A DNA stretch of 64,000 nucleotides from Parelaphostrongylus tenuis (taxonomy: Eukaryota; Nematoda; Chromadorea; Rhabditida; Metastrongylidae), in NCBI GenBank assembly GCA_019055375.1, contig JAHQIW010000700.1, positions 18,262 to 82,261 on the forward strand, written 5' to 3'. A program made the translations under genes and the position numbers. Under the pieces are notes generated by a model. It was not told the origin of the DNA and searched no databases. It saw only the letters and a list, made by a program, of their open reading frames with translations. This document shows positions 1 through 64,000 of the stretch, piece after piece; the stretch's first letter is position 1; every line of letters begins with the position of its first letter.

Positions 1-174
1 GCCACTAACCCGTTGCTCCAATTTCTTCAAGAAAGCGATAGAAGAAAGATAAGATGCTCAGTAAATCCCTAGAGCGAAGAGGACCCACTGGGCTACTCTT
101 GCACACGATAGGGAAAAGTGGAAGAGTTGCTGGTATCCGCTCGAGTCACTCGACGATCAACGGGGCGACAGGTG
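1..174 (+). mobile_element. 3' terminus of an RTE-type LINE (cut by window edge)
   Basis: This stretch matches the 3' ends of the RTE copies at 30.8 kb and 39.1 kb in opposite orientation, including the conserved coding tail (frame-broken residues resembling [20 protein letters not shown] and DDQRGDR). It finishes with ACAGGTGATA, the short tail seen at the other copies, and passes directly into an AT microsatellite. Its 5' part lies outside the window. Confidence 0.75.
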
Positions 175-281
175 ATATATATATATATATATATCGATAT
201 ATATATATATCGATATATATATATATCGATATATATATATATATATATATATCGATATATATATATATATATATATATCGT
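174..281. repeat. (AT)n microsatellite with interspersed ATCGAT
   Basis: About 105 bp of alternating TA broken at intervals by ATCGAT. It begins exactly where the RTE 3' tail GGTGATA ends, so it probably grew from that tail. Open frames rich in Ile and Tyr across it are low-complexity artefacts. Confidence 0.9.
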
Positions 282-1779
282 GACACGCAAGAGATGTTTG
301 AGGACACGATGACATAAGCAGAATATCATACTGAAGAAGTAGATTCTGGGGAGAATCGGAAAATATGCGCATAATCCGAATGTTAGAACAATGATTTGAA
401 GAGATCAGTGAGCAGTGCCTCTTGGAAGGGTTCACTTATCTTGATTTCAACGCGCGTTTTAGCTGCGCTCCGGTGACACACTGCCCCATGGGCGCGACAC
501 GTTATAATTGCCACATTGAGGAACTATTGAACTAATACTTCCAGCTCACATTGAGAACTATTGAAAGAAAGAAAAACCACAGCTTCTTCTCAATTTTGTG
601 TAATTTTTGCTGAAGTGTTTTTTAGAGTTTGCTTAGAAACTTTAAAGTCGGCTAAAATTTTCAGTCTAATTAGTTGAGATTTCTAACTTCAAGCACTTAA
701 CTTGAAGCACTTATCAAGTTAGAGGAATCGAATGAGAAGAAGGAACAAGGCATTTTTTTCAAACGCACACAAATTGAAACGCTCCGAAATATTGGGATTT
801 GAGGGATTATCATCGTTTACTAAAAGTGAGGTCACTTCAGTATGGGATTATACCTACATTCACCTAATATTAGAGTACTCAAGCATACAAACAGCATTCG
901 CCTAACGATAACAACACAAATAAAAAATCTGTAAGAATATTTTTTTGGTCAACATTCGTTCTGTTATTTTTCTGTTATTAGGTTCAAAACAAAGTTCTGA
1001 GGCATTTCAATAAGCATCATGAAAATGTTGCATTTCTTTCAGAGAAATTTTCCTCTGAACTTTTAGATATTATTCGCTTTTGCTTTTACTTTGTACAAGC
1101 TTGTGCCATGTCCATCGCTACAGTCGAAGTTCGCGTTTTATTGGTCATTATTGTAGAAAGAGTCTTTTACATCGGGCTGCACTCGCTGAAGTTAACAAAG
1201 CTGAAAAGGAAGGCACAACAGGATAATCTGCGGCTGGACGCTTGTTTCAGCGCTTTAACGCCGGAAATCTCAACCTTGAATATAAGTTTTATTTAAACGT
1301 CTAACAAAGATAAACATTGAAAACTTGATTATTGCTTTGGAAAATCAACCGTCGTCATGTGCTCGCGAACTGGCAACCGGGCCAGATCGGGAACTTGTAC
1401 CGATGGCGAGAAGTCATATGAAAACGATGACCTTCATTCTAAAAAATAGCTATTACCGTTCTTATTTGGCATTTATGATGAATTTTCAATTTCATACAAG
1501 TACTTCAGAGCCTCCTTTCCAACCTACTTTGAAAGAAGAATGGAACAGGTACTTTTCCGTTATCCGCTCCCTGTTTTGACCCTCCAAAAAAAGTTTTTTT
1601 CGGTGATTTTTTAGATGTTTATGTAGTCATTCGATAGGTTGAGTCAAAACTTGATTGGTGCAATTCATTTCCCAAATTCTCAAATATTCCCAAACAACAA
1701 AAATTATGATTTGCTTCTCATTCAAACATTTCTCGGTGAACAAAACTATTTTTATAGACTTTTGACAACTAACCGATAG
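282..1779. other. no gene recognised
   Basis: AT-rich sequence with only short open frames, none resembling a known protein or bounded by convincing splice sites. I see no repeat shared with the rest of the window here. Confidence 0.5.
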
Positions 1780-2620
1780 ATGCCTCGAGTGAAGAGTTTT
1801 AGACAACGGACAGCGAACAGACTGGGCAATAAGTGCTCATGCCGTGAAGGCTTTCTTTTTGAACAATAACACGGTCACGGTTTTCCAATGAATGGGAGCC
1901 TTTCATTCCGACAGGTAGCGAGTGAAGAGCTGAGCCAGGGTGTTGATGAGAACTGGCGGCAGGTTCGTCAGGTATTCTGGCACAATTTTGACTGGACCGA
2001 GTGTTGTAGTGTGCTTCATCGACGATGTAGCATTGTTGTATCACTAGGCAGGACCGGTGGAACGTTTGATTCATCCTCTTTCAGTTCATATGACGGTAAG
2101 AGGACGTCGCTAGTGCAGAAATTCAAGTAGTACTGGTAGGTGATCTTGGCCATTGCGCTTCTGGAAGCAGTAAGTGTCTTGTAAGGGCATCGGAGTGCAG
2201 TCATCTTGTTCTATAATTGGCGAGGCCTCGCTGAGCTTTGCCAATGCTCTTCCGAAATTCGACAGCTTCTGCATTGCTCGTCTCTCTTTGAAGTCTTCTT
2301 TTATCGCTTCCCTGCAGCGTTTCGCAAGTTCGGACGTATGGTTTTGTTGCCTGTAGGTCGTGCTATTCCATGTTAACGGATCAGCTCGAGTGTCTGCGGC
2401 GACAGACGTCTCTTCGTGACTTTTGGCCTCACGGCTTTCATAGCCCTAACTGAAGATATTCCACGAACCGTCGTTTTCTCCGTTGATGTTGTCAACAACG
2501 GCACTTCCCAAAAACCGGCTAATGATCCTGCTTCTGTTTCTGGATCGATCGAATCTATTCCATGCAACTAATGACGATCCTCCTTTGTAGTTGGAGCTTG
2601 ATTTCTAAATTTGTTCTAAA
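1780..2620 (-). mobile_element. degraded RTE-type LINE, linker and N-terminal reverse transcriptase part
   Basis: Read on the minus strand, this region aligns with the better copy at 40.2-40.8 kb: the segments around YYLNFCTSDVLLPSYELKED, NVPPVLPS and the SLHGMSTYCPVCSLSVV stretch (counterpart of [18 protein letters not shown]). The frame is broken several times. Together with the endonuclease part at 3.43-4.08 kb, same strand and correct order, it is probably one old insertion interrupted or partly deleted between about 2.6 and 3.4 kb. Confidence 0.7.
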
Positions 2621-3429
2621 AGAAACCTTTGAAGTTTTCGATAAGTGAATAGCAATACTTAGATATAGAGATAATTGAGATATAGAAAGTGGGAGGTAGT
2701 TTTTTTTTTTGATTTGCTAGCTTATGCATTTAGCTCAATCAACCTCCCTCAGAGTTAGCGTGTTCTTGCTGAACTGTTTTGAGCTCGGAGTGCTATTCAC
2801 TGTTAATCGTCGCAACCATCCTACGAACAATGGTGCTAATTAATAAATCCACTGAGATGTTTTACCATTAGCCATATATTCTTATCATTGAAACCCTTGC
2901 GATTTCCGTGTTGAGAGCCCTATATAGGTTCACTTCATTTCGTTATCGTTTTTTTCTTTGGATGAGCTAAGAAGTTTTCGCTCATTTTGCGTCGCCTGCT
3001 ACACCAGAATACTATTTCTCAAAACTTACAATATTAGAGTTAGCGGCGTGGGTTCTTTTGTGAAGACAGGTTCACCGATTCATATGAATAACTAGAAAAA
3101 AAAGGTCAAAATGTCAGCTAGTACGGCATATCGCAATTACTAACAACCTCGTGCCTGCTTATAACAGATTACCTTTAGGTTTTCTTCTGATATTCCGAAG
3201 GTTTAAGCGTCAGAGGCGTTTCCGATAAATTGTCTTGATAAACTGCTTCACTACCTACGATAATTTTATTCTTTTATGATTCAACTGTGTCATTATAAGT
3301 GTGGATTCGATCGAAGTGATCGAAGCAACGTTGAGCAAGAACATGAATTTTGTAAACAGGCAAAAAAGGCAAAGCCAATAATGAAAACAGCGACATCGGT
3401 CAAATGAAGCATTTAAATTACCAAGATGT
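2621..3429. other. no gene recognised
   Basis: AT-rich spacer between two pieces of the same old RTE element. No coding or repeat feature could be supported. Confidence 0.4.
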
Positions 3430-4080
3430 GGTCGTTTTTAGTTATGGTACTCTCCATTGAAAGACTCCCATGTACACTGATGAGACTGACGCTTTTCGAG
3501 TCGTGAGTTACCATGGATGGTTTGGGTCGTCATGATGAGCTCATATAGCCTCTCACCCTGTTCATTCCATTCGAGTCCATAGGTCCCAATGTGATGTTCT
3601 TGAGACGTTCTTCTGGGTCCAATATCTTTAATAAAATCTTATCAATGACCTTGAAGAATGTGTGGTCCTCCCTGAAGAATTTTTCGAGATTGATATAAAA
3701 CGCTTTGACTTCGTCTTCGTCATAGTTTGATGTTGGTGCATAAGCAACGAAGATGGCGAAAGCCGACATTGATCCACATCAGTTCAACCGCTATCGTCAG
3801 AAACGGTTCGTTAGTTGTTTAAATGACTTAAAGTTCACGGTCAAGTTCGATTTGACGAAGACGGCCGACACTTCTGCTATCGCATGTTTCGAGAAACAGT
3901 TCTTCTCTGGCGTCATGCGCAAAAAGCATGGCGTGTTCTCGTCTCAGCCAGGCCAATGACATCGTACCTTAGCCTTCTTGCATTAATCGATAGATCTTCT
4001 ACAGCGGATTCAGAGAAAGTATTCTGATATTGTATGTACAAAACGTCATTTTGATCAGTACAGATTTTAGCAGCCGGGTT
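3430..4080 (-). mobile_element. degraded RTE-type LINE, endonuclease part
   Basis: On the minus strand the open segment 3530-3769 reads FVAYAPTSNYDEDEV followed by EKFFREDHTFFKVI, typical of the apurinic/apyrimidinic-type endonuclease domain of RTE LINEs. Upstream on that strand (3770-4060), frame-broken segments carry the expected REHAMLFAHDAR region. Downstream (3430-3530), QTIHGNSRLEKR-like residues continue the domain. Several frameshifts make it non-functional. Confidence 0.7.
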
Positions 4081-5030
4081 TGGCCCTGAAATTTTAGCAG
4101 CTTTTCCGTACTTCTCCTACCTTGTGCAGCCGTACCAGGTGCCCTTTTAAGGTCAGGTGAAGAAGGCTCATATTTGTTACTGTTTTTAGCCTTCTAGTAC
4201 CCAGGTATAGCTTGCTAAGCTCTAACGTGGGAAATTGGTGCTCACGAGTAGCTTGCCAGTCTCGCACGGAGGATCGGGAGAACTTTTTTGTTGGAGGCAA
4301 CTCCTAACAGCCTGCCATGAACTTCCCAGCCGCTTGATTGCGGGCTTTGGCCGATTTTACTCTTAGAAATAGGGTTTTGTCATGTCGGCGTTGTAGAAGC
4401 AGAGACCTCATCCCCTGATTATTCACCTGCACCTCTGGGAAGCACACGGTCGTATTGGCTCGCGTTGAGTTCCCCTATTCACCGCCTGGGAATGCGCCAC
4501 GTGCCCTCGCGCCTAACCGGGCGGGGTCCCTCAAAGAGGAAGATACAAGATACACCATCCAAATGTCTTTTATTCAAGCTACCGAACGATTATATGAACA
4601 TTTAAAACGACTAAGAAAAGAGCTTTTTTTTTTGAACGATCGAAGCAGGGTGCGGATAACGGAAATGTGCTCAGAAGACTCCGAAAACAAACATGGCTCT
4701 GCGTTGAACCCTTTGAGGAATACCGTCGATAGGCAGGCGACGTCGCGCCATCGCTTACGTGGCAGTTCTACGGGCGGCATTTGCGCCTCCGTATGAGAAT
4801 GTCGTGTTTCCTACGTCTTTGCTGCCATGAGCGCCTTGATTATTACGATTGAGGCGCAGTCCTTACAGCAGCCGACTAAGAACGTAAGAAAACTGAGAGC
4901 GAGAAGAACGACAGAGGAGAGTAGCCCCCGGTTATGGACAGCCAATTCGTCGGAAGCACCCAAAGGCTGTAACTCAAAAAAAGTGACAAAATTATGCAAT
5001 CCAGTTGCAAAATAACGCTTGATTAGTAAG
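4081..5030. other. no gene recognised; partly GC-rich repeat-like DNA
   Basis: An open frame at 4455-4796 (113 aa) has no recognisable domain. The segment about 4700-4790 (GATAGGCAGGCGACGTCGCG) resembles 42500-42600 inside rpn-3 intron 14 (GATAGGCAGATGACGTTGCG), so this looks like a dispersed repeat rather than a gene. Confidence 0.4.
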
Positions 5031-5239
5031 AAAGATTTTGCAGATTGCAATTCATTGGAATTCTTTGACCAATTTCAACTATGAACATTATTCTTGGCTG
5101 CAATCTTTTCCATTTCACGTGTTCTACTTGCCTCACTCCATTATGCTCTCCAAATGGTTTCCTAAACCTCGTCCAAATTACAGCCTTTCAAATGACTTCA
5201 ATGAGACCACGTATTGGTGGCATTGGAAGGGCCATCGAT

Positions 5240-5370
5240 ACATAACATACCTCCCGGTCTGTCCTACCGAAACTGAAGGGGTGGATAGTTTGGTGAGTCA
5301 TGAGTACGAGATGGACCCATCGACCTTGTGTGCGGCGCAGAGCACCTAACTACTGCACCAAATGCTTTCC
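5240..5370 (-). repeat. tRNA-derived SINE, family B, partial
   Basis: The reverse complement contains a GTGCAGTAGTTAGGTGCTC promoter-like block, the TGACTCACCAAACTATCC segment and the GGACAGACCGGGAGGTA segment found in the same order in the copies at 29.3, 33.4, 34.3 and 36.0 kb. Confidence 0.6.
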
Positions 5371-5409
5371 TCTCATTGAAAAATGTGCAAATAGACGCCG
5401 TTTTTATTC

Positions 5410-5830
5410 AAAATACATTTTTCATCATCGTTATTGTCATCGTTATCATAATAATTATCACAATTATCATCACAAACCTTATCATTAGCATTATCGTTGT
5501 CATTCTCATTACCATTATCATTATGTCTGTCATTATCACAATCATTATCATGATTATTATCACTATCATTAACACAACTACTATCATTATCGTTGCCATA
5601 ATCATTATTTGTTATCGTTGTCATTATCATTACCATTTTCTTATCGTTATTATCATTATCACTATCATTACCATTGTCATTCTTTGTCATTCTACCATTG
5701 TCATTATTGTTACAATGAACACTGTCATTACCGTTACCTCTTCATTATCATTTTAAATATAGTTATAATTATCATTGTCATTATCAGAATCATGATGATT
5801 ACAAAAGTCTTCATTATCGTTAGCATTTAG
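5410..5830. repeat. (ATTATC)n-type microsatellite, about 0.4 kb
   Basis: A long, imperfect array of TTATCA/CATTATCGTTGTC words. All reading frames stay open because the repeat contains few stop codons, giving spurious Ile/Val-rich frames on plus and Asn/Asp-rich frames on minus. Confidence 0.9.
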
Positions 5831-8800
5831 CGATATAGTTTTCTCGCTGAAACTCAAGAAATATAGGCGAAATAAGGGAGTATAGATGTTCTTTTCTAGG
5901 ATTATCTCTGCAGAAACTTTCTCACTAAAATTCCTTTCATGACGAAAATGCTTCCTCAGAACCTGGGTTCGTCTCCTCGCATCTATCAAACTGTGTGTGT
6001 CTGCCTCCCCAACAAAGAAGAAGTAGATATAATGTATCTGAGATCTACGTTTTGAAACTTCAGTCGTACAAAAGTGATGGACTTTTTCCAGGAGAAGGAA
6101 TGAATCGCGGATCTCTGACCCAATCGTAGATAAACGGAAACGAACCGTTAAGCCAGGTTCCACATAAACCCTATGAATGCGTGTTTATTGTTTCCAGTCC
6201 GTTGCTGACATCACAAAAGCAGGGGAAATGTCAAAATCACAGGTTTAAATAATGGCAACATCACACTGGTTTTACTTTTGAAAGGTCCCCAAAAATCTTC
6301 TTTCACAATCACAGCTTTTCATACAACGCATTTGGCCGCAAGTACTGCAATCGAACGTGCAGTGCGATGGTAGTTCACAAAGCTTTGTGAGAGACGAGAG
6401 CGGTAAAAACGAAATGAGGAACTTATTGGTCAGCCAAAGAAAGTTGACAGTGACCACTGTAAGTATCAATCGAGCCCGATCCCTCTAAGACTACATGAGA
6501 TCTTACAGAGAAACTTGGCGTCCACCTTTCTACGGTCGTTCTCTACTTGAAACAAACTTGAAAGGTGAAAAAAGTTGGTGCAAATTGATTGTGGTTTGAA
6601 AACACCCAGTCGATAGCCACACGTTGCATAATGAGCGATTCAAAAGTTGAACGAATTGGGCTACGAAGTTTTGCTCACCCTTCATAATCAGTGAACCTCT
6701 CGCCTACCGACTACCACTTCTTCAGGAATCTCAACAGCTGCTCGCAGGAAAAGCGTTTCAACATCCGACAAAATACAAGAAATGCCTCGCATTTATTATT
6801 AGTTCATCTAATCGAGGCACCAATTTTTTTGCCACAGAAATAAACAATAGGTAGATCGTAATGATTTCTAGTTTAATTGATAAAGATGTCCTTGAGCCTT
6901 GTTATAATGATCTGAACTCACAGTCTACAACTACTATTACTTTTTCACTACTTTAATCACTTTAGCACAAAACTAGGTAATAAACGAACCTGCACATGTT
7001 CTTGTGATACACGGGGCGAATGACGCAGAGGTCGGGGTGGACACAGCGAAGCAGTCCTAAACTTCACGTGTAACAAAAGCCATAAGTTACAGCATTTACT
7101 TTTTCCGTTAGAAGAAAAGTCCTTTTGCTGACATTGTCGATTTGCTCGTTTAACACTAACTAATTGAAATTGTTTTGCGAAGACTTATCAGAATTTGTCA
7201 TCTGTTTCACTCCTGAATCTACGTCCTATTCCTCTTTTTACTCTCTCGAGGAATGATATTTAAAATGCGAAGATGATTTAAGAGCTTACACTTCAATGAG
7301 CGCAGTTTGAAGATAAAAAAGCATTACTTCAATTTCAACTCAATATGTGGATCATCCATGTCTCCTAGATCAAAGTATCACTGATGCTATGTTCATGTTA
7401 ATATTACTTATCACCCAATAATCTTTATATTTTGGTAACGATAGAGGGCTACTAGTCGAAAATTTTCTGATGAGCCTAACTCGAAAAAATTTACTTCCAT
7501 TTAACCTCACCGTAAACAGATAATATCTTACAAAATGTCTTTTGTTGAAGCTAATGTGAAGTGGTGTTTATTTTTTTTCCTCTCCAAATACTATGGTTGT
7601 TTTGCTGATTTCCGCTTGAGGCTACGTGCAATACACCCATATTTTGTTATTGGACTAGTACTACTATGGTATAAGAACAGCTATTTACAAAGGAAATCAG
7701 AAATCCACCGGATAGGGAGAACTCACCGTCTAACTCGGTAAAATGAATAAGAAGACCCGCGCATGTGGCCTTCACATCATCAGCAATGATCCTTACTTGG
7801 ATGAGAAAACCCGTATTATATAAGGCGTCATATCATGCATGATCACGTGATAATGATATGGCGTCTAATCTCAGATCACCTCTTACATGATTGCGAACAT
7901 TCTGATGTGTCAAGACCACGGATAGTGTGTTACTGGTATGCAATTGTAACACACGTCGAAATCAGGACACAGCTCATGAATATCTCCTAAGGAATCTCTC
8001 AAGGAATTTCTCAGGAGCACCGAGTCCTTAGTTTGACTTTAACTCGTAAGCAACATAACTTCTAGACAGTGACTTGAAGGAGTTTATCTTTCTATTGCTA
8101 ACAACGCTTTCTTTTACCGTAGTATAAAAAGGAAAACTGCGCTAGCGTTTTTTGCTCAGCAGTGATAACATCATCCTAACATTTCGGAAAGCGAAAACGA
8201 TACTCTAACTCACGCGTACTTACTCCAAAATGACGAAGCAACTTTTGGAAGATCAAGTTTGCAATATTTTTCATTAAGAAAAACTTCCGTGTAGTTGGTA
8301 ATAACTATTGAGTTAGATGTAGTTGTACTTGGTGAATAAGTATTGCAATCATGTAAAATTGATTTCGTTGTCATGGAGATAAAATTTCGAAAGAAATCAG
8401 AAAAATAAGACGTGAACGCTGATTTCATGAGCCCACCGTGACGGAGAGATTTCCAAAAAGCCTCCGTTCACGTATGTTGGAGAATCGTATTGCACTGCTT
8501 GCCTATCAACCTTTTCGCGACGGAGTGTATTCAAAAAGATTACAGGAGTAGACTGTCCACAGTCGTTTGTCTTCGTGGTGGATCTTCCTCTTTGTTTACG
8601 TTCTAGTCGAATTTTCATGAAATATCGCTCGGATGAAGAACTTCACTTGGCGTTGTGCTTATATACAAGGCCAGTGTTGCGCTATTTACTCACAAAATTC
8701 ACCTTAAAAGATTCAACTGGTCATAGAAGAGTTTATGGTCATAGAAAACGAAGACGAAGAAACTCGACAAGGGCGAGCGACTGTGGAGCAGAGCCGCATT

Positions 8801-9090
8801 CACCTCTGGAAGAGAGTCATTGAAGCGTTAACTGCAGAAATCTTCTCATGTGAAACTCGTGTCTGCTGAATCTCGAAGAAAATTCGTCATTACTCCTGCC
8901 GAAGTCTGATGAAAACTGTAGAAATTCTTTTGATTTTTACTGGTACTTTGAGTACAAATTGATATGTTCAGCAGTAAGTTGAGAGGAGTTTGTTGAAAAC
9001 TTCGAAATCAAATAGAAGAGGAAGATGAGTGTATGTCAAAGGAACTCGAAGTATAAAGTCCAGGAGTAGATAAAGGCCACGTTTTTGGAT
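5831..9090. other. no gene recognised
   Basis: More than 3 kb of AT-rich sequence with short open frames only. No domain, splice-bounded exon or shared repeat was identified. Minus-strand frames at 8210-8618 look unconvincing as exons. Confidence 0.4.
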
Positions 9091-9094
9091 GTAA

Positions 9095-9315
9095 AGAAAT
9101 GGAAGCAATGACTCGAGGTGGCCTGCCGCTGTATCGAGTCTGTGCTGCTTATCCTCCCAGACAACTCTGTTACCAATTCGCCGAGCCCGGAGGGATTGAT
9201 GGCTTGGTGAGTGTTGAGCGCGGGATCGGACCATCGACCGTCGATTGGTCGACCACGTGTGAATCGTTGGGCACCTCTCATCACTGCACCATACGCGCTC
9301 CAAAATCTGTGAATC
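9095..9315 (-). repeat. tRNA-derived SINE, family B
   Basis: The reverse complement starts GGAGCGCGTATGGTGCAGTG, has a B-box-like GGTCCGATCCC, then CACTCACCAAGCCATC, TTGGTAACAGAGTTGTCTGG and GCCACCTCGAGTCATTG, co-linear with the 29.3 kb copy. Confidence 0.65.
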
Positions 9316-9934
9316 TTCTTCAGCATAGGCGTGGCATCACATGAGTGACTCTTCAATAAGAATACACTTAAATTCCATAGATAAGACAGGCCCGTGCTGG
9401 AAAATAGTGTTTAATGCCAATTTTAGTATTTTCTGATAATTTTATCGATTTAGTGATTTTTTTTATCCTTATTCTCAAAAAAAGAGGAAAAATATTTCAT
9501 TACTGAAGCGCGTGTTTGTCCTTTTTTTTGCAAAAATTGAACCACTTCTACCTAGGGAGTTTGAGGGTAGTCAAACGACTATGGGAAAAGTCGAATTCGC
9601 CGAAACGTAAGCCATCGATTTTGAAGAAGAAGCACATCAATTAATTAGTTTGTAGCATCCTTAAGGTGAGTTGATTTCGGAAGAAGAGCGCTCATGTTAT
9701 GTTTTCAATGAATATCGCAGTTAACTGAAGTAAAATTTTCTTCCAGTGGTTGTTTGAAAAAATGAACGATTAGAGGAGGTATATCGGAGAGATCAGCATA
9801 TAGTAAGAATAAGATGTGTGTAACCGAGTAGTTAAAAATGCTAACCGAGAAAAGCAAACGTCTCATTTTAATGATTTCCCATTTGACTGTTACGAATTGT
9901 CCCTTGTTTCCGACGAGCTGGTTTGTTAACGAGC
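9316..9934. other. no gene recognised
   Basis: AT-rich spacer between SINE copies with no supported feature. Confidence 0.4.
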
Positions 9935-10145
9935 CGTCTTACATACAACTGGCGGGCGTGTGACGCTGTGACTGTCGATGGTTCAATCCGCACCCGAGGC
10001 TTGGTAAGCCTTCCATCCCTCTGGGTTGGCGGATAGGTATCGACCTTGTCTGAGCTGATAGCAGCCTGACTTGATACATCGGTGAGCGACCGCAAGTCAC
10101 TGTGAAGATCACATATTCATTCAGTCACCTCAATCGATGCTTGAT
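9935..10145 (+). repeat. tRNA-derived SINE, family B
   Basis: Contains GATGGTTCAATCC (B-box-like), GAGGCTTGGTAAGCCTTCC, a GATAGCAGCCTGACTTGATA block and AGCGACCGCAAGTCACTGTG, in the same order as the other family B copies. Confidence 0.6.
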
Positions 10146-10669
10146 GAAATGGAATATTTAGTGCAATACTCAAGAATTATAAACGCCGAGAGCTCTATCC
10201 TCTTAATTCAATTTACAGTTAACTGAGAGGACAGTTTCTTTTGAAGCAGTCAGCATTTCTCGTTTTTTTTTTTCCTTTTTTTTGAAAAGAAATTATAAAA
10301 CTAGACGTAGAAGTCAGTCCTCTCAGCAATTTGCCGCTTGATCATCTAAAAAAACTTTCTCACCAAGACGGATAAAAAAAACCTAAAGAAGCAACTGCAT
10401 GAGTCAAGCTAGTGAACAGCCAGCGAACATAAGTACTACAAGAGGAGACTTGTGCACTAAAACTAACCATAAGAGAATGTGCGGTTTGCATGGATCAGAT
10501 TTCGTCATGATAATGTTCGACATGATAATGATTAATTCAGTAATTTTCCAACAAGTAGTTCTGCGACAACCTAAGAATTACTTAAAGGATTAAAGTCTCG
10601 GTGCTGATCATTCCCTGAGGTCTGCATTATGCACTCGCCTTCAATTTTCAACTTCGTTTGAGGTTACTG

Positions 10670-10865
10670 AATGCATATCTGGCCTTTACGATGACTCGTG
10701 GTAGCCTACCGCTGTGTCGAGTCAATGCTGTTTATCCCTCCAGACAAGTAGGACCAGTGTAGTATAGCCGACCCCGGACAGATGGATGGTTTGATGAGCC
10801 ATGAGCGCCTTGTGTGCGACGAAAAGCACGTCTAACCACTGCTCCACGTGGGCTCCTTGAAACTG
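10670..10865 (-). repeat. tRNA-derived SINE, family B
   Basis: The reverse complement reproduces the family B body: GTGGAGCAGTGGTTAG near its start, then a segment related to CTCACCAAGCCATC, and a 3' part with GAGGGATAAACAGCATTGAC and CACGAGTCATCGTAAAGGCC. Confidence 0.6.
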
Positions 10866-12243
10866 GCTATCAAATGAAAATACTGATTCATTCCATCACC
10901 ACCGAAGCTAATGAAGATGCAGTCCTGGGTTTTTTGGGTGTTGAAGAAGTTGAACCCATAGTTCATTTCATAGGACTTGATATACTCTAAACGCTTTGTC
11001 GTCTTCTATTCAAGTTATAAGCATATGGAGTAATCATTGCACGATAAGTTCTTGTTTGTCATAGCACACGAGCTCTCGAAAGCTCCGTAAAGCGCTCAAA
11101 AATTGAAGGAAATAAGAAACAGTGCTATATAAAAAAGGAACGATTGAAAAATATTCGAAGTGATGCATAATTTTTCTAATAAGTACGACGAACATCGTGT
11201 TAAGGAGTAATACCATTCCGCTCTTTTTTCTAGGTTACCAATTACCTCAACTGCCCGACAGTCCTACATGCAATTACCAAGGAAATCAGTAAACGCCTCA
11301 CTGATTAGAAATCCCCATTGGAGATCTGTACCATTATCAATATTCGCAAGGAAATTAGAAAACCTCTGAGATATCAGGTCTTCAAGTCTCTTGCTAGCAC
11401 TTTGTCTAATGCATACAATCCATAAGATTAGTTGCTGCCTTTTTTGCTGTGTTATGATAGTTTTTACAAGCTTTTGGGATGGGTGAAAACCGGGTTCATT
11501 TTCATTTCTCGCCTAAGGGTAAACGGTTCGCATATTAATCAGCACTTTTAAGTGTAACTGGAATAACGTAGCTTGAGACACAAACCTAAATGCATATCAC
11601 ACATAGAGAAGGGATGAGGGCTTGTGATATTCCATCCTTCATCTTGAATACGGCATCTTCACGCAATGGTTCTACTTGAGAGAATTGTTGTTCTTGTTCA
11701 TGTTATTATTTCTGTTATAAAGATCTTTAATCAATACTAAACAGAATGAAGCTACAAAGATGCTCGGAAGAAAATCAGCAAAAACAAGTTTTAAACAGCT
11801 ATTTATCATCCGTGCATAAATGACGAGATAAGAAAACAACCGGCATAAGTGCACAAGCAAGAAACCACATAGTGGTGCATCGATGAATACTGGAAAACGT
11901 AGCACTGGATAGCCGAGATGACCAGACTTCTCATCAGAAATGCGGCGGTAATCCAGTCAGTATCACTAGTCTGGTAGTTTGACATCACTGCTAGCAATCT
12001 TCGAACAGCGCTTTGAGTATATATGCACCGTGGTCGTAAACATTTATACACAACACAACAAGATATCGAAGTAGCGATTCAGCTTGGTGGAATTAACATT
12101 ACAAGCTATTACAGTGCCATTCAGTTAAATTACATATAGGAGTTATAGCGATTCTGAAACGATGCTACACGTTCTCAATGGATGAATGAACGGAAATCGG
12201 CAAAACCCCGAGTATACGATAAGCAGTATGACATGCTCTCAGA
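10866..12243. other. downstream flank of hsp-110; no other gene recognised
   Basis: The 3' flank of hsp-110 contains no clear AATAAA within about 100 bp of the stop. Two overlapping hydrophobic minus-strand frames (11672-11905, 11806-12051) have no recognisable homology and weak splice context. Confidence 0.4.
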
Positions 12244-21750
<9,507 letters not shown>

Positions 21751-21770
21751 GATTGCCGATGAATACCTGT
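21751..21770 (-). promoter_or_regulatory. hsp-110: candidate spliced-leader trans-splice acceptor of hsp-110
   Basis: On the minus strand GATCGTTACAG precedes a 16-nt leader and the start codon. An AG acceptor this close to the first ATG, with no upstream exon seen, suits SL trans-splicing as in other nematodes. Confidence 0.45.
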
Positions 21771-21904
21771 AACGATCAACGAACTATCGCAATGATTGGG
21801 AACTATAAGTAAACCAACGAGAAGAGCGACAATTTGTGAGTGGACAAATGTTAGTAGTGCTAAATCATCAAATGTACTAAGGCAAATCTATTAGCTTCAG
21901 TATT

Positions 21905-22135
21905 CACAGGATTCGGGGAAGTCGTGGCCGAGTGACTGTGATGCTTGTCGCGGCGCGCGTGAAGCCAATCACTCTCCGGCAGTCCGCAACGACACCCTAT
22001 GGAACGCCACAGGCAGGCATTCTTCAAGATCGTAAGGAGACATGCTCGACAAGTATCACACAACGTTCAAGAAAAAGACGAAAAACAAATCGAATGCTAG
22101 AAGCACTGAGATCCGCCTCATAAAAATTGTGATGA
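21905..22135 (+). repeat. tRNA-derived SINE, family C (Leu/Ser-tRNA-like head)
   Basis: Begins GTCGTGGCCGAGTGACTG, continues GTCGCGGCGCGCGTGAAGCC, CTATGGAACGCCACAGGC and AGACATGCTCGACAAG, and ends GAATGCTAGAAGCACTGAG. The same order occurs at 44.5, 45.8 (reversed) and 52.8 kb. Confidence 0.7.
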
Positions 22136-22860
22136 CGAGTTGCGTAAATAATTAAATAAAATAGATGAATAATTAATTCACAAGAACCAAGTGCATATGA
22201 CCAGCGATGCAGCACAACTAACACCACTTTTATACACAATTTAGATGCCCTACTACTTTTGAGTTTCATCTTAAGCCAACAGAGACAGGTTCGATTCCTT
22301 AGACAGCAACTTGACAGTAGAAGAATTTGAATACAAGAAATAACAGATGGAAATGAATGAGAGAGCAAAGCCGTTCACACCACAAAGAAAAGATAGAATT
22401 ACCAAGCACTCTAAACAGATTCGCGAGATTTGATGTTGCGTGGGCGGGTGAATAAGACGTCTAGTTACTACTACGGACTTCCCGTCTTTCAATAAAAAAA
22501 AGTTTTTTTTTTCTATTTTTTAACGTTAAAAGAGGAATTTAGGAGTTACCAACATCACACAGCTGTAGAGACTTAGCTCTATCATTATGAAGATCAATGA
22601 AATTCATGCTATTATCTTTCACTACATATTCCTGGAGTCCACCTCACAAACACATTGTTGTCACTTCACTAGTTGGAGTGTTTTGCAACCTTTATTGAAT
22701 CAATTTATGCACTTTTTTGTATCCGCCACTTCCACACGGTAACTATGACTCATATGGACTGGACTGATTAAACAGTCAATTCGCAAACAAACAAATAGTC
22801 AATGAACTCGTTCGAACACAAATCTTACACAAAAAAAACATTATAAACAAAATGATCACT
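22136..22860. other. no gene recognised
   Basis: Upstream flank of hsp-110 between a SINE and an RTE insertion. No supported feature beyond short open frames. Confidence 0.4.
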
Positions 22861-22870
22861 ATAGAAGTCA

Positions 22871-23504
22871 CATGTCCCATCCACGCTCAACGAAACGAAC
22901 ATCTCTGAATGCTCCATCTACGCCTATCTAGATCGTGAAATCAACATGATGAACGACCAAGCCTCAGGATTGAGCAGGAGGAAACGAGCTGCTTGAGGAG
23001 CTTTTGATAACATCGCAGATGCCGTGAAGAGGACGAAACACATCCGAATCCTTGCCCACATTTTTCGATTCAGCGATTATTCCGGCCCTACGTATGCAGC
23101 AGAAATTTGGTCGCTTGTAAGCAGGATGAAAGATCACTTGGCGTTATTGAGCGCGAAGTCGGAAGGTCAATGCTAGGAGTACCCCGTATCTCGCAAATAC
23201 GAGAAAGGATCCGAAGTTCCGACCTACGTCAACGATCAAAAATCAGAGACTCCGTTCTACACGGCAGGATATCAAAAATAAAAAGGTCCGGACAGATTCG
23301 CTTCAACGACAACCGATGGACGAAAGCCGTTACCGGCTGGTTTCCCCGAGATATCAAGCGCTCCACAGAAAGACCACTAATCCGATAGTCCGATTCCTTC
23401 ACGAAGAGTCTGGAAGAAAGATATGACACTCAGCAAATCCCTAGAGCGAGGAGGACCTAATCACTCGACGATCAACGGGACGAAGGTGATAGATGACACA
23501 GGTG
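22871..23504 (+). mobile_element. 5'-truncated RTE-type LINE insertion with 10-bp target-site duplication
   Basis: Plus-strand reading gives broken C-terminal RTE coding sequence ([33 protein letters not shown] and MLGVPRISQIRERIRSSDLR in different frames), then the 3' end AGGTGATAGATGACACAGGTG. ATAGAAGTCA flanks it directly at 22861-22870 and 23505-23514. The body is inactive through truncation and frameshifts. Confidence 0.85.
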
Positions 23505-23514
23505 ATAGAAGTCA

Positions 23515-24440
23515 TGCCAGCGGTTATATCAGATCACAAATGAGAATGAGACCTATAAGGTCACGTCATCACGTCATCGTCACCGTATTAACTGCTTACC
23601 ATTACAACTGTGCTGGAGACTAGCAACAACAGAAACAAACGTTACTAAGCGAAGCAATTCTGTAGATATCTTTACTTCTTCCAATTGCAGTGAGAGGAAT
23701 AAAATAAAAGATTTAACGACGAAACTACCCTTTACTTTCTCACCAAATCTGGAAACCTTTCCATAATCAGGGCGACAATAACTGGAGGCGTTCCGTGGCT
23801 AACAAAAGTTGTCACACTCGATATGAAACACTTCAAGCCATTTCTTTTGTTCGAGTCAAATAACGAAGGTATTCCATCTAGTCGGTAGAATGTCAACAAG
23901 CACCAATCTTCTTGCCAGTCAAAGTTGCATAGCAACTGAGTACCTCTACCATTGACGCTCACCGCTGGAAGATGTATAATCCAGTGGTTGTTTAAGAGAT
24001 TAATCCGGCTATTCACTCCTTATAGCTACAAGAGAAACTGCTACCACTTATTAGACTGCAAAATCTTTTTGCAAGCCGTTATTATTCAAATGAAGGACAA
24101 TTAATACCAATGATGCCGCTCATTTATGCTAACTTCTAAACTTCCCCTTCTATGCTATATGTTGTGCTCCTAACAACCATGCTCCCTCGATAGAGGTCAA
24201 GAAGATGCAAGGCAGAAAAGTTGAAGAGATCCCTAAGTACGGAATCACAAATAGATAACAGAAACGTGAAGTGCATTAAAAAGTTTTCGTGAAAATGAGA
24301 TTAGTGCATTAAAAACATCTGAGACTGTGTAAACAATTGAAATAAAAAAATTCATTTGAAGAAATGCCGTCAATATCTTTGAAAACAAACCGTGTTACTA
24401 ACACTCATAATGAACAAAGTCGAAATTCCCTGCCATTATA
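23515..24440. other. no gene recognised; one exon-like segment
   Basis: A minus-strand open segment (about 23740-24016) ends at a good donor (CCAGATTTG followed by GTGAGA) and reads NNHWIIHLPAVSVNG, FDWQEDWCLLTFYRLDG. It could be an exon of an unrecognised gene, but I found no partner exons. Confidence 0.25.
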
Positions 24441-25018
24441 TTAGGTCGTTCCATAAGTTTTGCCATTGGACCAATAAACACCAAATCTATTGACCAGAAG
24501 TAATTATAACTGCGTGATTTTGGTATCGTTGAATTGCGCGTTTTCTTGCGAACATTTTGGTATATGATTTGCCTATATGTGCTTTGAGATGAAGCTGTCT
24601 TGGGAACAAATTCGCTTGCTTTTTGTGCACGAATGGCGCGAAGGATAAATGCTCTTGAAGCGGAGCGCAAGATTGATTGAGCTACCTGCGGACGACCCAA
24701 ATGCGACTGATCCTTCAGAGTGCTCCCTCTCTCTACATTTGAACTTCACGAACCATTACCTTTCTGCAACCCTATCATCGCCCAAGGTTGATTAATCTTG
24801 CGTTCCACTTCACTAGCATTTTTCCCTACGCCAATCGTGCATGAGCAGCAAGCGAATTTGTTTCCACGATAGCTCGATCTCGAAGCAAATATAGGCAAGT
24901 TATATACCGAAATGTTCGTAAGAAAATGCACAATTAAACGATAGCAAAATCATGCAATTTAAGTTACTTATGGTTAATAAATGTGGTACTTATTGCATAA
25001 ATTTATGCAACGACCTAA
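24441..25018 (-). mobile_element. deleted mariner/Tc1-like DNA transposon with intact terminal inverted repeats
   Basis: The termini TTAGGTCGTTCCATAA (left) and the inverse of TTATGCAACGACCTAA (right) are flanked by TA on both sides (24439-24440, 25019-25020), the hallmark of this superfamily. Inside, the minus strand keeps a piece resembling a transposase N-terminal DNA-binding region (HLGRPQVAQSILRSASRAF), with no catalytic domain. At 578 bp it is non-autonomous. Confidence 0.8.
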
Positions 25019-25020
25019 TA

Positions 25021-26985
25021 ATCAGAAAATATTCAAGCGAAAGTCTAGCGCACTTGTTCGCCCTCAGAATTGCCGTAGACTGATATCTACGCTGCAATAA
25101 AAACTACGTAAAATTCTTGACGGAATAGTTGAGTCGCGATCATCAGCACAAAGATGGGCGTGGTTCCAGAGCTGCATAACACGGCAGTCAAACTTTTCTA
25201 AATCATAGAGTAAAAACTACTTTTGAAAACCACTTTCTGAATAGAAGGATATCCCATGACAGTACTGAACGGTCATCCAATCCCAAAAAAAAGAACACGA
25301 ACCGAGGCATATTCATGAATGTCGACGGATTTCCCTGTCGAAGTGCTCCACAGCTTCACCACGAATGTCATGTTACGGGGCTCACTGGTAACATGTCCGA
25401 GTGAAATTCTCTTGAAGATCCTGTACATTAGCCTACGCAAGGTGAAAGTAGAGTGGAGGTAGCACCATCCACCTCTTAAGCAAACATTGTCGAGAACGAA
25501 TACAGCGTTACACAGGTTGAAAACGAATGCCATCATTGACGAAGCGCATGTGTCCCACATTGATAATGATACCATGCCTCATCACAGAAATATTTGTCCT
25601 ACATATTGAAGGGAGGACAAGTTTCAGATATTCAAACTGCGCATTTAAACTAGCTGCAGAGTTATTTACAGAAGAAGTTATCACAGTCCTCTGTGTGGGT
25701 GACAACACTTTTTACATTTGACTCGTTTGTTCGGCTTCATCCTCCACGAAGATCGAATAGTTCGCGTGTTGCCTTGACTTGTTTGAGGAATTCGTTTTCT
25801 TTATAAACGTCTTAGAATGCTCATCGAGACAGCTCTCCTCGCAATCTTGGAGTTAGTTGAGATGAAGCGCTCCTTGCCTCCGATGATGTGAATACCGGCA
25901 ATATTTCAGAAGACAAGTTGAAATGCTTAGAGCATAGTCCGTAAAATTTCCAAGGCGTTTGAGTATCAAACAGTGTCTCAATTGTACAACAGGGTTTTGG
26001 AAAAAAAAAGTTGAATCCATAGACGACTGCGAAGTTTCGATATCGCTTGCTGAGCAGTGCTTCTCTGAAAGACTTCAACGCTGTCCTTCCTGCACTCAGT
26101 CTTCTGTTCACTTGCTTCTTTACGCTGATTTCACTCTGGGCACATATAAGGTGACCAATGTAGCCATAGAATTCAATCCGTTCACCTTCACCATTCGTTT
26201 TAAGTGAGCTCGACTTTTTTAAATCTTTCCAAGATCCATCCTTTTCGCTTCGATAAAATGTCTAGGCATCATTCATATTATAGTGATATTTCTCCAAAGG
26301 AAGGCAAGGAAAGCGGAAACATGGCATGGATTTTTTGTCGATCTATAAAACAGGCGATGGTGCGAGTTCATTGACTTTATTCACGGCTCACAAAGTGACT
26401 TCCGAGTTCTGATGAAGTAATATGTTCTTTATGGGCGCATCAGATACCAAATAAATCTAAATTTAGAAGGAGGTTCTTGCAGAAACAGGTCAAGTTGAAA
26501 GCGCGGCGGTTGCTCCCAACTACGATCCTTGCTGCACCAAATGATTGTACAGAACACCTTGACCAGCGCACACTGGATTTCTAAAAGCGCCATGCAAATA
26601 TTCACTCTTTGCTGCCATCTCCACTGACGGCCAGTGGTGTAGTGCATAACAGGTGAACCCTTGTAGGAGATATTCTCAGGTTCGAAGCCAGCCGATGTCG
26701 CAAGCTTCACTCATATTTCAGCGTCCATGCGGTTGTTTACTCCGCTGTTTCCTCTACAACTCCTCTGTTCAATCGCACATGTTTTAAAGTCGTACGATGC
26801 AACCTGCTGACAGGAATAAACCATGGTTGTAATATGTACAAACCTCACTACTATACATTTAAATCGACAAATAAGTTTATCAGACCACATGTGTACTAGT
26901 AAAAGTAAGTAGGAGGATCCAATCTGCAGCACTAAATCATTACTACACCGAGTTTATTAGGCGACTTGACCGACATTCCCTTTCG
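25021..26985. other. no gene recognised
   Basis: Open frames on the minus strand at 25273-25575, 25821-26111 and 26429-26710 lack recognisable domains. The 25821-26111 frame begins MNRRLSAGRTALKSFREALL, faintly like the LINE C-terminal NRR-x-AG segment, so a second LINE family is possible but unproven. Confidence 0.3.
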
Positions 26986-26994
26986 GGGGCTCTT

Positions 26995-27090
26995 CGTGAG
27001 TCCATCCGGTTAGCACACGGCGCGGAAAGGGTAAAATGCCGGTTGGATTCCCGTCCAAGGTTCAAAGTTTTGCACATCCCTGAACATCAT
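26995..27090 (+). repeat. tRNA-derived SINE, family A
   Basis: Shares CCGGTTAGCACACGGCG, a degenerate B-box GCCGGTTGGATTCCC and the tail AAAGTTTTGCACATCCCTGA with the other family A copies. Confidence 0.55.
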
Positions 27091-27344
27091 CTGATAGCCA
27101 CAAGCAACCAAGAAAGCCTATCGAGCCAAAAGTAGGGCAATCGATCGGAAAAAAAGATACCAACCTCGTGATGCCTAAAATAAAGATTAGTTCTTGAGCT
27201 ATCGTTCTCATTTTCACAGTTTCATATTATTAACACGCCGAGGTAAAAAAAGTCTGCCTTTCGAGTTGTTTTATTATCGAATATACATTTCTAACACCAT
27301 AACACCGCCCAAAGCGGTTCAGAAGAAAGACAATATCCAATATG

Positions 27345-27565
27345 TGCCAGCGTGACTGGGTTCAATGTCAATATCGACTACCGGGCCAAACCGATGACGG
27401 TTGGTTGCTGACAGATAGATGCGTTATAGCGTAGAACAAGTGGTGGTAAAAACTAACGTCGGTAGTGCAATTGGTTAAGTTCGCGTTTTCGGAAAGGTGA
27501 AATGCGGGTTCGGATCCCGTCTGACATCAAAGTTTTGCACATCACTTAACATCGTTGGACATATT
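27345..27565 (+). repeat. tRNA-derived SINE, family A, long form
   Basis: A 5' block (GTGACTGGGTTCAATGTC, GGTTGGTTGCTGACAGA, GCGTTATAGCGTAGAACAAG) precedes the tRNA-like GTCGGTAGTGCAATTGGTTA, B-box GCGGGTTCGGATCCCG and tail AAAGTTTTGCACATCACTT. The same long form recurs at 45.35 kb. Confidence 0.7.
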
Positions 27566-27604
27566 TGTAACATAATTACACCGGTAAAAAATGGTCAAAT
27601 GGAA

Positions 27605-27690
27605 AGAAATTGCAAAAATTCAGCCACAGACGGGAGTTGAACCCGCAATTCATACATACGGGGAACGCAGTCACTGTTTACTCACATCTC
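27605..27690 (-). repeat. tRNA-derived SINE, family A, partial
   Basis: The reverse complement holds GCGGGTTCAACTCCCGTCTG, the B-box-like segment of family A. Confidence 0.55.
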
Positions 27691-27721
27691 ATTTCTTGAT
27701 ATATATTATAACAATCAGCCA

Positions 27722-27830
27722 CCAATCCCAGTGGTGTAGCGGTAGCACGCGTCCTCGGTATGGATGAAATGCGAGTTCAACTCCTGTCTGAGGCCAAATT
27801 TTTGGCTACCACTTGATTCTCTTAAGTAAA
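27722..27830 (+). repeat. tRNA-derived SINE, family A
   Basis: CAGTGGTGTAGCGGTAGCAC (A-box-like) and GCGAGTTCAACTCCTG (B-box-like) are followed by the CACTTGATTCTCTTA tail shared with 28.45 kb. Confidence 0.65.
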
Positions 27831-28446
27831 TTTTGAAAGAATTCTGTTTGGAAAGAATATTTGTTGATTATATGAACGGAATTCACCACTGCAAATTTCT
27901 CCGCTTGATTACGAAATACTTGAAATCTTGCTGAGTCAGCAGTCAAGGTTTGGAAAAAAAAGGAAAAGACGATGATTACGTGCTAAAATACGTGAATGGC
28001 TTTATATTAGTGCAGAAGAGAAAAAACATAGTATCGTGAGACAGCCGTGAGTACACTTCGAACGCCTCAAAGAGTCGATAGATTCATCATAAACCGATCA
28101 ACGACGATCGAAACATTATCGATTTTCGCCTCGAAAATCTAACTCCACCCTTTTTTACGGACTTTTTAGCAAAAGAAAACAGAACATCAAAAGCACCTTG
28201 CCGGGATGACAAACGAGAATTTGTCTCAAATTCCATAAATTCATAGACAGGGCTAAATGGCAGGTAATCGGTAGATCACAGAAAATCCATATCACCCTGC
28301 AAAGCGATTTTCCTTAGGCGTCGGCATTTTCACTAACCATTTACTGTTCACAGTCTGTAGCACGAGGTTGTTATACTTACTAAGAATTACTACGAAATTA
28401 TAGTCTACAAATATAATATTATCTACGAATGATTGGTCGGGCAAAT

Positions 28447-28555
28447 GTGGCTAGGTGGTGTAGTGGTGGAGCACGCGTCCCCGGATAAGATGAAACGCGG
28501 GTTCGATTCTCGCCTGAGGCAATTTTCTGCTCACCACTCAATTCTCTTAGTTATA
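28447..28555 (+). repeat. tRNA-derived SINE, family A
   Basis: GGTGGTGTAGTGGTGGAGCA and GCGGGTTCGATTCTCGCC form clear pol III A/B boxes; the tail is CACTCAATTCTCTTA. It does not fold as a complete tRNA, so it is scored as a SINE. Confidence 0.7.
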
Positions 28556-28727
28556 TAAAAAATTACTATTTCTTAGTCCTGCCAAACTCATACTAGAATT
28601 GAATTAAAGGAAAAAAACACCCAAAATAAAGAAAAACTAAGCGGCATATCCTCGTTAGCTCTTCGCTGAGGACGCCAATACTATAAAAAAAGACACTAAG
28701 AAATAAAACCAAGACAACTGGAGTGAA

Positions 28728-28812
28728 GCGTCGTGGGAGGAATCGAACCATAAACCTACTACTTTCCAATGACCGACATTACTAACCGCTTGACACTCGC
28801 CAGCCACCATTT
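28728..28812 (-). repeat. tRNA-derived SINE-like fragment
   Basis: The reverse complement has GGCTGGCGAGTGTCAAGCGG and TATGGTTCGATTCCTCC, an A/B-box pair of the same general design but diverged from both main families. Confidence 0.45.
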
Positions 28813-29290
28813 GAGCGTAGTGTGATTTGGCCCAGTTGTCTCGAAAAAGACAGTCATAAAATGGCCGTAGATAAGAGAAATTTTTCTAATAAAGGCTGAA
28901 CATTCGCACCCAAATTCAGGATGCAGGGACCTTCAAAATCAATAGACCAAAAGAAAACTCCCAGCTTCAGGGACCAAGACCGCCAGCAGCAACCGGGCGG
29001 GGCGACAATCCAGGACGACGTCCAGACCAGCGCAGCATGCAAAATGATGACGTCACTGCACCCCCCAGGTTTTTAACGGAGCCGCGAGAATTCCAGAAAT
29101 TTGAATTCGATTCGTGGCGGGACCCACGTGACGACAACGAGACAGCACACCTTTAATAAGAATAGGGAAACTCGTCCATCCAATGTCTGTACTGCGATAG
29201 TTGCAGCAGTCCTTCTCCCTCTATCACGCGATAGAAATGGTCCGAGTAGAATGACGATCTCTTTGAATATAAATGGATACTTCATTGATG
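28813..29290. other. no gene recognised
   Basis: Moderately GC-rich spacer with short open frames only. Confidence 0.4.
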
Positions 29291-29294
29291 TAGG

Positions 29295-29520
29295 AGCGCA
29301 TGTGGCGCAGTGGTTAGAGGTGCTCTGCGTCGCACACGAGGTGGGTGGTTCAGTCTCGCTCATGGCTCACCAAGCCATTCATCCGTCCGCGGTCGGTAAA
29401 TTGGTACCAGACTGGTCTCAGGCTTGTCTAGGCGGATAACCACCACTGACTAGGTACAGCGAGAGCCACCGCGAGTCGTTGTAAAGGCCGGATATCCCTC
29501 CAATCACCTTGAACGAAGTA
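29295..29520 (+). repeat. tRNA-derived SINE, family B (best copy)
   Basis: GCGCATGTGGCGCAGTGGTT (A-box-like), GGTGGTTCAGTCTCGC (B-box-like), GCTCACCAAGCCATTC, AATTGGTACCAGACTGG and GCCACCGCGAGTCGTTG define the roughly 220-bp family. Copies at 33.4, 34.3 and 36.0 kb lie in rpn-3 introns. Confidence 0.7.
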
Positions 29521-29821
29521 AGAATTTGGAGACGAATGCGTGGCGCAGCTCTTAAGGATTGATCATCGCGGAGAGCTCTATCCTGAGCTGTGCTCATTTC
29601 TACCCCATTTCAGACACCAATGGCCCAGATAGTTTATTGATTGGTTGTGACGACGGGCCCTGAATTTGTCTACTAGGGATCATTCATCACGTAGATCATT
29701 GCTCACTTCTCATCTAACGGGGTTAAATGACAGTTCAAATCGAGTGTTATCTCTTATCCTACATCGTAAATTTTTGTGCATGGCCATTTCTTAGTCAAAT
29801 CTAGGGGTATGCCCATTGATC

Positions 29822-29960
29822 TAGAGTCGTGCGCAAAACCTCGGCGCTGGGCGGAACTCGAACTCGCGCCTCACTTCATCCCGGAGCGCGTGCTCTAAGC
29901 CCTTGCACTACTGACTCCCGCTTTGCTCACCGCTCTTTCGACACTACATCTACGCTACGA
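29822..29960 (-). repeat. tRNA-derived SINE, family A
   Basis: The reverse complement gives GGGAGTCAGTAGTGCAAGGG, GCGCGAGTTCGAGTTCCGCC and a tail ending GCGCACGACTCTAGATC, plus part of the 5' block. Confidence 0.6.
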
Positions 29961-30365
29961 TCTAAGGGTAATTTGTGAATTCTGGATGTATTTCGACGCG
30001 TAATTTTAGCTCTATGGACAGATTTTTTGGACTTATACTCAAGATCGATGGATTTCTCGAGTTGAATATTCAGAAGTCAGGACAATACACGAGTGTCTGC
30101 TCTCTTCGATCAGCACCCCCCCCCCCTCTCTCTAGCTTTATTTTCCTCTCACCTTCCTGCTTTCGCTTTGATTTTCCCCTCCCTTTCCCCCTTCCCTTTC
30201 GATTCGATTTTCTCCGGCATATTTCTCGTACGAGTTTTCTGATTTTCTCGACATAATCCTGGCGATAATTGTCATCTTTTTTGAAAATCCATGTATTTCA
30301 TTGATTTTCCTTTTCAATAAAGCTTCACTATATTGCTAGCCCGCTGCTGATTCACTACCTCAATT
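29961..30365. other. no gene recognised; C-run and CT-rich tract
   Basis: Contains a run of ten C (about 30116-30125) and a CT-rich tract to about 30235. The open frame at 29975-30256 is Pro/Ser/Phe-rich because of this tract. Confidence 0.5.
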
Positions 30366-30369
30366 TTTG

Positions 30370-30615
30370 GTGCTTTTCCGTTATCCGGAAGCAAATGAAT
30401 ATTCGACCTCATTCGCTCGGCAGGAGCTTTTCATAAGAGTTTTTGCAATCATTGGAAAGCCCGAGTCTCTGGCTACAGGCCCACGTGGCCGGTTTTCGAA
30501 AAAGTCTCTTTATAACGCTGTAAAATTCAAAATAGAATTAAGTTACACATGGTCGCGCTTTTCTCTTTCGTATCTCGTCTATATTTCGCTGGACAAGACT
30601 CCTTAGAGTGCTAGT
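30370..30615 (+). repeat. left arm of a fold-back element
   Basis: About 245 bp that match 31822-32070 in inverted orientation: AATGAATATTCGACCTCATT, TTTATAACGCTGTAAAAT and ATATTTCGCTGGACAAG recur in mirror order. Related single arms occur at 47.75-47.95, 48.4-48.56 and 63.48-63.65 kb. Confidence 0.7.
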
Positions 30616-30759
30616 AGTCTTTCAATAGCACAACTCTCGACAAACTTACGCTATACGATGCATTGCATCACTAACCATTGCGCCATCCCGCCACTGATTG
30701 CAATAAATGTGGCTGTCATTGAAAATTATTGTAATCGTGTTTGCCAAAGGAAGCCTGTA

Positions 30760-31507
30760 TCACCTGTCGTCCCGTTGATCGTCGAATGACTCGAGCGGGT
30801 ACCAGCAACTCTTCCATTTTTCCCTATCGCGTGCAAGAGTAGCCCAGTGGGTCCTCCTCGCTCTAGGAATTCGCTGAGCATCATATCTTTCTTCCATCGC
30901 TTTCGTGAAGAAATCGGACCAACGGGTCAGTGGTCTTCCTTTAGAGCTCTTGACGTCCCGAGGAATCCAGTCGGTAAGGGCTCTCGTCCATCGGTTGTCG
31001 TTGAAGCGCATCACGTGTCCGGCCCACCTTATTTTCGATATCCTGGCGTGTAGAACGCGTCTGTGTTTTTCGATCTTTGACATAGGTCGGAACTTCGGAT
31101 CCTTTGTCTCAGCGGATCAGCATCGACCTTTCGACTGCGCGTTCGACAACTCTAAGTGATCTTTCATCCTGTTTACGTAGCGACCAGATTTTTGCGCATA
31201 CGTTAGGGCAGGGATAATTGTCGAGTCGAAAAGGTGGGCACGGAGTCGGATGTTCTTTGTCCTCTTCACTACATCTTCGACGCTCTTAAACGTTCCCCAA
31301 GCCGCTCGTTTCCTCCTGCTCAACTCTGGGGCTAGGTCGTTCATCCTGTTGATTTCATCACCTAAATAGACGTAACTGGAGAATTCGGAGATTTTCGTTC
31401 CGTTGAGCGTGAATGGGGCATTCGAAACCCATCCGTTCCTCATGAACATTGTTTTTGTTAGATTTAGTTGAAGACCAATCTTTCCACAGGCGTCATCGAA
31501 ATCGGTC
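30760..31507 (-). mobile_element. 5'-truncated RTE-type LINE insertion with 12-bp target-site duplication
   Basis: The minus strand encodes the C-terminal part of the RTE protein in two frames (31117-31572: [38 protein letters not shown]; 30760-31083: VMRFNDNRWTRALTDWIP to DDQRDDR). AGGAAGCCTGTA is duplicated at 30748-30759 and 31508-31519. At 748 bp with a frameshift it is dead. It sits between the two fold-back arms. Confidence 0.9.
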
Positions 31508-31821
31508 AGGAAGCCTGTAGAATATAAGAATTGGAACAGTACACACGAAAACTTCATTAGCCTGCGAACCATTTGAAAGCACTAAATATCGCTGACGCGA
31601 TGTCGTAAGAGCGATATAAGATTGATCGATCATAGCCTCAGCGCACGTGGCCACCTCAGCCAGCGGCACGTGATTTAGCCAAAGACCCTTTGAATACTTT
31701 GAAGAGGGAGCTCTGTCCGGCGAGGTGTAAAAGGCAAATCTTTTCTTTCTCCTGCAGCGCTATCATTAAAATTTTTCTCTAAGAAGCGAACACATTTACG
31801 AGTTCTTCGAGACTTGTGCTA

Positions 31822-32070
31822 TCTAAAAAGTGCTAGCACTCTGACGGAGGAAATTTGTCCAGCGAAATATAAGCGAGATAGAAAAAAACACGTGATCGTG
31901 TTAAACATAATTTTTATTTCGGATTTTACAGCGTTATAAAAGGGTTATTATAAAAGCCGACGAAGTGTGGCTCTAGCCAGAGATTCAAGCCTTCGAAAGG
32001 TTACTAACACTCCTATGAAAAATTCTTGTACCGCAAACGAGGTCAAATATTCATTTGTTCCCTTATGAGT
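31822..32070 (-). repeat. right arm of a fold-back element, abutting the rpn-3 start
   Basis: Inverted partner of 30370-30615. Its outer end (ATTCATTTGTTCCCTTATGA) stops about 65 bp before the rpn-3 start codon, so the proximal rpn-3 upstream region is transposon-derived. Confidence 0.7.
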
Positions 32071-32076
32071 GAAGAG

Positions 32077-32095
32077 TGTTTTTTGTCGGATTCAG
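32077..32095 (+). promoter_or_regulatory. rpn-3: candidate spliced-leader trans-splice acceptor of rpn-3
   Basis: GTGTTTTTTGTCGGATTCAG lies 41 nt upstream of the rpn-3 ATG. Two further AG sites (32103-32104, 32109-32110) are possible alternatives. No upstream coding exon was found. Confidence 0.4.
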
Positions 32096-32135
32096 TTGCC
32101 CAGCTTATAGGTGGTCTATTCCGATTCCGAAGCTC

Positions 32136-35100
32136 ATGACTCCGACGGCAAATTCCTCTCCAGGCGTCGAGAAAATGGAGGTCGACGAGGCAGTGAAAGT
32201 CGAAGAGAAGGAGATACCCAAAGATCCAAATGCTATTGCAATCGAAAGTAAGCTTTTATGAGTCCTCCATCGCTTTGTTAACCCTTCGTTGACGGTGTCT
32301 ATGGTTTTTGTGCACACGTAAACAGAAGTATTTTTTTTGCTGTGCGAAGCTTTTCCACTAGACTTCGAGTATACCCAACAACGTAGAATGATGTGCAAAA
32401 CTTTTGCGTCAGGCAGGGCCCGAACCCGTATTTCATTCTATCCGGCATCGCGTGCTCTAACCCGTTACACTACTAACGCAGTTTTGCTCACCACTCTTTC
32501 TACGCTATAAGCAATCCATCTGTCAACAAACAACCGTCAATGGTTTGCCCCATGTGGCCGCTATCGACATTGAACTTAGTCACGCTGACAGATTTTGGGT
32601 ATTGGATGGTCGAATAGAATTTCTTTTTTTTTTAATCGCTTTTATCGAAAGAGTGATGACAACATGGGCGTCAGTAGTACAACGGGTTAGAGCTGTTGCT
32701 CCCGGATAGAGTGAGGTGCGGGATCGTGTCCTGCCTGACGGAAAAGTTTTACACATAATTTTAAATCACTGGGTATGTCTATAACATCATATCTCCGCTG
32801 AAGGCTGTCAAATAAGAAGAATTCTAGATTCTCGTAGTCGTTCGATGGCTTGAAAAATGGCGACTCTACCGCTATGCTTGCTTTCTCGAAAGGCCTTTTT
32901 ATTGGGCTGTGGCAACGGAGAGAATGTTACGTTCCTCCTCCGGAGTAGTTAGCCTGTGGCCTGAACTTCATAGCGGGTTTCTTGGTAATGATTATGGAAA
33001 AGTTCAGATCTTTGAAGTATTCTATTGTCAGAATTCCTTTTATTTGACCGCCACTTGCGGTGGTATGATGTTATAGTATACCTAATAATGTGAAATACTG
33101 TACAAAAACATTTGCGTCAGCCGCGATTCGAACCCAGATCTCACTTTTTCCGGGAGCGATTGAGGAAAAAGTTAGATCTGGGTTCGAATCCCGGCTGATG
33201 CAAATGTTTTTGCACAGCACTCAACATTGTTGTGTATTCTATTGTCACAGAATAATCGACTATCATGAAGGAGACTTATAAGGGTATTTTTGCTATCAAA
33301 AGTGCCCATGTCTACTAACGTGGAAAATTTCTGAGGTTTATCGACGTGTTGACATTAGTTTCTATTTTCTGCTCACTACATCGGCTTCTAGGAGAGCGCA
33401 TCTGGCGCACCTGCGCCGCATGCAAGTTCGATGTTTGGATCTCGCGCTCAATGCTCACCAATCCTTCCTTGCTTCCGAAGTTGGTAAATTGGTACCGCAC
33501 TAGTTACAGACTTGTCTGGGAGGATAAGCAGCACTGACCAGATAGTGCGAAAGGCCATCACGAGTCTCTGTAAAGGCCAGATATACATTTCTCAAACCAA
33601 GGCAAAAAATTGAAGGATGCATGCGCATTCTTGGGTATTTTCGCTACCAAAAGTGCCCGTGTCATCGATCAGCGCCGAGAGATTCATCCTTTATGCTTTA
33701 TAATGATTTCTCGGTACTGCATGAGGTGGGAGGTCAAAAGTTAAAGAGTTATGTCGCGATCTCTTCTGTGCAACTTATTACAACTGATTGCTACGGAAGG
33801 CAGTATGATTGCGTCGTGAACGAACGGTTTTTTTCAAAAACGTGAGAGTTACATATACACCGGGAGCACATGAGCGTGTAGGAAAGTTTGCGGAGTATCA
33901 AACTAATGCGAGAGACTCAAAAATCTTTGAAAACGGAAAATAAAAAGCTTATTAAATATCGAAAATCGCTAGTTATTTGTGCATCTTGCCGCGCACAGCA
34001 ATTTCAGGTGCTTTCTCTGGAGGATTCATACAAATTTCAAATTTGATCAAATGTGAGGCATATAAACTTTAGATATCAAGGAACACTGTGCTTTACTTGA
34101 TAAAGGCGAAACTCACTTTGTTGGAAGAGTTCTACAAGTTCTGCACAAAACGAGGAAGCAGTGCAATGTCGAGGTAATTTTTTTCTGGCCTACATACAGC
34201 TCACTCTAATTTTGAGATTCCATCTGAGTCCCTTTGGCTCTTATTTCCCGAAAATCCTGTTAAACGCCTCTTATCGGCAAGAAAGCTCTATCTTACAGTT
34301 TGTATTAGCAATGAGATGGTGTACCTATCATATCCAATGATGAGCATGTGTGGCGCAGTGGGTAGAGGTGCTGTGCGACACACACTGTCGATAAGTTGAT
34401 GGCGATCCCGCGTTGTAGGATCACCAAGCTTTCCAACCTTTCGGGGTTGGTGAGTTGGTGCCAGACTTGCGCGGGAGGATAGCATCTTTAACTTGATGTA
34501 TTGGCAAGTCACCGCGAGTTATTACAAAAGCCAGATATGCATTCAATAACCTCGAACGGTGCTACGCGGACAAATATGTAGCGCATACCTCAAGGCTTGA
34601 TCAACGCTGAGAACTTTCTTTGCCATCCGATAATGTGAGTGGTATGCAAAACTTCTAACCTCAGGCTGGAGTTGAACCCGCATCTCAGCCTTTTCGTGGG
34701 CTTTTCAAATCACTTTTAGGAACAGCGCTCGGATAAGGTTTTTTCAGTTACAAATATCCAATAACTGTCAGATTACTAGAATCAATGGCATTATGTGCTT
34801 GCCAGACCAGACCGTTGGTGGTTGCTTATGACATTTTCGATACCTTGATTCGAAAAAAGCGTGATAGCAGAGCAGATATTCCGTTAGTGCAGTAGTAGCA
34901 CTCGCCCGAGGAAGGCTGAGACGCGGGTTCAAACCTTACTGGAGGATTAAAGTTTTGTTTATCACTCAGCTATATTGTATATACTTTCTCTTAGATCTAT
35001 AAGGTTGGAAAGAAAGTTCTGATGCACTTGTAAAAGATTAAGAATTCATGCATGAATTCCTAGCAGAAATAGTAGTAACTATTCTTCAAAATAAGAGCCA

Positions 35101-38100
35101 TCGTCCTACGACTTTGTGCTACTGTCCGCCAACTTTTGGATCTGACTGAAGAGCCATTCCTTTGACTTCGAATTGAAGAACTCGGGACATGCTTCTTCAA
35201 CTTCATCGAATGGTTGAAATCGGCAACCCTTTAAAAGTGTTACATTGATCGGAAAGGCCAAAGTTGGATGGTACGCAATTTGTACTGTATGAGGGATGCG
35301 GCAGAATCTCGACTCCGTCCAATCCATCAAACTTGTCTTTGGTCTTTTAGCAGTGTGCTGTCTGGCATTGTCTTGCTGCATCAAAACGCACTTTCGATTG
35401 ACCAAGGCCGGGTACTTCTTGAGCTTGTCGTAGACTAGACTTAATTGTTGTTGTTCGTCGTTCGGAACTAACTCAAAATGCAGGACTCCTTCAAAATTTC
35501 ACCAAACGCGCATCATGTCCTTCTTGCCAAATCAAACCGCGCAATGAAACACGAACTTTCATTGTATCGTTGCACATGGCGGAGGCTTGTAAGGAAGTGA
35601 AAATAAATATTATTCAGGCCTTCATTAAGGGTATCTCTCATTGGAAACTGTGATATTCCAATGATATGCGTAGGAGTTATCTAATGCTGATTGAAGTGCT
35701 CCAGAACTTTCTTTCCAACCGTAGTAAATATTCGTGCCGACAATATGGAATTCAGGTGCTGCATCGTGTTATTACAAATCAACTCGCTCTTTCACTCCAC
35801 AAAGATACCCTACTATCGTGGGTTCCCAGTAACATTCCTGTGGCTATGGAAGTCGATACAAAGCTTGCGCCTACATCGTCTACGCCAACTGTTAAGTGAG
35901 TTTGCACTTGAAGCGACTGATGTTTGAATGTGGTGGTTATCTTTGTGACAGTGTGTCGTGCAGTGGTTAGAGGTGCTCTCTGGTACAAACGTGGTCGACC
36001 AATCGATGGTTGATGGTTCGATTTCTCGTTTGAGGTTCACCAAGCTTTTCATTCCTTTGGAGACGGCCAGTTGGTACCAGGCTTGCCTGGGATAATAGCA
36101 ACGCTGACTTCACACATCAGTAAGCCACCGTGAGTCACAGTGAAGGCCAGATATGCATTCAGTCGCCTCTAACGATGCGAAATGAAGACCAATGCATGAC
36201 ACATCTCTCAGGGATCGATCAGTTCCGAGACTTTTTTTGAAAATTGTCCTACTGCTTGTTATTAACGTGTTTTTAGATCTCCCCGTCCCTCTCGCAAAGT
36301 CGCGCAAACTCCATCTCCAGAGTCAGAACTTTACATTCATCTTCTTGTTTTGCTTCATCTGGTCGACATGAAGAAGCTTGATGAAGCAAAGAAATGCGCA
36401 GAATTATTGATATCTCGTGGTAAGTGAAGCTACTTCTAGAACTAATCTCCTATTGCCAGATGTTTTAAATCTCTTATTTTTTTTACATAGTTTGTAGATT
36501 TTAGAACTTTTACAGCTGACTCATTCGATAAGCGCTCACTGGATCCCATTGTCGCCAAGGCCATATTTTACTTAGCTCTCATTTATGAAAGACAACAAAA
36601 GTTGCATGAACTCGGCTGGTGAGCTAGAATTCATAATTATTAAGGCCATCAAATTGTATTGTTCCGGCAGAGCTCAACCTTTTTCAACTTCATAAGCTTT
36701 CAGTTTCTTTAATTCACGACTTCGTACTGCTACGCTTCGACATCAGAGAGAGTCCCAAGCTGTCTTAATCTACACACTTCTACGTTGCTATTTAATCAAC
36801 AAGCAGTTTCAGTCAGCAGCGAAACTCGTTTCAAAGGTGAGGACATTTATTGTAAAGGTATAATCCATAGAGAGGAAATGTGTTCGTCATTGTTATTCAT
36901 CGGCAGTGGATTGTTCATCAGGGTTTTCGTGCTATCTTTTTATGTAATGAACATTATTTCAGGTTACTTTTCCTGAAGGAGCTAGTAATAATGATCTTGC
37001 CCGTTACCTGTATTATCAGGGTCGTATAAAAGCACTTCAGCTTGATTATACTGCTGCTGCTGGATATTTTCTGCAGGTAAAAGCGCAAGTACTTCGCTAT
37101 CTTATATATGTTTACATATGTATATACATATATATGTGCGTATATACGTGTACATATACATATGAACATGCATATGTGGTATGTATGTATATGCATCTAT
37201 GCATGCCGACAACTTTAGTGATAAGAATCCATATATACATATATTTCTACATGTATATGTATACATACATATGTACACGTACGTTTACACTTGTATGTGT
37301 ATAGGTGTATTCGCATGCATGCATATATATATACATATATACGTATATATGTATATATTTATATATGTTTCCTGTGTACATACGTACATGTACATAGTGC
37401 ATGTATGTATACATATGTATGCACATTTCACTATTTTTGCGTGACCTCTCTTCACAATTTACTGTGCGTATCTCAGCGCTTGCATTCGCTTCGTTCCCAC
37501 AGATTCATTCTCCACAAAGGTCTTTGAACACTTTACGTGTTGCGTCGCTTGCTGCCCGAGGAGTTCTTCTTTGTCGATGACGGACAATGCTGTTAGGGTC
37601 GATTCTCTTCGTAATCTCGGAACTAGCCTATCTAAGGTGTTCGTTGATTGGTTGAAGGAGAGTGTTTGGTGAGAGGGTCGAACCAGCGCCTTACTTGTCA
37701 CTTTTGTTTCGTGACGCACCGCATCACTGATTACTGCGCTACCTTGTTCTCATATGTATACATAAAAAGTCCAACTCACACTGGCAAAGTTTGATTCTCC
37801 ATTCATTTTTGTCACTTGCCTAAGTTATTCAGGAAGTATTTCACGATTTCGAAGAGCACAATGTTTTGCTCAAGACCTTCATAAACAATACCAATCATTG
37901 ACTCGGTCGTCTTTTATTTGTGTACGTGACGTTCCATACGACTTAGTTGCTCATGCTTTTTGTTATTGTTTTTAACTAAGATACATCAATATTGAGCTCA
38001 GTCCGCTTACGAAATCTTGCCTTTTATCACACGTCCTTTGTCCATTGTTTTAGTTTTAGGTTATTGTTTTGTCTTATTTGCGAATTTTGTATTTCTTCTT

Positions 38101-41100
38101 TCGCTTACGATCTATAGATCTACAAGGGCAGTGGGGAGCACTGTAACATGATTCCGCTTACGTACAATGTTCCCGACGCTAGTGTTCTGGCGAAGAGATG
38201 GTGGAGTCGAGGAAGGACAGGGAGTCATTTGTCTTTTTTGCAAAATCCTCGAAGTATGTTGATAAAAGAGTCCGTCTCTTGTCAACTTCGAATCTACGTA
38301 GTGTGATAGTTAGTTCAGAAAGGAGCATTTATCCTGATATCTGATAATTTAAATAGGATAGATTATTTTTTCTTTTTTTTTTACCGTTTCTTACATTCAC
38401 ATAGTGTGGGATTTTGGTAAAGTGCTTATTGTGAGGAATTTGCTGAACTTGATGATATGTCCATAAATAGAGTACGAGTGGCGCTGTGAGAGACGTGTCG
38501 TTTGCTATGCGTAAGGCTCTTGTATGATCTCGTACTGGTCATCCGAGCTTCTAGTTTCTTCAAAATCGAAAATTGATTCGGATTTGCTTGAAAAGAGCTC
38601 TCAGGAATCCACCAAGGGATGGTGATTGCTTGCGGTGAAGACTGAGAAGACTCCTTAGTTTTGATGTACCAAGATGTCGTCACCTATTCAACCCTTTCGT
38701 CCGACCTAACCAAGTTCTACAGTCGTCCCAAGTATGCAGGTTAACTTTCGATTCGGACTTCTGTTCAACCTCATCGTGGATGGTCAATATTCTGCTTCTA
38801 TTGATGAGCTAGCACAAGGCTTCTATGAGTCTCCATTCTGATGGGTAACGTTCCAATGGCTCGCCTTCATCGGAGCCACGATTATTCTAGCTAGATATCC
38901 ACAGCAATTGTTTTTTTGTCCGATGATGCTTTTTGTAGCCGTCTCATCGAGACGAATCGAGTAAAGTGGATCACCGAATCAATGAATGGCGCACCTAGCC
39001 TTACCTTCTATACGGCACTCCGGCTGTGCTAGATCAAATAAGATCATTTGACAATTCCCCTAGTGCCGTCCTCTGTCGTGAAGAACCGCCAAATGATGCT
39101 TGGTCACTTCAATCACCTGTATCACCTGTCGTCCCGTTGATCGTCGAGTGACTCGAGCGGGTACCAGCAACTCTTCCATTTTCCCCTATCGCGTGCAAGA
39201 GTAGCCCAGTGGGTCCTCCTTGCTCTAGGAATTCGCTGAGCATCATATCTTTCTTCCATCGCTTTCGTGAAGAAATCGGACCAACGGGTCAGTGGTCTTC
39301 CTTTAGAGCGCTTGATGTCCCGAGAAACTCAATCTGTAACGTCTTTCGTCCATCGGTTGTCAATGAAACTCATCACGTGTACGGCCCACGTTGTTTTCGA
39401 TATCATGTTGTATAGAATGGAATCTGTAATCTTCGACCGTTGACGTAGGTCGGCACTTCGAATCCTTTCACTCATTTGCGAGATACGAGATACTCCTAGC
39501 ATCGACCTTTCGACTGCGTGTTCAATAACGGCAAGTGATCTTTCATCCTGCTTACGTAGCGACCAGGTTTCTGCTGCATACGTTAGGGCAGGGATAATTG
39601 TCGAGTCGGAAAGGTGGGCACGGAGTCGGATGTTCTTTGTCCTCTTCACTACATCTTCGATGCTCTTAAACGTTCCCCAAGCCGCTCGTTTCCTCCTGCT
39701 CAACTCTGGGGCTAGGTCGTTCATCATGTTGATTTCACGACCTAGATAGATGTAACTGGAGCATTCGGAAATTGTCGTTCCGTTGAGCGTGAATGGGGCA
39801 TTAGAAACCCATCCGTTCCTCATGAACATTGTTTTCGTTAGATTCAGTTGAAGACCGATCTTTCCACAGGCGTTATCGAAATCATTCAACATTCGTTCCG
39901 CTTGGCTGATGTTTGGTGTTATGAGAACGATATCGTCAGCAAAGCGAAGATGGTTTAATTGTCGACCGTCAATTTTCACTCCCATTTCGTCCCATTCTAA
40001 TGTTCGCATGACGTTTTGTAGGGTGGCAGTGAATAGTTTTGGCGATATTGTATCGCCTTGTCGAACCCCTCTTCTTACGTCAATGGTGATATTGTTGTAG
40101 AATGGAGATATTCTGGTCGTGAAATCTTTATAAAGCTCACGAAGGATCATTATGTACCGAGTAGGGACGCCATGGTTATCCAGAGCCTCTATAACCGCTT
40201 CTGTTTCCACTGAATCAAAGGCTTTTTTCAGATCGATGAAATAAAAGACAGAGTGGTTGTTTGTACTCTCGCGAAACTTCAATGAGTCTTGTGATCGTGT
40301 GGATGTGGTCCATGGTACTAAATCCTTTTCTGAACCCTGCTTGTTCGCATGGCTGTCCTTCGTCCAGTGTTCTGTCAATCCTGTTCAGGATGACTCGAGT
40401 AAAGAGTTTATAGACAACGGACAGCAAGCAGATTGGGCGATAATTGCCTATGTCGTGAAGGTCTCCCTTTTTGAACAACAATACGGTCTTGCTGGTTTTC
40501 CATTGAATAGGGACCTTGCATTCTGACAGGTAGCGAGTGAAGAGCCGAGCCAGGGTGTTGATGAGAACTGGCGGCAGATTCTTCAGATGTTCTGGTCTAA
40601 TCCTGTCTGGACCGGGTGTTGTTCTGTTTTTCACCGACGATATAGCATGTCGGATTTCGGAAGGAAGGACCGGTGGAACGACATATTCGTCCTCTTTCAA
40701 TTTATATGACGGTAAGAGAACATGGCTAGCGAAGAGATCCGAGTAGTACTGGTGGATGATTTTCTCCATAGCCCTTCTGGAAGCTGTAAGTGTCCCGTCA
40801 GGGTATCGATACCCTGACGGGTCACTTCAATATGGCTGGAATATCGTATAAAATGGTAACGCTGAGGGTGCTACTTCGTTACTGCGGTGATCCGCTCTAC
40901 TCGACTTGTCTCGATGCGTTGGCTGCGAAGACAAACATCGCAAGAGCAACTGCTGCTAACACTCGACTCAAATCATTGTGGCTTCAATGAAGGAAAAATC
41001 CCCTAAATGTTAGTCCTAATAATTAGGAGTTGTAATAACTTGGCGTTAACGACTAAGCGATTTGAATGCAAAAACCACTGGGATCCGTACAATAATTGTG

Positions 41101-43255
41101 TTGGTGGCTTGTGTAAAAAGTTATTTAAGTGAATTGAGATTGCCTGTTTTCTTGAACGTATATCTTGGTCAGGCTATGCGAAAAGCTCCTCAAGAAGCTG
41201 CGATTGGATTCAAGCAAAATGTGCAGAAATGGGTTGTGGTTATTGGCTTGTTACAGGTGAGTTAGTAACTATAGTGAATGTTTCTGCGTTTGAATGGCGT
41301 GATTTGAACTGAAATTTAGTAAGCGCTTACAAATTCATACTTGTCCGTTACTTGTTTAGGGTGAGATTCCCGAACGATCCATATTTCGTCAGCCAATATA
41401 CAGGAAATGTCTGCAGCCATATCTGGAGCTTACCCAAGGTAAATTAATCGTTTTTTGATCTTTTTTGGATGCTTTCTGCCGATCTTAGGTATTTTCCGTA
41501 CTCTAACTTGAGAAGATTGAATGGTCCTATAGTTGAATTAAATTGGGTTTCTTTCTATTGTTTAGAGCAATAATTATTATTCTTATTTAGCGGTTCGAAC
41601 AGGAGACCTCGTCCAATTCAACAATATTGTGAAGCACCATAGTCCAGTGGTACGTCTCGATTATCAGGAATAATTATTCGTGCATTAGTTATTTTTTTTC
41701 AATTTGAATTACTTTGAATCAATTTGAATTCAATTTGAACTTTTGAATTATTTTTTTCAGTTTGAAAAGGATGAAACGCTTACTCTTATCGTCCGACTTC
41801 GACAAAATGTAATTAAGACTGCTGTTAAGCAAATATCGCTTGCTTATTCTCGAATAACCATCAAGGTTTGTGTATAAGGGTGTCTGCTCAATAGCGTTTC
41901 ATATAAATGCTGTTTTTACAGGACATAGCAAAAAAGCTTGGTATGAGCAACGAAATCGAGACGGAATATATGGTGAGTGTGCCGAGGAGATACTCGGTCT
42001 TTCTCTTGTAATCGAAACAAGCAGGAAGATTTTAGGTTGCAAAGGCTATAGCTGATGGTGCGATTGATGCAGTGATCACATGTGACACCAAGGATGGGCA
42101 CCGATTTATGCGTAGTTCTGAGACAGTTGACGTGTATACCACCACAGAACCACAAGTACACTTTGACAGTAGGATCAAGTATGTTGTAAATTGTCTATTT
42201 CCATTTCACAGGATTTCCCTTGTTTCGTATTCTTGATTTATCAGGTATTGTTTGGAATTGCACAATCAGGCTGTAAAAGCGCTTAGATTCCCACCGAAAA
42301 ACAAATGTGATGTGGAAAGCATCGAAGCCCAGCGGGAACGAGAGCAGCAGGCTTGTTTTCATTCCATCTCTCTTTTTGAGATTACCTAACCGTCGAATTA
42401 AGAGTTCCCAAAAGAAATTTGTTGTAGGAGTTTTTTTACACACGATTTAAATCGTGTTTACAATTGTACTGTATTTATGCTTTATATCCCTTTGAGGACC
42501 TCCGTTGATAGGCAGATGACGTTGCGCCGCCGCTTGCGCGTCAGTCACAGGCAGGCAGCATCTGCATGTCTGGCTGTCTGCCTGCCTTCCCATGAGACGC
42601 GACGCCGCCATTACAGTAGCTGGGTGGTTTAGTACAAAACGTCCCATATGGTCTTTGAGAGGGTGTACCTTTTTTAAGCCAGTGTGTTCACGAGTTTAGA
42701 GGCAACTAAAACATTTCATATGTCTAGGAGTACTGAGTGGTATACGAGACATTCGACATCGGGCGGGACGTGAACTGCGTTTCACACTGCCGGGATCGCG
42801 TGCTACCACGGCACTACGTAGGCCACCACATTGCTATCACTCCGTCGATATACCTCTTTTAGCTGCCAAAGAAGGAACCTACCTTACGGGTTTAATCTCG
42901 TATGAACATGTCGCCATTGAATCGGGTTTTGCTGACAGCTGTTCGAAATGTATAATGATCAAGCTAAACCCGTTAAATGTTGGATGCTGAGAGTCCTGAT
43001 AGGTTATCTCGAAGAAAAAATGGTAGTAAAGCAGCAACCTCGGCGGTGTAGTGGACACGCGCCCAAGTATGGGTGCAGCGCGGGTTCAGCTCCCGTATGG
43101 GGTCGAATGTTTTGCATACTACTCAATACCTCTACATGTATATTTCGCAGGTTTTTACAGATTTTACAAATCAGTTTATCAGCAAAGACTATATAAGTCT
43201 TTAGGAGTTGGAGTTCGCAAAGGAAATGGCTGATGAAGATGATGAGGATTTCTAG
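32136..43255 (+). CDS. rpn-3: 26S proteasome non-ATPase regulatory subunit 3 (Rpn3/PSMD3)
   Basis: A lid subunit of the 19S regulatory particle; with the other PCI subunits it scaffolds the lid. Fifteen exons, all in phase with no frameshift: 32136-32247, 34073-34173, 35756-35895, 36277-36419, 36516-36618, 36704-36836, 36963-37076, 41173-41256, 41360-41438, 41591-41649, 41761-41865, 41922-41972, 42036-42178, 42245-42350, 43205-43255, giving 507 residues (human about 534). Recognisable blocks: [91 protein letters not shown] (PCI region, about 260-440) and an acidic ADEDDEDF C-terminus. Intron 14 appears to use a GC donor. Introns 1, 2, 3, 7 and 14 hold transposons. It is probably the first gene of an operon with mrpl-32. 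Confidence 0.95.
32395..32595 (-). repeat. tRNA-derived SINE, family A, long form (rpn-3 intron 1)
   Basis: The reverse complement ends with the ACGGGTTCGGGCCCTGCC B-box-like block and a CAAAAGTTTTGCACATCATT tail, preceded by the family's 5' block (GACTAAGTTCAATGTCGATA). Confidence 0.65.
32665..32772 (+). repeat. tRNA-derived SINE, family A (rpn-3 intron 1)
   Basis: GCGTCAGTAGTACAACGGGT and GCGGGATCGTGTCCTGCC are A/B-box-like; the tail is AAAAGTTTTACACATAATTT. It is inverted relative to the 32.4 kb copy. Confidence 0.6.
33099..33216. repeat. near-perfect palindrome made of two inverted SINE-A halves
   Basis: The left arm (GTACAAAAACATTTGCGTCA, then GATTCGAACCCAGATCT) is mirrored by the right arm (AGATCTGGGTTCGAATCC, then TGATGCAAATGTTTTTGCAC) around a spacer of about 12 nt. 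Arms are about 52 bp with few mismatches. It lies in rpn-3 intron 1. Confidence 0.85.
33395..33600 (+). repeat. tRNA-derived SINE, family B (rpn-3 intron 1)
   Basis: GAGCGCATCTGGCGCACCTG, ATGCTCACCAATCCTTCC, AAATTGGTACCGCACTAGTT and CATCACGAGTCTCTGTAAAG are co-linear with the 29.3 kb copy. Confidence 0.65.
34345..34560 (+). repeat. tRNA-derived SINE, family B (rpn-3 intron 2)
   Basis: GCATGTGTGGCGCAGTGGGT, GGATCACCAAGCTTTCC, GAGTTGGTGCCAGACTTG and GTCACCGCGAGTTATTAC match family B in order. Confidence 0.65.
34632..34710 (-). repeat. tRNA-derived SINE, family A, partial (rpn-3 intron 2)
   Basis: The reverse complement carries GCGGGTTCAACTCCAGCCTG and the tail AGTTTTGCATACCACTCAC. Confidence 0.6.
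34880..34980 (+). repeat. tRNA-derived SINE, family A (rpn-3 intron 2)
   Basis: CCGTTAGTGCAGTAGTAGCA and GCGGGTTCAAACCTTACTGG, then the tail AAAGTTTTGTTTATCACTCA. It ends just before the mariner relic. Confidence 0.6.
35002..35721 (-). mobile_element. defective mariner transposon in rpn-3 intron 2
   Basis: The inverted termini GGTTGGAAAGAAAGTTCTG (left; inverse of CAGAACTTTCTTTCCAACC at right) are flanked by TA at 35000-35001 and 35722-35723. The minus strand (about 35100-35560) encodes the catalytic part of a mariner transposase in broken frames: [16 protein letters not shown], then [14 protein letters not shown], then [19 protein letters not shown]. At 720 bp it lacks the N-terminal half and cannot be autonomous. 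Confidence 0.88.
35945..36170 (+). repeat. tRNA-derived SINE, family B (rpn-3 intron 3)
   Basis: GTGTCGTGCAGTGGTTAGAG, GATGGTTCGATTTCTCG, GTTCACCAAGCTTTTC, CAGTTGGTACCAGGCTTGCC and GCCACCGTGAGTCACAGTG. It fills most of the 381-bp intron. Confidence 0.65.
37095..37435. repeat. alternating purine-pyrimidine microsatellite in rpn-3 intron 7
   Basis: About 340 bp of TATATG, CATACATA, GTACACGTACG and TATATATAC words starting about 20 bp after the exon 7 donor. The same type is found in hsp-110 intron 2 and at 55.92-55.98 kb. Confidence 0.88.
37440..39101. other. rpn-3 intron 7, unassigned part
   Basis: About 1.6 kb of intronic sequence with no recognised repeat or coding segment. Short minus-strand frames (37459-37719, 38426-38683) show no family signature. 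Confidence 0.4.
39114..40819 (-). mobile_element. 5'-truncated RTE-type LINE (1.7 kb) with 12-bp target-site duplication in rpn-3 intron 7
   Basis: The longest RTE copy here. Minus-strand frame 40215-40769 covers the first half of the reverse transcriptase ([39 protein letters not shown]). Frame 39329-40378 carries [29 protein letters not shown], the catalytic [10 protein letters not shown] and the C-terminal region. The two overlap out of frame near 40.25 kb, so one frameshift separates them. The endonuclease is missing. The 3' end is built of ATCACCTGT repeats on the plus strand. GGTCACTTCAAT is duplicated at 39102-39113 and 40820-40831. It is inserted antisense to rpn-3. Confidence 0.93.
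40794..40821. repeat. 28-bp perfect palindrome at the RTE 5' junction
   Basis: CCCGTCAGGGTATC is followed immediately by its exact inverse, overlapping the last bases of the target-site duplication. It probably formed when the truncated cDNA end was joined. Confidence 0.85.
42728..42945 (-). repeat. tRNA-derived SINE, family A, long form (rpn-3 intron 14)
   Basis: The reverse complement shows CCTACGTAGTGCCGTGGTAG and an ACGCAGTTCACGTCCCGCCC B-box-like block, then the 3' part GTATACCACTCAGTACTCC; the 5' block of the family lies at 42840-42945. Confidence 0.55.
43038..43135 (+). repeat. tRNA-derived SINE, family A (rpn-3 intron 14)
   Basis: CCTCGGCGGTGTAGTGGACA and GCGCGGGTTCAGCTCCCG, tail ATGTTTTGCATACTACTCAA. 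Head-to-head with the 42.7 kb copy. Confidence 0.6.
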
Positions 43256-43362
43256 GTCCAGTGTTGTCCCAGCACTAGTGAACTATCTTTGCCCTTCTTT
43301 CATATGTGGTTACTTTTTTCTGCGTTTAAGTAGGGTAAGCTACTCGTACGGTGCTTGTTGAT

Positions 43363-43368
43363 AATAAA
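43363..43368 (+). terminator. rpn-3: poly(A) signal AATAAA of rpn-3
   Basis: AATAAA lies 108 bp after the rpn-3 stop and about 109 bp before the mrpl-32 start, the spacing typical of internal 3' ends in nematode operons. Confidence 0.6.
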
Positions 43369-43460
43369 CTGCTCTGTCCTGTGTTTTCTTCTGGTTCAAT
43401 GGTTTCCTTCTGAGATGTACTTCTGAGAGAGACAAGTATTTGCGGCTTTATGAAACCATA

Positions 43461-43476
43461 ATATATTTTTACTTAG
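43461..43476 (+). promoter_or_regulatory. mrpl-32: trans-splice acceptor immediately before mrpl-32 ATG
   Basis: ATATATTTTTACTTAG is followed directly by the start codon. A strong 3' splice site with no upstream exon, just beyond an AATAAA, points to SL2-type trans-splicing of a downstream operon gene. Confidence 0.6.
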
Positions 43477-45293
43477 ATGTTACGTATATGGCAACGAATA
43501 CAGAGTATTCTTAAATCGAGCACTGATCTGTGGTCTAGATTCCCACCACCCGCCTATGCGGTGGCGCTATCAGACTGTGAAGCCCATAAAGTAAGGCCCG
43601 TTTACGGAATTGAAGACATGATACGTGACATGCGTATCCTTCTGGGTGTGCCAAAGTCGAGGACGTCTAAACGTAGGTTTTTTTTTTCGTTTCAAGCCGA
43701 AGTGTGATAGAGTGAAACAAGGATTAACGGGATTTCCTCTTTTTGAGCGTTACAAATGGGTTAATAGATTGTTGAAATGGTGTGGTTTAATACGGTTTAT
43801 TTTACAGCGTGTGATTTATTTTTTTATGTAAAGAGGTGGATAGTTAGGGGTGGGCAGCCCTGTGGTGGTGATCTGGTTTAGTTTATTGATTTTATTGTTT
43901 ATTTCTTTTTTGTATGGTAAAGATATTTGTTTAGAAGGTTTAAGAGGTTATCATAATTTTTTTGTAATAGATGGATTCAACTCTTACACCCCTACTCAAT
44001 AAAATAATTGTATTAAGCAAAGGCACACCAAAAGGGTTAACCAACAGGGTAATTGTAATGTTGGTGTCGTTAACGATGGTGAGTTATTGAAGTTCCTACA
44101 CGGGTAAAAGTATTTAGTTGACTGTCTACAACACGAAGAAGGCTCAATCAACCCAGCCGGTGGTTTAGACTCGAGGCCTACCAAGGAATCCTATCCTTCC
44201 AGAGTCGAGTACCTGGAGCTAGACTTGTCTCGAACATCCTCACACCTTTCAGTCTGCATGGGAAAGCCCTAATATCACTCTTGCCCGATTCAACGGAAGT
44301 TTGCTCCTTCAGCATTCAATAGCGTTTTGAACGACTGTAAAAAATAGTTGAGCAGCAGACGAATTCACTTGGGGGAAGTTTTGACAACTTCGCGGATGAA
44401 GGAAGCAAGGAAACGATCCTAGTATATAAGGTGACTGACTGACTTGCCGCTACACATAATTACTCGTCATGTAACTATGTGAAAAAAGTGCTGTGTAGAT
44501 CACCTTGTATATTCATTAATTGGAATACTAATGGGGCAGGTGGCCTGGTGGCTAGTGACGGTCGAAGCGGAACTGGTCTCACCACCTCCTTTCCTCCGCA
44601 CCACTCTTCGGCATTCAATAATGAACGCCCTGCGGAACATCTCATCCTGGCTCTCCGAGATTGCAAGGAGATCTGATTAAACAAGAATTCTACGACGTCC
44701 TCGAAGAAGACAGGTCCTTAGTCAAGTAAGTGGTGAGCGCGAAGACGAATTGAATGCTAGAAGTACTGAGGTCCGTGTTAAAGTGAAAATACTAGTGAAT
44801 TTGAAAAATCTAGTGTTTCCTTTCTTAGCGAAAAAGCAGACGCGGAAGTTCTCGTATACGCGGCTATTAACGCCAACCAAAGATTTGGTAGCATGTACAT
44901 CATGTGGGTCGCTTCATCAAGCGAGCACCATCTGTGGAGAATGTTACACAAAGGTAGGCATTTCCGACTGACTGAAGGAAACTAGTCTTTGCGTTACTCA
45001 GGCTGTGGATGAGAATTCATTCTTGATTCTTATTGAGGTTCGAGAGCTAACAAATGAAATCAAACGGAAAATGATGGCTTATAATCCATATAAAGGAGAG
45101 GCCCAAGATAAGGAGGTATGCACATTGTCTTTGCAGCATTTAATATTTTAAAGTCTCTCAATGGATTTATTCATGTTTTTAGGTGATTGTTCGGTTTTCC
45201 AACGATAACATAGTAGATGATGGTGTTGTGAACGGTAAACGAATCATTGAGATGGAAAAGGAACGGCCAACGTGGTTCAAGAAATTATTTTAG
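43477..45293 (+). CDS. mrpl-32: mitochondrial ribosomal protein L32 (bL32m)
   Basis: A large-subunit protein of the mitochondrial ribosome. Exons 43477-43672, 44829-44953, 45038-45115 and 45183-45293 give 169 residues (human about 188) with no frameshift. The N-terminus (MLRIWQRIQSILKSS) is basic and amphipathic, as expected for a matrix-targeting presequence. GVPKSRTSKP begins the mature bL32 core. Cys88, Cys91, Cys101 and Cys104 (CTSCG then CGECYTK) form the zinc ribbon. NGKRIIEMEKERPTWF near the C-terminus matches the mitochondrial extension. Exon 3 could alternatively start in phase at 45002 after TTACTCAG, adding 12 residues; 45038 fits the family better. The poly(A) signal is at 45300. 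It is likely co-transcribed with rpn-3, whose stop codon is 221 bp upstream. Confidence 0.93.
44535..44790 (+). repeat. tRNA-derived SINE, family C (mrpl-32 intron 1)
   Basis: GGCAGGTGGCCTGGTGGCTA head, CGGAACTGGTCTCACC, CCTGCGGAACATCTCATC, AGAATTCTACGACGTCCTCG and GAATGCTAGAAGTACTGAG, co-linear with 21.9 and 52.8 kb. Confidence 0.65.
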
Positions 45294-45299
45294 AAAGGA

Positions 45300-45305
45300 A
45301 ATAAA
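45300..45305 (+). terminator. mrpl-32: poly(A) signal AATAAA of mrpl-32
   Basis: AATAAA begins seven bases after the TAG stop codon; the 3' UTR would be very short. Confidence 0.6.
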
Positions 45306-45349
45306 ATCTCATGAGGGATGTAATTCCTTATATCATCTAATTCCCAATA

Positions 45350-45550
45350 TCTGTCAGCGTAATTAGGTTCAATGTCGATAGCTACTAACCGGCCCATGTC
45401 GGTGATGGCTGGTTGCTGACAAATATGCGTTGTAGCATAGAAAGAGTGGTGTCAAAACGTGTCGATGGTGCGAGGGATAGAGCATCGAGTGAAATACGGG
45501 TTCAAGTCCCTCTTGACGCGGTTTTGCACATCACTCGTCATCATTATGTT
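45350..45550 (+). repeat. tRNA-derived SINE, family A, long form
   Basis: 5' block GTTCAATGTCGATAGCTAC and GGTTGCTGACAAATATGCGT, then GTCGATGGTGCGAGGGATAG, ACGGGTTCAAGTCCCTC and the tail TTTTGCACATCACTCGTCA. Confidence 0.65.
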
Positions 45551-45754
45551 TTGACATATCATGAATCTTATACGAAACTGGGCAAGACATAATAAGGAGT
45601 GATTAAGTACAATGCTAAGTCTTATGATAAGGGAGCACCTATCTGTAGTTTTTACAGCAGTCTATACTTGTATGGTGAGACAGTTTTATGATGAGTTAGT
45701 CGTAAGAGGATGTTGCAGCATATTTTCATTTATTTTATTTACACGACCTGTCAT

Positions 45755-45970
45755 CACAATTTTTCTATTGTGCGAATCCTAGTACTTCTAGCATTCGTAT
45801 TGTTTTTCGTCTTTCTCTTGAATGACGTAGGATACTGGTCGAGCATGTATCCTTGAAATCTCGACGATAGCCTGGCTTTGGCGTTCCATATCGCGTTGTT
45901 GTTGACTGACGGGGAAGGTTGGAGAGTAGAGCTCGGCTCCACGCGCGCCGTGATGAGCCCCGTATAGCAT
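45755..45970 (-). repeat. tRNA-derived SINE, family C
   Basis: The reverse complement contains CGGCGCGCGTGGAGCCGAG, GATATGGAACGCCAAAGCC, GAGATTTCAAGGATACATGC, AGTATCCTACGTCATTCAAG and AATGCTAGAAGTACTAGG. Confidence 0.65.
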
Positions 45971-46680
45971 AAGGTTTGTCAAATAGTGAAAGCTCATTCA
46001 GATAGCAATGACTGAGTTATTGGCTTATGTACAACTGGATTTGAGATCTTATCAACTTACGAGTATTTGTGAAGTCGATCTAGCATTGATGTTTAGAGAA
46101 GCTTCGAAAAATTTAGTTTGTACTTTCATCCACGAATGATAGAAGAACAGTTGAAGAATAGCTATATGTGCCTATCAGGAGGTAAAAAATACTTCTGAAT
46201 GTTAAGATGCACTTCCTCCAATCCGTGTTCAGCACTATCTCCGGTCCGGTTTTTTTTTTTTGGTTTTAGTAAGCAAAAAAAATATTTCGGGTAATATTAT
46301 TGTAGCTTCGGACAAGAACTTTAGAACAAGGAGAAAAGAGGATTTACTGCTGAATAGAAGCAATGTTACTGCATATCTCAGGTCATAGTAACCTTTGACA
46401 TGAATAAACTATGAAGGTGTAACGTCATATACGGCAAGTCATTTAATTTTAAATATGTTAGTATCGAACTGTCATGTGGTTCTTTTTTAGTCGAAAAGGT
46501 GTATTAAAGTAGAAATGCCCCAAGAAGAGCCAAATTACCAAAAAAATGGACGTGTTTAGGCGATAAAGCAGCTGATGATAATGAAATATAGATAGATAAA
46601 GCTTTTGACGTAGATCAGTCTCTAAGGGATGTCCCATGTAATCGACTTCATTTATGGTTTGAGGAGGTTGAATGAACATT
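45971..46680. other. no gene recognised
   Basis: AT-rich spacer downstream of mrpl-32 with no supported feature. Confidence 0.4.
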
Positions 46681-46684
46681 CGGG

Positions 46685-46750
46685 TTTTACATTGACTCGC
46701 AAAGGTCTACCGATGTATTGATTCAGTGCTGCTATCCTCCCAAATAAGAA
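46685..46750 (-). repeat. SINE family B fragment at the left flank of the ribozyme array
   Basis: TTTTACATTGACTCGC and CAGTGCTGCTATCCTCCC correspond to the 3' part of family B in reverse. Confidence 0.4.
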
Positions 46751-46792
46751 ACTGATCTGTTAAATATGACATATTTTGAGGTGATAGGTCTA

Positions 46793-46840
46793 GTGCTATA
46801 TAGGCGCCTATTTCGTCCTATTGGGACTCATCAGTAGCAC
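46793..46840 (-). ncRNA. hammerhead ribozyme, type I, copy 1 (predicted active)
   Basis: Minus-strand order 5' to 3': stem I strand GUGCUA; core CUGAUGA; stem II GUCC with loop CAAUA and GGAC; core GAA; palindromic stem III AUAGGCGCCUAU; cleavage base A17; stem I strand UAGCAC. Stems I and II pair perfectly and all conserved core bases are present. Cleavage is predicted after the A preceding UAGCAC (plus coordinate 46799). Stem III can form only about four pairs with a GCGC loop in a monomer, but 12 in a dimer. Confidence 0.88.
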
Positions 46841-47078
46841 CCTCTCTCGGTTCCGTCGATCCCTTGAGGTGAAATAATCCTCTAAAGGAATCGACGCCGA
46901 GTAAAAAACTAAGCACCCAAAGTAGGATGATGGTATTACCTGACTTTGTGGTGACCGGCAGTCGAGCTTGCGGCTTTTAGAATGAACCATACCTCTGCTA
47001 TCGACCGCTCTTTTACAGAGCCGCTCAAAGTGATTTAATCTGATAAGGATATGACATATTTTTGAGCCGATAGGTCTA

Positions 47079-47126
47079 GTGCTATATAGGCGCCTATTTC
47101 GTCCTATTGGGACTCGTCACTAGCAC
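47079..47126 (-). ncRNA. hammerhead ribozyme motif, copy 2 (core mutation, predicted inactive)
   Basis: Stems I, II and III are identical to copy 1, but the core reads GUGACGA instead of CUGANGA. C3 has become G without compensation at G8, which should abolish the essential C3-G8 pair. Confidence 0.82.
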
Positions 47127-47362
47127 CCTCCCTCGGTTCCGTCGATCCCTTGAGGTGGAATAATCCTCTAAAGGAATCGACGCCGAGTAAAAACTAAGCA
47201 CCCAAAGTAGGATGATGGTATTACCTGACTTTGTGGTGACCGGCAGTCGAGCTTGCGGCTTTTAGAATGAACCATACCTCTGCTGTCGACCGCTCTTTTA
47301 CAGACCCGCTCAAAATGATCTAATCTGATAAGGATATGACATATCCTGAGCCTATAGGTCTA

Positions 47363-47410
47363 GTGCTATATAGGCGCCTATTTCGTCGTATTGAGACTCA
47401 TCAGTAGCAT
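47363..47410 (-). ncRNA. hammerhead ribozyme, type I, copy 3 (core intact, weaker stems)
   Basis: The core CUGAUGA and GAA are intact. Stem II (GUCU, loop CAAUA, CGAC) loses its loop-proximal pair, and stem I has one terminal A-C mismatch. Its 5' end coincides with the edge of the insertion. Confidence 0.82.
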
Positions 47411-47420
47411 CTGATCTGTT

Positions 47421-47740
47421 GTAGGGTATTCTCGATAAGTGTATTTGGTGGATAAATGATTTGTCTTGCACAATCACTTCTTGGTGGTTTCAGATATTTA
47501 AGGTTGTAGATGCACTGTGATTATTGTCTCATTGTGGTGAGAACATATTCTAGAATACCAGAGTGCAAAAGTCAAGAGTGAGGATTAAGGATAAATGGAT
47601 GAGGCTGTCGGCGTTGAAAAATTCGCGAGGGTTGCGCCACGTATCCAACTTCATCAAGCATCGCTAGATTTGACTAGATGCATATCGAGATTTTACAATG
47701 ACTCGCCGTGACATATCGGTGTATTAGTTTCATTACCTGT
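47421..47740. other. no gene recognised
   Basis: Spacer between the ribozyme array and a fold-back element. TTTTACAATGACTCGCC near 47692 is a trace of SINE family B. Confidence 0.4.
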
Positions 47741-47741
47741 T

Positions 47742-48557
47742 TCTGTTCTGTTATGAGAGACATATGAAAACCGACTTCATTCGCTCAATGGGAACCTTTT
47801 ATAGAAGTGCTAGTAACCATTAGAAAATTGAGACTTCAGGTTACAGCCCCACTTAGCCGGTTTTTCAAACACCCTTTTATAACGCTGTAAAATCCACACA
47901 AAACTATGTCTCGGACGCGCATAAATTTCACCAAACAGAGCTCTTTTTTGGACTATCGATGATCATTCGATAACGTAATCGTTGTTGATTCCAATGTTGT
48001 GCTTATATGCTGGAAAGATCGTTTTTTCTGCAACGCAGCAGGTAAAATAAGTTGAATTCGATGTGTGAGCAAGGTGGCCATTGGCCAATTATCGCGCCAG
48101 CAGGTGAGGCGACCGCGTTCGATGGCACGATGGTCATTGATTTTTCGGGCATATGAACGTGTAGAGGGAAAACGCGTCAGCAGTCCACTTGGTCGCCTCA
48201 CGCGTCGACACGTGGATTGGCCAAAGACTCTTGCTCACAAAGCGAATTCGACTTATTTTACCTGTTGCTTTGGAGAAAAACGCTCTTTTCGGCATATAAG
48301 CACAGCGTTGGAATCAAGTTCAATAACGCCATCTAATGACTACTAATATTCCAAAGAGAGCTCAGTCCGGGAAAAAATATGCGCGTCTGCAACGCAGGAT
48401 CTCCCTCTGTAACAACATAAAAAGGCTTTTTTGAAAACCGGTCACGTGGGACTATAGTCTGATGTGTCTTTCGATTGGCTAACAAGACTCCTATGAAAAG
48501 TTTTTGTTCAGCGAATGAGGTCGGTTTTTGATTTGCACTCTCATAACCGAATAGAAT
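47742..48557. mobile_element. fold-back (long inverted repeat) DNA element, about 816 bp
   Basis: Arms of about 370 bp face each other around a spacer of about 70 bp. Mirrored landmarks: TGTTATGAGAG with CTCTCATAAC, TCCAATGTTGTGCTTATATG with CATATAAGCACAGCGTTGGA, and GGTAAAATAAGTTGAATTCG with CGAATTCGACTTATTTTACC. It encodes no protein. Arm sequences recur at 30.37, 31.82 and 63.48 kb, so this is a dispersed family. Confidence 0.8.
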
Positions 48558-50980
48558 TTATCTTATCATGAGACTCTAATATCAATTTGCTAACCCGAAC
48601 GAAATGGAAGGTCTGGTGAACCTGGGACGAGTGAACGAACTGATGATCTCATGTGCGTCGCAAGCACCCTCAGTCTCGGCACCACACGCAATTCAAAAAT
48701 TAATAGATTTTGTAGAAATCCTCCTGTATTAGCCGTTATCCTTTTGGCGACCATCTTGATTTTTTGACTTTTGGTGAGAATTTTCCCATTGCTGGAATTT
48801 TTTGGAAGTTCAGAACTTTAATACTTTATCGATGAGACGTGTCGCTCTAATCATATTATTTCCAAAACGTTTTTATTCTCTAAATTTGAATAGATTTGCG
48901 AGCAGAATATCTAAAAGGTTAGAATTATAACTTGAAAAGGTCCAGCTTTACGATGCAGGAGCGATACCTACGAGCATGAACGGCACATTGGCGAAAACCA
49001 CTGAATGTTGAACGACAATATCTTGTTTGTTTACTTGCTTACTGATCATAAAAGAGGCTCAGATGAAGAAAACCCGTGAGGAAAGATAAAACTTTAGTGA
49101 ACACGGTTTCACTATGCTAATGCATTTGAACTTTCATTCTGTTGATGAAGTTTTTTTTTTTAGTAGTTTCCATTACAATAGGTGAAAATCACATCACATT
49201 TTCTGGTTCGAAATTTGAAGCAGCCACTATTTTTGCTTCGTATGACTCATAAAGAAGTCAAGTCGTCGAGTAGAGGTTAAAGGTGCTTAGAAAGTGGTGA
49301 CTCAGATGTTTGTTCTCGTGAATAGGTTATGTCGAGTCATACAACTCAAACAGGCCCCACACCGGATTGAGTTCTAACTCTTCAGCACATGTGATTGTTG
49401 ACTATTACGGATCGATGTGGTAGATGATTCAGGTTATTTGGTGCTTCTATAATGATTGAGAAAGTTAATCCCGACAGAATGCAAACGTATAGCTGTTCTA
49501 GGGCACTTGTGGATCCAAGGGATACATAACTTGTCTCCGATGTAGTGCCCCTGTCACTTCCTTGTTTACTCAGTGAGTTTGATTTCTGACTTAACATATT
49601 CGCAACACCACCCGGTTTTTCCTATGACTGATGGTGATTCCTCGGCAACCGGATTACTCTACGCCTTGATAACATGATGGCTTGTGGAAAACACGTCCTT
49701 TCTATCGTACAGCGAAGATTTACAATCCGTGCACTGCAGACTGAAAGTAAATATAGCTTTTGAAATTATTCATCAACACTTATATATGACTCATATGACA
49801 ATTCCCAGGCCCGACTAACTGTTAACCTCGGCATAGAAGGATCAATTCTGTGTTTTTCTTGAACAGCAGCTGCGAGGATGTTGACAGTAGAATTTATTCA
49901 ATAACTCTCGGTGCAATAAAATCGATAAATAGCAAAGAAAGTCGTACTATACTAGCTTACCAAGAAAACAGTGGATTTTGTTATCGTTACTATTCGTAAT
50001 CAATTCTCGTACTTTGAACACGAAATGGATTAGGCAAGCAGAATTTGGATTAACAACTATAGCGTTCCTTTAATCTACGATTAGTCTTTCCGACTGCCGA
50101 GCTTGTGTGAAAACATTCTTCTCTCTCGAGGCGATGGCTCAAAAGACGAAGACTGACATTGGCTTGAACGTTTCCTCTTTTACGAATTGTGTATTCACGT
50201 TTGCATGCGCGTCATCCACAGAATTGAACAACCGTGGAAGCAGTAGAACATGAAGCGGGAAGTATGAGACAAAGCCATTGATAATTTCTATTTTCCATGT
50301 TCTTGTAGACTCGAGGTTTTGTTCCTTATTAGCAATACACACATAACCGAAAACTCGGATTGCACGGAAGAGGAAGTAACTCGTATGGATAGCGCCAACT
50401 TACTCGTCGGTAAGTTCCCACACAAACATCATTGGAATTCAGAATGATGTAGATTGATTGCAACATTGATTTATCGCTTTTTCCCCGTTTATCTAACGTT
50501 GTGAATGATTTAAATCGCGTCTTTATGTCTACGATCTTTTGTTTTCACCAGCCGACCCCAACTGTTGACTCATATGAGTAATCACTGTTAGATCATGCGC
50601 TCTTCAATCTCTCATTGATCTCTCAGAACAGCTGGGATCAAGGTTCCGTATCTGTTGTAAGTGAATCATAAGTACGAAATGTATCGAAAGTCTTCGGAGA
50701 AAAAGTATCAGGAATTTTGAATTAGACCAAAAAAGAAATGTTAGTTCACGAAAATGTTTGCTTAAAAATGGAAAGCACCTTCACGTATCTCGTACTTTCT
50801 GACAGCACTTTCTTACTGGTTTCGATATCCTGTACCTGTCATGAAGCTGCGCTCTATAGCATACGTGGTATTAGTTAAAAATCATACCCTTTTATCTAAT
50901 CCATCAACATGTTGAACATTTTTCATGAGAAAAACTTGAGGAAACAGAGCTGGACAATTTGAAATTATTATCACAGCTAA
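48558..50980. other. no gene recognised
   Basis: About 2.4 kb of AT-rich DNA. A plus-strand ATG at 50385 leads in eight codons to a good donor (GTCG followed by GTAAGT), which could be a first exon, but I found no continuation. Confidence 0.35.
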
Positions 50981-50988
50981 CTGCTCAC

Positions 50989-51856
50989 CTTTGACGATTG
51001 GAGGAAAATTCGCTGCTTTGCGACAATGTTTCTTCCCAGGGAAACACCGACTCCAACAAATCCTGCAATTACTACACCGATCTTGAGGACGATGAAGAAA
51101 TCCGAGTGTAAAGTTTTGTGTAATTGGGACGATTTGTAGTGTTTTCAAGTGCAACGTTGACAATATTAGTGAGAGTTTATGCAAATAAGACCTGAGAATA
51201 TGTAATGAGGGACGAATAGTATTGTGGAAGTGATGCCGTTCAACGCGAGTGCGGTGCTGGTTGGCCCCTCTCGAGGCTTACCAAATCTTTCTTTACTCCG
51301 GTGTTACGAAAGTGCTACGAGACTTGTTCGGGAAAAGTTCACCGTGAAGTTCGGGTGCGAATGCTCTGACTTTTCTATCTCATATATCCGAAGAAAATCG
51401 TGAATGATGGATGGGAGGTAATGGTGAATGCAAAAATTATTGTAATCTAAGCAGTAAATTTGAAGACGGGTCGTGTTAAAAGATAGTTAATATATCCGAT
51501 GATACATTATATGATATTTTAATCGATTTACACTTACGTTGTGAGCTGTCAATCAATCAGAAGACACTCAGTACCTAATTAAAGTACTGTTACATGCAGA
51601 ATTAATCTTAGTGATTCACCTCGTTGTTCTTGTGAAAAGGTCTCCACGAGTGCTGAATTCTAGAGTTTCAGAACAACAGGACATGCTCCTAGTCTTTCTA
51701 GTCGCAACATTGTTCGTGTCTTGATGAATAAACTCACCTTGTAAACAGTTTCCCAGCTATTATAAAGCTCAAGGAACAACTCAAACGACATCCAGCATAA
51801 CGTTTGAGGAGGGTAAAGTACGGAATGTATTTGAAAATAATATAATTCTTACTCAT
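50989..51856 (-). CDS. possible two-exon fragment of an unrecognised protein
   Basis: Candidate exon 51738-51856 starts at an ATG (MSKNYIIFKYIPYFTLLK) and ends at AAG followed by GTGAGT. Candidate exon 50989-51191 lies between TATTCTCAG and AAAG followed by GTGAGC. They join in one open frame (about 107 residues) that contains CSNCRICWSRCFPGKKHC. However, another frame of the second exon looks more protein-like (VALENTTNRPNYTKLYT, then after a one-base slip SDFFIVLKIG, VIAGFVGVGVSLGR), suggesting a membrane protein with an indel. I do not recognise a family. The splice sites are the main evidence. Confidence 0.25.
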
Positions 51857-51973
51857 CTAAGTTCACAGATATCCACTGCGTCGTACAGGGCCTACCTAAG
51901 TCGTGTATGACGCGTATTCCTTCCGTCTTTCTACGTAGCTGGTTTTTTTCTCCGCTATAAATTTCAGTGTTCC

Positions 51974-52057
51974 TTGTCAGATGTATTTCACCGACAAAAG
52001 ATTGTCAGATGTACTTCACCGACAAAAGATTGTCAGATGTACTTCACCGACAAAAGC
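51974..52057. repeat. 28-bp tandem repeat, three copies
   Basis: TTGTCAGATGTACTTCACC with GACAAAAGA is repeated at 51974, 52002 and 52030 with one substitution. Confidence 0.92.
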
Positions 52058-52310
52058 TATTCTCCGTATATTGCCATTGATAATTAATTGAAGTACTACA
52101 ATCACAATTAGCTTGTAACCTAACTTTCCAAAGCCACACCTCTCAGATACAATCCACAACAGCCAACATCTTTCAATACAATCTATCTCTTGCAATCCTG
52201 CACCATTACATACTTAATCTTTGCTTATAATTTTTATAAACCAAATTCTAGGCAGAAACTTTCCTTAATTGGTTGTTTCCTGTCTCAATCTGCTTAATAT
52301 GTGTTGAACA
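52058..52310. other. no gene recognised
   Basis: Short AT-rich spacer. Confidence 0.4.
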
Positions 52311-52450
52311 TCGACGTCGATCCTTCATAGGAGATTATAGCCCCAAGGGATCGGCTGAACCGAGGACGGTGCTACTGAAGAGACCTGGAGGGCGAAATTG
52401 GCGCCTGTCTAACACCTAGACCTAACAAACGATTCGAAATATGTTATGAT
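52311..52450 (+). repeat. solitary, diverged copy of the 285-bp ribozyme unit
   Basis: Aligns with the inverse of the 46.8 kb array across the ribozyme and both sides: CGTCGAT, CAAGGGATCG, GAACCGAG, GGTGCTACTGA, TGGCGCCT, CCTAGACCTA and AAATATGT in the same order. It is incomplete and on the opposite strand. Confidence 0.72.
52369..52415 (+). ncRNA. hammerhead ribozyme motif, diverged single copy
   Basis: Plus-strand order: stem I GUGCUA; core CUGAAGA; stem II GACC with loop UGGA and GGGC (one mismatch); GAA; stem III AUUGGCGCCUGU (one mismatch); C17; stem I UAACAC (one mismatch). The core is consensus, and the cleavage triplet is GUC rather than the array's AUA. Confidence 0.7.
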
Positions 52451-52840
52451 TATGAGACTTTCACTGTGTTATAACAGAGACAAAGTTGTATTATTTTGAG
52501 AATTCTCCCTAGCAGCCAGCGTAACGCGAATTATTTGTGTTCTAGAGCAACTTCACTTTCATTGTGCATCGAATATGTTGGTCGAGTGTAGCCTTTTTTT
52601 TCGAAATTTGGGCCGGAAATAGTAGTACATTTTGAGGTTTTTTACTACAGACACTAGGTAGTTGTCAACATTAGTGGATCGCAGGGAAGTTCACTGTAAT
52701 GTAACGCGGATTTTTCCACAATGAGTGCAAATTCGATTGGTTAGAGCGATCAATTGTTCAACAACAACGTCACAATCCGAGAACTATCTGCTGCTATCAA
52801 CTATTTAAATTCCATTCAACAACATAATATTAAGATGTAC
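52451..52840. other. no gene recognised
   Basis: AT-rich spacer. Confidence 0.4.
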
Positions 52841-52844
52841 AGAG

Positions 52845-53075
52845 GGTGCTATGGCCGATTGGTTGTGGTGCTCGTTGCGGCGCGCGTGGGGCCGAATCCC
52901 ATCCCCCAACATTCTCCAGAAGGTAACAACGAACGCCCTATGGAACGCCACAGCCAGACTATCCTTGAGATTGCAAGCAGACGTGCTCAACCAGTATTCT
53001 ACGACGTTCAAGAAGAAAACAAAAAAGAAACGAATTTAATGCTTTAAGTACGGAATCCACACTAAAAAAAACACT
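52845..53075 (+). repeat. tRNA-derived SINE, family C
   Basis: GTGCTATGGCCGATTGGTTG (A-box-like), GTTGCGGCGCGCGTGGGGCC, CCTATGGAACGCCACAGCC, GAGATTGCAAGCAGACGTGC, CGACGTTCAAGAAG. The best-preserved copy of family C. Confidence 0.7.
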
Positions 53076-55920
53076 GTGGAGACGAATTGATAAAGTGCCA
53101 AAGTTATACATGGCGCGGAACACTTTCTGATTCATTGTGGATACCTCAAGAAAACAAATGGTCAGAGAACGATGAACATTAATTCGATATGTCGCTTTGT
53201 TCAAATTCAATTTTACCTATCAGTAAATCGTTTCAAATTTTTCTGGAGATTAATCTGATAAACAACTAAATTGGTTGCTGAAAGTGTTTGGAGTCGACAA
53301 TGAAGCAACGTGACTTAATGGTGGTTAGTGGGCTACAGCTGACACTTTGGTCGACAAAGTACAACATTGTGTAAGGAAAGAGTAGAAAACAATTGGTCCA
53401 AAGTATGTGCCTTCTGTAGAGATTTGCTGAGTACAGCTCATACCATGAATGCTACCCGTCTAGCTGTAATACCACTGGACAAGGTCCTGAGACAAGAAAG
53501 CATAGAAGTACCAGATGTCGTTCGCACCCTAGCATCTCTTCCATTCACAAAGCTGTCTTGCAGCTGTCCACTTTTGAAAGTGTTTCAGGCTCGGGTAAAA
53601 TTGCAATTGTGAATTTGTAAGCTTCCTCTTTGCTGATGAATTGGATGCAATCCTAACTGTGAGCAAAATATGGTGAATTTTCTTGGAAGCGCGACTTAGC
53701 CGCAATAAGCAGCCCTCTACCATACACACTAGTCAGGTGGGAAGTTTGGTAGTTCGGAGGAATCTTTATTGAATTGCACAATGACGACACCAATTTTTTG
53801 TGGCCGTGTAGCGAATGGTAGTGTCAGTTAGCTCGACAATAGTGTAAGGAGCCCAACCTAAGTTACTGGGGAAACGAAAGTACCACGAAAAGAAATAAGA
53901 AGTTCTGAAGTTTTTTTGTGACACATATAAAACGGTCTTGAATATGTTATCAACCCACTGGGTATATGATTTGATCAGTAGATCTCCAGGCAATTATGAC
54001 CCTAAATTATAAGTTTTCAAACCATATAGCCTTCCGTGTTTGTCTTATGGTCAAAAGCTTGGTACGAGCGGCATGACATGGGTACTGAATGCAAAATTTC
54101 CTAATATATATAGCTTTTTCTTTCCGCAGAGTCATTCTAGATACAAAGAATAGATGTCTTAAATGTCAAAATTCTATAAAACATTGTCGAATTTGCGTTT
54201 TTGTATCATAGCTGAGAGAGAGACTTCAAGTATAAAAAATGCGATGCGAAACGGTATTCAATCCATAACAATGTAATCTAATTATAGAACTCTGTCAATT
54301 CAATTAGAGAAAGCGTAGACCACTGGAAAACAGCCTTCGTTGTAGTCAAACAAGGTAATCTAATTAAAGAAATGTAACGTTCATTTTCAGGTGACTGTTC
54401 AAACGATTATGAACACTGATGTAAAGGCATATTGTAGGACGTATGTAGTAGATTTCGTCTGTGTTTTCAACAATAACACAAAAGTAAATTTTACGAACTA
54501 TTTGCCAGTCCAATGAGGTGTCGCGCTTTGCTCATATATCAGCATTCTTGTGTTTGTGAAAAAATTAGTATTTTCTTATTAGAAAATTTTTATTGATACC
54601 GAAGTTGAGCAAAATTCGATTCTCGGATCCTATATTGATCTTTCAATGTATTTGTCCTATGGTCAGGTTAAGTTTTCCCGTCTACATCGGAATTGATTAT
54701 CTCGGTCTCTTGAGTGCGGCTTCCTCATTTTATCTGAGCATGTCGGCGCAGCACGCATTTCGATTTTGCCGATTTTTCTCTAGAGCACAGCGAACCTCGA
54801 AGAGGAATACGTAGGCGCTCCAAAACTCTCAGCTTCCAAGTCGCAGGTAATGTCAATGCATCAGAAAATGGCACAAATTTTCCACTTGTCAAAATTCCCC
54901 CCCAAAAAATTCACTTTTTCACACGGACGCAATGCCATGTCCCTATCGGAATACTCAGCACATAACCGTTAACTAAGTCAAACGTTTTTGAACGATTAAG
55001 CATCGTTACGGTAACGAAATATCCTACTTCATTGTCTGGTTCGTCACTCTGAATCACAATCGGCAAATTTCACCATAAAAGTCTTGATCAGTGCTAGACA
55101 AACCAAATGAAGCTAAACGACTTCAGAAAGACAAAAAACTTGCCTAATTAGCCACCATACCGGTTTTCTTATGCTGTTCATGACATTTATGAAGACGATT
55201 TTATTCCAATACCAAAGCACAATTCAATGCTTTGGATTAGGTCCTTAGTACTACAGGAATGCTTTAAAACTTCATTTTCTTTATTTAGAAATATGTTCAC
55301 CGATTCATGGCGGTATCAATCATTTTCCCGGCTCTTGTCTGCAAGTCTGTATTTGCTCGCTTGACCATGAATGACTCACAAATTCTTACAACGCTGCTGA
55401 GAAAACGTTACAGGCCACCTACTTTTGTACACATCATGGTCTCGTCTGTCTCTCGCTGAACAACTGTTTTCACGTAGGCCGCTGTATATAAACAGCAAAA
55501 AGGCATTCTCTACTTCAGAGTCGTTCCAGAGCTTTCCAGCCACAGCTGGTGTACCTTATAGCCTATCTATCAATTCTTACGAACTGTGCTCTCTCCGAAA
55601 ACTGCCCAGTGATCAACTTGGTTGTCCTCATAGCGCTAGTAGAAATTAAGAATAGGTGACGTTGAGCACACTGACTATTCGTTCACGTTAATGGTCCTTT
55701 CACATGTTCCACAGAAATCGGCGCACTTGCGTCCACTAACCTTGCTCTCGAACTCTATTTCTAGCATATTCCACATGATTATGCTAGCTTTTTGGGGTCT
55801 ATTTAGTCTTATTTACTGGTTCATCTGTATAACAAAATGCGTTAAAAATTTCACCATGAGAAATCTCAAGTATCGAAACACACGTCTGGTTGTTATGTTC
55901 CAAGGGGTACGACCATATCA
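53076..55920. other. no gene recognised
   Basis: Nearly 3 kb with short open frames. The plus frame 53367-53612 and minus frame 53766-53993 (LGWAPYTIVELTDTTIRY) are the most protein-like but have no clear family or splice partners. Confidence 0.3.
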
Positions 55921-55924
55921 CTCG

Positions 55925-55980
55925 TTTCATATACATAATATATATGCATGTATATGTGTGTGTATATATGTATGTTTAAA
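55925..55980. repeat. short TATATG/CATA microsatellite
   Basis: ATACATAATATATATGCATG and TGTGTGTATATATGTATG, the same type as in the hsp-110 and rpn-3 introns. Confidence 0.75.
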
Positions 55981-56828
55981 CTATATCTTAAACATTTTCT
56001 CCGTCAGTCTTTTCCACTTGCTGATCGCCACCTTTTAGTTGTGTTACCGACAAGCAGTAGGTACGGTACGTGGTGGTTGGTTCGCTCATTCAATATGCCG
56101 TCTTTTATCCCAACGTGTCATCATTATGGCATTTCTTGTACAGTTTCTTAAGTCTGGAAGAAGAACGGATAAATGGGTATCTCATTTGTGGCTGCACAGT
56201 GTAGAAAAACTGACATGTTCCATGGCTTTGCAGAAAGATGACGGCATGATGGCTGATCCCCCTTGTTACCAGCCCAACGATGGTCATATCAGTCTGATTG
56301 ATGACTCTAACGTTCGCATTGACCAAGCAACTGAACTGTAAAACTTTTGCTATCTCTTGCTATTTTGTCAAAATCATAACACTTCTACTCAGCAAGATGC
56401 GACGCACTGTAAACACTGGCATTTCTTTCTTATTTGGTCTTTCTTGTTCATTCTAATCTCTCATCTATATTGTTCACTTCCATGGCCAGGGCATCAAAAT
56501 CACGTGTCAGTTGAACAGCATCCCGAAATACCGAGTTTTTTGAACTGTTTTCGGCTTATCTAATTTCATGACTAATTGCTATGCAGTGACGTTTCCAGCA
56601 TCCACCTTGTGAAGGGATCACCCATAACATATCAATACTAGTCCAATTGGTTTTTTTCAAGATGCAAACACTTTTGATACCACTCGTACTCGAACTGTCT
56701 CTAAACGATGCATCGTTGCACAGTCAACGTTGTACTAAACAATCAAGTTGCAGTTGCTTTCAAGATATGCTTCATAATTATTTAGAGCTATGCATGCGGT
56801 TTGTTATCGGCATTAATACAGTGCCATG
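55981..56828. other. no gene recognised
   Basis: The open frame at 56039-56341 (100 aa) has no domain signature or good splice context. Confidence 0.3.
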
Positions 56829-57290
56829 AGCGTGTTTCGGCTTTGCAAACTCGTCAGTTGCACAGTGTCCTTCCTCTGAGCCAAACCTTTATGGAGGAAA
56901 ACTCTCTAGAGGAATCGTCGAGGAAGGTTTTACACGAGCCATCTAAAATCACCAAACGGCAGTGTTGTGCACTCGATTGCTCTTGAATGGCAATCGTGGA
57001 ATATATTTTTCGTTTCGAGTGAGAAGAAACGAACTCTCAGGCTTATTGAAATTTGAGAATAGTCTCAAGAACTCTTGAAACGAAATGTAACATATTTCAC
57101 GACTACCAGCCAAAAGCAATTGAGTGTACAACCCTGCCCGCTCGATGATTTCACTACTTACTGGTGCGTGTATTACGTTCTTCGACGATTCCTCTATGTA
57201 AGCGGGTTCTCTCCCGAAATGGATCCACTCAGGGCAAAAGGCCACCGTGCAACTGACGGAGCCTGTAAGGGCGAAACACGTGCACTGCAG
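56829..57290. mobile_element. fold-back element, about 460 bp, with diverged arms
   Basis: The left arm and the inverse of the right arm align throughout: CGTGTTTCGGC with CGTGTTTCGCC, CGTCAGTTGCAC in both, TAGAGGAATCGTCGA in both, TTGTGCACTCGATTGCT with TTGTACACTCAATTGCT. The 126-residue minus frame at 56949-57329 lies in the right arm, so it is probably not a host gene. Confidence 0.7.
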
Positions 57291-57774
57291 TGTGTAAGTG
57301 CTCATAACAGACCACATGCAATGGCCCAAAATAGCTCTCAGTATAATATGAATCGATGGAGCACAGACGTAATGACCGAATCCTTCTAAATTCTAATAAT
57401 ATTGACGTTTTGTTGGCACGTAGAGGTACTTACCCAGAGTTTTCTATGCGAAAACTAGGAAACGTGGCTTTAATAGCTTCCTCACAAAGCAGGATCTCTA
57501 AGCTTTTTTATTGAAAAAAGGCGAAAAATCAGCATGTCAGGAAGCACTGGTGGTATTCAAATAGCTCAGCTTCTAAAGAAGGCATATGTAGATCTCTTAT
57601 CTAAAATTGCAACAGTCATACGAGGAATTTACCTAACTTATGGATGTAAACGCATAAAATGACAACAATAAACTCATGAGATAGCTAATGCAATAGTTTT
57701 AGTATTGATAGTCAAAATAAAACAAGACAGACGCGGAATCTTTTGTTTCTCACAACACGGACAAGATCATTAGT

Positions 57775-57855
57775 TTGTTTCAACACTGTGAGCGATCTAG
57801 AAAGTGGTACCAAACTGACTGGGAGGATAATACACTTAATGGATACGTTGCTCGC
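57775..57855 (+). repeat. SINE family B fragment
   Basis: AAAGTGGTACCAAACTGACT and GGGAGGATAATACACTTAAT correspond to the central part of family B. Confidence 0.45.
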
Positions 57856-58590
57856 TTATCGTTGATCTTATTATGAACCAAATTGAAATCACTTCGTGAC
57901 AAATCTTTAGACTATCTTTTACCTTAATAAACTTTAATAACAAACTCAATAACTTAATAAACTAATTTAATAACTCAATAAAGTTAATAACCTTAACTAC
58001 TTAATAACTCACAATAATAAACTTTTAATATGTATAGATTCCAGTGTTGAATGATCGCGGCTTCACTCGCATCGCTGAAATCTGGAGAGATGCCTCATCG
58101 TATGAAATCTGGACAGATGCCTCATTGTATTACAAGATTTCTCACTCCATTCTTGTTACCGGCCGATAATATCACTGTGCTTCCTTGTCAATAACTGATC
58201 AATATCTGGCTCAGTGTTTAAATTACGACGTGTCAAGAGACAGCCAAAACAGAGTAGAACAGTGAACTGTGAACGTTCCCTTCTTCTATGGCGACTGTTT
58301 TGCGCAGCAGGCTAACCGACGGCGACCGTATTTAGGACGTCGCTTGATGACGACTGCACCACTCTCTCATTAGCACTTCACAAGTGATATCATGCATTTT
58401 TTATCCATCTATCATTATGTGCACACATTATCTTGGTCTATCACTCTGACTCTTAAGCGTTTCATTCTATTCCTTTCTGTCTTGATTGAGAGCAAACAGA
58501 TTTGAGGCACGCGATCACTTCGTGCTATCGTGTTAGCGCAAGTATAGAAATAGAATTGGATAATTCGCATAATTAGACAATATTTTAGAA
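57856..58590. other. no gene recognised; AATAA-rich tract
   Basis: 57920-58030 is a tract of repeated TTAATAAC and AACTTAATAA words. The rest is unassigned upstream flank of the cysteine-rich gene. Confidence 0.45.
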
Positions 58591-58591
58591 A

Positions 58592-61389
58592 ATGATGAAG
58601 CTTGTCTTCCCTAATCGCCATAATTACTCTGAGCGGTAAGTTTTCCGGCAGTGAGTTATGGATATTTGATCTTGTGTCTCTAACTCTACAACCAAGGTTT
58701 ACTAGTTTTAATTCGATCTCGTAGCGTTTTCCTCAAATAGTGATATATTCAATTTTAGTGTTTGCTGTGGATCCTAACGATCCGTTCAAATGTGACGCAA
58801 ATGGCAAGTGCCCTCCAGGAAGTAGATGTGAGGACGGACTTGCTATGGTAGGTTTATGATAGATTTTCTAAGATAGGATTTGTGCAAAAAAAAGCCGGAT
58901 TACTCACCATCTCAACTTCCTTTACGATCATAATCATGTGATGTTGATACGATACCTGTATTTTATCGACTCACTGGAAAACTGGGGACAAAGCCGTTAC
59001 GGTAAACAGTTCGCGGTTTCAAATCTTGAAATAATAATTATTTTTCTATCTAGTCATCATTTGAGTAACTTTTCTGAAACTATCTCCATCGGCTATAACA
59101 GAGTCAAGACGACGAATGGTCACTGAGGTACCGGAGCATTAATTGCTTTTCCCTATCATTTAGTAAGAAAGAGGAGAATAAAAATTGTAGTCAGTCTTCT
59201 CTTAATGTTGATTACCACCTAAAATGAAGCACAGCTTGATTTTCAGTCATGGTAATATTTTTGGTGCCTCAAACTCAGTAACAACTTAGTTTTCCGATCG
59301 TCTTATTTCCACGCAGAGATTTTTTCCTGTTTTTTTCTGCCATTTATTATTTTCACACGGGCTAATCACAGCATGACTGCTCCTCCAAATTAGCGTGGTT
59401 CCAGTAAGGGAGGTTTTTATGTTCCCCAAACTCAGTGTACATTTAGCGAGCAGTAAAGTGTTAAATTAAGGTGAACTGGTTTTCTGAGACTACCATTCCA
59501 TTTCGAGAACCAACAGCGCATGCTTCGAAATTTGTGCACACGGAACCGAGACGTTCAAAGATACGCATGTACGAATTCAGTACCTACAGTTAGAAAGAAG
59601 TTGACGATAGCTTATTGAGCTCAGTTAATCTAGCCGCTTGGCCGTCATGTCTCGAAGAAGCTATCTCCTACATTTTGTGATTCACGATGAGAAAATTTCT
59701 TCTTCAAAAACCTTTATTGGACAAACTACAGGGATCTGATCTTGAAAAGAGAAGAAGGCAGAGGACATCAAGGATGAAGAAGGTGCTAGAGGGTGCTCTA
59801 ATACTCCGCATTTCGTAACCGATAAAATCACTGGTGCAGACAGAGTAAGCAAAAATTGCCGCTAATGAGGAGATTATGTGTAACTCGAGAAGGAAATTGG
59901 TCGGTAATGAATCGTTTCCATTTTATGATGTGGTAAGGCAGAAAATAGGCGTTAGGTTGTGAGGTGTCAGAAGTAGATTACATTCTATGGGAAAGATGAT
60001 GCTGATTGATGAGATCAATTTATAATTCTCCAACGCTTGAGCTTATTTTCTAGCGCCTAATTAACTACTAATTATCAAAGACCACCTTACCAATAGTTCT
60101 ATGGAGTAACTGCGGAAAGTTCTCAATAAACTACGTTATCTGTTTTGTCATAAAACAGAAATTTAACACACTTGGTCCTTATATCGGAAGTAAAACTAAA
60201 GAATTTTTTTTGAACGAGGATCAATGGAGAATCTCGAGCGATCGTATTTTTCTTTTCTGGCTATTTTGAATGTTTCACAGAGTTCGGTAAGAAATGAGGA
60301 ACTGTACCATAAGCTATCTACAGTCATTTGCAATGGGAACACTTTCAACTACTTCAGCGAGACACTTTCACCATGTCATAGTACATCTTATTTTGATTAT
60401 TCTAAAATTTAAATTAGTTAAGGATCTGAATTATTTTTTAGGACGCCCTGACTGTCCTCAAGTGATGATGCGAGGATGAAACCTGGTTGCGAAATGACTC
60501 TTGTGCCGGATGAAAGAGACTGCCCAATGCCGAAAATCACCGCAGCAAGGAGAATCTCAGTTAATTCGCTTCCTCTCGGTCATCAATCATTTGTACCAAA
60601 AATCAGGCTAAATTGTGTACCTTAACTTTCTGCTTTTCATCTATCTCCAAAATCCTTGCATTAGCCTTAGTGTACTTCAGCTTTCGGTTTTCATCTACCT
60701 GCGAAATCGGTGCCATTCTCTAAATCCTTTTCTTTCTCATTTACCACCAAACTCTTTTCATTTCTCGACCACCTTACAATCTGTTTGCGACAGTACTAAT
60801 CCGAACTTCTGTACAGATTTTGGAACCATCTTTCTTTTTGCATACAAGCTTATAAGTCATTTTTGCACAATTCTTCTCAAAAATCGCCGATTTTATGCGA
60901 ATCAAACGCCGTTCATGCACCGAAGGACACTAGTAGTGAACAATTGTTTGTTGAATTAGCGCAAGAGAGATTAGAAACAAATTTTTACAGTGGTTCTTGA
61001 AAAATCTTATCCTCCAACAGCACGATAACATTATGAATAGACAATTATGTAGCAGTGAATTTATTTCGACGCTGGTAACAAACCAAAGCTAGCAAAACTT
61101 ATTCATTCGCGTGTTCTTGTGTAATGCTGTTGACAATAGCTTCATGTTGTACGAGCCAATCGTACTAAAATTTAGAGCAGTCATATTCACAACTACCACT
61201 AGTTACTATCATTTCTACTTGATGGATATCAAACGGTATTGGTAAATGTTAAACTGAAAATGGTCAGAATGTGAGACACTTACTGCGAGCGTGGATACGT
61301 TTGCAATAAGAGCACACAGAAATGCGTCGAGAGATGGGATTGCCCCACCAGTGCTAAAACCGCCGAAAGGAGACAAATGCTATGAAATG
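58592..61389 (+). pseudogene. cysteine-rich secreted protein gene, frame-broken (pseudogene or sequence errors)
   Basis: Four exon candidates with good splice sites. 58592-58635 starts MMKLVF; dropping one C at 58609-58611 turns the rest into a hydrophobic signal peptide that joins in phase to the next exon. 58759-58847 reads FAVDPNDPFKCDANGKC, then PPGSRCEDGLAM, before GTAGGT. 60442 to about 60564 has RPDCPQVM, then in another frame MKPGCEMTLVPDERDCPMPK. 61268-61389 has CERGYVCNKSTQKCVERWDC, then (one C fewer) PPVLKPPKGDKCYEM before GTAAAA. Regular Cys spacing suggests a small extracellular repeat protein. The family is not identified, though antistasin-like spacing is conceivable. Three of four exons need a one-base correction, so it is either decayed or badly sequenced. 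The 3' end was not found. Confidence 0.4.
60570..61260. other. no gene recognised
   Basis: Probably intronic sequence of the cysteine-rich gene. The open frame 60615-60959 is rich in Leu/Phe/Ser and resembles pyrimidine-rich DNA rather than a protein. Confidence 0.35.
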
Positions 61390-62275
61390 GTAAAAATTAG
61401 AATCTCCGATCAAGTCATCATTCTCAATTCAACCAGTTCTTGAGCAGTACGTAATCTCCATAGTCAACTGATCTCGAGTTCGAAAAGAATGAAGAAAATG
61501 AATGCAGCTCATTCCCTTCTATTAGACTCTCTAGGAAACGGAATCTCGTGATCATGTCTATTGGAGACAATTTTCTGATGGCTCAAAATATGTAGTTGCT
61601 GAATGGTGTAAGGCTAACCGAAAAAGAATGTGAGCATCGTTAAGGTCTTGGACGACATTCGACTGCTTTTGTGCCCGTCAACATCTGCGAAAAAGGAAAC
61701 CGAAGTTCGATTGTAGACCAAGGAGATCCGCCACCGAGAATAGCAGTAGAACAATTGAGTGGTTCTTTGCGAAAGACGAAATGGCGAATATACTTCGCAA
61801 ATTCAATGAAAATCTCATATGTACAGTCGTATTTGCTCTAGAATAGTATACACCCGATGGTGAATAAAGCGATCTGTTTTACGTCAACCAGTCTTTCTAA
61901 CAATAACGTTGTATGATCACATTGAACACCTCTGAAAAATGCAGACTTACTTCTCCTGTTGTAGTATGAGGCGACGATTCCCAGTAAAAGCAGAACTGGC
62001 ATCGGTACTGCTCATTTGTATCAGGCATAGTGGAGGAAAAGTTGAAATTTTCATTGCCCATCATCCGAGCCCACCAAGTTGCGATGTTCAGTCAACAGCC
62101 AGGCCTTGGCCCGATATTGTGGCTCTTCCCGCTGCTCCTGCTGTGACATCATGCAACGAGCAGTTATGCAAAAAACTTGTTTTGGTGCCAATGATAGCGA
62201 CGTTTGTTTGAATACTATCGATAGACCGACAATTCTCTTCGTCCACGACGCGTACTGAGAAATTCACTGAGAAGA
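61390..62275. other. no gene recognised
   Basis: May contain further exons of the cysteine-rich gene, but none could be supported. The plus frame 61939-62211 has no family signature. Confidence 0.3.
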
Positions 62276-62414
62276 CTGGTACTTTTATCATAACCAAACC
62301 TTATTTCGAGTGCTTTGTTTAGACCATGTTCAAATTTCAATAGATCTAGTGAAAGTGAGCATGGTCTAAAACAAAGCACTCGAATAAAGGTATAATTATT
62401 GATAAAAGTACCAG
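62276..62414. repeat. hairpin (fold-back) repeat, arms about 54 bp
   Basis: CTGGTACTTTTATCATAACC, then CGAGTGCTTTGTTTAGACCATG is mirrored by CATGGTCTAAAACAAAGCACTCG, then TTGATAAAAGTACCAG around a spacer of about 30 nt. The next bases (AGAGCAATCGAGTGCGCAAC) repeat a segment of the 56.8 kb fold-back in inverse. Confidence 0.85.
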
Positions 62415-63479
62415 CCAAAGAGCAATCGAGTGCGCAACACTATGTGTTAGGTGTGACAAATTTCACTCAACATAGAGTGTAAAACGTTTGTCTTATGATG
62501 ACTCTATATAAGGAGTGTAAGGCTACCCGAGAGAACTGACTATAAAAAGATTGAAAGACGAACGGTTCTGCCCGCATGACAAGTTGGCTCAAATAATATG
62601 AAAGAATCACTGAAAAGGTTCTGAAATTTTCCGGGTGTAAAAAAGAGCTTTACACGAGACCATATCAGCAAAATATTGTTGGCTGAATCAGCAATTGAAT
62701 AAAAAAATGTACAATAAAGAAGCATCTTCAGAGTAAAAGAAGGCGAAAATGGTATGACTATCGTAGAGGCCTTGTAGGCCACAATATCCCTGCTGCATCA
62801 AGTTCGACTCCTATAGTGGTCGTCGCCCGTATATCAAAACATTATACCGTTTGTTCGAATGTTTTCTCAAGACCACGCTCAAATTTCAATATATTTTATT
62901 ATTATTATTCGAGCCAACATGCCATGTGGTCTGATAGTGGGCCTTGTACAGCGCGATACACGTGTTTCGACCTTGAGCATCCTCGTGTCAGTATCACGTA
63001 CGCCCTTACTTTTTTGCCAATCTTCTCGGGCTGCTCCATCCCCCACAAAGAGTAGGCGACGACCAACGATGCACACATTTGCGTCAAGTGAAAAATCATT
63101 AGCTCAATAGTGTTTACACTCAATTGTTCATGAAATAAAATTTTTCTTTGGAACATTACGCCGCTGTTGTTTCGACTGTATAATCATGTGTATCGTTCGT
63201 CGTCGCTGTTACTTTAAATAGGGGACTAGAGCATCCGACGAGAGTGATCAGCTGAAGACGAAAGGTCTGCCCGAATGACAAGTCTGCTGGACTAAGTCCG
63301 CTCTAACCGTTCAGAACAGCCGCGTTAAGGAGGCTCTTTAAGTTCTAGTGAAATAACGCGTTGTTTCGGCAAAAAAAAGTACGCGTAGTTAACTATTTTT
63401 ACTAATCAGAGACTTATAGAACTAAGACGTTTACCCTGAATTTGTTTGGTAGAATATGAGATGTAAATATATGCATAGA
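62415..63479. other. no gene recognised
   Basis: GACGAACGGTTCTGCCCGCA at 62558 and GACGAAAGGTCTGCCCGAAT at 63256 are related, each followed by TGACAAGT, suggesting a further dispersed repeat. No gene is supported. Confidence 0.35.
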
Positions 63480-63840
63480 AAGGTTTATTTCGGTATCACG
63501 GCAGAAATGAATTCAATCTCAATCGCTGGAGAATTTTCTCAGCAGTGCTAGTAATCATTCGAGAGCTTGAATCTCTGTCTACAGTCGTGGCCTTTTTCGA
63601 AAGGTCCTTTTACAACACTGTACTGCAGAAATAGAATTATGTTTCACACCTGCGGCGCGCTCCCATTTTATCACGTCTTTGATGAGATGGAAGCACAACA
63701 AGCATATAAAAGTGTAGAGGAAATACTCGCAATAGCTCGGTCAATCGTTTATCTGGAGCTTTTTCCAAGCGGAGAAAAAATTTGCAGTTCAATAACAAGC
63801 TGCACCTCGCATGTCTAACGCACTTAGAGCATCAATCGAT
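63480..63840 (+). repeat. single arm of the 47.7 kb fold-back family
   Basis: AGTGCTAGTAATCATTCGAG, CTTGAATCTCTGTCTACAG, CCTTTTTCGAAAGGTCC and TTTACAACACTGTA follow the order seen in the left arms at 30.4 and 47.8 kb. No opposing arm lies inside the window. Confidence 0.6.
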
Positions 63841-64000
63841 CTCCCGCCCCAACTCGAGGGGTTAACCGTGTGAACAAATCCGTCGAATATTCGAAAAACT
63901 GCCAGTGAAATGATCTTTCCAAAAAAAAACAGCGTTGCAAACCTTAAAACATATGCTATCGATTGATTACACTAATATAAAGAAAGAGCTCATATCCTGC

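Follow-up and report, generated by a model that had tools for sequence, protein, structure and literature searches.

A tandem array of hammerhead motifs in a 64-kb stretch of DNA of the nematode Parelaphostrongylus tenuis (the window, analysed here over its whole length) raises the question of how such an array came to be inserted there, by which enzyme, and whether circular RNA could still be released from it. The first-pass annotation had taken the array for an RNA-derived, multimeric, retrozyme-like element in a nematode, and this reading is supported by dispersed units with target-site duplications (TSDs) elsewhere in the genome. The array is best explained as a single insertion from a family of non-autonomous retrozymes that is dispersed through the genome of this metastrongyloid nematode.

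The array and its surroundings

The features of the array and of a second family copy are compiled in Table 1. TRF gives a period of 285, 2.3 copies and 94% matches at positions 46764-47409, by which the 285-bp unit repeated about 2.3 times, as originally described, is borne out. The predicted cleavage sites, after A17 at 47369, 47085 and 46799, delimit units of 284 and 286 nt. The element is a direct, single-orientation copy with the start of reverse transcription at site A (approximately unit nt 34-37; see below). The GC contents of the two full units are 0.45 and 0.48. A single open reading frame of at least 75 aa (102 aa) overlaps the array; it crosses the unit, and a protein search with it returned no homologue. 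Pol III internal boxes in the unit are not above chance. The long hairpin listed in Table 1 recurs in the middle unit, and the diverged copy at 52.3 kb forms it as well.

Table 1. Coordinates of the retrozyme array, its flanking duplications, its hammerheads and the second family copy within the window
Feature	Position	Strand	Details
Retrozyme element	46762..47410	- (sense strand = minus)	2.28 tandem units, 284-286 bp; from TRF, unit mapping and cleavage-site spacing
TSD, left copy	46752..46761	not assigned	10 bp, CTGATCTGTT
TSD, right copy	47411..47420	not assigned	10 bp, CTGATCTGTT
Hammerhead type I, complete	46793..46840	-	stem I 6 bp, stem II 4 bp, stem III 4 bp, GCGC loop
Long hairpin	46854..46896	-	directly 5' of left hammerhead; 11 pairs counted
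Hammerhead type I, C3 to G at 47120	47079..47126	-	reads GUGACGA; predicted inactive; would-be site 47085/47084
Hammerhead type I, element 5' end	47364..47409	-	core intact; stem II 3 bp, stem I 5 bp; predicted site 47369/47368
Second, older family copy	52308..52448	+ (opposite to array)	~77% identity to array

The perfect 10-bp direct repeat reported for the flanks is confirmed, and CTGATCTGTT has no further occurrence in the 64-kb window beyond the two flanks; at random position pairs 649 bp apart, a shared word of at least 10 was met in 5 of 19,353 draws. Unit homology had been said to end exactly at this repeat. The flanking repeat itself agrees with that description, while the edge is less sharp than supposed, the left-end target sequence also resembling the unit (10/12, P ~0.0015). 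Taken singly, this match is striking as a sign of long annealing between target and RNA; over 33 ends of the family, only short matches are claimed. A query of the joined flanks, representing the empty site, found no other copy within the window.

Several further features lie in the neighbourhood. To the right of the array, positions 47741-48556 match their own reverse complement (840 bp, 68%), with additional pieces near 30.4 and 32.0 kb, and look foldback/MITE-like by this arrangement. An exon-like match to the PSMD3 N-terminal repeat (Pfam TPR_PSMD3_N, E 4.8e-15) at 36951-37301 (+) places a piece of a host proteasome gene ~9.5 kb from the array. Two tRNA-like matches at 27725-27795 and 28449-28521 (+), with 30.9 and 30.6 bits just above the Rfam threshold, are possibly tRNA-derived SINEs. 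The frame at 35106-35498 (-), which resembles a mariner-type transposase remnant, has no Pfam match at E 0.01.

Hammerheads of the array

A complete hammerhead had been annotated at every repeat junction. The type I layout on the minus strand, with a helix III of 4 bp closed by a GCGC loop, is indeed found at each of them; complete, however, is the left copy only. The core is intact in two of the three hammerheads. A strict type I descriptor matches two of the three array copies, and all three once G is allowed at C3; it finds no further match in the window and none in 60 simulated 64-kb windows. Pattern scans for hammerheads in viral and bacterial/archaeal contigs found nothing. For the left copy (46840-46793), cleavage is predicted between 46799 and 46798, and the hammerhead fold lies within 0.1-0.7 kcal/mol of the minimum. 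In the right-hand copy (47409-47364), adopting the hammerhead fold within its sequence context costs 5.3 kcal/mol relative to the free minimum. As to the middle copy, exchange of C3 for G abolishes hammerhead cleavage according to the accessible text of PMC11167929.

By covariance scoring the motif is not rejected, albeit at scores under the Rfam threshold: RF00163 (Hammerhead_1) rates the left copy at 29.5 bits and the middle one at 24.5 (E-values in a whole-window scan 0.0034 and 0.15, respectively), both short of the gathering score of 34. The right copy is unmatched by RF00163 and has only a weak match to RF00008 (22 bits). Within the window, no covariation is found among the four copies. 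The predicted type I hammerhead behaviour would rest on the core, the folds and a helix III change described below rather than on the Rfam score.

From these models, efficient cleavage of the window locus is expected at a single site. As the middle ribozyme is predicted to be dead, the most that the window copy would release is a 570-nt dimer, and a 285-nt circle is an unlikely product. The original proposal that this copy can yield circles of ~285 nt is not supported, given the C3-to-G change of the middle hammerhead and the poor folding of the outer copy. Other family members could release unit-length RNA. A double hammerhead may form via a 12-nt helix III palindrome.

The retrozyme family in the genome

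The search covered 481.5 Mb in 5105 contigs. With the unit as query, 2936 first-look candidates were obtained, 40 of which were scored, giving 132 matches; a query with the 52.3-kb copy gave 1384 first-look candidates and a query from one inverted locus 2507 (40 scored in either case), candidates not being equated with confirmed copies. For 47 loci (L001-L047), the pieces were mapped onto unit coordinates that begin at the cleavage site. Nine of them were skipped for overlap or duplication (L019, L022, L024-L027, L030, L032, and L045), and the 38 non-overlapping loci were kept as 38 young elements; these mapped elements are best-scoring matches, not an unselected sample. Pieces below 75% identity, such as L005 368-959 and those that flank the L043 element, were dropped before the counts on the 38 elements. 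An old sample, from a diverged subfamily of greater age, comprises 25 elements from 30 loci, of which L049, L050, L055, L065, and L066 are without a usable element; L049 was excluded from the old hammerhead counts. The unit is thus dispersed and TSDs are present at other loci, which removes the possibility, raised at the outset, that the genome holds this locus only.

Of 65 aligned pieces, 39 exceed one unit, the longest measuring 6.0 units. An array on contig C435 carries seven tandem hammerheads, all with intact cores. Over the 38 young loci, the core is intact in 65 of 79 copies, and in the old sample in 24 of 36. Pair 2 of helix III is U-A in 74/78 young copies and C-G in 28/36 old ones, which amounts to one compensatory pair. 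At free positions, changes from young to old are seen at N7 (U to A in 27/36) and H17 (A to C in 26/36), and at core positions the majority letter is unchanged between the two groups. The intact cores together with the single compensatory helix III pair suggest that the ribozyme is under selection. On sequence criteria, the family is an animal-type retrozyme family.

The second copy in the window (Table 1) scores 131 bits against a model built from these same window copies; the TSD proposed for it is not convincing. About 250 bp to its left, at 51974-52056, a 28-bp unit is present three times with 98% matches.

Insertion scars

TSDs with a score of at least 9 flank 27 of the 38 young elements, the corresponding rate for 760 random flank pairs being 1.05%, and are mostly 9-15 bp long. 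A confident TSD is missing from 11/38 young and from 24/25 old elements (1/25 old elements has one); the scarcity in the old elements is as expected if duplications decay. Both orientations of the unit occur within 23/38 young and 9/25 old elements, and the antisense part stands first in 32/32. The same order is seen in further inverted pairs on contigs C2989, C3332, and C4785, for which places only were recorded. One young element, L036, has a complex -+-+ structure and may represent two insertions.

The outer ends were classed by broad windows, A (35-62) and B (80-112). In the 23 young inverted elements they are A+B in 18, A+other in two, and B+other, B+B (L036), and other+other in one each; by their outer ends, five of the 23 misfit A+B. 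In a permutation over 22 elements, with L036 omitted, the A/B pairing has P = 1e-5. The 15 young direct copies start at A (12), at B (2), or elsewhere (1), with their opposite ends scattered over the unit. Among the old elements, the nine inverted ones have outer ends A+B (3), A+other (4), B+other (1), and other+other (1), and the 16 direct ones start at A (10) or B (6); the weak A+B pairing of the old copies perhaps reflects eroded ends. After trimming of the TSDs, 43 initiation ends from the 27 TSD elements fall to A (26), B (16), and other (1), and the start sites, counted from the cleavage site, range over nt 34-51 for A and nt 87-103 for B. A consensus fold of nt 1-135, built from 20 of 39 young copies, places A inside an apical loop of 28 nt (nt 25-52). 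B falls at the top of the following stem (closed by nt 76-83), where pairing is weak and no clear loop is seen.

At the junctions, target bases match the onward sequence of the unit at frequencies of 0.82, 0.58, 0.67, 0.52, 0.36, 0.58, and 0.52 for positions 1-7, against ~0.28 in the far flank; a maximal-match TSD call may count one or two bases of the unit as target, so that the values at positions 1-2 are inflated and the later ones less so. The profile comprises 33 of the 43 ends, ten with untemplated bases having been excluded. The excess is strongest over the first few bases and weaker up to about position 10, and these matches may be read as short pairing between primer and template.

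Some of the loci are themselves duplicated. Contig C5061 holds the same inverted element with its flanking repeat twice, 30 kb apart (L020 and L032), which is a segmental or assembly duplication. At L043 (1165-2378) and L045 (1245-2458), an inverted retrozyme lies between ~63% identical older pieces in mirror orientation, and each locus looks like a mirror image of the other.

Penelope-like elements and LINEs in the same genome

A search for the GIY-YIG domain yielded 1723 candidates; 150 were scored and all 150 are above the cut-off. RVT_1 and GIY-YIG both exceed the cut-off in one frame in two of the four frames tested (L083 and L090); the reverse transcriptase (RT) of L084 is below the cut-off, and L080 has GIY-YIG alone. 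The combination of RT and GIY-YIG in one predicted frame is the Penelope-like layout.

Penelope elements can carry inverted terminal repeats. In 12 partial loci of this genome the Penelope 3' end is sharp, and four of the 12 contain inverted pieces (L089, L082, L081, and L088, with 30 bp in L088); the antisense piece of L089 begins ~30-45 nt inside the Penelope 3' end. GIY-YIG neighbours within 5 kb are arranged -/+ in 20 cases, -/- in one, +/+ in one, and +/- in none, as counted from positions transcribed by eye. The link to Penelope elements that had been mentioned earlier in general terms is now backed by genomic GIY-YIG elements with the same inverted order. The retrozyme unit has no detectable common sequence with the 12 partial Penelope loci, whose 5' parts were not covered (best E 3.2), and the array has no frame with RT and GIY-YIG. 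The array would be at most a non-autonomous partner of Penelope.

LINEs are likewise represented. With the RT of a LINE of the RTE type as query, 33,359 first-look candidates were obtained, of which 116 were scored; several have open frames of 1004 aa. An apparently intact LINE is present in the genome, and it could act in trans on the retrozyme. The window contains LINE RT pieces at 39329-40826 (-) and 30760-31581 (-), which are taken here to belong to the RTE clade; for the RT frame at 39.3-40.4 kb, the two top-ranking named relatives come from Parelaphostrongylus tenuis, with 93 and 96% identity.

Proposed mechanism and its alternatives

Insertion of the retrozyme would most probably proceed from RNA. 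A multimeric transcript would cleave itself, and the monomer would be closed into a circle. A Penelope-like protein with RT and GIY-YIG domains would cut both target strands ~10-15 bp apart, whereupon each target 3' end would serve as a primer at site A or B of the RNA, aided by a few matching bases. With priming from two ends, usually one at A and the other at B, the joined cDNAs would form an antisense-sense insertion; with priming from one end, the polymerase would travel around the template more than once and leave a direct multimer, which for the window array would mean 2.3 turns from A. Runs of more than one unit would be explained equally well by a multimeric linear template and by a circle. 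The choice of a Penelope-like protein as the mover is inferred from the shared insertion structure, without shared sequence. As a whole, Penelope-type, two-ended, target-primed copying of retrozyme RNA from A and B is considered a probable, if by no means secure, account of the scars. Held more tentatively, with somewhat less than even confidence, is the narrower idea that one RNA circle heals both ends of a Penelope cut, with one start site per target end and copying inward from both sides. The product would be a TSD-flanked inverted pair, the two-hairpin region would serve as a minimal recognition signal for the Penelope RT, and target choice would be tuned by short pairing.

The same scars might be ascribed to an RTE-type LINE that mobilises the retrozyme, the inverted copies being the result of twin priming, with synthesis from the second target end beginning at an internal position of the RNA. 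Twin priming likewise yields an antisense-then-sense order, and many LINE copies with long open frames (up to ~1004 aa) are at hand; what is inverted in twin priming, however, is as a rule another stretch that lies upstream, whereas the outer ends of both the retrozymes and the Penelope loci start at nearby sites. TSDs of ~10-15 bp would be LINE-like, and TSDs of 15 bp are given for Nematostella repeats in the accessible text of PMC4918200. Against this stands that no opposite-strand LINE neighbours within 5 kb were seen by eye among the 116 scored matches. This control is imperfect: inverted 3' ends would escape a query placed mid-frame, whereas GIY-YIG is situated close to the 3' end of Penelope, in the region in which inverted pieces overlap. 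On balance, LINE-driven insertion is rather unlikely. Much less can be said for the notion that the inverted copies are artefacts of assembly or of long reads (palindromic chimaeras) and that direct arrays alone are real. PacBio and Illumina reads underlie the published P. tenuis assembly, if it is the same one (PMC10940269, accessible text), and duplicated loci do occur (L020/L032 and L043/L045); yet artefacts would yield neither TSDs at the outer ends, nor one and the same order in 32/32, nor A-B pairing, which makes this explanation very improbable.

Two further readings dispense with the germ-line retroelement altogether, and both are given almost no credence. The first, in whose favour arrays of the C435 type with at least six near-identical tandem units could be quoted, would see in the array an ordinary satellite or a tandem duplication of DNA that carries a hammerhead-like motif and involved no RNA step; it is at odds with TSDs at 27/38 elements, with dispersed short copies, with preferred starts combined with scattered other ends, and with the compensatory change in helix III. 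The other would regard the copies as relics of a viroid-like or delta-like RNA replicon with RNA-to-RNA copying. Unit size and hammerhead would fit such a replicon, as would circle folds that are stabler than those of shuffled sequences (sense strand, z -4.0 and -3.1; opposite strand, z -2.7 and -2.9). The paired bases in the predicted circle folds, however, amount to only 59-64%, against an average of 58% in random windows, the type I descriptor finds no hammerhead when the array is read in the opposite polarity, and the copy number, the TSDs and the existence of a younger and an older subfamily are in keeping with germ-line retroelements.

Comparison with known systems

Animal retrozymes and their proposed mobilisation by Penelope are already known (PMC7229834 and PMC7761336, accessible texts). 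The former proposes LINEs or Penelope-like elements as movers, with priming by the DNA target or by small RNA, and describes animal non-LTR retrozymes as tandem units of ~150-450 bp, from dimers to multimers. The present family resembles them, as far as that text goes, in its type I hammerhead, its tandem units of ~285 bp, TSDs of more than 4 bp, and the co-occurrence of Penelope-like elements. Its GC contents of 0.45 and 0.48 lie below the 50% limit in the text of PMC7229834, but not clearly below the 45% of its Figure 1 legend, and no coding capacity is apparent from the one 102-aa frame. It differs from the animal retrozymes of Cervera & de la Pena 2020 (PMC7229834) in its nematode host and in that circles are here predicted. 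It differs, furthermore, in that most mapped young copies are inverted with two preferred starts, the words "inverted" and "inversion" being absent from the main text of that paper; in PMC7761336, "inverted" occurs only in a reference title.

The closest parallel to the scars is the Penelope protein PAc of Anolis (Frangieh 2024, PMC11167929), which, by the accessible text, carries out extension on both strands of the target, from two RNA start sites that adjoin one another. Two adjacent internal starts are common to both systems (with a "tail" of 30-40 bp between them in PAc and ~46 nt apart here), as are a stem-loop start and the extension of both target strands, which for the retrozymes would follow from the scars. 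In PAc, according to the same source, no difference in start site is seen between the strands and no homology between start and target, unlike the inverted young copies, in which mostly one site per end is used and short junction matches are seen. The retrozyme also differs from Penelope elements with minimal hammerheads, as far as these are described in the accessible literature, in having no protein and a complete type I hammerhead with helix III.

Among other hammerhead-bearing repeats, the schistosome Sm-alpha and W-elements (PMC8490949, accessible text) are likewise worm repeats, some of them with type I hammerheads, and a possible TSD is given for one W-element. They belong to another phylum, and a tRNA part is reported for them in the accessible text of PMC4918200, whereas the present unit has no Pol III boxes above chance. 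Plant LTR retrozymes, in the description of that same text, share the flanking hammerheads, the non-autonomous nature and the circular-RNA model; they have type III hammerheads, LTR, PBS, and PPT, and 4-bp TSDs. The array, in contrast, has type I topology, no LTR is seen, and TSDs are mostly 9-15 bp.

Significance

In the open papers searched, no nematode retrozyme was found, with the proviso that key papers of 2010 and 2014 could contain a nematode hammerhead. Nematodes go unmentioned in the main texts of PMC7229834, PMC7761336, PMC4918200, PMC6155905, PMC3088659, and PMC11721086; the accessible text of PMC11620745 mentions them for HDV-like ribozymes and not for hammerheads. Within the limits of these open-paper searches, retrozymes are extended to nematodes. 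The scars bear on two questions, namely, which enzyme spreads animal retrozymes and how the circles are primed. They suggest target priming that begins at two defined positions on the RNA, an arrangement that is common to the Penelope elements of the genome, and the family provides a naturally replicated data set for Penelope-type integration.
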